Shown one piece after another: positions 1-64,000 of a DNA stretch of 64,000 nt. The stretch's first letter is position 1. The number at the start of each line of letters is the position of its first letter. A program made the position numbers and the translations under genes. The DNA comes from Actinomycetota bacterium (GTDB taxonomy: Bacteria; Actinomycetota; Nitriliruptoria; Nitriliruptorales; Nitriliruptoraceae), in contig JAHWKY010000002.1 in the NCBI GenBank assembly GCA_019347575.1, positions 1-64,000 on the forward strand, in the 5' to 3' direction. The notes under the pieces are model-generated. The model did no database searches. It worked only from the letters and a program-made list of their open reading frames with translations, and was not told the DNA's origin.

Positions 1-530
1 CGCATGTCGTCGGGGTTGCGGCGGGTCTTGCGGGCCATGTACGCGTTGAGCATCCGCGGGATGATCGGGACGTAGCGGCCGAGCCGGAAGATCTTCGCGT
101 TGTTTTCGAACGCGGACTCCTGGGTCGTGGGCGCCTCGGGCGGAGGGCCACCGCAGACGAACGCAACGCCCAGGAGGCGGTCGGGGATCCGTGCCGCGCA
201 CGCGAGGGCGAACGGGCCCCCGCCGGAGACCCCGATGACTCCGAACCGGTCGATGCCGAGGATCGTCGCGACCTCGGCGACGTCGTCGGCCCAGCTGCTG
301 ACCGTGCGACGCGGCGCGAAGTCGGACAGGCCGAACCCGGGCCGGTCCAACGCGATCAGGTGCACGCCGGCTTCCGACGCTGGTTCGTCGGCCAGCATCC
401 CTTCGAGGCGGCTGCCGGGGAAGCCGTGGAAGAGGAAGACCGGGGTCCCATTCGGGTCGCCGTAGTGGGCCGCCCCGATCCCTCGGCCGACCCTGAGCTT
501 GACGACCTGGTCACGGCCCCTTAGCTGCAT
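1..530 (-). CDS. alpha/beta hydrolase, C-terminus beyond window edge
   Basis: This is an alpha/beta-hydrolase fold enzyme of unknown substrate, probably an esterase, amidase or epoxide-hydrolase-like protein in the cytoplasm. Reading from ATG at 530, 176 codons are visible before the window ends. The oxyanion-hole region HGFPGS lies near residue 36, a DRPGFG strand-turn near 64, and the nucleophile elbow GVSGGG (G-x-S-x-G) near 97. The acid and histidine of the triad lie outside the window. A promoter with an embedded palindrome sits about 65 bases upstream and matches sites upstream of the BKACE operon and the transporter, so it probably belongs to the same regulon. The family call is secure; the substrate is unknown. 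Confidence 0.85.
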   Translation of the reverse strand, partial: MQLRGRDQVVKLRVGRGIGAAHYGDPNGTPVFLFHGFPGSRLEGMLADEPASEAGVHLIALDRPGFGLSDFAPRRTVSSWADDVAEVATILGIDRFGVIGVSGGGPFALACAARIPDRLLGVAFVCGGPPPEAPTTQESAFENNAKIFRLGRYVPIIPRMLNAYMARKTRRNPDDM

Positions 531-591
531 TGCGCTTCCTCGCCCCAACGTCGTCTCCTGGATGCGTGGTCATGGGGATGCACTGTCACCT

Positions 592-620
592 AGGATAATC
601 GATCGTTCGATATAAATCAA
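592..620 (-). promoter_or_regulatory. promoter with embedded TetR-type operator (copy 1)
   Basis: On the minus strand, TTGATT (615-620) and TATCCT (592-597) are separated by exactly 17 bases. That spacer carries the imperfect palindrome ATCGAACGATCGAT (598-611). It directs transcription toward the hydrolase starting at 530. Three closely related palindromes lie elsewhere in the first 16 kb. Occupancy here would block RNA polymerase, as for a repressor; the regulator is inferred to be the TetR protein at 5790-6461. Confidence 0.6.
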
Positions 621-994
621 GTGAGGCTCTTCTACTCATCCGGCTGCCGGCGCGAGATCCCACAACGACACCAAGCCCGCGACTCGCGCCCAGCGGCTAC
701 AACCGTTCAACCCTTGCTCCGGACCCTCGAGTGGACGACACCGTCACAGGGGTTCACCGAGTTCGTTTCGTTGAGACGACGGGCTGAGCCTGCCCCTTAC
801 TACGACGTGGACACCACTCGTTGAGCTGCATGCGTGTCGGGCAGGTCGTTGGCCGATAGTGACGATGTGCGGGTCGAGGTGGGGGTGAAGTCGGCGGGCC
901 GCGACCATTGGCCGGGCCCGCCGGGGGTGGTGCCGGGGACGTGGACGCTGCTGGAGCTCAAGTCACTCCATGACTCCTCACTTACGGCAAGGCC
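621..994. other. non-coding stretch, nothing recognised
   Basis: No reading frame here has a convincing start, ribosome site or recognisable protein similarity. It separates the alpha/beta hydrolase promoter from the 3' end of the serine hydrolase. It may contain decayed coding sequence, but I could not identify a family. Confidence 0.4.
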
Positions 995-2023
995 TCAGCC
1001 GTCGGCGCTGGCAATGATTTGGGGCAGCAACTCTTCGGCAAGTGCATCCATCCCGCTTCGTTCGAGGATGGCCACGGCAAACGCCATGTCGAGATTGGGC
1101 AGGAATCCGCCATACACCCCCCAGTAGCCTCCGTGGCCGTAGAGGATGCCGCCGGGAACCGGTCGGCCCGCGATGCCAAAACCGATCTGGGCGCCATCAT
1201 CACTGATGGCTGCGGGCTCGATCATACGATCGAGAGTGTTAATGGACTCGTAGACGCGGTGTTCGAAGAGGGCGCGGAAGAATCCAGCTAGATCCTGCGT
1301 CGTAGCTACCAGTCCTCCTCCGCCCCAGAGATCGAACGTGGGATCTGCGTCACAGGTGTCCCGCCCATCGAGGTACTGACATGCCCGGGGCTTCGCTTGC
1401 GGCGGAGTCGGTTCGAGCGACTCGAGGTACGTGGATACGAGGCCTAGGTCATCGAAGTGCAGCAGTGAGCGGAGACTTTGGGCGAGGTCAGCCTCCATGA
1501 CGTTCTCTATCGCAGCGCCGAGCAGCACGTAACCAGTGTCCGAGTAGTGGAACGTCTCACCGGGCGCTCCGACGTCAGAACAGCCGGTGAGCGCGAGATG
1601 CACCTGCTCCTCCCGCGTCCATTGGCGCTGTAGATCGGACATGACGAGGTCTACGTAGTTCGTGTCTTCGACGAAGTCGCACAGCCCACTGGTGTGGCTA
1701 AGCAGGTGAGAGACGAGGATGCCCTGGCATCTGTCGTCACCCAGGAGGTCGCGCAGCTCTTCGTCGAGGTAGGTACCAATGGGATCGTCGAGGCTCATGT
1801 TTCCGAGTTCGCAGAGTCGCAGTACCGACGCAGCGGTGTAGGTCTTCGTGACCGAGGCGATCCGGAAAGTGGCGTCCGGCTCTAGGGCTTCCGCTGTCTC
1901 GTGATCCCGCACGCCTGCTGCACCGGACCATGAGCCTCGCGGGCCATCGATGTGTAGGAGCACACCCGGCACCTCCGAATTGGCGGCGAGAAACTTCTCA
2001 AGCATCGCTTGGCCCTCTTGCAC
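995..2023 (-). CDS. beta-lactamase-fold serine hydrolase (class C / esterase type)
   Basis: This 342-residue protein belongs to the beta-lactamase/penicillin-binding serine hydrolase family. Members act as esterases, amidases, D-aminopeptidases or carboxypeptidases. The catalytic S-x-x-K is SVTK (near residue 57). The second motif is YSD (near 159) in place of the usual YxN, and HGG (near 307) serves as the third motif. There is no obvious signal peptide, so it is probably cytoplasmic. I chose the GTG at 2023 because AGGAGG lies just upstream. Longer readings would absorb the palindromic operator at 2069-2082, which fits a promoter position better. Its place in the regulon suggests it opens an ester or amide bond of the pathway substrate. 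The true substrate is unknown. Confidence 0.8.
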   Translation of the reverse strand: MQEGQAMLEKFLAANSEVPGVLLHIDGPRGSWSGAAGVRDHETAEALEPDATFRIASVTKTYTAASVLRLCELGNMSLDDPIGTYLDEELRDLLGDDRCQGILVSHLLSHTSGLCDFVEDTNYVDLVMSDLQRQWTREEQVHLALTGCSDVGAPGETFHYSDTGYVLLGAAIENVMEADLAQSLRSLLHFDDLGLVSTYLESLEPTPPQAKPRACQYLDGRDTCDADPTFDLWGGGGLVATTQDLAGFFRALFEHRVYESINTLDRMIEPAAISDDGAQIGFGIAGRPVPGGILYGHGGYWGVYGGFLPNLDMAFAVAILERSGMDALAEELLPQIIASADG

Positions 2024-2068
2024 GGTCCACTCCTCCTCATCGGCCCTTTGAGGGACCGCCGACTCCCT

Positions 2069-2082
2069 ATCGAACGATCGAT
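2069..2082 (-). promoter_or_regulatory. TetR-type operator palindrome (copy 2)
   Basis: ATCGAACGATCGAT differs at one position from the perfect palindrome ATCGAACGTTCGAT. It lies 45 bases upstream of the serine hydrolase GTG start and about 75 bases downstream of the end of the BKACE gene. The surrounding -35/-10 boxes are weaker than at the other copies (TGGATC upstream, no good -10), so the promoter is less clear than the operator. Confidence 0.55.
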
Positions 2083-2156
2083 GATGATCCAGGGTTACCA
2101 TCTTTAGGCTGTTGCACAAACCCTCTCCGTGAAGGAGACGCTCGCACAGGCGACCG

Positions 2157-3086
2157 TTAGAAGTTGACGGCGTCCTCACCCTTGAGCGCGAGACGTTGGC
2201 GGACCTCGTCGACGGTCGCAACGTCGATCGAGAGTTCACCCAGGATGCGCACGATCTTCTGCACCTGTTCGCCGTTGGTCCTGGCGAGTTCGCCCTTCGA
2301 GACGTAGAGGCTGTCCTCGAGCCCGACCCGGACGTTGCCTCCTGCGCAGGCCGCGGTCGTCACCATCGGCATCTGGTGGCGGCCCGCAGCCAGGACGGAC
2401 CATTCGAACGAGTCGCCGAAGAGACGCTCGGCGGTCGCGCGCAGGTGGATCAGGTGGTCGACCTCTGCCCCCATGCCTCCCAAGATGCCGAACACGAACT
2501 GGATGAAGAACGGAGGCGTGATCAACCCGCGCTCAACGAAGTGCGCGACGTTGTAGAGCTGCCCGAGGTCGTAGACCTCCAGCTCGAACCGCGTCCCGTG
2601 CACCTCACCGAGCTCTCGCAGGACCCGTTCGATGTCCGTGAAGGTGTTCTTGTAGACGAAGTCGCGGCTGGACTCGAGGTACTGAGCTTCCCAGGAATAC
2701 TTGAACTCCTTGATGTGGTCTAGCACGGGAAAGATCCCAAAGTTGATCGACCCCATGTTGAGCGACGCCACCTCCGGGCTGAACTTCAACGACGCTGCGA
2801 GCCGCTCGTCGAGCGTCATACCCAGCCCGCCACCGGTCGTGATGTTGATGATGGCTCCGGTCCGTTCCTTGATGGCGGGGATGAACTCGCCGAACACGGT
2901 CGGGTCGGGGGTGGGGCGCCCATCCTTCGGATCGCGAGCGTGGAGGTGAATGATGGCGGCCCCGGCTTCCACGGCGCCTGCCGCATGCTCGGCGATCTCC
3001 TCAGGCGTCACCGGCAGGTACGGCGACATCGTTGGCGTGTGCACGCCGCCGGTGATGGCGCAGGTGACGATCGCTGACTTCGCCAT
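2157..3086 (-). CDS. BKACE family beta-keto acid cleavage enzyme (DUF849)
   Basis: Enzymes of this family (prototype Kce of lysine fermentation) condense a beta-keto acid with acetyl-CoA and cleave it to acetoacetate and a shorter acyl-CoA, using a metal. The 309-residue protein has the N-terminal family segment with TGGVHTPTMSP, the metal-binding pair HLH in HLHARD, and the C-terminal VRVGLEDS segment. That segment supplies the family's Arg, metal-ligand Glu and catalytic Asp. The ATG at 3086 is preceded by AAGGAG. It is the last gene of the aminotransferase-dehydrogenase-BKACE operon, 14 bases after the dehydrogenase stop. The exact beta-keto acid cannot be read from sequence. Confidence 0.88.
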   Translation of the reverse strand: MAKSAIVTCAITGGVHTPTMSPYLPVTPEEIAEHAAGAVEAGAAIIHLHARDPKDGRPTPDPTVFGEFIPAIKERTGAIINITTGGGLGMTLDERLAASLKFSPEVASLNMGSINFGIFPVLDHIKEFKYSWEAQYLESSRDFVYKNTFTDIERVLRELGEVHGTRFELEVYDLGQLYNVAHFVERGLITPPFFIQFVFGILGGMGAEVDHLIHLRATAERLFGDSFEWSVLAAGRHQMPMVTTAACAGGNVRVGLEDSLYVSKGELARTNGEQVQKIVRILGELSIDVATVDEVRQRLALKGEDAVNF

Positions 3087-3100
3087 TTGGTGCTCCTTGG

Positions 3101-3964
3101 TCACGAGTTGGTCAAGGTCTTCGATCGGCGTTCCGGTCGGGGAACATCCGCCAGGAGTCGGAGCACGGCGTCTCGGCGGCGCGAGGCAGCGCTGACGTCC
3201 ACGTCGACGGTGCTTCCGGCGAACGACGTGGCTGGTTCGCTACGGCGGTCGAGGTGCGGATACAGACGACTCGCAAGCGCGTCGAACAGAGGGACCCCGC
3301 CGAGTGCCGCGGTCTCAAACGGCCCTGAACCTGCCCAGCGTCGGGCAAGGCCGTCGCGCACGATGGTGTCGATCGCCGTCGGCGTGGCGACGCCCGCCTC
3401 GGCCAACGCCTGCGCCTCGCGCAGCAGCGCGAACTGCAGTCGGTTGATCACGAAACCCTCCGTGTCGTTGATCGCCACAGGTTCCAGGCTGCAGGCGATC
3501 ACCAGTTCGTTAGCTCGCTGCAGAGCACGCGCGCTCGTCTGGGATGTGGCAACCACCTCCACGACCGGCAGCAGGGTCGGTGGGTTGAGGAAATGCAGGC
3601 CGAGCACCTGCGAGGCGTTCGAGAGTCTGCTGGCGATCTCGCCGACCCCGAAGGAAGACGTGTTCGTCGCGACGACCGCGTTCGAATCAGTCTCCTGGGC
3701 CAGGCCGAGCTCCGCGACCTTGAGTTCGAGGTCCTCGGGGAGGCAGTCGATGACGATGTCCGCCCCAGTGACCGCCGCGCTCGTGTCGTACATCACCTCG
3801 ACCTCGACGCCGTCGTCGCGGTCGCGGCGTTCGCGGATGGCCCGACGGATCTCATCCGGATGGTGCCGGCGTGAGGTCGTGGCTCGGACGTGCAGGCCGT
3901 GTCCGCTGAAGAGGGCCGCGAGTGCCTGACCCATGAGTCCCGCGCCGAGGATCGTGACGTTCAT
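3101..3964 (-). CDS. 3-hydroxyacyl-CoA dehydrogenase family protein (beta-hydroxy acid dehydrogenase)
   Basis: This NAD-dependent dehydrogenase of 287 residues oxidises a 3-hydroxy acid or its CoA thioester to the 3-keto form. The N-terminal Rossmann motif is GAGLMG. The NTSSF segment, the catalytic His in GLHFLNPP and the following VVEVV glutamate fit the family, and the C-terminal helical domain begins near residue 180. The family also includes L-carnitine dehydrogenase and L-gulonate dehydrogenase, so a free acid is possible. Its ATG overlaps the stop of the aminotransferase (ATGA), indicating translational coupling. Pairing with BKACE resembles carnitine-type degradation, where a 3-keto product goes straight to BKACE; this is inference. 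Confidence 0.85.
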   Translation of the reverse strand: MNVTILGAGLMGQALAALFSGHGLHVRATTSRRHHPDEIRRAIRERRDRDDGVEVEVMYDTSAAVTGADIVIDCLPEDLELKVAELGLAQETDSNAVVATNTSSFGVGEIASRLSNASQVLGLHFLNPPTLLPVVEVVATSQTSARALQRANELVIACSLEPVAINDTEGFVINRLQFALLREAQALAEAGVATPTAIDTIVRDGLARRWAGSGPFETAALGGVPLFDALASRLYPHLDRRSEPATSFAGSTVDVDVSAASRRRDAVLRLLADVPRPERRSKTLTNS

Positions 3965-5226
3965 GGGACCACGCGGTCTTCCGCGCTGACCTCGGTCATG
4001 GCGACGCCCAAGCGGTCGATCACCGACTGTACGTCGTCGTCGCTGAACACGGTGGACAGCGCCAGCAGGCCTCTAGGGGCGAAATACACCCCGTTGTTGA
4101 GGCTGGCGAGGTGCAAGGGAATCTCGAGTTCCGGAGGCGCCCCCAAGGCCAGGAGCGAGCCGGTCCGCCGAACATCGAGTGGCAGTTCGAGTTCACGGGC
4201 CGTGTGCGCTATCGCGTCGGAGATGCGCTCTGCCTGCCGGTGCATGACTTCGATGGCTTCGGGGGTCAGGTGGCGCAAGGCGACAACACCCGCGGCCATC
4301 GTTACGGGGTTGCCGTTGAACGTGCCTGAGTTGTGCAGGCGTCCGTTCGCGGGGTCGGTCAGCTCCAAGAGGTCGCCGCGTCCAGCGACCGCGCCGACGG
4401 GGAACCCGCCTCCGATGATCTTGCCGAGCGCTGTGAGGTCAGGTGTCACGTCGTAGAGGGACTGTGCTCCGGCGTCGGCCAGCCGTAGTGTGATGATCTC
4501 GTCGAGGATGAAAACCGCGCCCGCTGTTCTCGTGGCCTTTGCGACGCTCCGGAGGAACCCCGGCGGCGGGGGCACGATGCCGGCCGCGCCCTGTACGGGC
4601 TCGAGCAGGACCGCCGCGATCTCGTGACCCTTCTCGGCGAGGATGGTCTCGAAGGACTCAGCGTCGCCGAAGGTCGCGACGTGCGTCGCGTGGTCGGTGC
4701 CGCGCGGACCGCCGAACAGCGGCTCGGTGCGGGTTCCCGCGAACGTGCCGGCCTCGGTGTCCTCGTGTCCCCCGTGGTAGCCGTTGCGAGCCATGAGAAT
4801 CTTTTGGCGTCCCGTCGCGATCTTCGCGATGTGGATGGCCAGCATGACTGCTTCAGTACCGGAGTTGGTGAAGCGCACCAGTTCCGCCGACGCGATCCGC
4901 CTTAGCAGCTCATCCGCGAGCTCGAGTTGGTGGAGGTTGCGACCAGCCCAGGCGGTGCCGTCGGGAACGACACGCTGGACCGTTTCGACCACCGGAGGGA
5001 ATGCGTTGCCGTGTACGAGGCTGGTGTAGTTCCCCAGGAGGTCGAGGTACTCGTTGTCGTCGGCGTCCCACAACCGATTGCCTTGACCCCGTACGTACGT
5101 CAGCTGGTACGGGGGGTGGTGCGACGCGGCCCGAGTGTCGCCCCCCGGCATGAGGGCGCGCGCTCGATCAGCCAACGCTGCGGACTTCGGCGTTCGTTCG
5201 ACGAAGCGCTCGTGCACCGTCGCCAT
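3961..5226 (-). CDS. class III PLP-dependent aminotransferase
   Basis: This 421-residue PLP enzyme belongs to the class III aminotransferase / glutamate-1-semialdehyde aminomutase group. It shows the phosphate-binding SGTEA turn, YHGGHED, the cofactor-contacting Asp in ILDEI, and the Schiff-base Lys in GKIIGGGFPVGA. The start is set at ATG 5226, where MATVHERF begins and a G-rich ribosome site precedes. It leads a three-gene operon with overlapping starts, under a promoter with an embedded palindrome. A role in housekeeping haem synthesis is unlikely given that context. Conversion of a beta-amino acid to the beta-keto acid used by BKACE is the most economical guess. Confidence 0.85.
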   Translation of the reverse strand: MATVHERFVERTPKSAALADRARALMPGGDTRAASHHPPYQLTYVRGQGNRLWDADDNEYLDLLGNYTSLVHGNAFPPVVETVQRVVPDGTAWAGRNLHQLELADELLRRIASAELVRFTNSGTEAVMLAIHIAKIATGRQKILMARNGYHGGHEDTEAGTFAGTRTEPLFGGPRGTDHATHVATFGDAESFETILAEKGHEIAAVLLEPVQGAAGIVPPPPGFLRSVAKATRTAGAVFILDEIITLRLADAGAQSLYDVTPDLTALGKIIGGGFPVGAVAGRGDLLELTDPANGRLHNSGTFNGNPVTMAAGVVALRHLTPEAIEVMHRQAERISDAIAHTARELELPLDVRRTGSLLALGAPPELEIPLHLASLNNGVYFAPRGLLALSTVFSDDDVQSVIDRLGVAMTEVSAEDRVVP

Positions 5227-5385
5227 GGTGCGGACCCCCCCAGCGCCACTGCCGCCCCTCATGCTCGACCTGCACAGCTGGGATTATCGCGCAACCGACG
5301 GTACGTCCGGTTCCAACGGCTACCTTGCGTCGATCCACTCACCGACATCGAACGGTTTCTCCCTCTCCGACCTTTGCGCTGACGA

Positions 5386-5414
5386 TGCTATATCGAACGT
5401 TCGACAAATGTCAA
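5386..5414 (-). promoter_or_regulatory. promoter with embedded operator (copy 3), aminotransferase operon
   Basis: On the minus strand a perfect TTGACA (-35) lies at 5409-5414, followed by the best palindrome of the set, TCGAACGTTCGA (5393-5404). TATAGC or TAGCAT then falls at 16-18 base spacing as a -10. It drives the aminotransferase-dehydrogenase-BKACE operon through a leader of about 160 bases. Because the TetR gene starts divergently at 5790, this site could also mediate autoregulation. Confidence 0.65.
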
Positions 5415-5639
5415 GTCCGCCGATTGCTGGTGCCCCGCACCCTCGGCAATCAGGGTCCGGCGCCGCACGGGCAGGTCGATGTACGAAGCCTGGTGCTGGT
5501 TCCGCTCGACCTTGAAGACGGGGTCACCGTCCTCGGGAACACGTGCGAACGTCACGGCGTGGCGACCAGCAATCGCGACCCGCAACCGGTCCCCCGCCGA
5601 GACCAAGCCAAGGGGCCGTGCCGATCGCCCACCGGCTCG
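5388..5639 (-). pseudogene. decayed C-terminal fragment of a CocE/NonD (X-Pro dipeptidyl-peptidase) hydrolase
   Basis: The frame from about 5639 to the stop at 5388 reads SAGDRLRVAIAG, then TFARVPEDGDPVF and SYIDLPV. This matches the C-terminal jelly-roll of CocE/NonD and peptidase S15 hydrolases (G-D-R-L-R-V, FARVP, S-x-I-x-LPV). I could not find an upstream catalytic domain in any frame, and no family-like sequence continues 5' of it. It seems to be a remnant of another hydrolase once present in this cluster, overlapped at its tail by the copy 3 operator. It could instead be coincidental similarity. Confidence 0.45.
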
Positions 5640-5789
5640 CCGATGGCAAGACCACCGACAGCGCCACGTGGGACAGCCTGGTTGCGATGGTCGACTGGAC
5701 CGACTTCCTCCTACGTCGCCTCAAGTAACCTGAGCCCGTCACTCCGGCGGGACGCCCCCGCATCGGCGACGCGACGAACAGGCAACGAG

Positions 5790-6461
5790 ATGCGCTCCAT
5801 CGACCCACGCCTCTGGAACGCGGCGGTTGAGCTGTTCGCCTCGAAGGGCTTCGTCGCCACGGGTATCCGCGACATCGCCGACCGAGCCGGCCTGTCCGTG
5901 TCGGCCCTCTACTACTACGTGAGCAACAAGGAGGAACTTCTCCTCCAGATCATGCGGGACACCCAGGAACAACTCGTGGCAGCCTGCCGGAGCGTGGCGG
6001 AGCGGCTCTCGGCGCCCGAAGAGCAACTCGCCGGACTGACCCAGCTCCACGTCATAGGCCAAGCGCGTTACCGGCTCGAAGCCTCCGTCGTCGACACCGA
6101 GATTCGCGCCCTTGGTGCCGAGGGCCGCCAGCAGATGATCCAACTGCGAGACCAGATCGAAGCGCGCTGGACCGACGCGCTCGAACGGGGGCGGACGCAG
6201 GGCGTGTTCACCTTCATCAACGCACGCACGACGCGGCTCGCACTTGTCGAGATGTGCAATGGAGTCGCGCACTGGTACTCCCCGGATGGTCAAATGGACC
6301 CAGAACAACTCGCGCAGGAGTTCGCAGACCTCGCGTTAGCCATGGTCCGCGCGACTCGCGATGGCGCACCTCTGACCCTTAACGACCTGGACCTCCCGGC
6401 GTCAAGCTGGTTCGCGTCCTTGCTCCACGGCGTTGGTGCCCCTGTGCAGGCGAGCGATTAG
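5790..6461 (+). CDS. TetR/AcrR family transcriptional regulator
   Basis: The 223-residue protein has an N-terminal helix-turn-helix (residues about 5-50). It includes LFASKGFVATGIRDIADRAG and the hallmark SALYYYVSNKEELL recognition-helix/end segment. A helical ligand-binding domain follows. The ATG at 5790 puts the helix-turn-helix in the standard position; a longer frame extends upstream but has no TetR-like sequence. It is divergent from the aminotransferase operon. Four similar palindromes upstream of nearby units are its probable targets. The ligand is unknown but likely a pathway substrate or CoA intermediate. TetR proteins in catabolic clusters are usually repressors. Confidence 0.9.
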   Translation: MRSIDPRLWNAAVELFASKGFVATGIRDIADRAGLSVSALYYYVSNKEELLLQIMRDTQEQLVAACRSVAERLSAPEEQLAGLTQLHVIGQARYRLEASVVDTEIRALGAEGRQQMIQLRDQIEARWTDALERGRTQGVFTFINARTTRLALVEMCNGVAHWYSPDGQMDPEQLAQEFADLALAMVRATRDGAPLTLNDLDLPASSWFASLLHGVGAPVQASD

Positions 6462-6493
6462 CCGAGCGGACAGCCGCCTCCCAGGAGTAGCGC

Positions 6494-6709
6494 GTGACCA
6501 ACGCGACGCCGCTGCCCGAGGGGCCGTTCAACATCGATTGCTTTCCGGTCTACACCGGCAATCACCCCGACGTCTACGGCCAATCGACGACCACCTTCCG
6601 AGCACGTCCCGCACCTCACCGCGCTGGGCCTCCCATCACCAAGCGAGCACCCCGTGCCACGCTCGTCCGTCTCCTTCAGGTTTTCGATGATGCGTCGTCC
6701 ACCACGTAG
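6494..6709 (+). CDS. short ORF after TetR, possibly a truncated gene
   Basis: A GTG at 6494 has a good AGGAG six bases upstream and lies 33 bases after the TetR stop, so translation is plausible. The first 35 residues (PLPEGPFNIDCFPVYTGNHP) look protein-like. The rest is Arg/Pro-rich, and its tail overlaps the converging DNRLRE-like gene by 34 bases. It looks like the 5' end of a gene cut off by a rearrangement. I do not recognise the family. Confidence 0.3.
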   Translation: MTNATPLPEGPFNIDCFPVYTGNHPDVYGQSTTTFRARPAPHRAGPPITKRAPRATLVRLLQVFDDASSTT

Positions 6710-7764
6710 CCCACCGACAGCGAGCGGGTGAGTAGCCCCCCGAGAGCCAGGAACGCCAGCGGGAGCAGCCACACCTGCGGATAGGCGGGATGGGTTGCCG
6801 GCGCTATTGCAAGCGTCGGCTGTGTAGGTGCTTGCTGCGGCTCATCAGGCGCCACAAGCGGCTCCTCTATGACCGCGTTGCCGCCCTCAGGTTGGACCGT
6901 CGGCGCCGGTGTGTCGTCGAAGGTGGGCGCGGACCACTGCCCACTCTCGAACGAAGGACTCGCCACGGCTCCATCGGCTGGCGGATCGATCTCCTCATCG
7001 GATTCGACACCGCCGATTCCAGGCTGCGGCGCGCCGAAGTCGCTGTCGATGCGGTATCGGATCTGTGCGGTGATGGGTTCGGCATCGTCGGTTTCTCGGT
7101 CGCGGCCGTGGAACGCCACGCGCCACGTCTGCGCCTCTTCGGCCGCCAGTTCGGAGGGGATCACCGCGACCCGGAAGTCGCCGAAGGTCGGCTCAGCGGT
7201 CGTCAGCGGCGCTAGGTCGAAGGTAAAGGCCTCGCCGTCGTCGTCCAGCTCCAACATCACGGATCTCGAGCAGTCAACGGGCGGCGCCTCGTTTGGTGGG
7301 CCCCCCTGCGCCGGATGCACGAAACTGTCGACGGCGCACGCGATCAGGTCGGCGAGCTCAGGTGACGTCGTTCCCGCATCCGCACCGGCCACCGGCAGTC
7401 GGACCGTCCCACCCGTCAACGTCGAGCCGGAGGCCAGCCCGGACAGATCGAGACTGAAATAGGTTCGCGCGGTTTCGCGGCCAGCCGACACGCCCACGTG
7501 CAAGGTGTCCTCGGCCTGCGGGCTCTCAGGCACAGCCAGCTCTGGGCAGGGCAGGATGCAGAGCGGCTCGTCCGCTTCGGTCAGGTTGCCCCGATACCAC
7601 GCCTCGACGGAGGTGCCCACCTCCTCCTCGCCGTCGGCCACAGCAGGCAGTGGCAGCGCCACCAACCACACCGCACCGAGCAACGTCGCGGCAACGCGTG
7701 ACCCGGGGAACGAGCGTCGAGGAGCCGGCGCTTCGCCGTTGCGACGGCGGTAGACCGGGGCCAT
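6676..7764 (-). CDS. secreted, membrane-anchored protein with DNRLRE-like domain
   Basis: This 362-residue exported protein has an N-terminal signal peptide (basic stretch, then a hydrophobic core ending PLPAVADG). A domain around residues 50-230 resembles DNRLRE/TGF-type beta-sandwich repeats (ARTYFSLDLSGLASGSTL). A Pro/Glu-rich linker (about 250-325) and a C-terminal membrane span (VWLLPLAFLALGGLL) follow, with a short polar tail. It would face outward, anchored at both transport and wall interface. It is the last gene of the Liv transporter operon, three bases after the preceding stop. A ligand-capture or scaffold role for the transporter is possible but unproven. Confidence 0.6.
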   Translation of the reverse strand: MAPVYRRRNGEAPAPRRSFPGSRVAATLLGAVWLVALPLPAVADGEEEVGTSVEAWYRGNLTEADEPLCILPCPELAVPESPQAEDTLHVGVSAGRETARTYFSLDLSGLASGSTLTGGTVRLPVAGADAGTTSPELADLIACAVDSFVHPAQGGPPNEAPPVDCSRSVMLELDDDGEAFTFDLAPLTTAEPTFGDFRVAVIPSELAAEEAQTWRVAFHGRDRETDDAEPITAQIRYRIDSDFGAPQPGIGGVESDEEIDPPADGAVASPSFESGQWSAPTFDDTPAPTVQPEGGNAVIEEPLVAPDEPQQAPTQPTLAIAPATHPAYPQVWLLPLAFLALGGLLTRSLSVGYVVDDASSKT

Positions 7765-7767
7765 GGA

Positions 7768-8121
7768 TCAGCCTTGCGTCGGTGGATGCGGCCCGGAAAC
7801 TGAGCCGACGGGCTCTGCCGACGCCATGAGGGCGGTGGCCTGTCGGATCACCTGTCCCATGTGGGCGTGTTCTCGAGCGGCAAGGTGGCGGGTGACCTGC
7901 ACGTTGAGCAGCGCGGCACCGCAGCCGACGAGAGCAAGTCCCGCAAGGCCGCCCGAGGTCGCGTACGGCAACTGCAACGGAACGAGCAGCAGCGCCGCTG
8001 AACCTCGCCAACCCAGCAGCAGCATCGCGAAGCCCGCGAGCACCATCGCAGCGCCGATGACGGTCGCCCAGTACGCCGGCTGCCACCGAAGGACGATGTG
8101 CACTTCCTTCATCGACGCCAT
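7768..8121 (-). CDS. small two-span membrane protein B (paralogue of 8109-8465)
   Basis: A 117-residue protein with two predicted membrane helices, joined and flanked by the motif LQLPYATSGGLAGLALVGCGAALLNV, and a soluble C-terminal tail. The upstream gene carries the same core (LQLPYLVSGGL..LNV), so the pair arose by tandem duplication. ATG 8121 has GAGGAG upstream and lies inside the end of the upstream gene, 13 bases before its stop codon ends. Co-transcription with the Liv fusion proteins suggests an accessory subunit of that transporter. The family is not one I can name. Confidence 0.6.
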   Translation of the reverse strand: MASMKEVHIVLRWQPAYWATVIGAAMVLAGFAMLLLGWRGSAALLLVPLQLPYATSGGLAGLALVGCGAALLNVQVTRHLAAREHAHMGQVIRQATALMASAEPVGSVSGPHPPTQG

Positions 8122-8465
8122 GCCAGCTCCTCGGTACCGGACGGGTCCTCGGGCTCCGTCGCGTCAGCAGCTTCGGGCACCGAGCCGTCATCTGTCTCTG
8201 GTGACAACCGGCGGAGGATCTCCAAAAGCTGCTGCGTTTGGCGCTCACGCTGGGCAGCCTCGCGCCGCTTGGCGTGCACATTGAGCATCACCGCTCCGAC
8301 AATGATCAGGCCAAGACCCGTCAGACCGCCCGATACGAGGTAGGGAAGTTGCAGCGCCACCGAATCGAGGGGCGCCACCCGTCCCCAGGTCATCGCTATC
8401 AGCGCGAACCCCGCCGCCGTCACGGCGAGCCCGATGTAGAGCAGGATCGGTGAAGTCGGGCGCAT
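8109..8465 (-). CDS. small two-span membrane protein A (paralogue of 7768-8121)
   Basis: This 118-residue membrane protein has two hydrophobic helices (LLYIGLAVTAAGFALIAM and a second after LQLPYLVSGGL). A charged, probably coiled helix (RREAAQRERQTQQLLEIL) and an acidic tail follow. ATG 8465 is chosen because AGGGGGG precedes it; an ATG upstream at 8498 would overlap the Liv fusion gene. It sits 29 bases after the LivHMG fusion and overlaps its paralogue. It may help assemble or stabilise the transporter, but no function is known to me. Confidence 0.6.
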   Translation of the reverse strand: MRPTSPILLYIGLAVTAAGFALIAMTWGRVAPLDSVALQLPYLVSGGLTGLGLIIVGAVMLNVHAKRREAAQRERQTQQLLEILRRLSPETDDGSVPEAADATEPEDPSGTEELAWRR

Positions 8466-8494
8466 TGCTACACCCCCCTTGATCCGTCCGATCA

Positions 8495-11400
8495 TCATAC
8501 GGGGTCCCTTCCAGGCGGGCCGTCGCCATGGTTCGCGAGTTCGGCGCCGCCAATGGTGATCGTGTCGTGGATGCGTTCAGCGAGGGTTCGGCTGATACCC
8601 GGAACCGTGGCCAGCTCAGCGGTCGTGGCATATCGGATGGCGTCGACGGTGCCGAAGGCGTCAATCAGCGCGGCGCGTCTGGTCGGACCGATACCCGTGA
8701 TGGCGCCGAGCGCTGCTTCGCCGTTGGCTGCCGGCAGCTGACCGGTCGCGGCGCCGAGGTTTCCGGAGCGTTGGATAGCGGCGACGCTGCCGCCGAGATA
8801 TGCCTCGATGACCCTCGGATCGCGTTGCACGGCCTCGGGCGTGCCTTCGGCGATCTTGCGCCCGGAGTCCATCGCGACGATGCGTTCGGCGAGGCTCATG
8901 ATCAGCGGGATGTCGTGCTCGATGATGACCATCGTGAGGTCGAGGTGGCGCTTGATGTCCTCGAGCAGCGCTCCCAGCGCTTCGGTCTCGCGCTGAGCGA
9001 TGCCTGAGGACGGCTCGTCGAGGAGCAGCAGACGCGGTTGGAGCGCGACGGTGCAAGCCAACTCGGTGATGCGGCGGGTACCGGTGGACAGCTCCGCGAT
9101 CGTCTTGTTCCGATAGCGCTCCAGCCCGAAGAAGCTGACGAGCTCGCGGGCCCGTTGGGTTCGCTCGCGTTCGCCGCCGGACAGGCCAAGGAGCGAAGCG
9201 AAGAACCGGGTTGGCACGACCTTTTCGCAGGCCAGGGTCACCGTGTCCAGTACGGACATGGTGGGGAACAGGGCGGCGTCCTGGAACGATCGGATGATCC
9301 CGACGTCGGCGCGGTCCTCTGGCCCCAGGCGGGTGATGTCGATGCCGTCGAACGTCACCTGCCCGTTCTGGATCGCGGTGAACCCGCTGATCAGCTCGAA
9401 GGTCGTCGTCTTCCCAGCACCGTTGGGGCCGATCAACCCCACCGTCTCGCCGGCCGCCACCGAGAAGCTGACCCCGTCCACAGCCCTGACGCCGCCGTAG
9501 TGGCGGCGGACGTCATCGACACGCAGCAATTCGATGCCGTACGGACCGAGCTGCCCGTTGCCGGCCGCCACCTTGATCGCCGACCCAGCGACGGGGTCGC
9601 GTCTCGCGTGGGTGATCGCGATGCCTGCGCCCGCCCCAGGCTGGGCGTCCTCGCCGGCACGAACTGCCTCGACGTCGAGCCCGTCACGACGTGCGAGACG
9701 GTCGACGAGCCGGTCGCGGACCGGTTCGATGATCTTGGTGATCCCACCGGGCGCGTAGAGGATCAACAGCAGCCAGCCGAGGCTCGTCGCCGCCAGTCCG
9801 GCGGAATCCAGTGGCACGAACGCGGGGATGCCGATGATGTACAGCGCTCCGAGGATCGGGCCGGCGAGCACTCCGATGCCGCCGATCACCGCCATTGCCA
9901 CGACGTTGATATTTGCGTTGAGCGGGAATGCCTGCGCGCCGAGGCCCGACAGCCCGTGCCCGTAGACCGCGCCGCCGATCCCCGCGACGAACCCCGCAAG
10001 CATGAACCCCTGCACCTTCACCCCGGCCGCCCGAACCGTGAAGGCGCGGGCGTTGTCCTCGTTGTCGCGGATAGCAACGAGTTGCCGGCCGATGCCCGAC
10101 CAGCGAATGTTGCGCGACAGCCAAATCATCGCCAGCAACGCGACGACAGCGACGTAGTAGTAGGCGTGCCCCGAGGTCAACGCATACTCACCGATGATCG
10201 GGCGGCCCGGGTCGATCCCGTCGCCCAGCATCCACGGCTGCTGCAACAACCACGCCGGCGTCGCGAGGGCGAACGACAAGGTCGTGACCGTGAGCATCAA
10301 CCCTCGGATGCGCAACGCTGGCAGTCCGATCACCAGCGACGCGACCGCTGCGGCGAGACCGGCGTAGAGGAACGAGAGGAAGAAGTTGCCGGTGCGTGAC
10401 GACACCCAGTACGAAATGGTCGCACCGATCGCTGCCAAGGCGAACTGGCCAAGGCTCAACTGCCCACCCAGCCCCGTGATCAACCCGACCGACAACGCGA
10501 CAATCATGAATGCGATCAACCCGCTCAACGTCACCGACACGCTGTTGTTCACGACCGCCGGCAGGCCCACCAGCACCACGAACCCCACCACGGCGACGAT
10601 GGTCGGAAGCGCGCGGATCGCCCGCACCTGCGCATATGCCTCCGGCAGCGCCCGCCACGGCTTCACCTCGGCCCATGAACCCTTCTCCTCCTCGCGGCCG
10701 CCCACCCGACGCTGTGCCAGCAGCGCGCCGAGGATGATCGTGAACAACGACATCTCCACCAGCCCGCCGCGCGGGTAGTTCCACAGCAACGTCTGCTCGA
10801 CCACGCCGATGCCCACCCCGGCTGCCAATGCGATCGGCAGGCTGTGCATCCTTGCGATCACCCCCGCTGCCAAGGCGCGCAACAGCAAACCGGGCCCGAC
10901 CACCTGTCCCGACGCGACCCCCAGCGCCGGGATGTAGAGGATCGCGGTGAACCCCGACACCGCCCCGGCGATCCCCCACGACAGCGACGACATCCGCGAA
11001 GAGAAGATTCCCAACAACCGCGCCAGGTCGCCGTCGGCCGCGGCTCCCCGGATCGCCAGCCCGAACCGGCTGCGGGCCAGAAACCACGCCAGCGCCACCA
11101 CCAACGGCGGCGCGAGCAGCAGCATCCCCGAGTACGCCGGCGTGATCCGCAACGCCCCGATGTCGAACTGCAGTACCCCGGGCGGCTGCGGGAACAACGT
11201 GCCTGCATGCGCCTGCTCGTTGACCACTAGCGAGAAGATCACGAGGAACTGGCCGACCCCCAAGGTCGCGACGATGCTCATGAGTCGCGGCGCTTTGCGC
11301 AGACGGCGGATCACCACGACCTCAGTCGCCGCCCCGATGCCCCCTGCCAACAGGATCGCCAACGGCAGCATCAGGTAGTAGGGCATCCCGTAGCGGAGCA

Positions 11401-11581
11401 CCACCAGGCCGAACACCGACGCGGCGAATGCGCCCACCTCGCCGTGTGCGAAGTTGATCACCTTGCTCGTGCGGTACACCAGCACCAGCCCGACCGCCAG
11501 CAGCCCGTACGTCAGTCCGGTGATCACCCCAAGCATGACCACCGGCAGGGCCAGCTCGAACCCCATGAGCGTCACGCTCAC
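8495..11581 (-). CDS. fused Liv-type ABC transporter: LivH permease + LivM permease + LivG ATPase + HhH domain
   Basis: One 1,028-residue chain contains both inner-membrane permeases and one ATPase of a branched-chain-amino-acid-type (HAAT) uptake transporter. Residues about 1-295 are LivH-like (FAHGEVGAF). About 330-625 are LivM-like (GGQLSLGQFALAAIGA, IRDNEDNARAF). About 680-935 are LivG-like, with Walker A GPNGAGKT, LLLLDEPSSGI and a divergent signature LSTGT. The last 70 residues hold two helix-hairpin-helix motifs (TGIGPTRRAALIDAFG and TVPGISRTLAERI), normally seen in DNA repair proteins. The GTG at 11581 overlaps the upstream TGA (GTGA) and has GGGAGG before it. The substrate is likely an amino-acid-like compound used by the neighbouring catabolic genes. 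Confidence 0.88.
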   Translation of the reverse strand: MSVTLMGFELALPVVMLGVITGLTYGLLAVGLVLVYRTSKVINFAHGEVGAFAASVFGLVVLRYGMPYYLMLPLAILLAGGIGAATEVVVIRRLRKAPRLMSIVATLGVGQFLVIFSLVVNEQAHAGTLFPQPPGVLQFDIGALRITPAYSGMLLLAPPLVVALAWFLARSRFGLAIRGAAADGDLARLLGIFSSRMSSLSWGIAGAVSGFTAILYIPALGVASGQVVGPGLLLRALAAGVIARMHSLPIALAAGVGIGVVEQTLLWNYPRGGLVEMSLFTIILGALLAQRRVGGREEEKGSWAEVKPWRALPEAYAQVRAIRALPTIVAVVGFVVLVGLPAVVNNSVSVTLSGLIAFMIVALSVGLITGLGGQLSLGQFALAAIGATISYWVSSRTGNFFLSFLYAGLAAAVASLVIGLPALRIRGLMLTVTTLSFALATPAWLLQQPWMLGDGIDPGRPIIGEYALTSGHAYYYVAVVALLAMIWLSRNIRWSGIGRQLVAIRDNEDNARAFTVRAAGVKVQGFMLAGFVAGIGGAVYGHGLSGLGAQAFPLNANINVVAMAVIGGIGVLAGPILGALYIIGIPAFVPLDSAGLAATSLGWLLLILYAPGGITKIIEPVRDRLVDRLARRDGLDVEAVRAGEDAQPGAGAGIAITHARRDPVAGSAIKVAAGNGQLGPYGIELLRVDDVRRHYGGVRAVDGVSFSVAAGETVGLIGPNGAGKTTTFELISGFTAIQNGQVTFDGIDITRLGPEDRADVGIIRSFQDAALFPTMSVLDTVTLACEKVVPTRFFASLLGLSGGERERTQRARELVSFFGLERYRNKTIAELSTGTRRITELACTVALQPRLLLLDEPSSGIAQRETEALGALLEDIKRHLDLTMVIIEHDIPLIMSLAERIVAMDSGRKIAEGTPEAVQRDPRVIEAYLGGSVAAIQRSGNLGAATGQLPAANGEAALGAITGIGPTRRAALIDAFGTVDAIRYATTAELATVPGISRTLAERIHDTITIGGAELANHGDGPPGRDPV

Positions 11582-13842
11582 CGACGTGCCCTCCCGTCGG
11601 TGGTGCCCTTCGACGCCCCTTCGAGGAAGACTGCGCGGAGCAGGTCGTCGCGTGCGAGCAGATCGGCGGCTTTGCCGTCGAAGCGCATCTCGCCCTGCTC
11701 CATGAAGTAGGCGTGGTCGACCAGGGACAGGGCGATGTTGACCGACTGCTCGACGAGGATCACCGCGGTGCCGGTGGCGTTGATCTGACGGACCATGTCC
11801 AGCAGTTGCTCGACGATGACCGGGGCGAGGCCCAGCGACAGCTCGTCGATGAGCAGCAGTTGCGGTTTGAGTATCAGCGCCCTCGACAGCCCGAGCATCT
11901 GCTGCTCGCCGCCCGACAGCGTGGCGGCGAGCTGGTTGCGTCGTTCCCCCAGCCGGGGGAAGGCGGCGAAGCTCGCGTCGATCGCGGCATCGAGGGCCCT
12001 CGGTGACTTGTGCAGCGTGTAGCCGAACAACCGCAAGTTGTCGACCACGCTCATCGGGCCGAACACTGCCCGACCGCCTGGCACCTGGCTGATGCCCAGA
12101 CGCATGCGACGTTCGGCGTCGAGGTAGGTGATGTCCTGGCCGTGGAAGCGCACGGAGCCAGTGGAGGGCAGACCCAATCCGGAGATGACGCGCAGCAGCG
12201 TGGACTTGCCCGCGCCGTTGACACCGAGCAGTGCGACGATCTCCCCGTGGTCGCAGGTGAAGTCGACGTCGAACAACACCTGCAGCTGGCCGTAGGAGAA
12301 GTCGATGCCGCGGCACGCCAGCATCGGCAGCTGTCCGCCCGCAGCGGTGATGCGCTGCACCTCGGTCTCTTCGATGACCTCGTCGATCATCCGGTCGAGG
12401 TCGGGCATGACCAGCTTCTTCGTCGTGCGGAGCACGAGCGAGCCGACGACCCCGGGGATCAGCAGCGACATGATGGTGCCGGTTACCCCGTAGCGCCTAT
12501 CGATACCCGCCAAGAAGATGGCGCCGAGCATGCCGCCCACCCCGGCCAAGAACACCCCGGCCAACGCGCCCGCGTGGGGACGCATCCGGGAGGGAATCAC
12601 CGACAACATCACCACCATCAAGGCGGGCCAGAAGATGGCGATCAGTCCCCACGCTAGTCCGAACAGCCCCACCATGAGCGCGAAGTTCGTTGACAAAGCG
12701 GCCGCCGAGATCACCACCACGGCCGCGGCTAACAGCACCGAAACCAGATCGATCAGCCGGCTCGGATCGCGTTGAAACATCCGCTCGCCGCGCTTGGCAA
12801 ACGCCCATAACACAACCATCTGCACCGCGGAGATGAACGCGAAGAACAGGCCCCGCCCACCGGGCCCGAGGTTCCAACGCTCCTCGAGGAAGAAGAACAA
12901 GAACGTCTGGAACGGGATGAGCAGGACCCCGATGATCGCCATCGACGTGAGAATCCGCCGGATTGTTGGGATCATCAACAGGCGGCGGGCGATCTCGAAG
13001 AACCCCAGCTCGACGTCGGCCTTGGCCACCGCCTCGTCCGCGCCGTGGTGGCTCAGTACCGTCTGGCGGATCTGGTCGGTGTCCCACCGGCCGAATCCTG
13101 GGTCGCGCAACCGCAGGGCGAACAGTGTCGCCACCAGCGATGCGACACCCAGCATCACGAACACCCCCCGCCAGGTGAACGCCAACCAGCCGGCCAACAG
13201 CGCCACCGCCAAGGGGCCCACCACGCTGCCTGCCGAGTCGAACGCCTGGTAGTAGGTCAACCCCCGCACCCGCGCCTCGGGCGGGTAGTAGTCCATGATC
13301 AACGGTCGGTGCAACGCCGACTGCGCACCCGTCGTCAACCCGTCAAGTACCAAAACAAGCAGCAACCCCCAGATCAGGGTCACATAGCCCGATCCGATCG
13401 CCGTGATGCTCATCAACACCGCTGCTGACACCGTCAGCAACGCTCGGCGCGGCGCCTGCGCGAGCGCCGCCATCGGCAATGGACCTACCGTGAGTGCCAA
13501 CGTCTTGACAGCCAGCGCCACCGCGATCGCGCTCTTCGACACTCCCAGAGCCGCGCTGATATCCGGTGCGAGCACCGCGAATGCGTGGCCGTGAAACGTG
13601 TCGATCACCGCCAGCAGACACAATGCCGCCATCGGATACACGCTCAGTCGCTCGCGCTTCAGCGTTTCCCGTAGCGGGGGCACATCCCCCGACGGCAACC
13701 CCGATATGCCCAGCTGGGCGCGAGCCTGCTCCCGAAGTTCCTCACGGTCTGCGGTGATCTCATCGACGAGCGCCTCAGCCTCGGCGAACGCCACCCGCTT
13801 CGTCGATGACTCGTCACCCCCCGTCTGCACCTGGGCCACCAT
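11578..13842 (-). CDS. MFS transporter fused to LivF-type ABC ATPase
   Basis: This 754-residue fusion has a short soluble N-terminus and a 12-span major facilitator domain (residues about 65-430). A LivF-like ATPase follows at about 470-730, with Walker A GVNGAGKS, signature LSGGEQQ, LLLIDELSLGLAP and the H-region VILVEQSVNIAL. The ATPase half should pair with the LivG half of the adjacent fusion protein. The MFS half has no known place in a Liv transporter, so it may give a second route or a membrane tether. ATG 13842 shares its A with the preceding TGA, with AGGAG upstream; a TTG at 13845 is an alternative. Confidence 0.88.
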   Translation of the reverse strand: MVAQVQTGGDESSTKRVAFAEAEALVDEITADREELREQARAQLGISGLPSGDVPPLRETLKRERLSVYPMAALCLLAVIDTFHGHAFAVLAPDISAALGVSKSAIAVALAVKTLALTVGPLPMAALAQAPRRALLTVSAAVLMSITAIGSGYVTLIWGLLLVLVLDGLTTGAQSALHRPLIMDYYPPEARVRGLTYYQAFDSAGSVVGPLAVALLAGWLAFTWRGVFVMLGVASLVATLFALRLRDPGFGRWDTDQIRQTVLSHHGADEAVAKADVELGFFEIARRLLMIPTIRRILTSMAIIGVLLIPFQTFLFFFLEERWNLGPGGRGLFFAFISAVQMVVLWAFAKRGERMFQRDPSRLIDLVSVLLAAAVVVISAAALSTNFALMVGLFGLAWGLIAIFWPALMVVMLSVIPSRMRPHAGALAGVFLAGVGGMLGAIFLAGIDRRYGVTGTIMSLLIPGVVGSLVLRTTKKLVMPDLDRMIDEVIEETEVQRITAAGGQLPMLACRGIDFSYGQLQVLFDVDFTCDHGEIVALLGVNGAGKSTLLRVISGLGLPSTGSVRFHGQDITYLDAERRMRLGISQVPGGRAVFGPMSVVDNLRLFGYTLHKSPRALDAAIDASFAAFPRLGERRNQLAATLSGGEQQMLGLSRALILKPQLLLIDELSLGLAPVIVEQLLDMVRQINATGTAVILVEQSVNIALSLVDHAYFMEQGEMRFDGKAADLLARDDLLRAVFLEGASKGTTDGRARR

Positions 13843-14360
13843 CAACGACTCCTGACAACTTCGAACTCGACATCCCAGGCGCTCTCGCCGATACGCCGAC
13901 CCTGCCCGTCGAGCAGCACGATGGTCACCTCATGCAGTTCCCGCCGATCATCTTCCCCCCGCGCCAGCGCCTCGATGACAAGCGACGACTCCGTCGTCAC
14001 GAAGATGCGCCGACGCTCGAACCATTCTTCATCAGGGCAGCCCCGCGCCGCCACGCAGCCGTCGTCGTCGCGTGCATGCCACTCCAACGGCTCTCCCGGC
14101 GGCTGTGGCGCCCGGTCCACGAACACCCCGAAGAAGCCCGCATCCTCCGCGTCCTGCCCCGGCCCCGCAACCTCGAAGTCCTCAACTTCCCACTCGACGG
14201 TCACGGGCAGCCTCACCTGTGACCGCTCCTCCGGCGCGGTGATCTGCACCCGGTCGTCCCGGACGAAGTTCAACCCCTCCACCCCGCACGCCGCGAGGGA
14301 GAGATCCCCGATCAGGACCACCGTGGCCATGACGGCCCCTCTGGCCTTGAACGATCTCAC
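13842..14360 (-). CDS. predicted lipoprotein in the transporter operon
   Basis: The 172-residue product begins with a basic n-region and hydrophobic core ending LSLAAC, a lipobox, so it is probably lipid-anchored outside the membrane. The GTG at 14360 has GGAGAGG upstream and supplies the charged n-region; the ATG at 14330 would lose it. The mature part looks beta-rich (VRLPVTVEWEVEDFEV near the middle) and contains two cysteines around CVAARGC. It lies between the binding protein and the MFS-LivF fusion. I know no function; a partner of the binding protein is a reasonable guess. Confidence 0.6.
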   Translation of the reverse strand: MRSFKARGAVMATVVLIGDLSLAACGVEGLNFVRDDRVQITAPEERSQVRLPVTVEWEVEDFEVAGPGQDAEDAGFFGVFVDRAPQPPGEPLEWHARDDDGCVAARGCPDEEWFERRRIFVTTESSLVIEALARGEDDRRELHEVTIVLLDGQGRRIGESAWDVEFEVVRSR

Positions 14361-14577
14361 GTCAACCTCTCCGCCGAGACCAGTCACGATCCCGATGGAG
14401 GGGATTCGACAGGCCGGCCGTCGTTCCTCCGCTTCTAGGACATCCGTCCACCACGCCGATGCCGAGATGGCGACCAGCGACCCAAAGCGCCGTGATCGCG
14501 ACTGTTCGCGACTGTTCGCGCCTTCGAGCGCCAGTCCACAGTTCCCCTCTCGTAAGACGGCGGCTTCCAGGGCTGAG

Positions 14578-16158
14578 CTAGCGCGCCGGCAGCAAGTCAC
14601 TCGTGTACTGAAAGCAGGTGCAGTCCTCCACGAACGCCAGGCGCCGGTAGGCGGCGGCGCCGTCGCGGCGCTGGTTCGCGAACGAGGTCCGCGGGGCCAC
14701 CACGGAGGGGTACGAGTCACCCAGCGCATACAGGCCGGCCATGAGCCCTTCGGCACTCAGCGGCTCGCCGGCACCGCGACCCGCCGCCTGGAGCGAGAAG
14801 AACGTTTCACACATCTCCAACGCGAGGTACCGGCCGAACTGACTCGGGAGTTCGATGCCCTCCTGTTCCATCAGATCGATGCACCTCTTGAGGCCCGGGG
14901 TCGGCGGGGCATCCCCGACCGGCACGTCGAGCACCGGCGCGTACCCGATGCCGATCGCACCATGGAGCTGGCGTTCCGGGACGTTGGGGATCAGCCCCGC
15001 CTGGGGTCCGTTCAACGAGTGCAGGCCGTAGCGCGGTCGGTACTCCTGCGGGTCCGCCTGTCGCATGAACAGCGCTGCCAGGAGGGAAGTCTCCTCCAGG
15101 AACAGCACATGTGTCACGCCCCTGGTGTTGAATCGCAGGACGGCATTGCTGAGCTGGGCGGCAACCCCACTGACGTCGCTAACGGCATTCGGCTCGGTGA
15201 CCTGCACCTCCTCCTCGATCTCGACGCCATGGCGAGCCAACGCCGGCTTGAGGTGCTGCTCCGTGGCTCGGTCGTAATGGCTCGGCTCGTAGCGAACCAA
15301 CCCCAGCTTCACCTGGTCGACGACACCCGTCGGGCTGAAGAAGTCCTGGTCGGCCAGGTCCTCTGCCAGGGTGCGACTGATCTGGCCAAGGCCCATGGCG
15401 GGCACCTCGACCCATAGGGGGAACCGCTCGTACACGGCGGCGTCCATGTTGGTGTGAAACCCGCCTCGCCAGACCGGCACGCCGCGGTCGTTCAGGCATG
15501 CTCGGACCGAGTCCCGCGTGAAGTTGGTGTTGACGTGTGCGACGAACACCGGTTCGTCCTCGGTCCAGTAGGTGCACGCGGCCTGGAACTGCTGCTCCCA
15601 TGTCTGGGCGCTGTTCTCCTCGACCTCGTAGATGACCGGCACGACCTCGCGGCCCGCCACCCCACCAGTCCTGTTCACTTCCTCGACGACGGCGCGCAGG
15701 ATCTCGCGCTCGTCGCCCTGCTCAAGACCCGTACCCCCGACAGCGTTGTTCGCTGCGCCCGCGTCTTTCGACACCGGAAAACCGATCATGACCTGGGTCG
15801 CGGTGAACCCGCGCCCGCTCGCACGGGCGGTTGGAGCCCCAGGATCCGATGGACCCGTCCCAGGGGGAGCCCCGGGGTCGGATGGATCCGTCTCTCCCGA
15901 AGGGGCTGGGCCGTCTGGAGCGTCGCCTTGCGCGTCACCGCTTGCCCTTGGGACGTTCACCTGGAGATCTCCGCTGGAACCTGTGCCGTCTCCTGGTGCC
16001 CCAGGAGCCGGCCCCAGGCTCAGCTCGTCCTCGCCAGGAGCGACCGTCCCCTGGGCGGCGGGCACCCCAGCTTGTTGTGCCGTGGAGCCACATGCGGAGG
16101 CAAGGGCGATCGCCAGGAGAAACGCGAGCCCGCGCAGTCGTGTGGCGAACAGACTCAT
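14578..16158 (-). CDS. LivK-type substrate-binding lipoprotein of the ABC transporter
   Basis: This 526-residue protein has a lipoprotein signal peptide (ALASAC lipobox at residues about 18-23). A long Gly/Pro/Asp-rich linker (about 30-115) precedes a type 1 periplasmic-binding fold (Peripla_BP_6 / LivK type, about 118-526). Family-like landmarks are TATQVMIGFPV at the domain start, VVEEVNRTGGVAGREVV, and the cleft-spanning ISRTLAEDLADQ. The domain captures substrate outside the cell for the two fused transporter proteins downstream. The linker is unusually long and low-complexity. ATG 16158 lies 50 bases after the operator copy 4. Confidence 0.85.
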   Translation of the reverse strand: MSLFATRLRGLAFLLAIALASACGSTAQQAGVPAAQGTVAPGEDELSLGPAPGAPGDGTGSSGDLQVNVPRASGDAQGDAPDGPAPSGETDPSDPGAPPGTGPSDPGAPTARASGRGFTATQVMIGFPVSKDAGAANNAVGGTGLEQGDEREILRAVVEEVNRTGGVAGREVVPVIYEVEENSAQTWEQQFQAACTYWTEDEPVFVAHVNTNFTRDSVRACLNDRGVPVWRGGFHTNMDAAVYERFPLWVEVPAMGLGQISRTLAEDLADQDFFSPTGVVDQVKLGLVRYEPSHYDRATEQHLKPALARHGVEIEEEVQVTEPNAVSDVSGVAAQLSNAVLRFNTRGVTHVLFLEETSLLAALFMRQADPQEYRPRYGLHSLNGPQAGLIPNVPERQLHGAIGIGYAPVLDVPVGDAPPTPGLKRCIDLMEQEGIELPSQFGRYLALEMCETFFSLQAAGRGAGEPLSAEGLMAGLYALGDSYPSVVAPRTSFANQRRDGAAAYRRLAFVEDCTCFQYTSDLLPAR

Positions 16159-16202
16159 TGCTGCCCCGCTTGGTGGCTCATGGTGCGTCTGGTCTCGCCG
16201 TC

Positions 16203-16231
16203 AGACTAATCGATCGTTCGATACTGCGCAA
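16203..16231 (-). promoter_or_regulatory. promoter with embedded operator (copy 4), transporter operon
   Basis: On the minus strand TTGCGC (16226-16231) and TAGTCT (16203-16208) are 17 bases apart, and the spacer contains ATCGAACGATCGAT (16209-16222). This is the same 14 bases and the same placement as copy 1 at 592-620. It would control the LivK gene and, by read-through, the whole transporter operon down to 6676. Confidence 0.6.
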
Positions 16232-16390
16232 CCCGCGAGTGAGTGAGATCCTACGGGCGGGCCCTGTTGCCCGCCGACCAGTCGCGGTGGTGTCACGGGT
16301 GCGAGTATGCCCGCCCCGCCCGGGCGACCCGTCGTAAAGATATGTGAGACCGTCTTGACATATTAGTAAATAGATGTTTCCATACTGCGC

Positions 16391-17155
16391 ATGGACGACA
16401 CTCAACGACGCATCCTCGACGAGGTCGCCGCCGGCGCGCTCAGCCCCGACGACGCCGCGGCCCTGCTCCGCCAGCTGCGGGACGGAGCCGCGGCCGACGC
16501 CGCCGACGCCCCGCCGGCCACGAGGGACCCCGGGATCCGGACCCTCCGCGTCCGTTGCAGCCTGGCCGAGGTCCGGATCATCGGCGACCCCACGGTGGCC
16601 GGAGCGATCGCCGACGGACCCCACGAAGCTCGCACCGAAGGGCGCACCCTGGTTATCCAGGACCGCGTCGAGGGCCGCGGGTTCACGTTCGGTGCGCGCC
16701 GCGGGTTCGTCGGGATCGGGCGACGCAGCGGGCAACTCGAGGTCCGTGCCCACCCCGACCTCGATCTCGAGGTCGAACTAGCCGCCGGCGAGCTGACCGT
16801 GACCGGCATGCGGGGCCCGATCGCCGCCTCGGTCGCCGCGGGCAGCCTCGAGCTCGAAGGCTTCCGCGGTCCCCTCAAGCTCAAGCTCAAGGCCGGCACG
16901 GTCGAGGGCCGTGGTCGTCTCACCTCCGGCGCCTCGACGGTGCAGTGCAAGCTCGGCGAGGTGCGCCTGGACCTCGACGCCGACTCCGACGTCACCGTCA
17001 CGGCCCGCGCCAAGGTGGGCGAGGTCCGCCTCCCCGACCGGCAGGGTGGCGCCGGCATCGACCTCAGGGAAGACCGCTACGTCTTCGGTCGCGGGACGGC
17101 CACGCTCGAGATCGACACGGCGGCCGGTGCGGTCGACATCCGGAGCCGCGGATGA
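16391..17155 (+). CDS. DUF4097-type beta-helical protein with N-terminal SHOCT-like helices (YvlB/LiaX-like)
   Basis: The 254-residue protein opens with a helical hairpin (RRILDEVAAGALSPDDAAAL, residues 6-25), as in YvlB/LiaX-type envelope proteins. A repetitive beta region follows (about 55-250) with regularly spaced short strands (GELTVTGMRGPI, GSLELEGFRGPL, GTVEGRGRL, GEVRLDL). This is typical of DUF4097/adhesin-like beta-helices. No signal peptide is visible. It heads a four-gene operon with an ABC exporter, and its stop overlaps the next start (ATGA). TTGACA at 16355-16360 is a possible -35, but no good -10 follows at 17 bases. A role in envelope stress is inferred from relatives. Confidence 0.65.
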   Translation: MDDTQRRILDEVAAGALSPDDAAALLRQLRDGAAADAADAPPATRDPGIRTLRVRCSLAEVRIIGDPTVAGAIADGPHEARTEGRTLVIQDRVEGRGFTFGARRGFVGIGRRSGQLEVRAHPDLDLEVELAAGELTVTGMRGPIAASVAAGSLELEGFRGPLKLKLKAGTVEGRGRLTSGASTVQCKLGEVRLDLDADSDVTVTARAKVGEVRLPDRQGGAGIDLREDRYVFGRGTATLEIDTAAGAVDIRSRG

Positions 17156-17556
17156 CCGGCCACCGGCACCGACAGGCACCACGGGACTGTCCGGTCTGTG
17201 GCGACGAACTGCTGCTCACCCGGCTCACGTGTGAGGAGTGCGACACTGAGCTGTCCGGGGTCTTCCAGGCGTGCGAGTTCTGCGCCCTCGGCGCAGCCGA
17301 CCGCGAGCTCCTCCGCGTGTTCCTGGCCTCGCGCGGGAACCTCAAGGACCTCCAGCGCCACCTCGAGGTCAGCTACCCCACCGCCCGGGCGCGGTTCGCG
17401 GAGCTGCTCGAGCGGCTCGGCATCGAGGCCGCGGACGAGGTCGAGCCGGCGGAGTCGCGGGAGGAGCGTGACCGTGCCGTCGCCATCCTCGAGGCCCTCG
17501 CCAGCGGCGAGCTCGATGCGGACGAGGCCGCCCGACAGCTCGAGGAGCTGGCATGA
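17152..17556 (+). CDS. DUF2089-type zinc-ribbon protein with C-terminal SHOCT-like helices
   Basis: This 134-residue protein has CPVCGD and CEEC near the N-terminus, a zinc ribbon. A helix-turn-helix-like segment follows (FLASRGNLKDLQRHLEVSYP, then TARARFAELLERLG), matching DUF2089 proteins thought to bind DNA. Its C-terminus (AILEALASGELDADEAARQL) repeats the helical hairpin found at the start of the upstream protein, which suggests the two interact. Both ends overlap neighbours by ATGA, so it is tightly coupled. It is a candidate local regulator of this operon. Confidence 0.7.
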   Translation: MTGHRHRQAPRDCPVCGDELLLTRLTCEECDTELSGVFQACEFCALGAADRELLRVFLASRGNLKDLQRHLEVSYPTARARFAELLERLGIEAADEVEPAESREERDRAVAILEALASGELDADEAARQLEELA

Positions 17557-18494
17557 CGATGCTCGTCGCGGAGGACGTGCGCAGGTCCTACGGGGACCAT
17601 CGCGTGCTGGACGGACTCGACCTGACCGTCGAGGCCGGCGAGATCTGTGGTCTGCTGGGGCCGAACGGAGCCGGCAAGACCACGTTCGCGTCGATCGTCG
17701 CGGGGCTCCTGCGTCCCGACGCCGGGCGTGTGCTCGTCGGCGGCCACGACGCCACCGCCGACCCCATGACCGTCCGTCGCTCGCTCGGCTACGCGCCGCA
17801 ACAGCTCGGCGTCTACCCGTTGGCGACGGTTCGCGAGAACCTCGGCCTCTTCGGTGAGCTCGCGGGGCTCCGCCGGCGCGACCTGCACGCGCGCATCGAG
17901 CAGGTCGGTGGGGCACTGGGGTTGCTCCCGCTCCTCGATCGCATCGCCGGCATGCTGTCCGGTGGTGAACAGCGCCGGCTGCACACGGCGATGGCGCTGC
18001 TGCACCGGCCCGCTCTCGTCCTGCTCGACGAGCCGACCGTCGCCGCGGACGTCCAGACCCGCGCGATGCTGCTGGAGTTCGTGCGTGACCTGGCGGACGA
18101 GGGGACCGCCGTCTGCTACTCGACCCACTACCTCCCGGAGATCGAGGTCCTGGACGCCACCGTGGCGCTGCTCGCCGACGGTCGCATCCGCGCCCAGGGG
18201 TCGGTCGCGGAGCTCGTCAACGCGCACGGCGCCACCTACATCGAGCTGCGGTTCGACGGTCCGGCACCGGACCAGATCGGCGATCACGCGCTGACGGTCG
18301 ACGGCGATCGGGTACTCGTCCCCAGTCGCGAGCCCGCGCTCGACACCGCCCGGGTGGTCGCTGCGCTCGGTGCCGATGCTCCCCGTCTCCTCGGCCTCGA
18401 GATCGTGCGCCCCAGCCTGGAGTCGGTGTTCATCGAGCTGACCGGTCGCCGACCGGCGGACGACGCCCCGGAGGTCGAACGTGTCGCTGGCTAG
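17553..18494 (+). CDS. ABC transporter ATP-binding protein (ABC-2 exporter type)
   Basis: The 313-residue ATPase shows Walker A GPNGAGKT (near residue 37), the Q-loop (YAPQQLGVYP), signature LSGGEQRR, Walker B with catalytic Glu (LVLLDEP) and switch His in STHYLPE. A C-terminal extension of about 90 residues is typical of DrrA/NatA-like exporters. It energises the permease that starts 14 bases before its end. The exported substrate is unknown; antibiotic or lipid export is common for the class. Confidence 0.9.
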   Translation: MTMLVAEDVRRSYGDHRVLDGLDLTVEAGEICGLLGPNGAGKTTFASIVAGLLRPDAGRVLVGGHDATADPMTVRRSLGYAPQQLGVYPLATVRENLGLFGELAGLRRRDLHARIEQVGGALGLLPLLDRIAGMLSGGEQRRLHTAMALLHRPALVLLDEPTVAADVQTRAMLLEFVRDLADEGTAVCYSTHYLPEIEVLDATVALLADGRIRAQGSVAELVNAHGATYIELRFDGPAPDQIGDHALTVDGDRVLVPSREPALDTARVVAALGADAPRLLGLEIVRPSLESVFIELTGRRPADDAPEVERVAG

Positions 18495-19254
18495 CTCCGT
18501 CGTGCTCGCCCGGCACGAACTGCGGCTGTTCCGCCGAGAGCCCGGCATGCTCGTGCAGATGGTGCTGATGCCCATCGTGATGATCGCCTTCCTCACGCCC
18601 GCCTTCGGCCCGGCCCTGGCCGAGGCCGGCTACGAGGGCGCCACCGGTGCCGAGCAGGCCGTGCCCGGGATGATCGTGATGTTCAGCTTCTTCGGTGCGG
18701 GACTCGTCGGCTTCGGCTTCTTCCGCGAACACGGGTGGGGGACCTGGGACCGGCTGCGCTCCAGCCAAGCGCGATCGTTCGAGATCGTCGTCGGCAAGGC
18801 CGTCCCCACCTTCCTGCTGGTCCTGTCGCAGCAGCTCATCCTGTTCCTCGCCGGGGTGTGGCTCTTCAGGCTCGAGATCCGCGGATCCGTCCTCGGCGTC
18901 GCCCTCGTCTCGGTCGCGTTGGCGCTTTGCCTCCTCGCCGTCGGCGTCGTGTTCGCGGCGTTCCTGCGATCGACGCAGGCGCTGAACGCACTCAACAGCA
19001 TCACGGTGATGACGCTCGCGGGCCTGGGCGGGGCGTTCACCCCGATCGAGGCCCTGCCGGGCTGGGCGCAGGCCGTCGCACCGGCGACCCCCACGTACTG
19101 GGCCATGGTGGGGTACCGGGCGGTCGTGCTCGAGCCCGGCGGCGTGGTACAGACCCTCCAGCCGATCGCGGTGTTGCTCGCTTTCGCGGCGGTGCTGTCG
19201 GCCATCGCGATCCGACGGTTCTCGTTCTCCGAGGCCAAGATCTACACGGGCTAG
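18481..19254 (+). CDS. ABC-2 type permease
   Basis: The 257-residue integral membrane protein has about six hydrophobic spans. The ABC-2 layout shows a first helix after ELRLFRREPGM, a large extracytoplasmic loop (about 45-60) and the LRSSQARSFEIVVGKA coupling segment. It ends with a family-like GLGGAFTPIEALPGWAQ loop before the last spans. GTG 18481 overlaps the ATPase gene. It forms the membrane half of the exporter in the DUF4097/DUF2089 operon. Confidence 0.88.
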   Translation: MSLASSVVLARHELRLFRREPGMLVQMVLMPIVMIAFLTPAFGPALAEAGYEGATGAEQAVPGMIVMFSFFGAGLVGFGFFREHGWGTWDRLRSSQARSFEIVVGKAVPTFLLVLSQQLILFLAGVWLFRLEIRGSVLGVALVSVALALCLLAVGVVFAAFLRSTQALNALNSITVMTLAGLGGAFTPIEALPGWAQAVAPATPTYWAMVGYRAVVLEPGGVVQTLQPIAVLLAFAAVLSAIAIRRFSFSEAKIYTG

Positions 19255-19479
19255 CCGCTGGCACCGACGGTCCGGGCCACACGACGACGATGGCACCCCG
19301 GTCGTGCGTCCCGCACCATCCCGCCGTCAGCCGCAACCCCCCCCGGCCACAGATGGCACTGACCTTAACCGGCCCAGATGGCCGCGCGAGTGGTTCTTTC
19401 GACCATGTGGATAACGGACGTCCTGAAGATCGGAACCGTCGAGTCCAGAGGCACCAGCTCGAAGGCGCGCGCAAAGTGT

Positions 19480-19990
19480 GAGCGCGGGAGTCCGCGGTTG
19501 GTGCGGTCGGGCGCAACCACACGCGCAGCTGCGAGGATGCGTCCGCGGCGAACTCGCGCGCTTCGGCGCGTCGTCCACACGCGCGATCACCGCCAACGAC
19601 TGCAGGACGGAGTCGTGGAGTCGTGCGGCGGATTCGGCACGTTCCACAGCGACCGCCCGCTCGCGCTCGGCTGCGGTGACCTCCTCACGCAACGCGCTGC
19701 GTTCCTGCTCGCCCCGCTGCACGATCCGGACCAGCCACAGCAACGCGAGGCCTCCGAAGACGAACACCAGGATCGTCCCAACACTCGCGCCGACGGTGTG
19801 CAGGTCAGACAGCAGGCCGCGCGCGAGCGTCACCCAGCGACAGCACAGCCACAGTGATGATGACGGGCGTGCGACGACCGGTCAGCGCGGCGGCGGCGAG
19901 GCTGACGAACGGGGCGCCACCGGCGACGGACCAGCCGTCCGTCCCGGCGGCCGGGCCGAGCAGTTCCGTGCCAACGACAGAGGGGGACGT
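19480..19990 (-). pseudogene. degenerate sensor histidine kinase (NarL-type HisKA_3) with frameshifts
   Basis: Three minus-strand frames together read like one kinase. Frame one (about 19987-19845) has hydrophobic segments (PFVSLAAAALTGRRTPVIIT). Frame two (19833-19563) has TILVFVFGGLALLWLVRIV, a coiled linker, and the phosphoacceptor box ARLHDSVLQSLAVIARV. Frame three (about 19560-19510) continues REFAADASSQLRVWL, the usual end of the DHp domain. Frame changes occur near 19840 and 19560, and no ATPase domain remains. It resembles MacS-like actinobacterial kinases. No partner response regulator is nearby. Confidence 0.6.
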
Positions 19991-20266
19991 CCCGTCAGGG
20001 GCGGGCGAGACGCGTGTCGGTCACCCCGGACGGGTCGCAGCTGGAGTGATAAGACGTGCCGGGTCTGCCAAGCGTCGAGAACCTCACCCCGACACCGCCG
20101 TCGCTCGCGTCGGCGCGACGATTCCCCCAGGATTCCCCCAGCCTGAGGGCAGTAGATGCCGCCCAGGGCCGCTCGCTGCCGCTACCTTCCGGACCGATGA
20201 CTCGAGGGGAACATGCGCAGAAGGGCTCAGAGACACGGAAACCGGCGCTTTCGCGCCGGGATCGTG

Positions 20267-20342
20267 TGGAGCGGACGACGGGATTCGAACCCGCGACCCC
20301 CACCTTGGCAAGGTGGTGCTCTACCAGCTGAGCCACGTCCGC
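20267..20342 (-). tRNA. tRNA-Gly (anticodon GCC)
   Basis: On the minus strand the acceptor stem GCGGACG/CGTCCGC, D-arm, anticodon arm CCACC-TTGCCAA-GGTGG with anticodon GCC, and GGTTCGAATCC T-arm form a complete cloverleaf. The 3' CCA is encoded in the DNA after the discriminator T. GCC reads GGC/GGT glycine codons, the dominant ones in this GC-rich genome. Confidence 0.97.
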
Positions 20343-20423
20343 GTGAGCAGACGGGAGACTACCGACTCGCCGCGTAGCGCCTCAACCCGCCCTGTCGACT
20401 CCGCTCTAGTTGTCGCCGAGGTG

Positions 20424-20861
20424 TCACGCCCCGCTGGAGCCGAACCCCCCCGCCCCTCGCTCGCTTCGAGGCAACTCGTCCACCTCGACCAGCCGGGCCT
20501 GGGCGACGCGCTGTAACAGCAGCTGGGCGACACGATCGCCCCGCTCGATCCGAACCTCCTCTGCGCCGAGGTTGACCAGCAGCACCTTGACCTCGCCGCG
20601 GTAGCCGGCGTCGATCGTGCCGGGGGCGTTGATGAGCGTGAGCCCCTCCCGGATGGCGCGCCCCGACCGCGGGTGCACGAGGCCGACCCATCCCGGCGGG
20701 ATCGCGACGGCGATCCCGGTCGGGCACGCGCCCCGCTCCCCCGGCCCGAGGACCAGCGGCTCGGACGCTGACAGGTCGAGACCCGCGTCGCCGGGGTGGG
20801 CGTAGGTCGGCAGCGGTACGTCAGCCGCGAGTCGGGTGACCTTGACGTCGACCTGCTCCAC
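20424..20861 (-). CDS. dut: dUTP diphosphatase (dUTPase)
   Basis: The 145-residue homotrimeric enzyme hydrolyses dUTP to dUMP and pyrophosphate, limiting uracil in DNA and feeding dTMP synthesis. All five motifs are visible: AGLDL (1), [11 protein letters not shown] (2), [12 protein letters not shown] with the catalytic Asp (3), [10 protein letters not shown] (4), and the C-terminal [14 protein letters not shown]-loop-like arm (5). The GTG at 20861 has GGAGGTGCG directly upstream. It stands alone between the tRNA and a divergent membrane protein gene. Confidence 0.97.
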
Positions 20862-20929
20862 CGCACCTCCTTGCCTGACGTCGCTCGACAGTAGCCTCGT
20901 CGCGCCGTGCCCTAGCCGCGACGGATCCC

Positions 20930-21880
20930 GTGCCGCCCCGACTCACCCGCCTGCTCATCGCCGGCCTCGTCGCCGGCCTGGTCGTGCTCGGCGTGGTGCA
21001 GGTCCGCAGCGAGCAGCATGCGCGCGTCGAGGCCGAGCTCGCCGAAGCCAGCTTCGCCTACTCCCAGGCGCTGTCGGCGCGGGGCGACGAGCTGTTCGCC
21101 CCGACCCAAGCTGCGAGCCAGCACCTCGCCGCGCTCGAGCACACCCTCCAGGAGCACCTGACCCTCACCGAGCGGCTGCTGGACGCCGTGATCTCCGACC
21201 GCGAACGGCTGGAGTCGGAACTGCAGGAGGCTGCCGTCGCCCTCGAGCTTGCATCGCAGCTGGAACCGCCTGAGGTCCCGCGCCACCTCATCGGCACTCC
21301 GGGGGCACAGCTCGCGGACGAGCTCACCTCCTTGCGGGAACGGGCCGCCGACCTCGCGACCCAGCTCCGCGAGCTGACCGAAGTATCGCAGCGGTGGAGC
21401 AGCGCACTGGTGATGCTCGAGCAGCGAGCGCGTGCCTACGTCGAGCTGGTCGAGTCGCACGACCCCTCCACCGACCCGCAGGAGCTGGCCGAAGCCTGGA
21501 GGGCCGAGCGCGCCCCGCTCCACGCCTACCTCGACGCGACCTCACGAGCAGTGGAGGTCGACGGTCTGGAACCGTACGCGATGGCGCACCGCGACTACGT
21601 CGAGGCCAACCTCGCGTGGGTCGACGAGGCCGTCGGCTTGCTCGAGGCGGGCGAGCTCGACGCCTACAACCGGCGCTACGAGGAGCTGTTCGGCGGCCCG
21701 GATCCGTTCGGGTTCACCGCGGCGACGACCGCCGGGGCGGAGGTGGCCCTCGACCGCGGTGCCGTCGCAGCGAGCCGTGCTGCACGTCGGATGGCGGTGG
21801 CACTGCTCGACGACCTCGCGAAGCTGCGGCGCCGCATCCCGGCGGTCCTCGCGCCGGCGCCTTCGCCCAGCGCAACCTGA
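20930..21880 (+). CDS. membrane-anchored coiled-coil protein of unknown function
   Basis: The 316-residue protein has one N-terminal membrane helix ([18 protein letters not shown]). A long, mostly helical Glu/Ala/Leu-rich extracytoplasmic region follows (about 30-300), with heptad-like stretches, and a short Pro-rich tail. No catalytic motif is seen. GTG 20930 is the only start before the membrane helix. It is convergent with the WS/DGAT gene. A cell-wall or chemoreceptor-like sensor is conceivable, but nothing in the sequence proves it. Confidence 0.6.
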
Positions 21881-21900
21881 CCACCCGGACCCCCAGGACG

Positions 21901-23379
21901 TCAGGCCTTGCGCAGCTCCGAAGGCGGCTCGACCGGGTCGCGCCTGCGCGCGAGCTGCGAGTGCGTGTCAGCGGCCTCGGCGGAGCGCTCGAGCTCCTGC
22001 ATCGCATCGATGAGGAACCCGGTCGCGTTCTCGATGTCGGGCAGCGTGTCCCAGTCGGCGGTGAACCCGAAGTTGAGCCAGCCATCGATCGACACGATCC
22101 CGACCGCGTAGGTGTGGTTGGGGGCGAGCGGCGTGAACGGGAACGCCCCGACCAGCCGCGCCCCGAGGCAGTAGATCGGGATCTGTGGCCCAGGGACGTT
22201 GGTCACCAGGAAGTTGAACAGCCGCGCGCGAGCGGCCAGCCGGGACGCGGCGGCGTGGATGGTGGGCGGGGCGAACTGGGTCAGGCCGATGAGGAAGTCC
22301 GCCCCGACGGCGTGCTGGTTCTGCTTGACCTCGCCCATCGCCTCGCTGCACACGCGGAGGCGCTCCACCGCGTCCATCTCGAACATCGGCAGGGAGACGA
22401 ACACCGAGGCGACCTTGTTGCCAAGCTCCGCGCGCTGGTCGTCGACGCGGACGCTGACCGGAACCATCGCCTTGAGCCACAGCCCTTCGGTGTCGGTCCC
22501 GCGCGAGCGCAGGAACCTCCCCGTCGCGTCAGCGGTGATCGCGAGCACGACATCGTTGACGGTCGTGTCGTAGGTGTTCTTGACCGCCTTCATCCGCTCC
22601 AGCGCCATCCGCTGGACCGCGAAGCGGCGGTGCTGGCCGGGTGCGCGGTTGAGCGGGCTGTGGGGAGCGGGCCGCGGGAGGTTGGACGACAGCACACCGA
22701 CGACGCCCCGCCCCACCCGCAGCGCCTTGGCCGCGGCGGCGCCCGGGGCCGCGGCGAGCCGGCGGCTGGCGTCGACGATGCCGCGCGGCGCGGTGACCAG
22801 GTCCTTGACCGCGTCCCAGGCGAGTTCGAAGTCGGCGGGGGGAGGTGCGGGGCTCCAGGGCTCGGGTGCCGGCACGTCGGTGGCGGAATCGGGTGAAACG
22901 TCGAGCATCACGGTGGCGATGTCGATCCCGGCCACGCCGTCGATCATGGCGTGGTGGTTCTTGCCGAGGATGGCGAAGCGGTCGCCCTCGATGCCCTCGA
23001 TGACGTACAGCTCCCACAGCGGCCGGTTGCGGTCGAGCTGGCGGCTGAGGATCCGCGCCGAGTACTCCATCAGCTGTGCCATCGTCCCCGGCACCGGGAG
23101 GGCGGCGTGGCGGACGTGGAAGCTGAGGTCGAACGACGAGTCGTCGATCCAGATGGGGTTGTGCAGGTTCACCGGGGCGTAGGCGAGCTTCTGCCGGTAG
23201 CGCGGCACGAGGTGCAGCCGCGAGCGGACCAGCCGCAGGAACTGGCCGAAGTCGAAGTCGGGCACGTCGCGGCCGTCGAAGAGGAAGAGGCCACCCACGT
23301 GCATGTGCACGGTGGACGTCTCCATGTGCAGGAACGACGCGTCGAGCGAGGTCAGCCGGTCACCGTGCCCTGCGCCCAC
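21901..23379 (-). CDS. WS/DGAT family O-acyltransferase (wax ester / triacylglycerol synthase)
   Basis: This 492-residue enzyme transfers acyl groups from acyl-CoA to diacylglycerol or fatty alcohols, giving storage lipid at the membrane. The catalytic HHxxxDG is HHAMIDG (near residue 145). The N-terminal SLDASFLHMET, RPLWELYVIEG and NDVVLAI, and the C-terminal NVPGPQIPIYCLGA segments are all family signatures. The length matches typical actinobacterial members. It appears monocistronic, with a hairpin 5' of it that terminates the upstream gene. It suggests the organism stores neutral lipid. Confidence 0.93.
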   Translation of the reverse strand: MGAGHGDRLTSLDASFLHMETSTVHMHVGGLFLFDGRDVPDFDFGQFLRLVRSRLHLVPRYRQKLAYAPVNLHNPIWIDDSSFDLSFHVRHAALPVPGTMAQLMEYSARILSRQLDRNRPLWELYVIEGIEGDRFAILGKNHHAMIDGVAGIDIATVMLDVSPDSATDVPAPEPWSPAPPPADFELAWDAVKDLVTAPRGIVDASRRLAAAPGAAAAKALRVGRGVVGVLSSNLPRPAPHSPLNRAPGQHRRFAVQRMALERMKAVKNTYDTTVNDVVLAITADATGRFLRSRGTDTEGLWLKAMVPVSVRVDDQRAELGNKVASVFVSLPMFEMDAVERLRVCSEAMGEVKQNQHAVGADFLIGLTQFAPPTIHAAASRLAARARLFNFLVTNVPGPQIPIYCLGARLVGAFPFTPLAPNHTYAVGIVSIDGWLNFGFTADWDTLPDIENATGFLIDAMQELERSAEAADTHSQLARRRDPVEPPSELRKA

Positions 23380-23412
23380 GATGGGCCCTCCGGTCGGATC
23401 ACCCCGAGCTTA

Positions 23413-23430
23413 GGGGTCCACGCGGACCCC
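23413..23430 (-). terminator. hairpin terminator downstream of the SpoIID/CWB2 gene
   Basis: GGGGTCC-ACGC-GGACCCC forms a perfect 7-bp stem with a 4-base loop just after the CWB2 gene stop at 23438. It has no strong U-run, as is common in high-GC actinobacteria. Confidence 0.6.
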
Positions 23431-23437
23431 CACCGCC

Positions 23438-25474
23438 TCAGCCTCCGGCCAGGTCGCCATCGATCCGGCTGGCGACCACGCCGTGTCCGCCGACGACCAC
23501 TGCGGGCAAGCCCTGGTGGGCGTCGAGCCACCGGCCCGTGGACGTGGCGGGGACGAGGGTGGTGACGCCCAGCTGGGGCGCCCCGACGGTCGCCCCGTAC
23601 ACCGAGGCGGCGAGGGCGAACGACCAGGCACCGGGGCGGAAGATGTCGTCGATCAGCGCCGCACGCACCGGCGGCGCGTCGGAGCGGCTCCACAGCTGCT
23701 CGGCGATGGCGACGGCGGTGTCGTCGCGGACGGCACCGGCCACGCGCGTCACGCGAGCGCCGTCGATCGCCCCAGCCGCCGCGGGCGAGACCGCGACGGG
23801 GCCGCCCAGCACGAGCACCTCCGCGACGCCGTTGCCGCCCCCCTCGATCCACGCCTCGACGCCGGGTGCCAGCGCCTCGGGCCGCGTCAGCAGCACCGGG
23901 TGACGGGACGCGGCGGCGTACGAGCCCACGGCGATCGCGTCGGCCCAGCCGGCGGTCCCATCGGGGAAGGCACGCGCCAGCAGCACTGTCGAGGCATCGC
24001 CGCCGTCGGCGATGACGGCATCGGCGACGGCCACGGCGGTCGCCACCCGGTCGTCACCGCCGTGGCGTGCGACCGTGTAGCCGGCGTCCTGAAGCGACCT
24101 CGCGACGTGCTCCGACAGCGCGGCGGGACCGCCCACGAGGTGGACCGTGCCCTGACCACCCAGAAGCCGATCGATCTCGGTGCGGACACGCTCGTCGAGA
24201 CGGGAGTCCGGGCCGCCGGGGTTGAGCAGGATCGGAGCTTCGGTCCCGGCCAGCGCGGCCGCGGCCAGCGCGTCGGGGTACTTGTCGCTGCGCGTGAGCA
24301 CGACCGCGTCGACGGTGCCGTCATCGGCGGTGCCGTCGTCGGTCTCGCGCTCGGGCGGCAGGAGCATGCCGGTCACCTCACCCCCGTCCTCGCCGGACGG
24401 GCGACCGACGTGGTCGTCGAAGAGCACCCGGGACAGCTCGATGGCGGCGGCGACGGGGTCGTCGGTGGCGGCCAGCCGCTCGACCTCGCGAGGCGCGGCG
24501 GAGCGCCACGGACGCCACACCTCCGAGCGGCCGGCGGCGACCTGCCAGCCGTTGATCGTCAGCAGCGCGAACAGGTGGAACTCGCGCTCGGCGCAGTCGT
24601 GCAGCCGCGCGGTGCGATCGAAGGTCGCGATCGCCCGGCCGTCCACATCGCCCACCGGGGCGGTCTGCACGTGATGTGCGGCGAGGCCGCCCTCGATGGT
24701 GCAGACCGCGAACAACCCGACCTCCGCCCGGGCGTCACCCGGCGAGACACCCGACAGCGAGATCGATACCTGCGGGTCGGCGTTCGACTCCAGCGCGTAC
24801 GGGGCGCGGCCGTCCCAGGTCAGACCGAAGCCCTGACGCCAGTCGACGAGCGCGTAGTCCTCCAGCGCGCGGTAGTGGTGGGCGAGGATGTCGGCCGCCG
24901 ACCAGCCGTTCGCGGCCTGCTCCATCGCCACGAACTGATCGAGGTGGCGCCCCGGCGTGAAGCTGTCGCACGACCGCGAGCAGTACTGGGCGAACGCCGG
25001 CGCGCCCCGCTCTTCGAGGCGCAGGTGCCACGACGCGTCCACCAGGGCATCGGTGCGCGCGTCACGCTGGGAGTTGCCGGGGATGTAGTGCTGGTGGCGC
25101 CCGTCGTCGAAGACGTCGCACTCGGCCGTCGTCGGATGCTCGACGTGGTACCAGGCGAAGCTCCTGACGGCGACGGCGCCGGCCTGGAGGTACGCGTCCG
25201 CGCCGTTCTCGCCGAACTCGTAGGGCACGACCCACTTGACGTACTCGTCGAAGGCGACGGTCACGGGCCCTCCGTCGGTGCAGACCCGGATCGTGGCGGG
25301 AGGCACCAGGTCGGCCGGCACCCCAGCGGCGACCCCGGTGGCCGGCGCCAGCACCGCGACCACCGCGAGCGCGAGCACCAGCGGCAGCTGCGCACGCACG
25401 CGCGGGAGCGTCGGTGGTCGGAGCGCGGTGAGGATGACAGCCTCGCGGGAGGTCGGGTCCGGGGGTGGGAGCAC
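23438..25474 (-). CDS. SpoIID/LytB-domain protein with three cell-wall-binding repeat 2 (CWB2) modules
   Basis: The 678-residue secreted protein has a signal peptide (hydrophobic LPLVLALAVVAVLAPATGVAA). A SpoIID/LytB peptidoglycan-processing domain follows (about 55-260; VPYEFGENGADAYLQAGAVAVRSFAW, with Asn/Ala-rich centre, HQHYIPGNSQRDART). Its C-terminal half has three CWB2 repeats: KYPDALAAAALAG..PILLN, GWADAIAVGSYAAASRHPVLL and GAWSFALAASVYGA, each ending near LVGG, VLGG or VVGG. CWB2 binds anionic wall polymers, so the enzyme would be held in the wall. The GTG start is uncertain, and a later start is possible. Confidence 0.85.
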   Translation of the reverse strand: MLPPPDPTSREAVILTALRPPTLPRVRAQLPLVLALAVVAVLAPATGVAAGVPADLVPPATIRVCTDGGPVTVAFDEYVKWVVPYEFGENGADAYLQAGAVAVRSFAWYHVEHPTTAECDVFDDGRHQHYIPGNSQRDARTDALVDASWHLRLEERGAPAFAQYCSRSCDSFTPGRHLDQFVAMEQAANGWSAADILAHHYRALEDYALVDWRQGFGLTWDGRAPYALESNADPQVSISLSGVSPGDARAEVGLFAVCTIEGGLAAHHVQTAPVGDVDGRAIATFDRTARLHDCAEREFHLFALLTINGWQVAAGRSEVWRPWRSAAPREVERLAATDDPVAAAIELSRVLFDDHVGRPSGEDGGEVTGMLLPPERETDDGTADDGTVDAVVLTRSDKYPDALAAAALAGTEAPILLNPGGPDSRLDERVRTEIDRLLGGQGTVHLVGGPAALSEHVARSLQDAGYTVARHGGDDRVATAVAVADAVIADGGDASTVLLARAFPDGTAGWADAIAVGSYAAASRHPVLLTRPEALAPGVEAWIEGGGNGVAEVLVLGGPVAVSPAAAGAIDGARVTRVAGAVRDDTAVAIAEQLWSRSDAPPVRAALIDDIFRPGAWSFALAASVYGATVGAPQLGVTTLVPATSTGRWLDAHQGLPAVVVGGHGVVASRIDGDLAGG

Positions 25475-25628
25475 GCGGGGGCTCGGGTACGGGCGGCTAC
25501 GGTAGTCGCCGCGCCGGGGTGGACGTGAACCGCGCCCAACGGACCAGCGTCAGCTATGACGTCGGCGTCGCAGGGCGTGGGCCGGACCCGCCGCGACCGG
25601 GCGGGCCCGGTAGATCGGAGGGAGCCGC

Positions 25629-26057
25629 GTGGAGAGCCTGCTGGAGCGCGTCGGGGACGTCTTCGGCGGCGGGTCGCTGACACCGATCCTGATCGTCGCC
25701 GGTGTGATCGCGCTGTTCATCGCGTACAAGGCGGTCAAGCTCGTCATGCGGCTGATCGCGCTCGGCATCGGCGCCGCGTTCCTCCTCGGCACCGCCCCGT
25801 GGTCGGGCGCCCCGCCGGTGGAAGGTGCGGAGGCGGCGTGCGCGGAGGCCGCCGTCGCCGAGGCGCTGTCGAGCTGGCAGCTGACGATCACCAAGCGCAC
25901 GACGGTCAGCGAGCTGTCAGGCGACGCCGCCTGCGAGGGCGACCGCAGCGGCCTGGCGTCCGGCACCGCGACCGTGAAGCTGCGCACGTTCTTCGACATC
26001 CCCTTCCAGACCTGGCGGGTCGACTCCAGCGGGGCCAGCGCCACCTCGCTCGGGTGA
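25629..26057 (+). CDS. small membrane protein of unknown function, upstream of mqnB
   Basis: The 142-residue product has a hydrophobic segment (LTPILIVAGVIALFIAYKAV) followed by a second (LIALGIGAAFLLGTAPW). A soluble C-terminal half with two cysteines (EAACAEAA, DAACEGD) follows, possibly a disulphide outside the cell. GTG 25629 follows GGAGGGAGCC. It ends seven bases before mqnB, so it is probably co-transcribed with the menaquinone genes. I do not recognise the family, and a direct role in menaquinone synthesis is not supported by sequence. Confidence 0.55.
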   Translation: MESLLERVGDVFGGGSLTPILIVAGVIALFIAYKAVKLVMRLIALGIGAAFLLGTAPWSGAPPVEGAEAACAEAAVAEALSSWQLTITKRTTVSELSGDAACEGDRSGLASGTATVKLRTFFDIPFQTWRVDSSGASATSLG

Positions 26058-26064
26058 CGGGGCC

Positions 26065-26775
26065 GTGCTCTTGGTGGTCGCCGCCACACCCCGCGAGGCC
26101 GCTCCGCTGGTGTCGTCGCTGGTCGACCTCTCCCCTGCCACGGTCCACGGCGTCGCGGTCGGCGCCGGCTCCATCGCGGGCATCGACGTCGCTCTCGCCA
26201 CGACCGGCATCGGCCGCGCGGGCTGCGCCTTCGTCCTCTCGCGACTGCTGCTCAGCGAGCCCAACGCGGTCGTCCAGGTCGGCGTCGGCGGGGCGTTCGA
26301 GTCTGCGCTGGACGTCGGTGAGGTCGCCCTGGCGACCACCGACACCTACGCCGACCTCGGCGTGCGCAGCGAGGACGGCTGGATCGGCCCCGCACAGCTG
26401 GGCTTCCCGCTCGTCGAGCGCGACGGCGCGGTCCACGACGCCACCTTCCCCTGCCACCCCGAGGCCACGGCGGCGGCGGCGAGTGCGCTCGGTGCAGCGA
26501 CGGGACCGTTCGTGACGCTCGAGACCGTGACCAGCAGCGACGACAGCGCCGGCGACCTCGTCGCGCGCTACGCCCCGCTGGTCGAGTCGATGGAGGGCGC
26601 CGCGGCCGCCCACGTGTGCTCGCTCACCGACACCCCGTTCGTGCAGATCCGCGCCGCGTCCAACGTCGTCGGCCGTCGCGACCGCGCGGCGTGGCGTCTC
26701 GACGACGCCATCACGGCCGCTGCCGAGGCCGCCCGTCGTGTCCTGCCCACCATCGCAGAGGTGACCGCCCCGTGA
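26065..26775 (+). CDS. mqnB: futalosine hydrolase
   Basis: This enzyme of 236 residues cleaves futalosine to dehypoxanthine futalosine and hypoxanthine, the second step of the futalosine menaquinone route. It has the nucleoside phosphorylase/MTAN fold. Family marks are AATPREAAPL at the N-terminus, TGIGRAGCA, the VQVGVGGAF turn, and the MEGAAAAHVC active-site segment near 190. VQIRAASNVVGRRD follows near the end. The next gene, mqnD, overlaps by GTGA, which strongly supports the assignment. Confidence 0.88.
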   Translation: MLLVVAATPREAAPLVSSLVDLSPATVHGVAVGAGSIAGIDVALATTGIGRAGCAFVLSRLLLSEPNAVVQVGVGGAFESALDVGEVALATTDTYADLGVRSEDGWIGPAQLGFPLVERDGAVHDATFPCHPEATAAAASALGAATGPFVTLETVTSSDDSAGDLVARYAPLVESMEGAAAAHVCSLTDTPFVQIRAASNVVGRRDRAAWRLDDAITAAAEAARRVLPTIAEVTAP

Positions 26776-27608
26776 AGGACCTGGAGCTCGGTTACTCCCC
26801 CTGTCCCAACGACACCTTCATCTTCCACGCGCTGACGCACGGGCTCGTCGAGGTGGGCGACGTCACCGTCCGCGAGGTGCTCGAGGACGTCGAGACGCTC
26901 AACCGCTGGGCGACCGAGGCGCGGCTCGACCTGACCAAGATCAGCTACCACGCCTACGGCCACCTCCGCGACGAGTACGTCGCGCTCCGGGCCGGTGGGG
27001 CGATGGGGCGGGGCGTGGGCCCGCTGCTGGTGGCGCGCGACGGGATGCTCGATGTCGAGCAGGCGACCATCGCCATCCCGGGGCGGCTCACCACGGCGAC
27101 GCTGCTGCTGCGGATGCTGGTCCCGCAGGAGGTCATGACCGTCGAGATGCGCTACGACGACATCGAGGCAGCGGTCGCGCACGGTGACGTCGACGCGGGC
27201 CTGATCATCCACGAGTCGCGCTTCACCTACCGCCAGCACGGGCTGACGGCGGTGATGGACGTGGGCGAGCGCTGGGAGGAGGAGACCGGCCTGCCGCTGC
27301 CGCTCGGCGCCATCCTCATCCGCCGCAGCCTCGGTGACGACGTCGCCGAGGCGGTCAACGACGGCATCCGCCGTTCGCTCGAGTACGCCCAGCAGCACCC
27401 GGACGAGTCCGCCCGCTACGTCGCCGAGCACGCCCAGGAGTCCGATCCCGAGGTCACGCGGGCCCACATCGAGCTGTACGTCAACGACTTCTCCCTCGAC
27501 GTGGGCGACGAGGGAGAGATGGCGGTCGCCGAGCTGTTCGCCCGTGCCGAGGAGCAGGGCCTGCTGCCTCCGAACAACGCCCCGCTGTTCGCGGGGAACC
27601 CTCCCTGA
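26772..27608 (+). CDS. mqnD: 1,4-dihydroxy-6-naphthoate synthase
   Basis: MqnD converts cyclic dehypoxanthine futalosine to 1,4-dihydroxy-6-naphthoate in the futalosine pathway. The 278-residue protein opens with the family signature GYSPCPNDTFIFHAL. It continues with the periplasmic-binding-like two-lobe fold (VETLNRWATEARLD, TKISYHAYGHL, GLIIHESRFTY with catalytic His). GTG 26772 overlaps the mqnB stop. mqnA, mqnC and mqnE are not in the window. The converging adenylate cyclase gene ends 20 bases away. Confidence 0.94.
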   Translation: MKDLELGYSPCPNDTFIFHALTHGLVEVGDVTVREVLEDVETLNRWATEARLDLTKISYHAYGHLRDEYVALRAGGAMGRGVGPLLVARDGMLDVEQATIAIPGRLTTATLLLRMLVPQEVMTVEMRYDDIEAAVAHGDVDAGLIIHESRFTYRQHGLTAVMDVGERWEEETGLPLPLGAILIRRSLGDDVAEAVNDGIRRSLEYAQQHPDESARYVAEHAQESDPEVTRAHIELYVNDFSLDVGDEGEMAVAELFARAEEQGLLPPNNAPLFAGNPP

Positions 27609-27628
27609 GCGTGACCGCGTGACGCCCG

Positions 27629-28801
27629 TCACTCCTCCTCGGAGGTGGGACCTTCGAGCCAGCGCACCACGAGCGGACGCTGCGTCCCAAGGCCGCGGAG
27701 CCGCACCGGCGGGATGCGCTTGACGTCGAACAGCTCCTCGAGGTCGTCCTGCAGGGTCGGGTCCGCGAGCAGCGACCACGGGCGGGCGCGGTCGGTCAAG
27801 CGAGCGGCGAGGTTCACGGCGGAGCCGTAGTAGTCGCCCTCACGGACCAGGACGGGGCCGGAAGCGACGCCGGCCCGCAGGGGGGCCTCCTCGAGCGCCT
27901 CGATCGGCCGCACCAGGTCGAGCAGCACCCGCACGAGGGTGACGGTGTCCGGGGCGACGAGCATGGCGGCGTCGCCGAGGTACTTGACGACCGCGACCTC
28001 GAGGGCGGATGCGGCCACCTCGATGACGCGCGACTCGAAGCGGTCGAGGACCTCGTCGAGTCCCTGGGGGTCGATGCGCGCCGACAGGGCGGTGTAGCCG
28101 ACGACGTCGACGAAGCCGACCGCGATGTCGATCTCGGGCTCGTGCCCACGTGCTGCGAGTGCGGCGACCTCGGTGCTGAGCACGTGCTCGAGCACCATGC
28201 GGTAGGTGGCCACGACGAGCTTCTCGGAGATGGGTTCGAGCCGCCGCGCCATCTCGGCGAGGGCGACCGCGACGGTGAGGTCGTCGGCGCCGGACTGCCG
28301 CAGCGGGATCACCAGCTCGTCGCGGATCAGCGCGAGGTCGCTCATCGCCATCGACCACGCCGCCTGACCGCGACTGCGCGTGCCACGGATGACGGTGTCG
28401 ACGGGGATGGTCTCGAGCAGCTTGGCGACCTCCCGGGCCCACTCGAGCTCGTTGCGTCCGTAGCGGTCGACCACTGGCAGGCCGAGCGCGGCACGGATCT
28501 CGCCGAGCACCGACTCCGGTACGCCGGACTTGCCCGCGATGCGGGCGAGCGTGTAGCTGCGCCGATCGGAGAACAGTTGCTGGGTCAGCACCAGCGGGAC
28601 GCGCCCCGTGCGCACCGCCCGACGGGCCTCGTCCTCGTCGACGCCGAGGCTGACGAGGGCCTCGATCGTCTCCTCGTCCTCCTCGGTGAGTTCGACCGCG
28701 GAGTCGGCGATGGCGTCCGCGACGAACGCGGGGAGCTCGCCCGTGATCTCCGCCGCGCGGGGACGGTCCCGCGCGTGCGCAGGCACATGGTCGTCGACCA
28801 C
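27629..28801 (-). CDS. class III adenylate cyclase with N-terminal regulatory domain (Rv1264/Rv2212-like)
   Basis: This 390-residue cytoplasmic protein makes cAMP from ATP. The C-terminal catalytic domain (about 215-385) has both metal-binding aspartates, in VGFVDVVGYT and KYLGDAAML, with the base-selecting Lys. It also has the transition-state Asn/Arg in SAVNLAARLTDR, so it should be active. The N-terminal helical part (about 30-205) resembles the autoinhibitory, pH-sensing domain of mycobacterial Rv1264. No membrane spans are seen. GTG 28801 has AGGAGG upstream. cAMP could act through the Crp/Fnr protein at 38783-39466, but that link is not shown. Confidence 0.88.
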   Translation of the reverse strand: MVDDHVPAHARDRPRAAEITGELPAFVADAIADSAVELTEEDEETIEALVSLGVDEDEARRAVRTGRVPLVLTQQLFSDRRSYTLARIAGKSGVPESVLGEIRAALGLPVVDRYGRNELEWAREVAKLLETIPVDTVIRGTRSRGQAAWSMAMSDLALIRDELVIPLRQSGADDLTVAVALAEMARRLEPISEKLVVATYRMVLEHVLSTEVAALAARGHEPEIDIAVGFVDVVGYTALSARIDPQGLDEVLDRFESRVIEVAASALEVAVVKYLGDAAMLVAPDTVTLVRVLLDLVRPIEALEEAPLRAGVASGPVLVREGDYYGSAVNLAARLTDRARPWSLLADPTLQDDLEELFDVKRIPPVRLRGLGTQRPLVVRWLEGPTSEEE

Positions 28802-28826
28802 GGTCGCTCCTACCTCCTCGGAAAGT

Positions 28827-28852
28827 GACGCCGCCCCGATCGGGGCGGCGTC
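28827..28852 (-). terminator. 26-bp perfect palindrome, terminator of the ceramidase-like gene
   Basis: GACGCCGCCCCGA and its exact reverse complement meet with no central spacer, giving a very stable GC stem that in the transcript would close to a small loop. It lies 29 bases beyond the stop of the upstream secreted enzyme, before the cyclase start, and a short T-rich run (ACTTTCC) follows. Being symmetrical, it could also bind a dimeric protein. Confidence 0.65.
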
Positions 28853-28880
28853 AGGGTAGAGAGGGTAGGGGCGGAGCGGG

Positions 28881-30608
28881 CTACCTCAGATCGTCGAGCA
28901 GCTGGATCGACGTCTCGAGGACGTGGTCGCCGGTGCAGTGGTCGATCGCGTAGCTGTCCTCGTAGTTGACGATCAGCACGCCCCCGGCGACGAAGCCCAG
29001 GCCCTGTTGACCGACCATGCTCATCTCGAAGTCCTGCGGCATGTAGCCCAGCGAGTCGTTGGTCTGTCCGATCGGCATCGTGACCAGCGCCCCGGACTTC
29101 TCCTTGATCGTGTTGGTGAGGTTGGCGAACACCTCACCTGGCGCGGTGGTCAGCGCGAACTGGGTGCCGATGCGCGCCGCCGAGACCGGCAGCTCGACAC
29201 CGAAGGCCGACGCCGACGTGCACGGGGCGGAGTCGGGTTCCTTGCCGGTCCGGATCGATACCGGACCGGGCACGAACTCGCGGTCGAAGAAGCCGGGGAG
29301 GCCGAGGGCGGACAGCGGGGCGTTGGTCACCGGCTGGACCCACGTCGCGCCGGCCACGCGGACGTCGTTGTCGGTCAGCGTCGTGCCCGCGCCGATCTCG
29401 GGGACGCGCTGCGCCAGCGCGTGACCCATGGCGGTGCCGCCGCGGGTGGACATGTTGCCCAGGCCGGTCATGAAGTGCAGGCCGATCCCGCCGAAGCGCT
29501 GCTCGACGGTCGTCGCGAAGACCCCCGGCCAGTCCGCGTGCGCTCGGCTGGCACCACTGCCGCGGGTGGTCGGGTGCCCGGCGAAGGTTCCGACGGTGGC
29601 GATCGTCTTGCCGGTCTCAGCGTCGAGCGCGCGCAGCCAGGACAGCTGCTGCTCCTCTGCCGAGCGGTAGGTGTCGCGGCGCTCGCTGTTGTGCGCGCGT
29701 GCCTCCTGCTCACCGATCTCGACGACCGCGGGGCGAGCAGCCTCGACGGCGCCACGGACGCTCTCGCGGATGGCATCGACGGTCTGCGCCATGTACCAGT
29801 CGGGCACGAACCCCCAGCCCCCGAGGTAGTCCATGGCGCTGTGGGCGTGGGTCGCGTGGATGATGATGCCGGCCGGGTCGACGTCGAGCTCGACGCCCAG
29901 CTCCTGCTGGAGCTGCTTGATGCCGCAGTCGTCGCACTTGCTCTGGTAGTCGTACAGGTAGCCCTCGGCGTCGATCACCGTGAGGACGAAGGTGTCGTCA
30001 CCGTCGCTGAGCGCGACCGAGCGCACCCACAGACCGTTGCCGGTGGTGGGATCGCCGTCCTCACCGAAGCCGCTGTCCTCGTAGCCGGGATCGCCGGGCG
30101 CGAGATCCCACTCGGTGAGTGGGTTCATCGGTCCGAGCCCGAAGCCACCGCTGTAGATGCAGTCGGGGTTCTCCGGCCACGGGCTCGTGGTCGAGGTGAC
30201 GAGGTGCGCGTGCTCGGGGTCCTCGACGAACTCCTCGAAGAACGAGTCGGACAGCGTGGCGCACTTGCCGTGGTCGGTCTCCCAGCGCGCCCCGGGGAAC
30301 TCCTCCTCGTACGCCTCCGGGTCGGGGTACAGCGACACCTTGTGCGCCCCGACGAGAACCTGGCCGTCCTGGAGGGCGGCGCTGTCGAGCAGCTCGTCGA
30401 GCCCGGAGGTGTCGAGGCCCGGCGCGGCGGCGTCGGCGGCGACGTCGGGCGCCCTCGGGGCGGTGTCGGCCCGCTCGGCCGCGGTCACCTCGGTGGGGGT
30501 GAGTGGAGCGGTCGGGGCGGTCACTGTGCCGGCGACGGCGCCCGCGACGGGCACGGCAGCCGCGAGCGCGGCGACGAGGAAGCGGCGTGCGTGGCGACGG
30601 AGGTTCAT
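28881..30608 (-). CDS. secreted neutral/alkaline ceramidase-like hydrolase
   Basis: The 575-residue exported protein has an Arg-rich signal peptide (MNLRRHARRFLVAALAAAV). The metal-binding HATHAHSAMDYLGGW segment near 245 matches the zinc site of neutral ceramidases, which hydrolyse the amide of ceramide. Further matches are the GTFAGHPTT strand, HADWPG, a GLGN region and the late APGEVFANLT and NDSLGYMPQDFEM segments. Actinobacteria rarely make ceramide, so the natural substrate may be another lipid amide. The call rests on motif similarity and length only. Confidence 0.65.
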   Translation of the reverse strand: MNLRRHARRFLVAALAAAVPVAGAVAGTVTAPTAPLTPTEVTAAERADTAPRAPDVAADAAAPGLDTSGLDELLDSAALQDGQVLVGAHKVSLYPDPEAYEEEFPGARWETDHGKCATLSDSFFEEFVEDPEHAHLVTSTTSPWPENPDCIYSGGFGLGPMNPLTEWDLAPGDPGYEDSGFGEDGDPTTGNGLWVRSVALSDGDDTFVLTVIDAEGYLYDYQSKCDDCGIKQLQQELGVELDVDPAGIIIHATHAHSAMDYLGGWGFVPDWYMAQTVDAIRESVRGAVEAARPAVVEIGEQEARAHNSERRDTYRSAEEQQLSWLRALDAETGKTIATVGTFAGHPTTRGSGASRAHADWPGVFATTVEQRFGGIGLHFMTGLGNMSTRGGTAMGHALAQRVPEIGAGTTLTDNDVRVAGATWVQPVTNAPLSALGLPGFFDREFVPGPVSIRTGKEPDSAPCTSASAFGVELPVSAARIGTQFALTTAPGEVFANLTNTIKEKSGALVTMPIGQTNDSLGYMPQDFEMSMVGQQGLGFVAGGVLIVNYEDSYAIDHCTGDHVLETSIQLLDDLR

Positions 30609-30745
30609 ATCTGGGCGTCCTGGACGTTAGGTCGGAGGGTGGGCTTGACGGCCTTGTCACCGCTTCGACGCCCGGGGCGCGAACTCCTGCTAGCGCACGC
30701 GCGGGGCCTTCGGCTCGGCGGTGCAGCGGGGCGGGCGGCGTCGGG

Positions 30746-31513
30746 TCAGCGGGGCGCCATGCGGAGGGCGCCGTCGAGGCGGATGACCTCCCCGTTGAGG
30801 TAGTCGTTCTGCGCGATGTGCAGGACCAGCGCCCCGAACTCGTCGGGGCCGCCGAGTCGGGGCGGGTTGGGGATCGCCGCGGCGAGCTCGTCGCGGGCCT
30901 CCTGCGGCAGCATCGCCAACAGGGGCGTGTCGAACGTGCCCGGCGCGATGGTGACGACGCGGATCCCGTAGCGGGCGAGGTCCCGTGCCGCCGGGAGCGT
31001 CATCCCGACGATCCCGCCCTTGCTGGCGCTGTATGCGGCCTGGCCGATCTGGCCCTCGAACGCCGCGATCGACGCGGTGTTGACGATCACCCCCCGCTGG
31101 CCATCGGCGTCCGGGTCGCGCTCGGCCATCCGTACGGCCGCCAGACGCAGCACGTTGAACGTGCCGACGAGGTTGATCTCGACCACGAGCTTGAACTGGT
31201 CCAGATCGTGGGGGCCATCACGGCCGACGATCCGCTGGGGCGGGCCGATCCCGGCGCAGCTCACCGCGATGTCGATCCCGCCGAACCGTTCCGTGGCGAG
31301 ATCGAGGGCGTCGGTCACGGCGTCCGGGTCGCGCACGTCCGCCGGGGCGAACGCGGCGCGATCCCCCAGCTCGGACGCTCGGTCGGCACCGGCCGACTCC
31401 GGCAGGTCGAGCAGCACCACGTTCGCGCCCGCCCCGTGCAGCGCCCGCGTCGTCGCGTTGCCGAGACCTGACGCTCCGCCGGTGACGATCGCCGTCCGAC
31501 CCGACACGTCCAC
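30746..31513 (-). CDS. short-chain dehydrogenase, 3-hydroxyacyl-CoA dehydrogenase type-2-like
   Basis: The 255-residue NAD(P)-dependent oxidoreductase has the TGGASGLG cofactor motif, [14 protein letters not shown] around the catalytic Ser, and YSASK. The segments [33 protein letters not shown] and the ending [18 protein letters not shown] closely resemble HSD17B10-type enzymes, which oxidise 3-hydroxyacyl-CoA (including branched-chain intermediates). The GTG at 31513 has GAGGAGG upstream. It is divergent from the Lhr helicase gene and appears to stand alone. Confidence 0.88.
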
Positions 31514-31592
31514 GCACGCCTCCTCGTCGTTGGCGGGCGAGGGTAGAGGTGCGGAGGTCGGCGGTGTCGCAGCGGCGGGGTACGGTCGGGGC

Positions 31593-36059
<4,467 letters not shown>

Positions 36060-36243
36060 CCGGCCGCGTTGCGCGAGCAGACGCGACGGCACGGGCGCTG
36101 CCGCGAGCGCGCGCCCGCCCGCCGGTGGAGCACCGGAACCGCCCCCAACCCCCGCAGAACGTGCAGCAGATGCGCCGAACGGCGCCGGACGTGGCGTAGG
36201 CTCGAACCGCGATCCACCTCCGATACGAAGGAGAGCACCGACC

Positions 36244-36420
36244 ATGGCGGAATCCGTCATCGTGACGAGCAAGGTCAAGGCAGCCATCAAGGAGCAGGGC
36301 ATGCGCACGGACGGCAGCCTGCCCGATGCCTTGAACGACAAGATCCACTCGATGCTGAAGGAAGCGGCCAGCCGCGCCAAGGAGAACGGGCGCAGCACGG
36401 TCCGTCCGCACGACCTGTAG
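36244..36420 (+). CDS. single histone-fold DNA-binding protein (bacterial histone, HBb-like)
   Basis: This 58-residue basic protein fits one histone fold. A short helix (TSKVKAAIKEQG), loop, long central helix (ALNDKIHSMLKEAASRAKEN) and the hallmark GR-S-TV-RP-H-DL end (Gly-Arg-x-Thr, then Asp-Leu) match the L2 loop RT-D pair of archaeal histones and of the bacterial HBb proteins. It should dimerise and bind DNA. GAAGGAG lies nine bases before ATG 36244, and a very strong terminator follows. It stands 184 bases downstream of lhr. The protein is too short for HU or DUF1931 doublets. A function in chromosome packing or gene control is inferred. Confidence 0.8.
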   Translation: MAESVIVTSKVKAAIKEQGMRTDGSLPDALNDKIHSMLKEAASRAKENGRSTVRPHDL

Positions 36421-36444
36421 GCCGTACCAGCGACACCACGCGTC

Positions 36445-36472
36445 CCAGCCCCCGGTTCACGCCGGGGGCTGG
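36445..36472 (+). terminator. strong hairpin terminator of the histone-fold gene
   Basis: CCAGCCCCCGG-TTCACG-CCGGGGGCTGG is a perfect 11-bp stem with a 6-base loop, 24 bases after the stop, followed by CGCGTTGTTCC. It is one of the strongest terminator candidates in the window and suggests a highly expressed short transcript. Confidence 0.8.
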
Positions 36473-36599
36473 CGCGTTGTTCCGCGATGGTGGCCATCCG
36501 TACACACGGTCGCTAACACCCCCGACAGCGCTGTAGTTCCAGGGAGCGGCGTGACCGTCCACGGTACTGGTGCCCCGCCTGCCAACCCGCCCCGACCTG

Positions 36600-36768
36600 A
36601 GCGTGTGCATCCAGGCCCGCCCCGCGGGTCAATCTGCACACGCTCGTCCCGGCAACCTCCAGCGTGTGCATCCAGGCCCGCCCCGCGGGTCCATCTGCAC
36701 ACGCTCGTCCCCGCAACCTCCAGCGTGTGCATCCAGGCCCGCCTCGCGGGTCCATCTGCACACGCTCG
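36600..36768. repeat. tandem array of three 61-bp hairpin units
   Basis: Units begin at 36600, 36661 and 36722; the third is cut short near 36768. Each holds the inverted pair AGCGTGTGCA and TGCACACGCT around about 25 bases of GC-rich loop (GGCCCGCCCCGCGGGTC-like). Units differ by only a few bases, mostly in the loop. The stretch lies between the histone terminator and the next genes, and no supported reading frame covers it. Likely roles are multiple transcription stops or a protein-binding array. Confidence 0.8.
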
Positions 36769-36795
36769 GGTGGGCGCCCCGTACCCTCCGTCCCC

Positions 36796-36894
36796 ATGGA
36801 TGCGGGCGGTGCGGGGCTGGTGCTGCTGTTCCTGGTGACCGCCGGGGCGGTGGTGTGGTACCGGTGGCACAGGAGCCTCTACCCCGGTGGCTAG
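36796..36894 (+). CDS. possible 32-residue single-span membrane peptide
   Basis: An ATG at 36796 opens a frame coding a hydrophobic helix (LVLLFLVTAGAVVWYRW) with a short basic tail, ending at TAG 36892-36894. It lies just after the hairpin array and 35 bases before the SDR start. No ribosome site is visible upstream, so expression is doubtful. Confidence 0.25.
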   Translation: MDAGGAGLVLLFLVTAGAVVWYRWHRSLYPGG

Positions 36895-36929
36895 GGTTCG
36901 GGCGCGGTCGGTGGGAGGCGGTTCGGCTG

Positions 36930-37697
36930 ATGGACCTCGGGCTGGACGGCACCACCATCCTGGTGACGGGGGCATCCGGAGGCATCGGCTCCGCGGTCGC
37001 CCGGACGCTGGCCGCCGAGGGCGCCCACGTTGCGGTGCACTACCACCGCAACCGCGACGCCGCCGAAGAGGTCGCGGCCGAGATCGCCGGCCACGTGGTC
37101 GCAGGCGATCTGCGCGACGAGGTCGAGGTCGCGCGCGTTGTCGCCGAGGCCGGCGCCCCGAGGGGGCGCCTCGACGGTTGTGTGGCCAACGCGGGCGTGT
37201 GGCCCCGCGAGGACGTGCCGGTGGTCGACATGGACCTGGACCGCTGGCGCGCGACGCTCGACGCCAACCTCACCGCGACGTTCCTCACCGCCCGCGCGTA
37301 CCTGCGACACGTGCGCACGGTGGGCCACGGCTCGCTGGTGATGACCGCGTCCACGGCGGGACGCTTCGGCGAGGCCGGCCACGCCGACTACGCCGCCGCG
37401 AAGGCCGCGATGGCGTACGGGCTGCTGCTGTCGCTCAAGAACGAGGTGGTCGCACTCGGGCCGGGCGTGCGCGTGAACGCGGTCGCGCCGGGCTGGACCG
37501 TGTCACCGATGACCACCCGCGACCTCGACCAGGCGACCATCGACCGCGTGACGGCGACGATGCCGCTGCGCAAGGTGGCCACGCCCCAGGACGTCGCGGC
37601 CGCGGTCGCCTTCCTGCTGTCCCCGACCGCTGCCGGGCACGTGACGGGCGAGCTGATCACGGTCGCGGGCGGGATGGAGGGCCGGCTCCTGAGGTGA
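36930..37697 (+). CDS. short-chain dehydrogenase/reductase (FabG-like)
   Basis: The 255-residue NAD(P)H-dependent oxidoreductase has TGASGGIG, the NAGVWP strand, the catalytic Ser in MTASTAGRFGEAG, YAAAK (Tyr/Lys), and VNAVAPGWTVSPMT. VTGELITVAGG closes the sequence as in FabG-type 3-oxoacyl reductases. GGGAGG lies upstream of ATG 36930. Context gives no pathway, since its neighbours are a hairpin array and a stress protein. Acyl-ACP or small-molecule carbonyl reduction is possible. Confidence 0.85.
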   Translation: MDLGLDGTTILVTGASGGIGSAVARTLAAEGAHVAVHYHRNRDAAEEVAAEIAGHVVAGDLRDEVEVARVVAEAGAPRGRLDGCVANAGVWPREDVPVVDMDLDRWRATLDANLTATFLTARAYLRHVRTVGHGSLVMTASTAGRFGEAGHADYAAAKAAMAYGLLLSLKNEVVALGPGVRVNAVAPGWTVSPMTTRDLDQATIDRVTATMPLRKVATPQDVAAAVAFLLSPTAAGHVTGELITVAGGMEGRLLR

Positions 37698-37866
37698 GCG
37701 GGCGTGGCGACGCGCGGCACGACGGCTACCCCACGCCGCGACCCCCGCCCCGGCGTCGGTGTCCGCTCCAGATGTGCACAACGACACACCCGGGGTGCGT
37801 CCTGGGCCGCAGAGCTCCCCAGCTGCTCAGGTGATGATGGTCCCACGTTGCAGGGAGGCACCTGGG

Positions 37867-38700
37867 ATGCCGGGAACGATCGTGGTAGGGACCGACGGCT
37901 CGCCGAGCGCACAGCTCGCGGTCGAGCGGGCGGTCCGGGTGGCGGACGCTGACGACAGCGAGGTGCTGGTCGTCCACGCGTACGCCGACACCAGGGGGGT
38001 GCCCGGACCGCTGCTGGGGGGCGAACCGCTCGACCCCGCCCGCCAGGGCCGCGTCGTACTCGACGCGGCGAGGCGGCGCTACGAGACCGTCGGTCTCACC
38101 ACGATCCTGCGGGCCGGCGACGTCGTCGAGGTGCTCGAGGACGCCGCGGTGCGTTCCGGCGCGCACCTCGTCGTCGTCGGCAACCGCGGGATGGGGTCGG
38201 TCCGTCGCCGTCTCATGGGTTCGGTGCCCGACGAGCTGTCGCACCGCCCGCCGACCGATCTGCTGATCGTGCACTCGACCGACGGTCGTCACGAGGAGGC
38301 GCTGACGCCCCGATCCGAGCTGCCCGACTACACGCGTCTGCTGGTTGGCGTCGACGCCACCGAGTCCGCTGCGCGCGCGACCCACGCGGCTGCCGAGCTG
38401 GCGCGCGCTACCGGCGCCGAGCTGCTCATCGCCACCGTCACCGACGGGCACGACGACGTCGGTCATCTCGAGGTCGCCGCCGAGGTCGCGCGGTCGTGCG
38501 GCGTGGAGCCCAAGACGCACGTGGTCGTGGCCCACGATGTCGCACAAGGACTGTGCGAGACAGCCGTCTCGCACGACGCACAGCTCATCGTCGTCGGCAA
38601 CGTCGGGATGAGCACGACACCGCGGCTGCTGGGGGGGTGTGTACCCGATCGGGTCACGCACGGGGCGCCGTGTGACGTGCTCGTCGTCCGGACGAGCTGA
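37867..38700 (+). CDS. tandem universal stress protein (two USP domains)
   Basis: The 277-residue protein has two UspA-like domains. The first (about 1-140) begins TIVVGTDGSPSA and ends with GNRGMGSVRRRLMGSVPDELS, an ATP-binding GxxG(x9)GS pattern. The second (about 155-275) begins RLLVGVDATES and has GNVGMSTTPRLLGGCVPDRV. Such proteins bind ATP and appear under hypoxia or stress in actinobacteria. ATG 37867 has AGGGAGG eight bases upstream. It precedes the Crp/Fnr gene by 82 bases, which may reflect shared control. Confidence 0.9.
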   Translation: MPGTIVVGTDGSPSAQLAVERAVRVADADDSEVLVVHAYADTRGVPGPLLGGEPLDPARQGRVVLDAARRRYETVGLTTILRAGDVVEVLEDAAVRSGAHLVVVGNRGMGSVRRRLMGSVPDELSHRPPTDLLIVHSTDGRHEEALTPRSELPDYTRLLVGVDATESAARATHAAAELARATGAELLIATVTDGHDDVGHLEVAAEVARSCGVEPKTHVVVAHDVAQGLCETAVSHDAQLIVVGNVGMSTTPRLLGGCVPDRVTHGAPCDVLVVRTS

Positions 38701-38782
38701 CGGCTCAGGACGGAGCGTCGGCGCGCTCTCTCGGATCGATCCAGCCGTTTAGGCTGGTGACCTCCGAGGGTCAAGGGGGGTC

Positions 38783-39466
38783 TTGAGCGCCGACGCTCCG
38801 CCCGGTTCGTTCCTCGCCGGCTTGGACGCTGATGCCCGCGCGGAGCTGCTCGCCCGCGGTGCGCGGCGCCGCTACCGGCCCGGGATGATCCTGTTCCGGG
38901 AAGGCGAGCGGTCCGACCACGTCGTGCTGCTGCAGGCGGGGCGTGTGAAGGTCTCGTCGTACACACCCGCGGGCGGTGAGGTCGTCCTGGCGCTGCGCGG
39001 CCCGGGAGAGATCCTCGGCGAGTACTCGGTGCTCGACCGACGCCCACGATCGGCCACGGTGACGGCGATCGAACCCACGGAGGGCCAGGTGGTCCCTGGT
39101 CCGGCGTTCAACGACTTCCTCGACCAGCAGCCGGCGGTCGCCGCGGCGTTGCTGCGGGGCGTGCTGAGCCAGCTCCGCGACAGCGACCGCAAGCGCATCG
39201 AGTTCGGTGCCCTGGACGCGGCCGGTCGGGTCGCGAGCCGCCTGCTCGAGCTCGGGGCGCGCTACGGCAGCGTCGGCGAGCGCGGACTGGAGGTATCGCT
39301 CCCCCTGACGCAGGAGGAGCTCGCCGCCTGGATCGGTTCGTCCCGCGAGGCGGTCGCCAAGGCGTTGCGGACCCTGCGGGAGCAGGGCGTGATCGAGACC
39401 GGACGCAAGCACGTGACGATCCTCGATCTGGACGCGCTCCGCCGCCGGCTCGCGGACCTTCCCTGA
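38783..39466 (+). CDS. Crp/Fnr family transcriptional regulator
   Basis: The 227-residue DNA-binding protein has an N-terminal cyclic-nucleotide-binding beta-barrel (residues about 10-125; FREGERSDHVVLLQAGRVKV, PGEILGEYSVL). A dimer helix and a C-terminal winged helix follow, with LTQEELAAWIGSSREAVAKAL, RTLREQGVIETG as wing. The phosphate-binding cassette (GEYSVLDRRPRSATVTAI) keeps a Glu and an Arg, consistent with cAMP binding. No Cys cluster for an Fe-S sensor is present. It starts at TTG 38783 after AAGGGGGG. An adenylate cyclase is encoded at 27629-28801. Confidence 0.9.
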   Translation: MSADAPPGSFLAGLDADARAELLARGARRRYRPGMILFREGERSDHVVLLQAGRVKVSSYTPAGGEVVLALRGPGEILGEYSVLDRRPRSATVTAIEPTEGQVVPGPAFNDFLDQQPAVAAALLRGVLSQLRDSDRKRIEFGALDAAGRVASRLLELGARYGSVGERGLEVSLPLTQEELAAWIGSSREAVAKALRTLREQGVIETGRKHVTILDLDALRRRLADLP

Positions 39467-39539
39467 GACACGCCCACCCGCGCGGCGGGCTAGGTTCGGG
39501 GGCAACGACCTCCGAAGCTACCCAGGGAGAACCACGCCG

Positions 39540-40832
<1,293 letters not shown>

Positions 40833-40841
40833 CCGGTTCGG

Positions 40842-42224
40842 TCACTCCGCGGCGTCGGTGACGGCGGCGGCGACGGCGGGGGCGACGTCGGCGTTGAAGA
40901 CGCTCGGGATGATGTAGGTCGGGTGCAGCTCGTCCTCCCGGACCACGTCCGCGATCGCGTGTGCGGCCGCGACCTTCATCTCCTCGGTGATGTTGTGCGC
41001 CCGCGAATCCAGCGCCCCGCGGAACACACCCGGGAACGCCAGCACGTTGTTGATCTGGTTGGGGTAGTCGCTGCGCCCCGTCGCCACCACCGCCGCGTGC
41101 TCGCGCGCACCCTCCGGATCAACCTCGGGATCGGGGTTGGCCAGGGCGAACACGATCGCGTCCTCGTTCATCCGCCGGAGGTCGTCGGGCTGCAGGACGT
41201 CGGGGGCACTGACGCCGATGAAGACGTCGGCGCCGTCGAGGGCGTCGACCAGCTCGCCGGTGCGACGCTCGTCGTTGGTGTGCTCGGCGACCCAGCGCTT
41301 GGACTCGTCCTCCTCGGCGGCGGGGTCCCAGATGATGCCCGCGCGGTCACAGACGATCACGTCGCCGATGCCCTCCGCGAGCAGGAGCTTGGTGATGGCG
41401 ATTCCAGCCGCGCCCGCCCCGGACATCGCCACGCGCACGTCGCCGATCGTCTTGCCGACCAGGCGCAGCGCGTTGTGCAGAGCGGCCAGGACCACGATGG
41501 CGGTCCCGTGCTGGTCGTCGTGGAACACGGGGATGTCGAGCGACGCACGCAGCCGTGCCTCGATGTCGAAGCACTTGGGCGACGCGATGTCCTCGAGGTT
41601 GATGCCTCCGTACACCGGGGCGATCGCCTCGACCGTCCGCACGATCTCGTCGGGGTCCTGGGTGGCGAGGCACACCGGCCAGGCGTCGACGTCGGCGAAG
41701 TGCTTGAAGAGCACGGCCTTGCCCTCCATCACCGGCAGCGCCGCCTCGGGGCCGATGTTGCCCAGGCCGAGCACGGCCGAGCCGTCGGTGACGATGGCGA
41801 CGGTGTTGCCCTTGATGGTCAGTCGCCTCACGTCCTCGGGGCGCTCGGCGATGGCTAGGCAGACCCGCGCGACCCCTGGCGTGTACGCCATCGACAGGTC
41901 GTCGCGCGTGGCCAGCGGGACCGTCGGTGTGATGGCGAGCTTGCCGTGCAGGTGCAGCAGGAAGGTGCGGTCCGAGACCCGGTGCACCGACACGCCCTCG
42001 ACCCCGTCGACCGCATCGGTGATCTCGTTGGCGTGGTCAGAGTCGCGCGCGTTCGCGGTGACGTCGACGGTCTGCTGCATCGGTCCCGGCTCGACGAAGT
42101 CGACCGCTGTGACGATGCCGCCGTGGTCACCGATCGCCGTCGTGACGCGTCCGAGCGCACCGGGGTCGTCGGGCGCCAGACGCAGACGCATCGTCAGCGA
42201 GTAGGACGCGCTCGCGACCGGCAT
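40842..42224 (-). CDS. malic enzyme with N-terminal ACT domain
   Basis: The 460-residue enzyme decarboxylates malate to pyruvate using NAD(P). An ACT regulatory domain fills residues about 8-85 (LRLAPDDPGALGRVTTAIG). The malic domain follows with SMAYTPGVARVC, TDGSAVLGLGNIGP, the Lys in KGNTVAI, and metal ligands in NLEDI and HDDQHGTA. The NAD-binding domain starts at VAMSGAGAAGIA. ATG 42224 follows GGGAGCA. The ACT domain suggests allosteric control by an amino acid. Two terminator-like hairpins lie between this gene and the upstream fatty-acid oxidation genes. Confidence 0.92.
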   Translation of the reverse strand: MPVASASYSLTMRLRLAPDDPGALGRVTTAIGDHGGIVTAVDFVEPGPMQQTVDVTANARDSDHANEITDAVDGVEGVSVHRVSDRTFLLHLHGKLAITPTVPLATRDDLSMAYTPGVARVCLAIAERPEDVRRLTIKGNTVAIVTDGSAVLGLGNIGPEAALPVMEGKAVLFKHFADVDAWPVCLATQDPDEIVRTVEAIAPVYGGINLEDIASPKCFDIEARLRASLDIPVFHDDQHGTAIVVLAALHNALRLVGKTIGDVRVAMSGAGAAGIAITKLLLAEGIGDVIVCDRAGIIWDPAAEEDESKRWVAEHTNDERRTGELVDALDGADVFIGVSAPDVLQPDDLRRMNEDAIVFALANPDPEVDPEGAREHAAVVATGRSDYPNQINNVLAFPGVFRGALDSRAHNITEEMKVAAAHAIADVVREDELHPTYIIPSVFNADVAPAVAAAVTDAAE

Positions 42225-42267
42225 GGTGCTGCTCCCGGGTAGCGGAGCCCCCACGCTACCGCGCCCC

Positions 42268-42386
42268 GCTGCGTGGAGACCTGGCCTCACTGGTGAGCAC
42301 AGGTCTCCACGGAGCCGAGGCCGGGGCGGGCCGCGCCCGCTGCGTGGAGAGCTGGCCTCACTGGTGAGCACAGGTCTCCACGGAGC
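42268..42386 (-). repeat. two tandem terminator-like hairpins (71-bp period)
   Basis: Copies at 42268-42315 and 42339-42386 share the inverted arms CGTGGAGACCTG and CAGGTCTCCACG, with outer GCT/AGC pairs, around a 16-base loop. The second copy has one base change in the left arm. They follow the FadJ-like stop at 42391 by a few bases, so the proximal copy can stop that transcript. The distal copy may be a back-up, or a leader structure for the malic enzyme gene. Confidence 0.75.
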
Positions 42387-42390
42387 GGGG

Positions 42391-44457
42391 TCAGGTGGCC
42401 TCGTCGATCGGGCCGACGAGCGCGGCGCCGAACAGGTCCTGGCTCATGCCGATCTGGTCGAGGTGCTTGCAGATGCCGCCGAGGAAGAACGGCCAGCCCG
42501 CCCCGAGCAGCAGGCACGTGTCGATGTCACGGGCGTCCGCGACCACGCCGTCGTCGAGCATCCGCTTGGCCTCGTCCGCGACCGCCTCGAGCGCGCGCTG
42601 GCGGATCTGGTCGCCCGTGAGCGGCTCGGCGTCCTCGGCGACGTGCCACAGGTCGAGAACCTGCTCGTAGGGCTCCCCGCCCCGGTCCCAGTCGTACACC
42701 CCCGGCAGCCCCAGCTCGACGAACGCGCGGAAGTCGTCTTCGACCTCGAACCGCTCGGGGAAGTGATCGTGCAAGGTCTCGACGGTGTGCAGCGCGACCG
42801 CAGGACCGACCAACCCCAGGAGGGTGAACGGTCCCATGGGCAGGCCGAGCTCGAGGATCGCGGCGTCGATCTCCTTGAACCCGTTGCCGTGGCGCGTCGC
42901 CCCGATGCACGCCCCCATGAACCTCGACAGCAGCCGGTTCACCACGAACGCCGGGGCGTCGGCGCACTGGACCGCGGACTTGCGCAGCGTCTTGGCCACC
43001 TCGAAGGCGGTGGCGGCAGCCTCGTCGCTCGTGGCCTTCGCGCGTACGACCTCCACCAGCGGCAGCACGTTCACCGGGTTGAAGAAGTGGAAGCCGACGA
43101 CGCGCTCGGGATGGTCGAGGTCGGCGGCCATCTCGGCGACGGACAGCGAGGACGTGTTGGTCGCCAGCACCGCCCCGTCGTCGAGGACCTGTTCGAGGTC
43201 GGCGAGGATGGCCTTCTTGAGGTCCATGCGCTCCAGGACCGCCTCGATCACCCAGTCGACACCGGCGACGTCGGCGTAGTCGAGCGTGTAGGTGACCTGC
43301 CCCTTCAGGAACTCGGCGCGCCCCGCCTTCAGCCGGCCCTTCTGCACGCGCTCGTCGAGCTCGCCCTCGATGTGCTCGCGGGCACGGTCGAGCACCTCCC
43401 GGTCGATGTCCTTCATGACCAGCGGCACCTCGAAACGCTGGAGGAACAGCGCCCCGAGCTGCGCGCCCATCAAGCCGGCCCCGATGACGGCGACCTTGCG
43501 GATCGAGCGTGGCTCGACGTCGGGGCGCCAGGGTTGGCGCTTCACCCGCTGTTGGGTGAGGTTGAACGCGTACACCGAGGCCTGCGCCTGCGGTGCCGGC
43601 AGGAGCTCGGCCAGGGCGTCCTCCTCGCGTCGGTAGCCCTCGTCGAGTTCACCTCCGCGTGCGGCGAACTCGATGAGGTCGATCGCCACGTACGGGGCGC
43701 GGGTGGCGCCGTGGACCTTCGCGTCGGCGAACGCTCGGGCGTTCTCGAGCGCCTCGTCGAGGCCGTCGGTGGACGCTGGCTCGCGCTCGATCGTCTCGTC
43801 CCCGACGATCAACGCCTCGAGCAGCTCGCGGCTGTGCTCGAGGAAGTCGACCGACGGCAGGAAGCGGTCGGCGAAGCCGCGCTCGAACGCCTGCTTGGGC
43901 CGCATCGTGGTGTTGTTGTTCAGCGCGTCGGTGATGATGGTCTGCAGCGCCGCCTCCGCCCCGACGATGCGGGGCGCGAGCTGGGTGCCTCCCCAGGCGG
44001 GGAGGATAGAGAGGAACACCTCCGGGAACGCCAGCACGGTCGAGCCGGTCGACAGCGTGCGGTAGTCGCAGTGCAGCGCGATCTCGAGGCCTCCGCCCAT
44101 GCACGCCCCGTTGATCGCCGCGAGCGTGGGGAAGGGCAAGCCGGCGAGGCGGCGGAAGGCGCGATGGCCCTCCTCGCCGGCGCGCCGTGCGAACTCCGCA
44201 TCGGCTCCTGGGAACCGGTCGAGGTCGGCGCCAACGGCGAAGATGAACGGCTTGCCGGTCAGGAGCAGCCCCTTGACGTCGCTCTGGCTCTCGACCTCGT
44301 CGAGCGCGGCGCCGAGCGACTCCAGGGCGCGCTCGCCGAACGTGTTGGGCTTGGTGTGGTCGCGTCCGTTGTCCATCGTCACGAGTGCCAGGCGCCCCGT
44401 CCGTCGCGAGTCGTGGTAGGTGACCTTGAACTGGGTGTGGATCTCGGTCTCGGCCAT
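42391..44457 (-). CDS. fadJ: bifunctional enoyl-CoA hydratase / 3-hydroxyacyl-CoA dehydrogenase (FadB/FadJ-type)
   Basis: The 688-residue beta-oxidation protein hydrates enoyl-CoA, then oxidises 3-hydroxyacyl-CoA to 3-ketoacyl-CoA with NAD. The N-terminal crotonase domain (about 15-300) has GADLDRF, NGACMGGGLEIALHCDYR and PEVFLSILPAWGGTQL. The dehydrogenase (about 315-680) has GAGLMG, NTSSLSVAEMA, and the catalytic His/Glu pair in VGFHFFNPVNVLPLVEVV. It is downstream of and 34 bases from the thiolase gene; together they form a fatty-acid oxidation pair. GAGGAACG lies before ATG 44457. Confidence 0.95.
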   Translation of the reverse strand: MAETEIHTQFKVTYHDSRRTGRLALVTMDNGRDHTKPNTFGERALESLGAALDEVESQSDVKGLLLTGKPFIFAVGADLDRFPGADAEFARRAGEEGHRAFRRLAGLPFPTLAAINGACMGGGLEIALHCDYRTLSTGSTVLAFPEVFLSILPAWGGTQLAPRIVGAEAALQTIITDALNNNTTMRPKQAFERGFADRFLPSVDFLEHSRELLEALIVGDETIEREPASTDGLDEALENARAFADAKVHGATRAPYVAIDLIEFAARGGELDEGYRREEDALAELLPAPQAQASVYAFNLTQQRVKRQPWRPDVEPRSIRKVAVIGAGLMGAQLGALFLQRFEVPLVMKDIDREVLDRAREHIEGELDERVQKGRLKAGRAEFLKGQVTYTLDYADVAGVDWVIEAVLERMDLKKAILADLEQVLDDGAVLATNTSSLSVAEMAADLDHPERVVGFHFFNPVNVLPLVEVVRAKATSDEAAATAFEVAKTLRKSAVQCADAPAFVVNRLLSRFMGACIGATRHGNGFKEIDAAILELGLPMGPFTLLGLVGPAVALHTVETLHDHFPERFEVEDDFRAFVELGLPGVYDWDRGGEPYEQVLDLWHVAEDAEPLTGDQIRQRALEAVADEAKRMLDDGVVADARDIDTCLLLGAGWPFFLGGICKHLDQIGMSQDLFGAALVGPIDEAT

Positions 44458-44491
44458 GAGCGTTCCTCGCGTCGGGGGTGCCGGTGGTCGG

Positions 44492-45670
44492 TCAGTCCCG
44501 TTCCCACAGGACCGACGCGCCCATCCCCAGACCGACGCACATCGTGGTGATGCCGCGGTTGGCCTCGGGGTTCGCCTGGAGGTGATGGGCCAGCTGCATG
44601 GCGAGGCGCGCACCGGAGAAGGCCAAGGGGTGGCCGAGCGCGATCGCACCGCCGTAGGGGTTGACCTTCGGGGAGTCGAGCGGGAGCTCGAAGTGGTCGA
44701 GGAAGGCGACGACCTGGACCGCGAAGGCCTCGTTGATCTCGATGACGTCGATGTCGTCGATGCCCAGGCCGGTGCGCGCCAGGAGCTTCTCGGTGGCCGG
44801 GATCGGTCCGTAGCCCATCGTCTCGGGCTCGACCCCGGCGAAGGCGAAGTCGACCAGGCGCATCCGTGCTTGCAGGCCCATCTCCTCGGCCGCGTCGCGG
44901 CTGGCCAGCAGCACGCTCCCCGCCCCGTCGTTGAGTCCCGCCGCGTTGCCGGCGGTCACCCGCCCACCCGGGCGGAACGACGGCCGCAGCCCGGCGAGGT
45001 CCTCGAGGCCGGTGCCGGGGCGCGGGTGCTCGTCGACGTCGACGACGCGCCAGCCGGCGGGTGACCACACGGTGATCGGCACGACATGCTCGGCGAACAC
45101 CCCTTCGGCCTGTGCCTTGGCGACGCGCTCCTGGGAGAGCAAGGCGAACTCGTCCGCACGTTCGCGGGTCACGCTCGGGAGCTCGTCGTGGAGGTTCTCG
45201 GCGGTGTTGCCCATGACCAGCGCCGAGGGATCGACGAGGTCGTCGGCCAGGAACCGCGGGTTGGGATCGACCTCGGCGGCCATCGGATGGTGGCCCATGT
45301 GTTCCACCCCACCCGCGATCACCACGTCCTGTCCCCCGACGCGGATGGCGTTGGCAGCGTTGACGATGGCGGTCACGGCCCCGGCGCACATGCGGTCGAG
45401 CGCGTAGCCGGGCACGGACCGCGGCAACCCGGCCAGCACCGCCACGGCGCGACCCATCGTCAGACCCTGGTCGCCGACCTGGGCCGTGGCCGCGTAGGCG
45501 ATATCGTCGATGCGTGCAGGATCGAGGCCGGGGTTCCGTTGGAGGAGCGCCCGCACCGTGCGGACGGCGAGGTCGTCCCCTCTGGTGTGGGCGTAGTAGC
45601 CGTCGTCTCGCGCACGACCGATCGGGACGCGCACACCATCGACGTAGACCGCATCGCGGAGCTCCACCAC
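44492..45670 (-). CDS. fadA: acetyl-CoA C-acyltransferase (thiolase)
   Basis: The 392-residue thiolase cleaves 3-ketoacyl-CoA to acetyl-CoA and a shortened acyl-CoA. The acyl-enzyme Cys is in DRMCAGAV (near 90). The catalytic His is in GGAIALGHPLAFSGAR and the second Cys in TTMCVGLGMG; INEAFAV and NAAGLNDGAG are also present. It precedes the FadJ-type gene in the same operon. I chose GTG 45670 because AGAGGAA lies at good spacing; a second GTG follows immediately. The length matches FadA/FadI. Confidence 0.94.
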   Translation of the reverse strand: MVELRDAVYVDGVRVPIGRARDDGYYAHTRGDDLAVRTVRALLQRNPGLDPARIDDIAYAATAQVGDQGLTMGRAVAVLAGLPRSVPGYALDRMCAGAVTAIVNAANAIRVGGQDVVIAGGVEHMGHHPMAAEVDPNPRFLADDLVDPSALVMGNTAENLHDELPSVTRERADEFALLSQERVAKAQAEGVFAEHVVPITVWSPAGWRVVDVDEHPRPGTGLEDLAGLRPSFRPGGRVTAGNAAGLNDGAGSVLLASRDAAEEMGLQARMRLVDFAFAGVEPETMGYGPIPATEKLLARTGLGIDDIDVIEINEAFAVQVVAFLDHFELPLDSPKVNPYGGAIALGHPLAFSGARLAMQLAHHLQANPEANRGITTMCVGLGMGASVLWERD

Positions 45671-45830
45671 GTGACGTTCCTCTCGGACGGCGTGGGGAGC
45701 GTTGCCGACCACCGCACGCGATGCCAAGCCCGGCCTCGTGCTGTCAACCGGTGACTAGACGCTCGGAGCCATATCTCGCGCGGCTCGCTCCGATCACGAA
45801 ACCTGGCGGTCCGACGTGCCGAGAACCTCG

Positions 45831-47858
45831 ATGATGAGCGATACGACGACGGACGCGGGCACGCGAGCGGGCACCGAACGCCTGACGTTCGCGTGGCTGG
45901 TCGCGCTCGTGGCGATCGCGATCGTCGTGGTCGCGGGTGCGGCGCTCACCCGGTCGGTGCTGAACTCGAGCCAGGCGAGCTTCGCATCCGTCACCGATGT
46001 CGCCGCGCAACGCGCCGACGCGGAGCGGGTCACCGCCCTCACCCAGCGACTCACCGACATCACCAGCCCGGACACCGCCGAGCAGATCGCGGTCGAGCTC
46101 GAAGAGATCATCCAGGCGATCAGGGAACGGGCCCTGTTGCTGGAGCGCCGAGCGGATGCGACGGTCCCCACCACACTCCGGTTGGTCTTCGAGGACGCCC
46201 AGGTCGGGACCGCTGCTCTGACGAGCATGGCCACGGAGGTCGTCGCCGACCCCTCGCTCGCGCCGACACGATCACCGGACATCGCGACGACGAATACGTC
46301 CCTCCAGGACGACCTTGGCACGCTGGAGCAGACGCTGCGCAGCCGCGCGATGGACGACGGCCAGCAGGCGAAGTGGGTGAACCTCGCCGTCCTCGCCGGC
46401 GTGCTCCTGCTGCTGCTGATCGAGGGCGTGCTCGTCTTGCTGCCCGCGACGAGACGCGTGCGCGAGGTGATGGAGCGCCGGCGTCAGCAACAGGAGGTCG
46501 AGCGCGAGCGGACACGCGGTCAGTTGGAGCGGCTGGCTCGCTTCGACCACCTGACGGGACTCGCGAACCGGGCGCTGTTCCGCGAGCGTCTCGAGCACGC
46601 CCTGGCGGCCGCCGAACGCAGCGGCAAGCTCGTGGGGGTCATGTTCCTCGACCTCGACCGCTTCAAAGAGGTCAACGACCAGTTCGGCCACGACGTCGGC
46701 GACCAGCTACTGATCGAGGTGGCGGCGCGCCTCCAGGGCTGTGCCCGCCGGACCGACACGGTCGCACGCCTCGGAGGCGACGAGTTCACGCTCATCCTCG
46801 AGAACCTCGAGACCGCCGACGGCGCAGCGACGGTCGCACAGAAGATCACGGACTCGCTCCGGACGCCGATCCCTCTGGACGACAACGAGGTGATGGTGAC
46901 CACGAGCATCGGCATCGCGATCTACCCCGACGACGGCACGACGATCGAGTCGCTGATCCGAGAGGCCGACTCCGCGATGTACCACGCGAAGAGCGCGGGC
47001 CGGAACACCTTCGAGTTCTCCACGCCGGAGCTGCGGGCCAGCAACATCCGGCGCCTCGACACGATCTCGGCACTCCGCGGATCGTTGGACCGTGGGGATC
47101 TCCGCCTCGTCTACCAGCCGCAGGTCGAGATCGACTCCGGCCGGGTCGTCGGAGTCGAGGCGTTCGTGCGGTGGGAGCGCCCCGACGGCCACGACGTCCC
47201 CGCCGCCGACTTCATCGAGCTCGCTGAGGACACCGACCTGATGGTGCCACTGGGCGATTGGGTGCTGCGTGAGGTGTGCCGTCAGAGCGGGGCGTGGCGG
47301 GATGACGGGCTGCCGGGGCTGCGCATCGCGGTCAACCTGTCGGAGCGGCAGTTCCACCATGACCGCCTGGCCAAGACCGTGGCGTCGATCCTGACCACGA
47401 GCGGCACCGATCCGAGGCTGCTGGAGCTGGAGATCACCGAGGACACGCTCGTCAGCGACGTGCAGGCCTCGAGCGTCACCCTGCGGCTGCTGCGCGGCAT
47501 CGGCGTCCGGGTCGTGATCGACGACTTTGGCACCGGCTACTCGTCGCTCAGCTACCTGCGCTCCTTCCCGATCGACGCACTCAAGATCGACAGATCCTTC
47601 GTGGAACGTCTCGGCGAGGACGAGGAGGCAACGGTGGTGCCCGCGGCGATCACCGGGTTGGCCCGCCACCTCAAGCTGGCGACCATCGCGGAGGGGGTCG
47701 AGACCGAGCAGCAGGTGGCGTTCCTGCGCCGGATCCGGTGCGACGTCGCCCAGGGCTACCACTTCACCCCACCGCTGGAGGCCGACGACGTAACAGCGTT
47801 CGTCAGGCGCCGCTCGATCACCACGGTGTCAGAGGCCGCTGCCGACACGCTCCAGTAG
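45831..47858 (+). CDS. membrane-anchored GGDEF-EAL cyclic-di-GMP enzyme
   Basis: This protein has a transmembrane helix (FAWLVALVAIAIVVVAGAAL) and an extracytoplasmic helical sensor region (about 40-170). A second span (VLAGVLLLLLIEGVLVLL), a GGDEF domain (about 230-400) and an EAL domain (about 415-660) follow. The cyclase site RLGGDEF is intact, with RRTD five residues before it as the inhibition site. The phosphodiesterase site keeps Glu in VEAFVRWE (EAF for EAL), the Asn in NLSERQF, EITED, DDFGTGYSSL, KIDRSF and EGVET. Both activities may work. ATG 45831 is chosen; a GTG at 45816 is possible. Its end overlaps the converging amidohydrolase by 30 bases. Confidence 0.9.
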   Translation: MMSDTTTDAGTRAGTERLTFAWLVALVAIAIVVVAGAALTRSVLNSSQASFASVTDVAAQRADAERVTALTQRLTDITSPDTAEQIAVELEEIIQAIRERALLLERRADATVPTTLRLVFEDAQVGTAALTSMATEVVADPSLAPTRSPDIATTNTSLQDDLGTLEQTLRSRAMDDGQQAKWVNLAVLAGVLLLLLIEGVLVLLPATRRVREVMERRRQQQEVERERTRGQLERLARFDHLTGLANRALFRERLEHALAAAERSGKLVGVMFLDLDRFKEVNDQFGHDVGDQLLIEVAARLQGCARRTDTVARLGGDEFTLILENLETADGAATVAQKITDSLRTPIPLDDNEVMVTTSIGIAIYPDDGTTIESLIREADSAMYHAKSAGRNTFEFSTPELRASNIRRLDTISALRGSLDRGDLRLVYQPQVEIDSGRVVGVEAFVRWERPDGHDVPAADFIELAEDTDLMVPLGDWVLREVCRQSGAWRDDGLPGLRIAVNLSERQFHHDRLAKTVASILTTSGTDPRLLELEITEDTLVSDVQASSVTLRLLRGIGVRVVIDDFGTGYSSLSYLRSFPIDALKIDRSFVERLGEDEEATVVPAAITGLARHLKLATIAEGVETEQQVAFLRRIRCDVAQGYHFTPPLEADDVTAFVRRRSITTVSEAAADTLQ

Positions 47859-48722
47859 CGTCACCGCGTTGTCATGCAGGATCCCCCGCAGCGCCTCCGG
47901 CCCCCATCCAGCCTCGACGACCCCGCGCACCTGAGCCGCGTAGTCGTGCGGGATGGTGGGGAAGTCGGACCCGAACAGGATCCGTGGGTGCAGCCTCAGC
48001 AGACGCTCGTGCAGTGCCTCCGGGTACCGCCCGATGTAGGGCGGGTCTGTCAGCACCATCGCGGTGTCCAGGTACAGGCCGGGGGTGCGCTCGGCCAGCA
48101 CGAGGAAGTCACCGAAGTCCGGGGCGCCGAGGTGCGCGATCACGATGACCAGGTCGGGGTGGCGGTCGAGGAGCGCGGCGACCTCGTCCGCCCCGCAGTA
48201 CTCCTCGCCTCCGTCGACGCCGTAGACGGCGGCCGCGTGCAGGACGATCACCACGCGCCGGCGTGCGAGTTCGCGCCAGACCTCGTCGAGGCGCGGGTCG
48301 GTCGCGTGGAAGCGTCCGACCTGCAGGTGCACCTTCGCGACCTGTCCACCGGCGTCGAGGGCATCCCCCACGTAGGTCTCGACCGTGTCCTCGGGGTAGA
48401 AGGTGAACGTCGGCACCACGGTCGGCTCGCGCGCCGCGAGGTCGAGGGTGTAGCGGTTGAGGAACGCTGCCATCTCGGGCTTGTGGGCGTACGCCAGCGC
48501 CGTGTGCAGGCGCACGCCGAGCGCCGAGAGTGTCACGAGTCGCTGCTGTGCGGGTACCCGGTACGCGATCGGCCACGCCGGCCCCTCCAGCCGATCGAAG
48601 TATCCCCAGATCGCCCGCTGGACGGACGGTGGCGCGAAGTGCACATGGATGTCGACCAGCCCGGGTAACCCGAGCTCGGCCACGTACGGGGCAACGTCGT
48701 CGTCGCGCTGCAGCTCCTCCAA
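47829..48722 (-). CDS. amidohydrolase 2 family metal-dependent hydrolase or decarboxylase
   Basis: The 297-residue TIM-barrel protein has the metal-binding DIHVHF near residue 24, a further His in VIVLHAAAVYG, HLGAPDFGDFLVL, and the C-terminal acid in GSDFPTIPHDY. This group includes ACMSD-type decarboxylases and lactonases. The start is TTG 48722 behind GGAGGAGG, which is close to ideal but very near the start. Substrate and pathway are unknown. It is divergent from the DUF2461-like gene and convergent with the GGDEF-EAL gene. Confidence 0.8.
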   Translation of the reverse strand: MEELQRDDDVAPYVAELGLPGLVDIHVHFAPPSVQRAIWGYFDRLEGPAWPIAYRVPAQQRLVTLSALGVRLHTALAYAHKPEMAAFLNRYTLDLAAREPTVVPTFTFYPEDTVETYVGDALDAGGQVAKVHLQVGRFHATDPRLDEVWRELARRRVVIVLHAAAVYGVDGGEEYCGADEVAALLDRHPDLVIVIAHLGAPDFGDFLVLAERTPGLYLDTAMVLTDPPYIGRYPEALHERLLRLHPRILFGSDFPTIPHDYAAQVRGVVEAGWGPEALRGILHDNAVTLLERVGSGL

Positions 48723-48801
48723 CCCTCCTCCAGCGATCCGACGGAACGAGGAAGCTACCTACCCCGGTACCGTCCGTTGCCGACGAGCGGGAGGTGAGAC
48801 G

Positions 48802-49491
48802 CTGGCAGCGCAGTTCGGTCCGGAGCTGTTCGACTTCCTCTTCGATCTGGACGTGCACAACGATCGCACGTGGTTCGACGGCAACCGCGAGCGCTACGAG
48901 CGCGACGTGCGCGAGCCGATGCTGGCGTTCATCGCCGACATCGCGGCCCCGTTACGGCGACGGGTATCACGACACCTGGTGGCCGATCCACGCAAGCAGG
49001 GTGGATCGATGTTCCGCATCCACCGTGACACGCGCTTCAGCAAGGACGCCTCCCCGTACAAGACGTGGGCGGCGTGCCAGTTCCGCCACGAGCTGGGCCG
49101 GGACGTGCACGCCCCGGGCTACTACCTGCACCTCGAACCTGGCAACGTGTTCGCCGGGGCGGGCATCTGGCACCCCGACAGCGCCGCCCTCGCGGCCATC
49201 CGCGAGCGCATCGACGGGGAGCAGGCGGCCTGGAAGCGCGTGCGCAACGGGAGGTGGCTGCGCGACGGCGACTGGGCGTTCACCGGGGACGCGGTCAAGA
49301 CCGCCCCGCGCGGCTACGACCGCGATCACCCCCTGATCGAGGACCTGCGCCGAAAGGACGTCATCGTCGTCAAGCCGTTCGACGAAGGTGACGTGACCTC
49401 GCCCGACTTCCTCGACACGTACCTCGAGGCGTGCGTCGAGGCCAAGCCGCTGATGCGCTTCCTGTGCCGCGCGCTCGACGTCCCGTTCTAG
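48802..49491 (+). CDS. DUF2461/TIGR02453 family protein
   Basis: The 229-residue soluble protein matches DUF2461: FDFLFDLDVHNDRTWFDGNR, FRIHRDTRFSKDASPYKTW, PGYYLHLEPGNVFAGAGIW and RDHPLIEDLRRKD occur in family order. Members are conserved but have no proven activity. No ATG, GTG or TTG fits the family N-terminus. CTG 48802 follows GGGAGGTGA at good spacing, so initiation at CTG is proposed. It is followed four bases later by the ABC-F gene and is probably co-transcribed. Confidence 0.8.
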   Translation: MAAQFGPELFDFLFDLDVHNDRTWFDGNRERYERDVREPMLAFIADIAAPLRRRVSRHLVADPRKQGGSMFRIHRDTRFSKDASPYKTWAACQFRHELGRDVHAPGYYLHLEPGNVFAGAGIWHPDSAALAAIRERIDGEQAAWKRVRNGRWLRDGDWAFTGDAVKTAPRGYDRDHPLIEDLRRKDVIVVKPFDEGDVTSPDFLDTYLEACVEAKPLMRFLCRALDVPF

Positions 49492-49494
49492 GTC

Positions 49495-51216
49495 GTGCAC
49501 GTCGTCAGCGTCAAGGACGTCGCTCGGGTGCACGACGGCCGCACGGTCCTGGCCGACGTGACGTTCGGGATCACGACCGACGACCACGTCGGGCTCGTCG
49601 GTCCCAACGGCTCCGGCAAGTCCACCCTCCTGCGGACCGTGGCGGGTATCGAGCCGCCCGACGCGGGTGAGGTTGTGTGGAACCGCTCGGCTCGTAGCGC
49701 CTACCTCCCGCAGCAGCCCGAGCACGCCGACCATCTGACCGTTGCCGAGGCCATCCACGATCCGGCCTACCCCGCCGTGCGCGACCACGAGGCCGACGCG
49801 ATGACCGACGCGCTCGGCCTCGATCCCGGCGCGACGCTCGGGACCCTGTCGGGCGGGCTGCGGCGACGTGTCGCGCTGGCGCGTGCCCTGCTCCCCAACA
49901 GCGACCTGCTCATCCTCGACGAACCGACCAACCACCTCGACGTCGACACGATCGACTGGCTCGAGCAGCACCTCGCGCAGCGGCGGGGCGGCTTGCTCGT
50001 CGTCACCCACGACCGCTACCTCCTCGAGCGGCTGAGCAACCGCATGCTCGAGATCGACGGTGCCGTCGTCCGGTGGCACGACGGAACGTACGCGGACCTG
50101 CTGGAGGCACGAGCCGAACGGCAGGCTCAGGCCGAGGCGGCGGACCGGCGCCGACGCAACCTGCTCCGCAAGGAGATCGCCTGGCTGCGACGGGGGCCCA
50201 AGGCGCGGACGAGCAAGCCGAAGTTCCGCCTGGAGCAGGTCGAGGCCATGCGCGCCGTCGCCGATGCTGCGGACGAGACCACGCTGCAGCTGGGGACCGG
50301 CCGGCGGCGGCTCGGTCGCCGCGTCATCGATCTCGACGCGGTGTCGGTGGACCGCGGAGGCCGCCCCGTCCTCACCGACGTCACGTGGGGGCTCGGCCCG
50401 GGCGACCGGGTCGGCGTGGTCGGCCCGAACGGGTCCGGGAAGACCACCCTGCTCGAGGTCCTGGCGGGGCGCATCGCACCGGACCGCGGCAGGGTGAGAA
50501 TCGGCGCCACCGTGGAGCTGGCGGTGTACGAGCAGGAGGCCTCCGCCCCGCCCTCAGATCGTAGGGTGATCGATCTCGTCCACGACGTCGGCGTGTGGAT
50601 CCCACTCGCGAACGGGGAACGGCTACCCGCCAGCGCGCTCGCGGAGCGGTTCCGGTTCGACGCGACGCTGCAGCAGGCCCGGGTCGCCGATCTGTCCGGC
50701 GGTGAGCGCCGCCGCTTGGCACTGCTGCTGACGCTCGTCCGCGCCCCGAACGTGCTGCTGCTCGACGAACCGACCAACGACCTCGACCTCGACACCCTCG
50801 CGGCGCTCGAGGACCATCTCGACGGGTTCGCGGGCACCCTCGTCGTCGCGAGCCACGACCGCTACCTGCTCGACCGGCTGGTCGATGGCCTGGTCGAGCC
50901 GACCGCCACCGGTCTGCGACACCACCTCGACTGGGAGTCGTACCGGTCGGCCGCCGCACCGGTGGAGATCGACGTCGCCGAGGAGGAGTCCGCGTCGGCC
51001 GCGCGCAACCGCGAGCGGCAGGAACAGCGCCGGGAGCTGCGCCGCCTCGAGGAGCGCATCGCCAAGCTCGAGGGCCGACGGGGCGAGCTGCACGAGCGAC
51101 TCGCGGCCGCTGGCGCCGACCACGAACTGGCACAACGCCTTAACCGTGACCTCCAACGGGTCGAAGAGGACCTGGGAGCGGCCGAGGAGCGCTGGCTGGA
51201 CCTCTCGGTCGGATAG
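49495..51216 (+). CDS. ABC-F family ATPase (Uup-like)
   Basis: The 573-residue soluble protein has two ABC domains and no membrane spans. The first has GPNGSGKST, LSGGLRRR and LLILDEPTNHLD. The linker (about 195-255) is Arg/Lys-rich. The second has GPNGSGKTT, LSGGERRRL and LLLDEPTNDLD. A C-terminal helical hairpin (about 495-570, rich in Arg/Glu) is as in Uup, which binds DNA or the ribosome. ABC-F proteins act on ribosomes in translation control or antibiotic resistance. The GTG start at 49495 has no strong ribosome site; coupling to the upstream gene is likely. Confidence 0.9.
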   Translation: MHVVSVKDVARVHDGRTVLADVTFGITTDDHVGLVGPNGSGKSTLLRTVAGIEPPDAGEVVWNRSARSAYLPQQPEHADHLTVAEAIHDPAYPAVRDHEADAMTDALGLDPGATLGTLSGGLRRRVALARALLPNSDLLILDEPTNHLDVDTIDWLEQHLAQRRGGLLVVTHDRYLLERLSNRMLEIDGAVVRWHDGTYADLLEARAERQAQAEAADRRRRNLLRKEIAWLRRGPKARTSKPKFRLEQVEAMRAVADAADETTLQLGTGRRRLGRRVIDLDAVSVDRGGRPVLTDVTWGLGPGDRVGVVGPNGSGKTTLLEVLAGRIAPDRGRVRIGATVELAVYEQEASAPPSDRRVIDLVHDVGVWIPLANGERLPASALAERFRFDATLQQARVADLSGGERRRLALLLTLVRAPNVLLLDEPTNDLDLDTLAALEDHLDGFAGTLVVASHDRYLLDRLVDGLVEPTATGLRHHLDWESYRSAAAPVEIDVAEEESASAARNRERQEQRRELRRLEERIAKLEGRRGELHERLAAAGADHELAQRLNRDLQRVEEDLGAAEERWLDLSVG

Positions 51217-51241
51217 CAGCTCCCTACCGAGTCCAGCGACA

Positions 51242-51260
51242 CCACGGTACTCTTCCGTGG
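51242..51260. terminator. short hairpin between ABC-F and transglycosylase genes
   Basis: CCACGG-TACTCTT-CCGTGG gives a 6-bp stem, with no U-run. It lies 26 bases after the ABC-F stop and 11 bases before the next start, so it may act as a weak terminator or leader structure. Confidence 0.35.
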
Positions 51261-51270
51261 CTCACGTGGG

Positions 51271-52593
51271 GTGGTGATGCGTCACAAAGGGGGAACGATC
51301 GCTGCGGCCGCGCTCGTCGCGCTGGCTGCGGTTCCCGCGTTCGCCCAGGACCCGGGCCAGACCGCGCGCGAGATCGAGGAGGCCAGCCGCGAGCTCGTCG
51401 GCGCACGGGCGGGCCTGGACGAGCTCACCCTAACGGTCAGCGAGGCCGAGCACGCGCTGAGCGTCATCGAGCGCGATCTCGACGAACGCAGCGCCGAGCT
51501 GTTCGAGCTCGAAGCCGAGCTCGCCGATGCTCGCGCGGTCGAGGCCGAGGCGGTGGCCGAGGCGCTCGCGATCTCCCGTGACCTCGCCGCTGCGGACGAG
51601 CAGCTCGACGCGCTCGTCGGCCAGTGGACCACCCACCGGCGCGTGTTCGAGGACCGCATCACCAGCGCCTACAAGCACGGCGCCGGCGCGGCGGCCGGCA
51701 CGCTGTTCGGGGTGCTGCTCGAGGCCCAGAGCCTGCACGACGCGGCGGTGACGACGCGTGCGCTCGACAAGGTGCTCCGCGACGACCGGGACCTCGTCGA
51801 GAACGCGAGCGACCTGGCCGTCTCCGCCGCCCACGCTCGCCGGGACGTCGCGGTCAAGCGGGCGGAGGCGGTGGCGACGAGGGACGCGACCGCGCGGGCC
51901 CGAGCGAAGGTCCAGCGGCTGGTCGACCGGCAGCAGGGCCTGATCGACTCGATCGAGGAGGAGCGCACCGGGCGGGCGCAGATCCTCGGGTCGTTCGAGC
52001 AGGATCGCGATCGCCAGCTCGCCCTCATCGACGAGCTGACCCGCAGGGTCGGCGCGCTGCAGGCACGGCTCGCGGCCGAGCTCGCCGAGTCGTACGCCGA
52101 CGGCGTCTTCGATCCCGCGTCGGCGCCGAACTGGGTCAACTCCCTCCCCGCGCACGCGCGCACGTGGGTGCCCCACATCGTCGAGTCCGCGCTCCGCCAC
52201 GGCATCGACCCGCGCCTGTTCGCCTCGCTGGTGTGGGCCGAGTCGAACTTCCACCCCGGTGCGGTGTCGCACGCGGGGGCGATCGGTCTGAGCCAGCTCA
52301 TGCCGTTCACGGCGCAGCGGCTCGGCGTCGATCCGTGGAACCCGATCCAGAACCTCGAGGGCGGGGCGCGGTACCTGGCGGCACAGCACGCGACCTTCGG
52401 CCGCTGGGACCTGGCACTGGCCGCCTACAACGCGGGGCCGGGGGCGGTGCAGCGGTACGGAGGCATCCCCCCGTACGCCGAGACGCAGTTCTACGTGCTG
52501 CGCGTGCTCGGCCTGTACGAGAACCTCGTCACGGCGGACCTGCCGCCTCCGAGCGTGCCCCCGAGCGTGCCCCCGACCGAGCCGCCGAGCTGA
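51271..52593 (+). CDS. secreted coiled-coil protein with C-terminal lytic transglycosylase domain
   Basis: The 440-residue exported protein has a signal peptide (AAAALVALAAVPAFAQD). Long coiled coils like those of EnvC/CwlO follow (about 25-270). The SLT domain (about 295-410) has the catalytic Glu in VWAESNFHPGAVSHAGAIGLSQLMP and the AAYNAGPGAV segment. It cleaves peptidoglycan glycan strands to anhydromuropeptides. A Pro/Ser tail ends the protein. Candidate starts are GTG 51271 and ATG 51277. The coiled coil may couple it to a membrane partner such as an FtsX-like system; that is inference. The EamA gene begins at its stop codon. Confidence 0.88.
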   Translation: MVMRHKGGTIAAAALVALAAVPAFAQDPGQTAREIEEASRELVGARAGLDELTLTVSEAEHALSVIERDLDERSAELFELEAELADARAVEAEAVAEALAISRDLAAADEQLDALVGQWTTHRRVFEDRITSAYKHGAGAAAGTLFGVLLEAQSLHDAAVTTRALDKVLRDDRDLVENASDLAVSAAHARRDVAVKRAEAVATRDATARARAKVQRLVDRQQGLIDSIEEERTGRAQILGSFEQDRDRQLALIDELTRRVGALQARLAAELAESYADGVFDPASAPNWVNSLPAHARTWVPHIVESALRHGIDPRLFASLVWAESNFHPGAVSHAGAIGLSQLMPFTAQRLGVDPWNPIQNLEGGARYLAAQHATFGRWDLALAAYNAGPGAVQRYGGIPPYAETQFYVLRVLGLYENLVTADLPPPSVPPSVPPTEPPS

Positions 52594-53492
52594 GCGAGCG
52601 CGGTCTCGACCCCGTCACGACGGCGGGCCTCGCGGTCGGCGTCCTGGCGGTGTCGTCCGCGGCCATCCTCATCCGCGTCGCTGCCGCCCCTGCCCTCGCC
52701 ATCGCGTTCTGGCGCACGTTCGGTGGCACCATCGCGCTCGCCCCGTTCGCGGCGCCTCGGCTGCGCGCAGCTCGACCCACCGACCGCGTGGTGCGAAGCC
52801 TGGCCTGGTCGGGTCTCGCGCTGGCGGTGCACTTCGCGCTGTTCATCGGGTCGCTGTCGTACACGACCGTCGCGTCGTCGGTCACGCTCGCGACGATGTC
52901 GCCCCTGTTCGTCGGACTGGGTGCCACCTGGTTTCTCCGCGAACCCCCGAGCCGCCGCATGTGGACCGGGATGGCCGTGACGGTCGTGGGGGCCATCACC
53001 ATCGGGGTCGGAGACGCGTCGGGACTCGAGCTGGGGGGTCGCGCGCTGCTCGGGGACGCGATGGCGCTGGCCTCCGCAGTCGCGGTGACCGCGTACCTGC
53101 TGATCGGACGTGCGCTGCGACCCCAGGTTCCGATCGCGGTCTACGGGACCGTGGTGTACGGGGTGGCAGCCGTCGCGCTCCTGATCGCCACGCTCCTCTC
53201 GCAGGCGGCCCTGACCGGTTACGACAGCGCGACCTGGCTCGCGCTGCTGGGGCTGGTCGTGGGCCCCCAGCTGCTGGGCCACACGGTCTTCAACACGCTG
53301 CTGTCCCGCGTCACCGCGACGGTCATCGCGATCGTCGTGCTCGCCGAGCCGGTCGGGGCGACGGTTCTGGCGATGATCCTCCTCGACGAGTCGCCGGCAC
53401 CGCTGTTCTGGGTCGGCGCCCCGCTCATCCTCGCCGGGGTCGCCATCGCGACGCTCTCGGCGCGGCGTCGTCCCGCGCCGGCTCCGCTGTGA
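52590..53492 (+). CDS. EamA family transporter (DMT superfamily)
   Basis: The 300-residue membrane protein has ten predicted spans in two EamA repeats, from GLAVGVLAVSSAAILIRVA to FWVGAPLILAGVAIATLS. Motifs AFWRTFGGTIAL, LSYTTVASSVTLATMSPLFV and a second repeat with AEPVGATVLAMILL are typical of drug/metabolite exporters. No standard start codon fits: CTG 52590 overlaps the preceding stop (CTGA) and is the best candidate, while GTG further in would cut the first helix. Substrate is unknown. Confidence 0.85.
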   Translation: MSERGLDPVTTAGLAVGVLAVSSAAILIRVAAAPALAIAFWRTFGGTIALAPFAAPRLRAARPTDRVVRSLAWSGLALAVHFALFIGSLSYTTVASSVTLATMSPLFVGLGATWFLREPPSRRMWTGMAVTVVGAITIGVGDASGLELGGRALLGDAMALASAVAVTAYLLIGRALRPQVPIAVYGTVVYGVAAVALLIATLLSQAALTGYDSATWLALLGLVVGPQLLGHTVFNTLLSRVTATVIAIVVLAEPVGATVLAMILLDESPAPLFWVGAPLILAGVAIATLSARRRPAPAPL

Positions 53493-53528
53493 CCGATGAC
53501 TACGGTGCGCGCCGACAGGGAGGCCGCC

Positions 53529-54686
53529 GTGGACTTCGCCAACTACCAGTACGAGATCTACTTCCAGGGACTGGCGGGTGTCGTGCCCGAGCTGCCCGCG
53601 AACTACGACGACCTCGAGGCGCGGGCCCGCGAGGAACTCGACGACGGTCCGTTCGGGTACGTGGCCGGAGGCGCCTCGTCGGAGGACACGGTCGCGGCCA
53701 ACCGCGAGGCGTTCCGTCGCTGGCGCATCGTCCCGCGGATGCTGGTCGACATCGACGTCCGTGACCTCTCCACGCACGTGCTCGGTCAGGACCTGATCGC
53801 GCCGGTCGCCCTGGCACCCGTCGGCGTGCAGTCGATCGTCCACCCCGAGGCCGAGGTCGCGACCGCACGTGCCGCGGCGTCGGTCGGCATCCCCTTCACC
53901 CTGAGCACGGTGTCGTCCAAGCCCCTCGAGGAGGTCGCGGAGGCGGCCGGAGACGGGCCGCGCTGGTTCCAGCTCTACTGGCCCGGTGAGGTGGAGCTCG
54001 CCGCCAGCCTGATGCGGCGAGCCAAGGACGCGGGGTACACCGCCGTGTTCGTCACCCTCGACACGAAGATGTTGGCGTGGCGACCGCGCGACATCGACGG
54101 GGCGTACCTGCCCTTCCTCGTGGGCGAGGGACTCGCCAACTACACGACCGACCCCGTGTTCACCGACCCGCTCGACGTGTCCGCCGAGGACGACCTGCAG
54201 GCTGCCGTCCTGCGCTGGGCGCAGGTGTTCCTGAACAAGAAGGCGACCTGGGGTGACCTGGCATCGCTGCGCGAGCACACCGATCTGCCGATGGTCCTGA
54301 AGGGCGTGCTGCATCCCGACGACGCCCGCCGTGCCGCGGACCACGGGATGGACGGCATCGTCGTGTCGAACCACGGTGGACGCCAGGTCGACGGCGAGAT
54401 CGCGAGCCTGGATGCGCTACCCGACGTCGCGGCCGCGGTCGACGGAGAGCTCGACATCCTCTTCGACAGCGGCATCCGGACGGGCGCTGACGTCGTGAAG
54501 GCACTGGGCCTAGGAGCCAAGACGGTGCTGCTCGGTCGGCCGTACGTGTGGGGTCTGGCGCTCGGTGGCGAGGACGGCGTGCGTCACGTCGTGCGCGGCC
54601 TGCTCGCGGACCTCGACCTGACGATGGCGATGTCGGGGTTCACGTCCCTCGACGACCTCGAGCCCGGGATCCTCCGCCGCATCTGA
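53529..54686 (+). CDS. FMN-dependent alpha-hydroxy acid oxidase (lactate 2-monooxygenase-like)
   Basis: The 385-residue TIM-barrel flavoenzyme oxidises an L-2-hydroxy acid. It has PVALAPVGVQSIVHPEAE, LSTVSSKPLEEVA, QLYWPG, VLKGVLHPDDA with the flavin Lys, the catalytic SNHGGRQVDG (His/Arg) and the phosphate-binding FDSGIRTGADVVKAL and LGRPYVWGL. The ordering and the extended N-terminus suggest lactate 2-monooxygenase more than glycolate oxidase. GTG 53529 has AGGGAGG; an ATG at 53496 is an alternative. It may act on lactate, but it is not in a visible pathway operon. Confidence 0.9.
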   Translation: MDFANYQYEIYFQGLAGVVPELPANYDDLEARAREELDDGPFGYVAGGASSEDTVAANREAFRRWRIVPRMLVDIDVRDLSTHVLGQDLIAPVALAPVGVQSIVHPEAEVATARAAASVGIPFTLSTVSSKPLEEVAEAAGDGPRWFQLYWPGEVELAASLMRRAKDAGYTAVFVTLDTKMLAWRPRDIDGAYLPFLVGEGLANYTTDPVFTDPLDVSAEDDLQAAVLRWAQVFLNKKATWGDLASLREHTDLPMVLKGVLHPDDARRAADHGMDGIVVSNHGGRQVDGEIASLDALPDVAAAVDGELDILFDSGIRTGADVVKALGLGAKTVLLGRPYVWGLALGGEDGVRHVVRGLLADLDLTMAMSGFTSLDDLEPGILRRI

Positions 54687-54694
54687 GCCCCAAC

Positions 54695-55123
54695 TCAGAA
54701 CGTCAACGGCAGTCGCACATGCTCCTCCACCACTCCGACGATGCCGCCCAGCACGCTCCCCTCGCGCGCGGCTGCATCGACCGCGTCGGCCACCTCGCGC
54801 CCTCCCTCGTCATCCAGGTCGAGCTCGGGGGTGACGTAGGTGAGCGTGCCCTTGCGTGCCACAGCGGTCTGCAGCCACGTCCGGTCCACGTTCTCACGGG
54901 GGACACGCACGATCGGATCGCCGTGCTCGTCGACGAGCCGCAGCTCGGCAGCGTCGAGCGCGAACCCGACGCGCGGCGGTCGGCGCGGCGGGGTGTGGTC
55001 GTAGAACGCGGGCACGCTCCCCAGACCACCGTCACGGACGCGGTCAGAGACCGAAGCCGCGACGCCCGCTGCCTCGAGCACGACGACGGGTGTCCCGGCG
55101 GGGGTCAGCCACCAGACTCGCAC
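54695..55123 (-). CDS. hypothetical protein
   Basis: The 142-residue product starts at GTG 55123, with a perfect AGGAGG five bases upstream, so it is likely a real gene. The sequence begins RVWWLTPAGTPVVVLEAAG and continues with short strand-like segments and an Asp/Glu-rich C-terminal third. No signal peptide, membrane span or catalytic motif is visible. It is convergent with the alpha-hydroxy acid oxidase gene. I do not recognise the family. Confidence 0.55.
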   Translation of the reverse strand: MRVWWLTPAGTPVVVLEAAGVAASVSDRVRDGGLGSVPAFYDHTPPRRPPRVGFALDAAELRLVDEHGDPIVRVPRENVDRTWLQTAVARKGTLTYVTPELDLDDEGGREVADAVDAAAREGSVLGGIVGVVEEHVRLPLTF

Positions 55124-55219
55124 AGCCACCTCCTGTCCGGTGCGAGGGAACGCCGAAGGTACCGAACGAGGGCGCGCGCGCTCTCCGCACGTGAGCGGGG
55201 CGCAGTCCACCTGCCATCC

Positions 55220-55269
55220 GACTTCTCCCCGCGACGTCCTGGATATCCAGGGCGATCAGGGGAGAAGTC
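55220..55269. repeat. interspersed palindromic element, copy 1
   Basis: GACTTCTCCCC and GGGGAGAAGTC are perfect 11-base arms, and the core CCTGGATATCCAGG is itself a palindrome. The element lies 14 bases downstream of the DUF559-type gene stop, so it may be its terminator. A close relative lies at 56359-56405 on the other side of the same gene. Confidence 0.75.
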
Positions 55270-55283
55270 CGGCCTCGCTCTCC

Positions 55284-56255
55284 TCAAGCGGCCAGCCGCG
55301 CAGGCAAGGTCTGACGCGCCCGGTCGAGGTGTGCGGTGATCGCGGCGAGCACCTCGGCGGGGCGCTCGAGATCGTCCGTCGTGATCCGGAGCACCAACCA
55401 CCCATCCGCCGTCGTCACCGCATCCCGTTCCTGGTCGCGCTCCTGGTCGTAGTCGGTGCCGTGGTAGCGGGTGCTGTCGACCTCGACCGCGGCGAGCAGC
55501 TCCGGCCACGCGACGTCGAACACGACCCTCCGTCCGCTGCTGAGCACGACCGCGTGGTCGAGCACGTGCGGCGGGTAGCGACCATCCCGGACGATGAGCA
55601 CGTGGACCCGCAGCTCAGGAACGGACCGCGCACGGACGCACGGTGTGTCCATGGCCTCCAGGACCCGTCTCATCCGCGCCGCACCCCATGCTCCGACGAG
55701 TTCGGCATCGCACCGCGCGAGTCGCTCCGGGTCGGTGAGGCCGCGTCGCCACGCGTCCACCGCAACCTCGAGCAGCGGGTCGTCGTCGAGGTAGCGCGCC
55801 AGATCACGGACGGTCCTGGTCGCACTGGTCACGCGCTCGTGAGTCCCGACCTTGACGACGTCGTCGTCAGGAAGCCACCTCGTGTGGTGAACCCGCACGT
55901 CGCCCGGAGCCTTGCGTGACTTGCGCCCCGCCACGAGCACCTCGAGCGCCCGGGTCGTGGCGAAGCGCTGAAGGTCCCACAACCGTGCGGCCGAGCGGTG
56001 ACTCACGACCGCCGCCGGCCCCATGACGAGCGCCCCGGCGTGCAGGTCGGACTCCCACGTCGCCGGCGCCCCGGCGAAGCGGTAGACGCCCCTTCCGGGG
56101 CGCACGGTCAAGATGGCCGCGGTCGTGACGAGGTGGTCGAGCCGGTTGGGCGTCACGCCCTCCGCCAGCGCCTGCTGGCGTGTGAAGCACCCGCCTCGGC
56201 GTCTCGCCTCGTAGGCGAGCCGCGCGAGCGGGCGGTCGGTCGCGTCCTCTTCCAT
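55284..56255 (-). CDS. AbiEi-like antitoxin domain plus DUF559-like nuclease fold
   Basis: The 323-residue protein begins with a winged-helix region (ARLAYEARRRGGCFTRQQALAEGV, then GVYRFAG) like the type IV antitoxin AbiEi. It ends with a Vsr/DUF559-type segment: FDVAWPELLAAVEVDSTRYHG, the D-x-ERDQERD stretch and GWLVLRIT. This matches the E-V-D and D-R-x-R-x-x-x-L pattern of the restriction-endonuclease fold. ATG 56255 is preferred over an upstream start at 56354. Related palindromes flank the gene, suggesting it arrived as a cassette. No cognate AbiEii toxin gene lies nearby. Actinobacteria carry many such proteins of unproven role. Confidence 0.75.
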   Translation of the reverse strand: MEEDATDRPLARLAYEARRRGGCFTRQQALAEGVTPNRLDHLVTTAAILTVRPGRGVYRFAGAPATWESDLHAGALVMGPAAVVSHRSAARLWDLQRFATTRALEVLVAGRKSRKAPGDVRVHHTRWLPDDDVVKVGTHERVTSATRTVRDLARYLDDDPLLEVAVDAWRRGLTDPERLARCDAELVGAWGAARMRRVLEAMDTPCVRARSVPELRVHVLIVRDGRYPPHVLDHAVVLSSGRRVVFDVAWPELLAAVEVDSTRYHGTDYDQERDQERDAVTTADGWLVLRITTDDLERPAEVLAAITAHLDRARQTLPARLAA

Positions 56256-56358
56256 GCGGGCGAGCGTCGCACGCCCGCTACCCGCTCCCAACGACGAGGT
56301 TGTTGCGGGCTGTGGAAGCCGACAGGGCGGAGCTGCCCGACGACGAGCGGGCAACCTC

Positions 56359-56405
56359 GACTTCGCCCCGTGTCGTCCTGCATATCCAGGACGATCGGGG
56401 GAGGA
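56359..56405. repeat. interspersed palindromic element, copy 2 (degenerate)
   Basis: This element matches copy 1 at roughly 39 of 47 positions, with the same order: GACTTC, CCCCG, CGTCCTG, ATATCCAGG, CGATC, GGGGAG. The core TCGTCCTG/CAGGACGA arms flank CATATC. Copies 1 and 2 lie in the same orientation on either side of the AbiEi/DUF559 gene. Confidence 0.65.
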
Positions 56406-56420
56406 ACGCGGGCGGATGGG

Positions 56421-57215
56421 TCACCTGTCGAGCTGGCGGCGGTGGGCCTCGGCGGCCATCCGGGCGGAGATGACGTGAGGGGTCAGCTTCGAACCCGCCG
56501 CGGCCAGCTTGTTGACGGCACCCGGCACGACGACCGCGCGGTCACGTCGGAACGCCTCGAGCGACTCACGCACGACCGCCGCCGCGTCGTCGCTGCGGAG
56601 GAAGCTGGGCATGACGCTGGCGTCGAGACCCGCCACCTGCTGGAACTCGGTCTCGACGATGCCGGGGCACACGGCGAGCGCGCGGACCCCGGTACCCCGA
56701 AGTTCCTCGTGGATGGCCTCCGTGAAGTGCTTCACCCAGGCCTTGGTCGCGGCGTAGACGGCGCCGTAGGGACCGGGCTGCAGCGCCGCGATCGACGCGA
56801 TGTTGATCACGCCGCCGCTCCGCACGGCGACGAGCCGCGGCAGGATCGCGCGGGTGAGCCGCATGACGGCCAGCACGTTCAACTCGATCTGCTCCTCCTG
56901 CTGGCCCACGGGCACGTCCACGAACCCGCCGTACTGACCGAAACCTGCGTTGTTGACCAGCAGGTCGACGGGGTCTGTGCCCGAGGCGAGCCGCGTCTCG
57001 ACGCCGGCGAGGCCATCGGGGTCCACCAGGTCGGCGACGTGCACGTCGACCTCGACGCCGTGGTCGCGCTCGATGGCGGCGGCGAGCTCGCGCAGCCGGG
57101 GCGCTCGTCTGGCGACGAGCACCAGATCGAGCCCTCGGGCAGCGAGCTGCCGGGCGAACTCCGCACCCAGGCCGCTGGATGCACCCGTGACCAGCGCACG
57201 TTCCAGGGTGGTCAC
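56421..57215 (-). CDS. short-chain dehydrogenase/reductase (SDR family)
   Basis: The 264-residue oxidoreductase has TGASSGLGAEFARQLA (cofactor), NNAGFGQYGGFVDV, the catalytic Ser in NIASIAALQPGP, and YAATKAWV. The C-terminal ALAVCPGIVETEFQQVAG is typical of DltE/YqjQ-type SDRs. GTG 57215 has GGAGGGG upstream. Substrate is unknown; acyl or lipid ketone reduction is common for this subgroup. It is divergent from the DNA glycosylase. Confidence 0.85.
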   Translation of the reverse strand: MTTLERALVTGASSGLGAEFARQLAARGLDLVLVARRAPRLRELAAAIERDHGVEVDVHVADLVDPDGLAGVETRLASGTDPVDLLVNNAGFGQYGGFVDVPVGQQEEQIELNVLAVMRLTRAILPRLVAVRSGGVINIASIAALQPGPYGAVYAATKAWVKHFTEAIHEELRGTGVRALAVCPGIVETEFQQVAGLDASVMPSFLRSDDAAAVVRESLEAFRRDRAVVVPGAVNKLAAAGSKLTPHVISARMAAEAHRRQLDR

Positions 57216-57336
57216 CTTCCCCTCCAGGTCCGGGCCCACGAACCTAGCCCGCAGCGGGGCCGGCCCGCGGGCGTCGATGTAGCGGTGAGGGGTGACGTGG
57301 CACCGGAACCGGGACACCGATGGGTACCGTGCGGCC

Positions 57337-58233
57337 ATGCGCCGACGCCTCACCCTGTCCGAGCCCGTCCACCTCGAACGCCTCCTGGCGCCACTGAGGA
57401 TGGGCACCGACGACCCGACCATCCGGCTGTCACCGCACGAGGGGTGGCGTGCCTTCCACACGCCGGTCGGGCCCGTCACGCTCCACCTGCGGCTCGACGG
57501 TGAGACCCTGACCGCCGAGGCCTGGGGCGATGGGCGGGAGTGGGCGCTCGAGCACGCCCCGGCGCTGGCCGGCGCGGACGACGATCCGGCCGCGTTCAGC
57601 CCCATCGACGCGCGCATCGTCCGGCTGTGGCGTCGCGTCGGCGGGGTCCGGCTCAGCCGGTCGGGGCTCGTGATCGACGTGCTCGTCCAGACCATCCTGA
57701 GCCAGAAGGTCACCGGCCTCGAGGCGAAACGAGCCTGGAACCGGCTCGTGTGGCGCCGCGGCCGACCTGCCCCGGGTCCGCTCGAGCCACTGCGCCTGCC
57801 CCCCACGTCGCAGCAGATCGCGGCCATGAGGTACGAGGAGTGGCACCCCCTCGGTGTCGAGCGCCGGCGAGCCGAGACGATCCGGCGCGCGTGCGCTCGT
57901 ATCGACCGGCTCCAAGAGGCGGCGACGATGGATCGCGAGAACGCCGAGCGGCGCCTGACGGCGCTGCCGGGCATGGGGCCGTGGACGTCGGCGCTCATCC
58001 GACGCATCGCGTTCGGCGATCCCGATGGCGTCGAGGTGCACGACTTCCACATCCCCAACCTCGTCGCGTGGAACCTGGCGGGCGAGCCCCGAGCGAGCGA
58101 CGAGCGGATGCTCGAGCTGCTGGAGCCGTGGCGCGGCCAGCGCGGTCGGGTCATCCGGCTGCTCGAGCTCGCCGGCCAGGCTGCGCCCCGCTACGGACCC
58201 CGCATGCGCGTCCGACGCGTCGAGCAGCTCTAG
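57337..58233 (+). CDS. DNA-3-methyladenine glycosylase, AlkA-like (HhH-GPD)
   Basis: The 298-residue enzyme removes alkylated or deaminated bases from DNA. The HhH-GPD domain (about 105-255) has ILSQKVTGLEAKRAWNRLV, the hairpin LTALPGMGPWTSALIRR, and the catalytic Asp in EVHDFHIPN. The N-terminal beta domain (about 1-90) looks like the AlkA N-terminus. ATG 57337 is preferred; a longer in-frame start at 57292 has no support from family length. The gene is followed by a possible CTAGGAG/CTCCTAG inverted pair and the converging lipoprotein gene. Confidence 0.88.
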   Translation: MRRRLTLSEPVHLERLLAPLRMGTDDPTIRLSPHEGWRAFHTPVGPVTLHLRLDGETLTAEAWGDGREWALEHAPALAGADDDPAAFSPIDARIVRLWRRVGGVRLSRSGLVIDVLVQTILSQKVTGLEAKRAWNRLVWRRGRPAPGPLEPLRLPPTSQQIAAMRYEEWHPLGVERRRAETIRRACARIDRLQEAATMDRENAERRLTALPGMGPWTSALIRRIAFGDPDGVEVHDFHIPNLVAWNLAGEPRASDERMLELLEPWRGQRGRVIRLLELAGQAAPRYGPRMRVRRVEQL

Positions 58234-58295
58234 CTAGGAGCGCGCTGCACACGTCGCTGCGGCGCCTGACGCGCTGATCACACTCCTAGGCGCCG

Positions 58296-58529
58296 CTACC
58301 CGGTGGTCTCGGTGCCGACGATCTCGTCCTCGGGCTGGGGGTCCTCGACCTCGCCCGTCTCGGGCTCGGGAGTGTCGGTCGTGACCGGCTCGGTCGGATC
58401 GAAGGGGTTGGCGGGCCCCGTCGTGTCGATGGGACCGGGCTCGCCCGGCTCGGGACCCGCCCCGCACCCCGCTCCGGCGAGCACGAGAGCGGCAGCGGCG
58501 AGGACGAGGTAGCGGCGAGCGGTGATCAT
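58296..58529 (-). CDS. small Pro/Glu/Thr-rich lipoprotein
   Basis: The 77-residue product has a signal peptide ending in the lipobox LAGAGC (Cys 22). The remainder is low-complexity Pro/Asp/Glu/Thr, with no fold visible. It would sit on the outer face of the membrane as an unstructured tail. It lies downstream of nothing obvious and is convergent with the glycosylase gene. No function can be assigned. Confidence 0.55.
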   Translation of the reverse strand: MITARRYLVLAAAALVLAGAGCGAGPEPGEPGPIDTTGPANPFDPTEPVTTDTPEPETGEVEDPQPEDEIVGTETTG

Positions 58530-58623
58530 GGCTGCGGGACTCCGGGACGGCAGGACGGTCGGCGGCAGTGTGTCGCGACGCGACGCCCAGGCGTTGGGAC
58601 GTTCGTCCAGTACTGGGCGATGA

Positions 58624-60546
58624 TCACGTGTCGAGGTAGTCGTGGAGGATCCGCCGCCCCATCGCCTCGCCTCTCATCTGGACGACCTCGCCGCCCGTCG
58701 ATGACGCCAGCCGATCGGCGAACCCCACCAGACCCGGATCGTCCTCGAGCAGGAACACGTGGAGGCGGATGCCGGCACGCGCGAGGCGCATCGCCTCGCG
58801 CAGCGTCGCCTCGATGGTCGCGGGGATGGGCGGCCAGTTGAACTCGGCGACGTCACCGACGAGGTGGGCGGTGGGCTCGCCGTCGGTGACCATGATGACC
58901 TGCTTGATCGGGCGCGGATCATCCGCGAGGACGCGGCGGGCCAACAGGAACGCGTGTTGCATGTTGGTGCCGTACACCCGCTCGAAGCCGGCCGCCGCGA
59001 GGTCGGCCGGCTGCAGTTGACGCGCGTAGTCGCTGAAGCCGATGAGGTGGAGCGAGTCCTGCCGGTAGCGGCCCTCGATGAGCGCGTGGAGCGCGAGCGC
59101 CATGCGCTTCGCGGGTACGAAGTGGCCCTTGATCGGCATCGAGAAGCTCAGGTCGAGCAGCAGCGCCGTCGCGGTCCGGGGCCGCACCTCCTGCTCCTCG
59201 ACCTCGAAGTCGTCGGGCCGGAGCGTCACCCGTGCACCACCGGCTCCCTCGCCCGCCCGACGCAGCACCGCGTTGTGGACCGTGCGACGCACGGCGAGCG
59301 GTTCGCGGTCGCCGAACCTCCAGGGGCGCGTCTGACCGGTGGCCTCTGCGTCGGGCCCGGTGGCGCGAGGCTCGACCCGCCGCTCGATCCGCTCGAGCAG
59401 CCGCACGAGGGCGCGTTCACCGAGCTTGCGCGCGCCCCGCGGCGTCAAAGCGAGTTCGCCCCCCTCGCGCTGGAACAGCCCGGACTCCTCGAGCATCCGC
59501 TCGATGCGCTTCAGGCGCCTCAGGTCGCGGACGGCGTCGTCGCCGAGTGCCCGCCGCAGGGATGCCTCGTCGACGTCGTCGATGCTCGCTCCGGCGTAGT
59601 CGCCCGCCAGGGCTTCACGCAGCTCGTCGAACTCGGCCAGGCGCTCGACCGCGTCGATGGCGCCTGACAGCGGCATCGACTGGTCGGCCCAGCCGTCAGG
59701 CACCGCCTGGTCCCACGGGAGGCCCGGCAGCGCCGCACGGAGGTTGGCCTGCAGCTGCGCCATCTGGAACTGCAGGTCGAGGTCATCGAGGACGGCGCGC
59801 GAGAGCGCGTCGAGCTCGGCTCGCTGCTCGGCGGACAGGGATGCGAGGAACTGGCTCATCGCCGCCATGCGGCGCGCCAGGACCTCGAGCAGCTCGTCGA
59901 GGTCGCGCGGGTCCTCGGGGAAGAACCGGCCGTGCCGGGCCATGAACGCGTCGAAGTCGGGTTCCTCGCCCCGCGCGCGTGCAGCCAGCATCGCGTTGAG
60001 ATCAGCGACCATGTCGGTGATGGCCGCCAGCTCCTCCGCCGAGACGTCGCGCATCGCGCTGGACAGGTCGCGGAACTGCGCGTCGAGGATCTGCTGGCGC
60101 AGGTCGCCGAGGAGCGCATCGAACTCCGTAGCGGCCTCCTCCGAGGCGAACGGGTACTCGCGCAGCTCGCGGATGGCACCTCCGGGGTCGCGCGGGAGCG
60201 CGTCGAGCGTCAGCTCGGCGAAGCGTGCGTCCTCGTCGTCACGGCGGGCGAGCTCGGCACGCTCGAGCTCCTCGATGCGGTCGAGCCGTTCACGGACCTC
60301 CTGCAGGGGGCCCGACAGGTTGGTGCCCTCGAGGAACCGGCGCCGGGCAGCCTCCAGCCGTTGGCGCAGCTGCTCGAGCCCGATCTGTCCCCGCAGCCCG
60401 CGCTGCAGCAGACGCTGCAACGCGACGTCACCGCCCGCACCCATGAGCAGGTCGTCACCGAGTTCGTCGAGCACCTCCCCGAGGTCGAGCGGATCCCCCA
60501 GAGGGTCGTCCTGGGTGCCGTCCCAGCGGCCGTAGCGCGCACGCAC
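58624..60546 (-). CDS. VWA domain protein paired with the MoxR-type ATPase
   Basis: The 640-residue soluble protein has a long helical N-terminal part (about 1-390, heptad-rich, Glu/Arg/Leu) and a C-terminal von Willebrand A domain (about 430-640). Its metal-ion-dependent adhesion site reads LLLDLSFSM, with a later IMVTDGEP. Such proteins work with MoxR ATPases to load metals or assemble complexes, like magnesium chelatase subunits. GTG 60546 follows the ATPase stop by one base, so the two are coupled. The client complex is unknown. Confidence 0.85.
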   Translation of the reverse strand: MRARYGRWDGTQDDPLGDPLDLGEVLDELGDDLLMGAGGDVALQRLLQRGLRGQIGLEQLRQRLEAARRRFLEGTNLSGPLQEVRERLDRIEELERAELARRDDEDARFAELTLDALPRDPGGAIRELREYPFASEEAATEFDALLGDLRQQILDAQFRDLSSAMRDVSAEELAAITDMVADLNAMLAARARGEEPDFDAFMARHGRFFPEDPRDLDELLEVLARRMAAMSQFLASLSAEQRAELDALSRAVLDDLDLQFQMAQLQANLRAALPGLPWDQAVPDGWADQSMPLSGAIDAVERLAEFDELREALAGDYAGASIDDVDEASLRRALGDDAVRDLRRLKRIERMLEESGLFQREGGELALTPRGARKLGERALVRLLERIERRVEPRATGPDAEATGQTRPWRFGDREPLAVRRTVHNAVLRRAGEGAGGARVTLRPDDFEVEEQEVRPRTATALLLDLSFSMPIKGHFVPAKRMALALHALIEGRYRQDSLHLIGFSDYARQLQPADLAAAGFERVYGTNMQHAFLLARRVLADDPRPIKQVIMVTDGEPTAHLVGDVAEFNWPPIPATIEATLREAMRLARAGIRLHVFLLEDDPGLVGFADRLASSTGGEVVQMRGEAMGRRILHDYLDT

Positions 60547-60547
60547 G

Positions 60548-61951
60548 TCAGGCCGCCCCGAAGCGCCACGAGCCCTCGTCGAGCGGTTCCTTGTTGAGCC
60601 GCTTGCCGAGGTGGAGCCCCTCGAGCACGAACTCGACGACGCTGGCCGCCCCGGCGGGCTCGTCCGCCCCGACCTCGAGTCGCTGCATGAGCTTGGCGAG
60701 GCCCGGGATGCCGTCGCCGAACTGGGCGAGCAGGTCCGATGCTGGCTGGGTGTCCGCGGTGGTGACCGTGAACTCGTCATCGAAGCGGTCGAGCAGCCCG
60801 GATACGTCCGCGCCGCCGAGGCGCCGGCGCCACACGGTGACGAGCGCGTGGCGCAGGAGCCTGCCGACGATCTCGTCCTCGTGTCCCTCGTCCAGGGTGT
60901 CGAACTCGACCCGCCCGAGTGCCGCCGGCACCACCGCCCAGAGGTCGACCACGCGCGGGACCGCCAGGGTCTCTCCCGCTCGCACGGCACGACGGACCGC
61001 ACCGGCGAGCATGGTCTCGCGCGCCCCGATGGCGTAGCGCACTGAGACGCCCGAGCGCTGGTTCACCTGCGGGCTGTGCCGCAGTCCGCGCACGAGCTCG
61101 GCGATGACCTCCTCGAGGAACAGCGGCACGCGCACGTCGACGTCCCCCGGAGGTGGCCGCGACTCCTGGCGCATGATCGCGATCTCGTCGACGGTGTTGG
61201 TGGGGTAGTGGGTGCGGACCTGGGTGCCGAAGCGGTCCTTGAGCGGGCTGATGATGCGGCCGCGGTTGGTGTAGTCGTCGGGGTTGGCGGTTGCCACGAG
61301 GACGAGGTCGAGCGGGAGCCGGAGCTTGTAGCCGCGCACCTGCACATCGCGCTCCTCGAGCACGTTGAGCAGCGAGACCTGGATGCGCTCCGGCAGGTCG
61401 GGCAGCTCGTTGATCGCGAAGATCCCGCGGTTGGTGCGCGGGACGAGGCCGTAGTGGATGGTCTCGGGGTCGCCGAGCGTCCGGCCTTCGGCCACCTTGA
61501 TCGGGTCGACGTCTCCGATCAGGTCGCCGACGGACGTGTCCGGAGTCGCGAGCTTCTCGCTGAAGCGCCGGTCGCGGCCGATCCACTCGACCGGGAGCTC
61601 GTCACCTCGCTCGATCGCGAGTCGCCGGCACCGCTCGCAGGAAGGATGGAAGGGGTGACAACTGATCTCGCAGCCCGCGACGATCGGGGCGTGCTCGTCG
61701 AGCAGGCCCACGAGGCTGCGGACGATGCGGGTCTTGGCCTGCCCGCGCTCGCCGAGGAGCACGAGGTCGTGACCCGCCAGCAGACCCCGTTCCAGATCGG
61801 GCAGCACCGTCTCCTCGAAGCCGACCAGCCCCGGCAGCAGGGTCTCGCCGCTACGTAGGCGCGTCACGAGGTTGGCGCGGAGCTCCTCCTTGACGCTGCG
61901 GTCGGGGTAGCCCGACCGAGCCAGGGCGGCGAGGGTCGTTGCCGCTGGCAT
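60548..61951 (-). CDS. MoxR/ChlI-like AAA+ ATPase with four-cysteine insertion
   Basis: The 467-residue AAA+ ATPase has a divergent Walker A (LLGERGQAKTR), Walker B-like IFAINELPDLPER, sensor LVLVATANPDDYTNRG, and an arginine-finger region with DRFGTQVRTHYP. This places it in the magnesium chelatase I / MoxR group. An insertion after Walker A has CEISCHPFHPSCERCRRL, four cysteines suited to zinc. ATG 61951 gives the family N-terminus. It drives the VWA partner downstream. The pair may remodel metalloproteins or gas-vesicle-like assemblies; the client is unknown. Confidence 0.88.
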   Translation of the reverse strand: MPAATTLAALARSGYPDRSVKEELRANLVTRLRSGETLLPGLVGFEETVLPDLERGLLAGHDLVLLGERGQAKTRIVRSLVGLLDEHAPIVAGCEISCHPFHPSCERCRRLAIERGDELPVEWIGRDRRFSEKLATPDTSVGDLIGDVDPIKVAEGRTLGDPETIHYGLVPRTNRGIFAINELPDLPERIQVSLLNVLEERDVQVRGYKLRLPLDLVLVATANPDDYTNRGRIISPLKDRFGTQVRTHYPTNTVDEIAIMRQESRPPPGDVDVRVPLFLEEVIAELVRGLRHSPQVNQRSGVSVRYAIGARETMLAGAVRRAVRAGETLAVPRVVDLWAVVPAALGRVEFDTLDEGHEDEIVGRLLRHALVTVWRRRLGGADVSGLLDRFDDEFTVTTADTQPASDLLAQFGDGIPGLAKLMQRLEVGADEPAGAASVVEFVLEGLHLGKRLNKEPLDEGSWRFGAA

Positions 61952-61994
61952 CTCGCTCCGTCCCGTCGGTGGGGGCACGGTACCTGCGGCACGA

Positions 61995-62450
61995 TCAGCC
62001 GACGCGGCTCTCGCGTAAGACCTCGAGGGCCTCGTCTGCGTGAGCCTCCATGTCGCTCTCGCTCGACATCGCGTGCAGTAGCCGACGGTCGGTGTCGATG
62101 ACGAAGGTCTGACGCTTGCTCCACAGGGGGCCGAGCCGCTTCGCACCGAACAGCTTGGCGACGGACCCGTCCTGATCCGCGATCAGTGGGTAGTCGAGGG
62201 CGTGCTCGTCGCGGAAGCGCTGTTGCGTCGCGGGATCGTCGCGGCTGATGCCGAAGCGCTGCGCCCCGAGCTCCTCGAACTCCGTGGCCAGGTCGCGGAA
62301 GTGGCAGGCCTCCGCGGTACAGCCCGGCGTGAACGCCTTGGGGTAGAAGAACAGCACCACCGGGCCGCCCGCGAGCAGCTCGGTCAGCGTCGTGGTCGTT
62401 CCGTCGTCGAGCGTCGCCGTGAAGTCCGGGACGGTGTCGCCAGGTTCCAC
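61995..62450 (-). CDS. bcp: thioredoxin-dependent peroxiredoxin (PrxQ/BCP)
   Basis: The 151-residue enzyme reduces peroxides with thiols. The peroxidatic Cys is in FTPGCTAEAC, with the resolving Cys five residues later, the PrxQ hallmark. FFYPKAFTPG and SRDDPATQQRF are family segments. GTG 62450 is the start. The gene lies in the same direction as the flavoprotein upstream by 15 bases, so they may be co-transcribed. Confidence 0.93.
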   Translation of the reverse strand: MEPGDTVPDFTATLDDGTTTTLTELLAGGPVVLFFYPKAFTPGCTAEACHFRDLATEFEELGAQRFGISRDDPATQQRFRDEHALDYPLIADQDGSVAKLFGAKRLGPLWSKRQTFVIDTDRRLLHAMSSESDMEAHADEALEVLRESRVG

Positions 62451-62465
62451 GCTCTCTCCCCTCGT

Positions 62466-63605
62466 TCAGTGCACCGACCAGGGTACGCGCAGCAGCTCCG
62501 CCCCGAGCTTGGTGAGCATCCGCCCGCTGACGCCGCCGGTGCCAAGGCCCATCGCCACGATGTCCTCGAGCACCCGTGGATCGCTTCGGCCCGCACGGAC
62601 GCTCACGTCCACCGAGCGACGGTGCTGGAAGGCACGCGCGGCCAGGCCGACGTGCCTGAGGTGGCGTCGGAGCCGTCGCCGCAACGCCTCCGTGTAGGCA
62701 CCGCCCGGATCCTCGCGAGATCGCATCGCGGCCGTCCCCGCCAGCGCCCCGCTCACCAGTGCGGTGTAGATGCCCTCGCCGGTCAGCGGGTTCACCAGTG
62801 ACGCGGCGTCCCCAGCGAGCAGCACGCGGCCGTACGCGGGCTCGGGACGCTGGGTCGACAGCGGCAGGTGGTGGGCCCGCAACGTCGCGGGGTCCGGGAT
62901 GGCGTGCGGGAACAGGCGGGCGATGGGTTCCGTGAGGTCCCGGCGCGCGCCGAGGGTGGTCGAGTCGAACACGCCGTACCCGACGTTCGCGTGATCTGTC
63001 CCGGTCGGGAAGCACCACGCGTACGCGGGCCAGCGATCGTCCACGAAGTCGAAGGCCAGCTCCTGCGGTACCTCCGGGGCGTGGGCGTAGCCCCGCATCG
63101 CTATCGCGACGCGTTCGCGACGCTGGGTAGGACCACCGATCTGGCGTCGCACGGTCGAGTTCGCCCCGTCCGCCCCGACGACGACCCGTGCCCGGTAGCG
63201 GCCGTTGAGGAGCACCACCGCACCGTCCGGTTCGACCGTGCGGATGTGCACGGTGCTCAGCTCCGCCCCGCGCTCCAGCGCGAGCGCGGCTAGTCGAGCA
63301 TCGAACACGGCTCGGGGCACGACGTAGCCAGGACGGGCGGTGGTGTGCAACACCGTGGTGCGGTCGGGCGACGTGATCCGGATGCGGTGCACCGGGGACG
63401 CATCGGCGAGCACGCTCGACGCACCGAGAGAGTCGAGGACGTCGGCCCCCTCGGGTCCGATGCCGTCGCCGCACACCTTGTCGCGGGGGAAGTCGGCCCG
63501 GTCGAACAGCACGATCCGCGCGGACGGGTCGGTGGCGGACGCGGCCAACGCGGCGGCCGCTCCGGCCGGCCCCGCGCCCACGATGGCGACGTCGATGTGC
63601 CTCAC
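62466..63605 (-). CDS. geranylgeranyl-reductase-family FAD-dependent oxidoreductase
   Basis: The 379-residue flavoprotein reduces isoprenoid or ring double bonds. The N-terminal FAD motif GAGPAGAAAAL, the family DFPRDKVCGDGI, GADGANSTVRRQI and the FAD pyrophosphate GDAASLVNPLTGEGI are present. Close relatives act on menaquinone side chains (MenJ) or archaeal-type lipids. In this organism, with the futalosine menaquinone pathway, side-chain saturation is a good candidate. ATG 63605 has a normal start, and PBP4 ends 18 bases upstream. Confidence 0.85.
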   Translation of the reverse strand: MRHIDVAIVGAGPAGAAAALAASATDPSARIVLFDRADFPRDKVCGDGIGPEGADVLDSLGASSVLADASPVHRIRITSPDRTTVLHTTARPGYVVPRAVFDARLAALALERGAELSTVHIRTVEPDGAVVLLNGRYRARVVVGADGANSTVRRQIGGPTQRRERVAIAMRGYAHAPEVPQELAFDFVDDRWPAYAWCFPTGTDHANVGYGVFDSTTLGARRDLTEPIARLFPHAIPDPATLRAHHLPLSTQRPEPAYGRVLLAGDAASLVNPLTGEGIYTALVSGALAGTAAMRSREDPGGAYTEALRRRLRRHLRHVGLAARAFQHRRSVDVSVRAGRSDPRVLEDIVAMGLGTGGVSGRMLTKLGAELLRVPWSVH

Positions 63606-63623
63606 GTGCGCAGGCTACGGCGG

Positions 63624-64000
63624 TCAGGCGGCGGCACAGACCCAGCTCAGGGGTGGCGCCGCATCCGGCGCGGCGTCCGGTACCAACTCGTGCACAGTGC
63701 GTTTGCACCCGTAGAGGTCCTCGGTGAGCAGCAGCACGACCTCGTCGAAGAACAGTCGTGCCTGGTTACGCCACGCCGCCCCGCCCGGCCCGTTGACCAG
63801 CACGGCCAGGTGGTACGTCCGCCCGTCGTGGCCGTGGGCCGTACCGACGAGCGAGACGACGTCCGCGAGCGTGCCCGTCTTGCCGGCGAAACGGCTCTGC
63901 GCAGGGGTCCCCTGGAGGCGCCCACGCAGCGTCCCGGTGTCACCGGTCACCGCCATGAGACTGCGCCACAACGTCCTGTGCTCCCCAGCACCCATCTGCC
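63624..64000 (-). CDS. D-alanyl-D-alanine carboxypeptidase (PBP4/DacB type), C-terminal part
   Basis: Only the last 125 or so residues are in the window; the start lies beyond base 64000. The KTG box (AGKTGTL) and the downstream TYHLAVLVNGPGG and WRNQARLFFDEVVLLLTEDLYGC segments match the PBP4 family, which trims or cross-cuts peptidoglycan peptides outside the membrane. The catalytic SxxK and SxN motifs would be upstream. A C-terminal Ala-rich tail ends the protein. Confidence 0.8.
   Translation of the reverse strand, partial: QMGAGEHRTLWRSLMAVTGDTGTLRGRLQGTPAQSRFAGKTGTLADVVSLVGTAHGHDGRTYHLAVLVNGPGGAAWRNQARLFFDEVVLLLTEDLYGCKRTVHELVPDAAPDAAPPLSWVCAAA

Follow-up and report, generated by a model that had tools for sequence, protein, structure and literature searches.

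Most reports of bacterial face-to-face (FtF) histones concern Spirochaetota, Planctomycetota, Bdellovibrionota and Myxococcota. The class is defined by its predicted or solved tetramer and is marked by an arginine and an asparagine that end helix α2, together with the motif RxTxxxxD (PMC11390915). The FtF bacterial histone characterised in detail, in structure and in function, is the one from Leptospira. HLp (Leptospira perolatii) forms tetramers and has been shown experimentally to wrap about 60 bp of DNA; its residues R49, N53 and R55 help to join two dimers, and R55 and D62 make up the RD clamp (PMC12701072). In Leptospira interrogans, which lacks HU, the HLp-type histone is abundant in the nucleoid and probably essential. 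Dimers of the HBb type, from Bdellovibrio, lack the tetramer residues (R48 and N52 in FtF profile positions). Regarding histones of Nitriliruptor, Nitriliruptorales or Actinobacteria in general, we found nothing relevant in the open literature; the main texts of two surveys of bacterial histones do not name Actinobacteria, and their supplementary tables may list sequences of the order.

Here we analyse a gene of this kind in a stretch of 64,000 nucleotides, hereafter the window, from a member of the Nitriliruptorales (Actinomycetota). The reading frame 36244-36420, on the forward strand, starts with ATG and encodes a protein of 58 amino acids, MAESVIVTSKVKAAIKEQGMRTDGSLPDALNDKIHSMLKEAASRAKENGRSTVRPHDL, whose C-terminus, GRSTVRPHDL, has the GR-x-T and D-L ending described in the earlier note. 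The ribosome site that the same note had called strong is a Shine-Dalgarno motif, AAGGAG (36228-36233, forward strand), located 10 nt upstream of the start codon, and intact orthologs carry this motif or a similar one ahead of theirs. The histone's own promoter presumably lies in the 184-bp intergenic region that separates the gene from lhr (36060-36243). From these sequence signals, the strong Shine-Dalgarno motif and the gene's own intergenic region, strong expression is plausible. Beyond the stop codon, at a distance of 24 bp, a 12-bp G+C hairpin (36445-36472, forward strand) is a probable terminator; the 80-nt region that holds it folds with -47.9 kcal/mol and, as a whole, reaches z = -4.7. 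The terminator claimed before thus stands as far as the strong hairpin is concerned, but it lacks a run of T. Further downstream, positions 36599-36782 contain three tandem 61-bp units; each includes an imperfect palindrome with AGCGTGTGCA...TGCACACGCT as its outer arms. The first copy of the palindrome spans 47 bp (36599-36645), and the arms recur elsewhere in the genome, at C1:239898 and C41:4238, so that the repeat looks like a dispersed REP-like element.

A short reading frame in a GC-rich genome, where spurious frames abound, could in principle arise by chance, and the G+C content of this gene (64%, against 70% for the window) might also raise the suspicion of a contaminant in the assembly. 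Against both stand orthologs in some 30 genomes from within the family; they are 53-72% identical and preserve frame, Shine-Dalgarno motif and synteny. The gene lies on a 216-kb contig between genes that neighbour it throughout the family, and its GC3 of 91% is the value awaited of a real gene, since the genome has 70% GC. The median pairwise dN/dS among orthologs is 0.29, which indicates purifying selection on the histone. A chance frame is ruled out by orthologs, synteny, GC3 and dN/dS, and we give practically no weight to an artefact of either sort.

The protein is a single histone fold, as had been proposed for this actinobacterium from the sequence, and phmmer, the predicted structure and the conserved family all back it. 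In a phmmer search of all PDB sequences, the only convincing matches were histones: HLp was the best (3.7e-11), followed by HBb from Bdellovibrio (2.8e-6 and 3.1e-6) and HTkC from Thermococcus (0.0084). The search of histone families that the earlier note had suggested gave only sub-threshold matches when run with curated models. The protein scored 16.5 bits against Pfam CBFD_NFYB_HMF (cut-off 21.4) and 14 bits against NCBIfam archaea_histone (NF043032; cut-off 50), and thus does not fall among the archaeal nucleosomal histones as recognised by a curated model above its cut-off. Annotation by these models alone would therefore miss the gene. The score against the DUF1931 pseudodimer (PF09123) was 17.4 bits, with a cut-off of 21.8, and the protein contains one fold and not two fused ones. 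Pfam matches to a LonB AAA lid and to an RHH antitoxin were rejected, because they lay below their cut-offs with partial alignments and the top matches in both sequence and fold are histones.

The AlphaFold model of the single chain, built on 49 aligned sequences, has a pLDDT of 93 and displays the three-helix histone fold, with α1 at residues 8-17, α2 at 26-47 and a short α3 turn at the C-terminus. A short α2 and a one-turn C-terminal α3 are the features of α3 histones. Foldseek placed HLp at the top (E 6.3e-5, TM 0.90-0.93), then HBb and HTkC. Structural alignment with VIA-align agreed with this order of the first match: DNA-bound HLp gave Z 9.0 at 0.8 Å (range over HLp structures, Z 8.9-9.0 and 0.8-0.9 Å rmsd) and HTkC gave Z 8.2 at 0.9 Å, while archaeal and eukaryotic nucleosomal histones were clearly lower (Z 5.5-6.2). 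The monomer model matches, in both programs, chains taken from the tetramers of HLp and HTkC.

Assignment to a narrower class than a plain histone dimer depends on a few residues at the end of the protein. The codons from R44 to L58 (36373-36417, forward strand) hold the tetramer and L2-loop signature R44, N48, R50, T52 and D57, which is invariant across the 49 aligned relatives and whose roles are taken from HLp and other FtF histones. R44 and N48 close α2 at positions 48 and 52 of the FtF HMM, and the motif RxTxxxxD of loop L2 and the RD clamp reads R50-S-T52-V-R-P-H-D57. HLp R49, N53, R55 and D62 align with R44, N48, R50 and D57. The lysines of α1 that serve DNA binding in FtF histones are also present (K10, K12 and K16), K10 being conserved in at least 90% of the 49 sequences. 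The DNA-contact residues of HLp, A13, S14, K15, K17, K21, T27, G29, T56 and T57, correspond to T8, S9, K10, K12, K16, T22, G24, S51 and T52; seven of the nine are identical, the exceptions being T8, where HLp has A, and S51, where it has T. On the other hand, HLp S52, T61 and F63 are replaced by E47, H56 and L58, and judging from these substitutions part of the tetramer interface differs from that of HLp. By analogy with HLp, from which the tetramer is carried over, we classify the protein as a putative tetramer-forming FtF α3 histone.

It could be argued that the protein is instead a dimer that bends DNA in the manner of HBb. HBb also fits the model well (Z 8.1-8.3) and shares with the window protein an N-terminus resembling MAE..VVTSKVK. 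However, the tetramer residues R and N, which HBb-type dimers lack, are both present here and invariant in the relatives, and they rule out membership in the bacterial-dimer class; moreover, the phmmer score to HLp exceeds that to HBb by 15 bits. Hence, we think that a dimeric bender is an unlikely alternative to a wrapping tetramer.

According to these data, we propose with good confidence that the gene encodes an FtF architectural histone, a homotetramer that would wrap about 60 bp of DNA and act as a bulk nucleoid protein. From the present analysis come the predicted fold, the residues and their conservation; tetramer and wrapping are taken over from HLp, and abundance and a main role in the nucleoid are what we infer. 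Two chains would pair into a handshake dimer, and two dimers would close into a ring-like tetramer through three residues from the last part of α2 and from loop L2 (R44, N48 and R50). About 60 bp of DNA would then wrap the positive rim of this tetramer with no sequence preference, with S9 and K10 at the start of α1, K12 and K16 within it, T22 and G24 in L1, and S51 and T52 in L2 as the presumed contacts. As a general architectural protein of the nucleoid, the histone would probably take on a large share of the tasks that fall to HU in sister families.

The genomic neighbourhood was the basis for a different idea, namely a link with Lhr. The upstream neighbour was named Lhr helicase in the first reading of the sequence (31550-36059, forward strand, start approximate), and its frame ends 184 bp before the histone. 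A match to Lhr adjoins the short histone in 17 of 19 regions, so the adjacency remarked on in the earlier note is conserved. The adjacency does not by itself demonstrate a functional link with Lhr, as the two genes are 184 bp apart and the citrate synthase gene downstream (39540-40832, forward strand) is just as conserved, in 18 of the 19 regions. In the sister families, a search for Lhr near citrate synthase, as an empty-site comparison, found no match. A local role, either as a regulator or as a partner of Lhr or of another DNA repair protein, would be in line with the neighbouring Lhr and with the presence of a recognised nucleoid protein, actinobacterial IHF, in the same genome. Nevertheless, the DNA-contact residues are kept along the entire rim, citrate synthase is as syntenic as Lhr, and the two regions with no Lhr nearby (L057 and L064) belong to one genus, with genomes of 1.7 Mb, that retains the histone. 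Abundance of the HLp-type protein in the L. interrogans nucleoid argues in the same direction. We regard a local role as improbable, and favour bulk DNA packaging by the FtF tetramer.

Distribution of the gene was examined in 66 genomes of the class, 36 from the Nitriliruptorales and 30 from three other families. The histone family occurs in 32 of the 36 genomes of the order and in none of the 30 others; when only genomes with completeness of at least 90% and contamination of at most 5% were considered, the figures were 15 of 15 and 0 of 18. Among 396 genomes sampled across the phylum, 19 were positive, all from this order, with a single-sequence query as well as with the family profile. HU (PF00216) shows the opposite distribution: of the 30 genomes from other families, 27 carry it, whereas in the order it was detected in G061 only; in the filtered subset it was present in 17 of 18 genomes outside and 0 of 15 inside. 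These counts are not independent observations, because one historical change could explain all of them, and probably the distributions of histone and HU do reflect a single change; Fisher tests on them accordingly exaggerate the independence of the genomes. The HU gene of G061 (L085, G061:C218) is found on a contig of 3.6 kb at 45% GC; since genomes of the same genus have 71-73%, the contig appears to be a contaminant and was rejected as a counter-example.

It is plausible, and suggested by this pattern, that the histone replaced HU in the order. The pattern falls short of proving a substitution, because HU is often missing where there is no histone and IHF is kept. Across the phylum, HU was found in 253 of the 396 sampled genomes, and the third or so of sampled Actinomycetota that lack it mostly lack such a histone too; actinobacterial IHF is retained in 57 of the 66 class members, the window's genome included. 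Lsr2 is uninformative, as it was absent from all 66 genomes of the class.

Some genomes of the order contain a second type of histone. We found 16 tailed paralogues in 14 of them (loci L044-L050, L052, L053 and L087-L093), in which the same fold follows an N-terminal region of 47-93 residues; the start of L044 may be placed too far upstream. Most tails are made up of K/A/T repeats, in which 18-32 residues are basic and acidic ones are scarce or absent; the exception is L053, with 12 basic and 8 acidic residues. They show a weak, sub-threshold likeness to the H1-like HC2 family of Pfam. In a tree of 59 columns, 14 of the 16 form one clade apart from the short histones. The window's genome has the short gene only, and a search for a second histone, family profile included, found none. 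It is tempting to speculate that HU lost its place as the main general DNA packer to the FtF histone, and that some members of the order gained a further histone bearing a long, lysine-rich H1-like tail; their chromatin would then have two tiers, in which tailed histones could clamp or condense the wrapping cores; we advance this scenario only tentatively and do not consider it the likelier course of events. Another variant was observed in G031, the only sampled genome of a sister family, which carries a 125-aa fusion of two FtF-type folds (L073:7465-7824, reverse strand, also present as L041). R, N, R, T and D are kept in both of its folds, it matches DUF1931 above the cut-off (37.7 bits), and its predicted structure is of low confidence (pLDDT 75, pTM 0.40).

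A fixed, syntenic histone in the order and HU in its sister families offer a natural comparison for the replacement of HU by a histone and for its effects on chromosome structure. Cultured members of the Nitriliruptorales exist, and the question is thus directly testable. The tailed paralogues, in turn, could serve as a test of the independent origin of histone tails in bacteria.

Positively charged tails are already known in general among bacterial FtF histones (PMC11390915), and the presence of an FtF histone together with the absence of HU recalls the situation in Leptospira. HLp (PDB 9QT0, 9QT1 and 9QT2; PMC12701072) resembles the window protein in its single fold, truncated α3, R/N/R residues and RD clamp, with 45% identity across the fold. 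It differs in phylum and in length (63 aa against 58 aa, the window protein having the shorter N-terminus), and it is flanked by SMC/MAP instead of Lhr and citrate synthase. A tree that paired the two proteins was distrusted, given its very long branch and 59 columns. HTkC, an FtF histone from Thermococcus kodakarensis (PDB 9F2C; PMC11390915), is similar in fold and length, but it is archaeal and just 30% identical. HBb, or Bd0055, from Bdellovibrio bacteriovorus (PDB 8FVX, 8CMP and 9EZZ) shares the fold, the RD clamp and a serine-lysine motif opening α1, but it is a DNA-bending dimer in which the tetramer-interface residues R and N are missing. Singlet histones from Melainabacteria, Caenarcanales and Myxococcales (L003-L011 and L013) are 55-63% identical, have 59-64 aa and end in KENGRSTVRPxDL; they belong to other phyla, that of Myxococcales being represented by one bin, and a transfer across phyla is possible. 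In summary, the gene of the window is a further FtF-type histone, of a kind already described.
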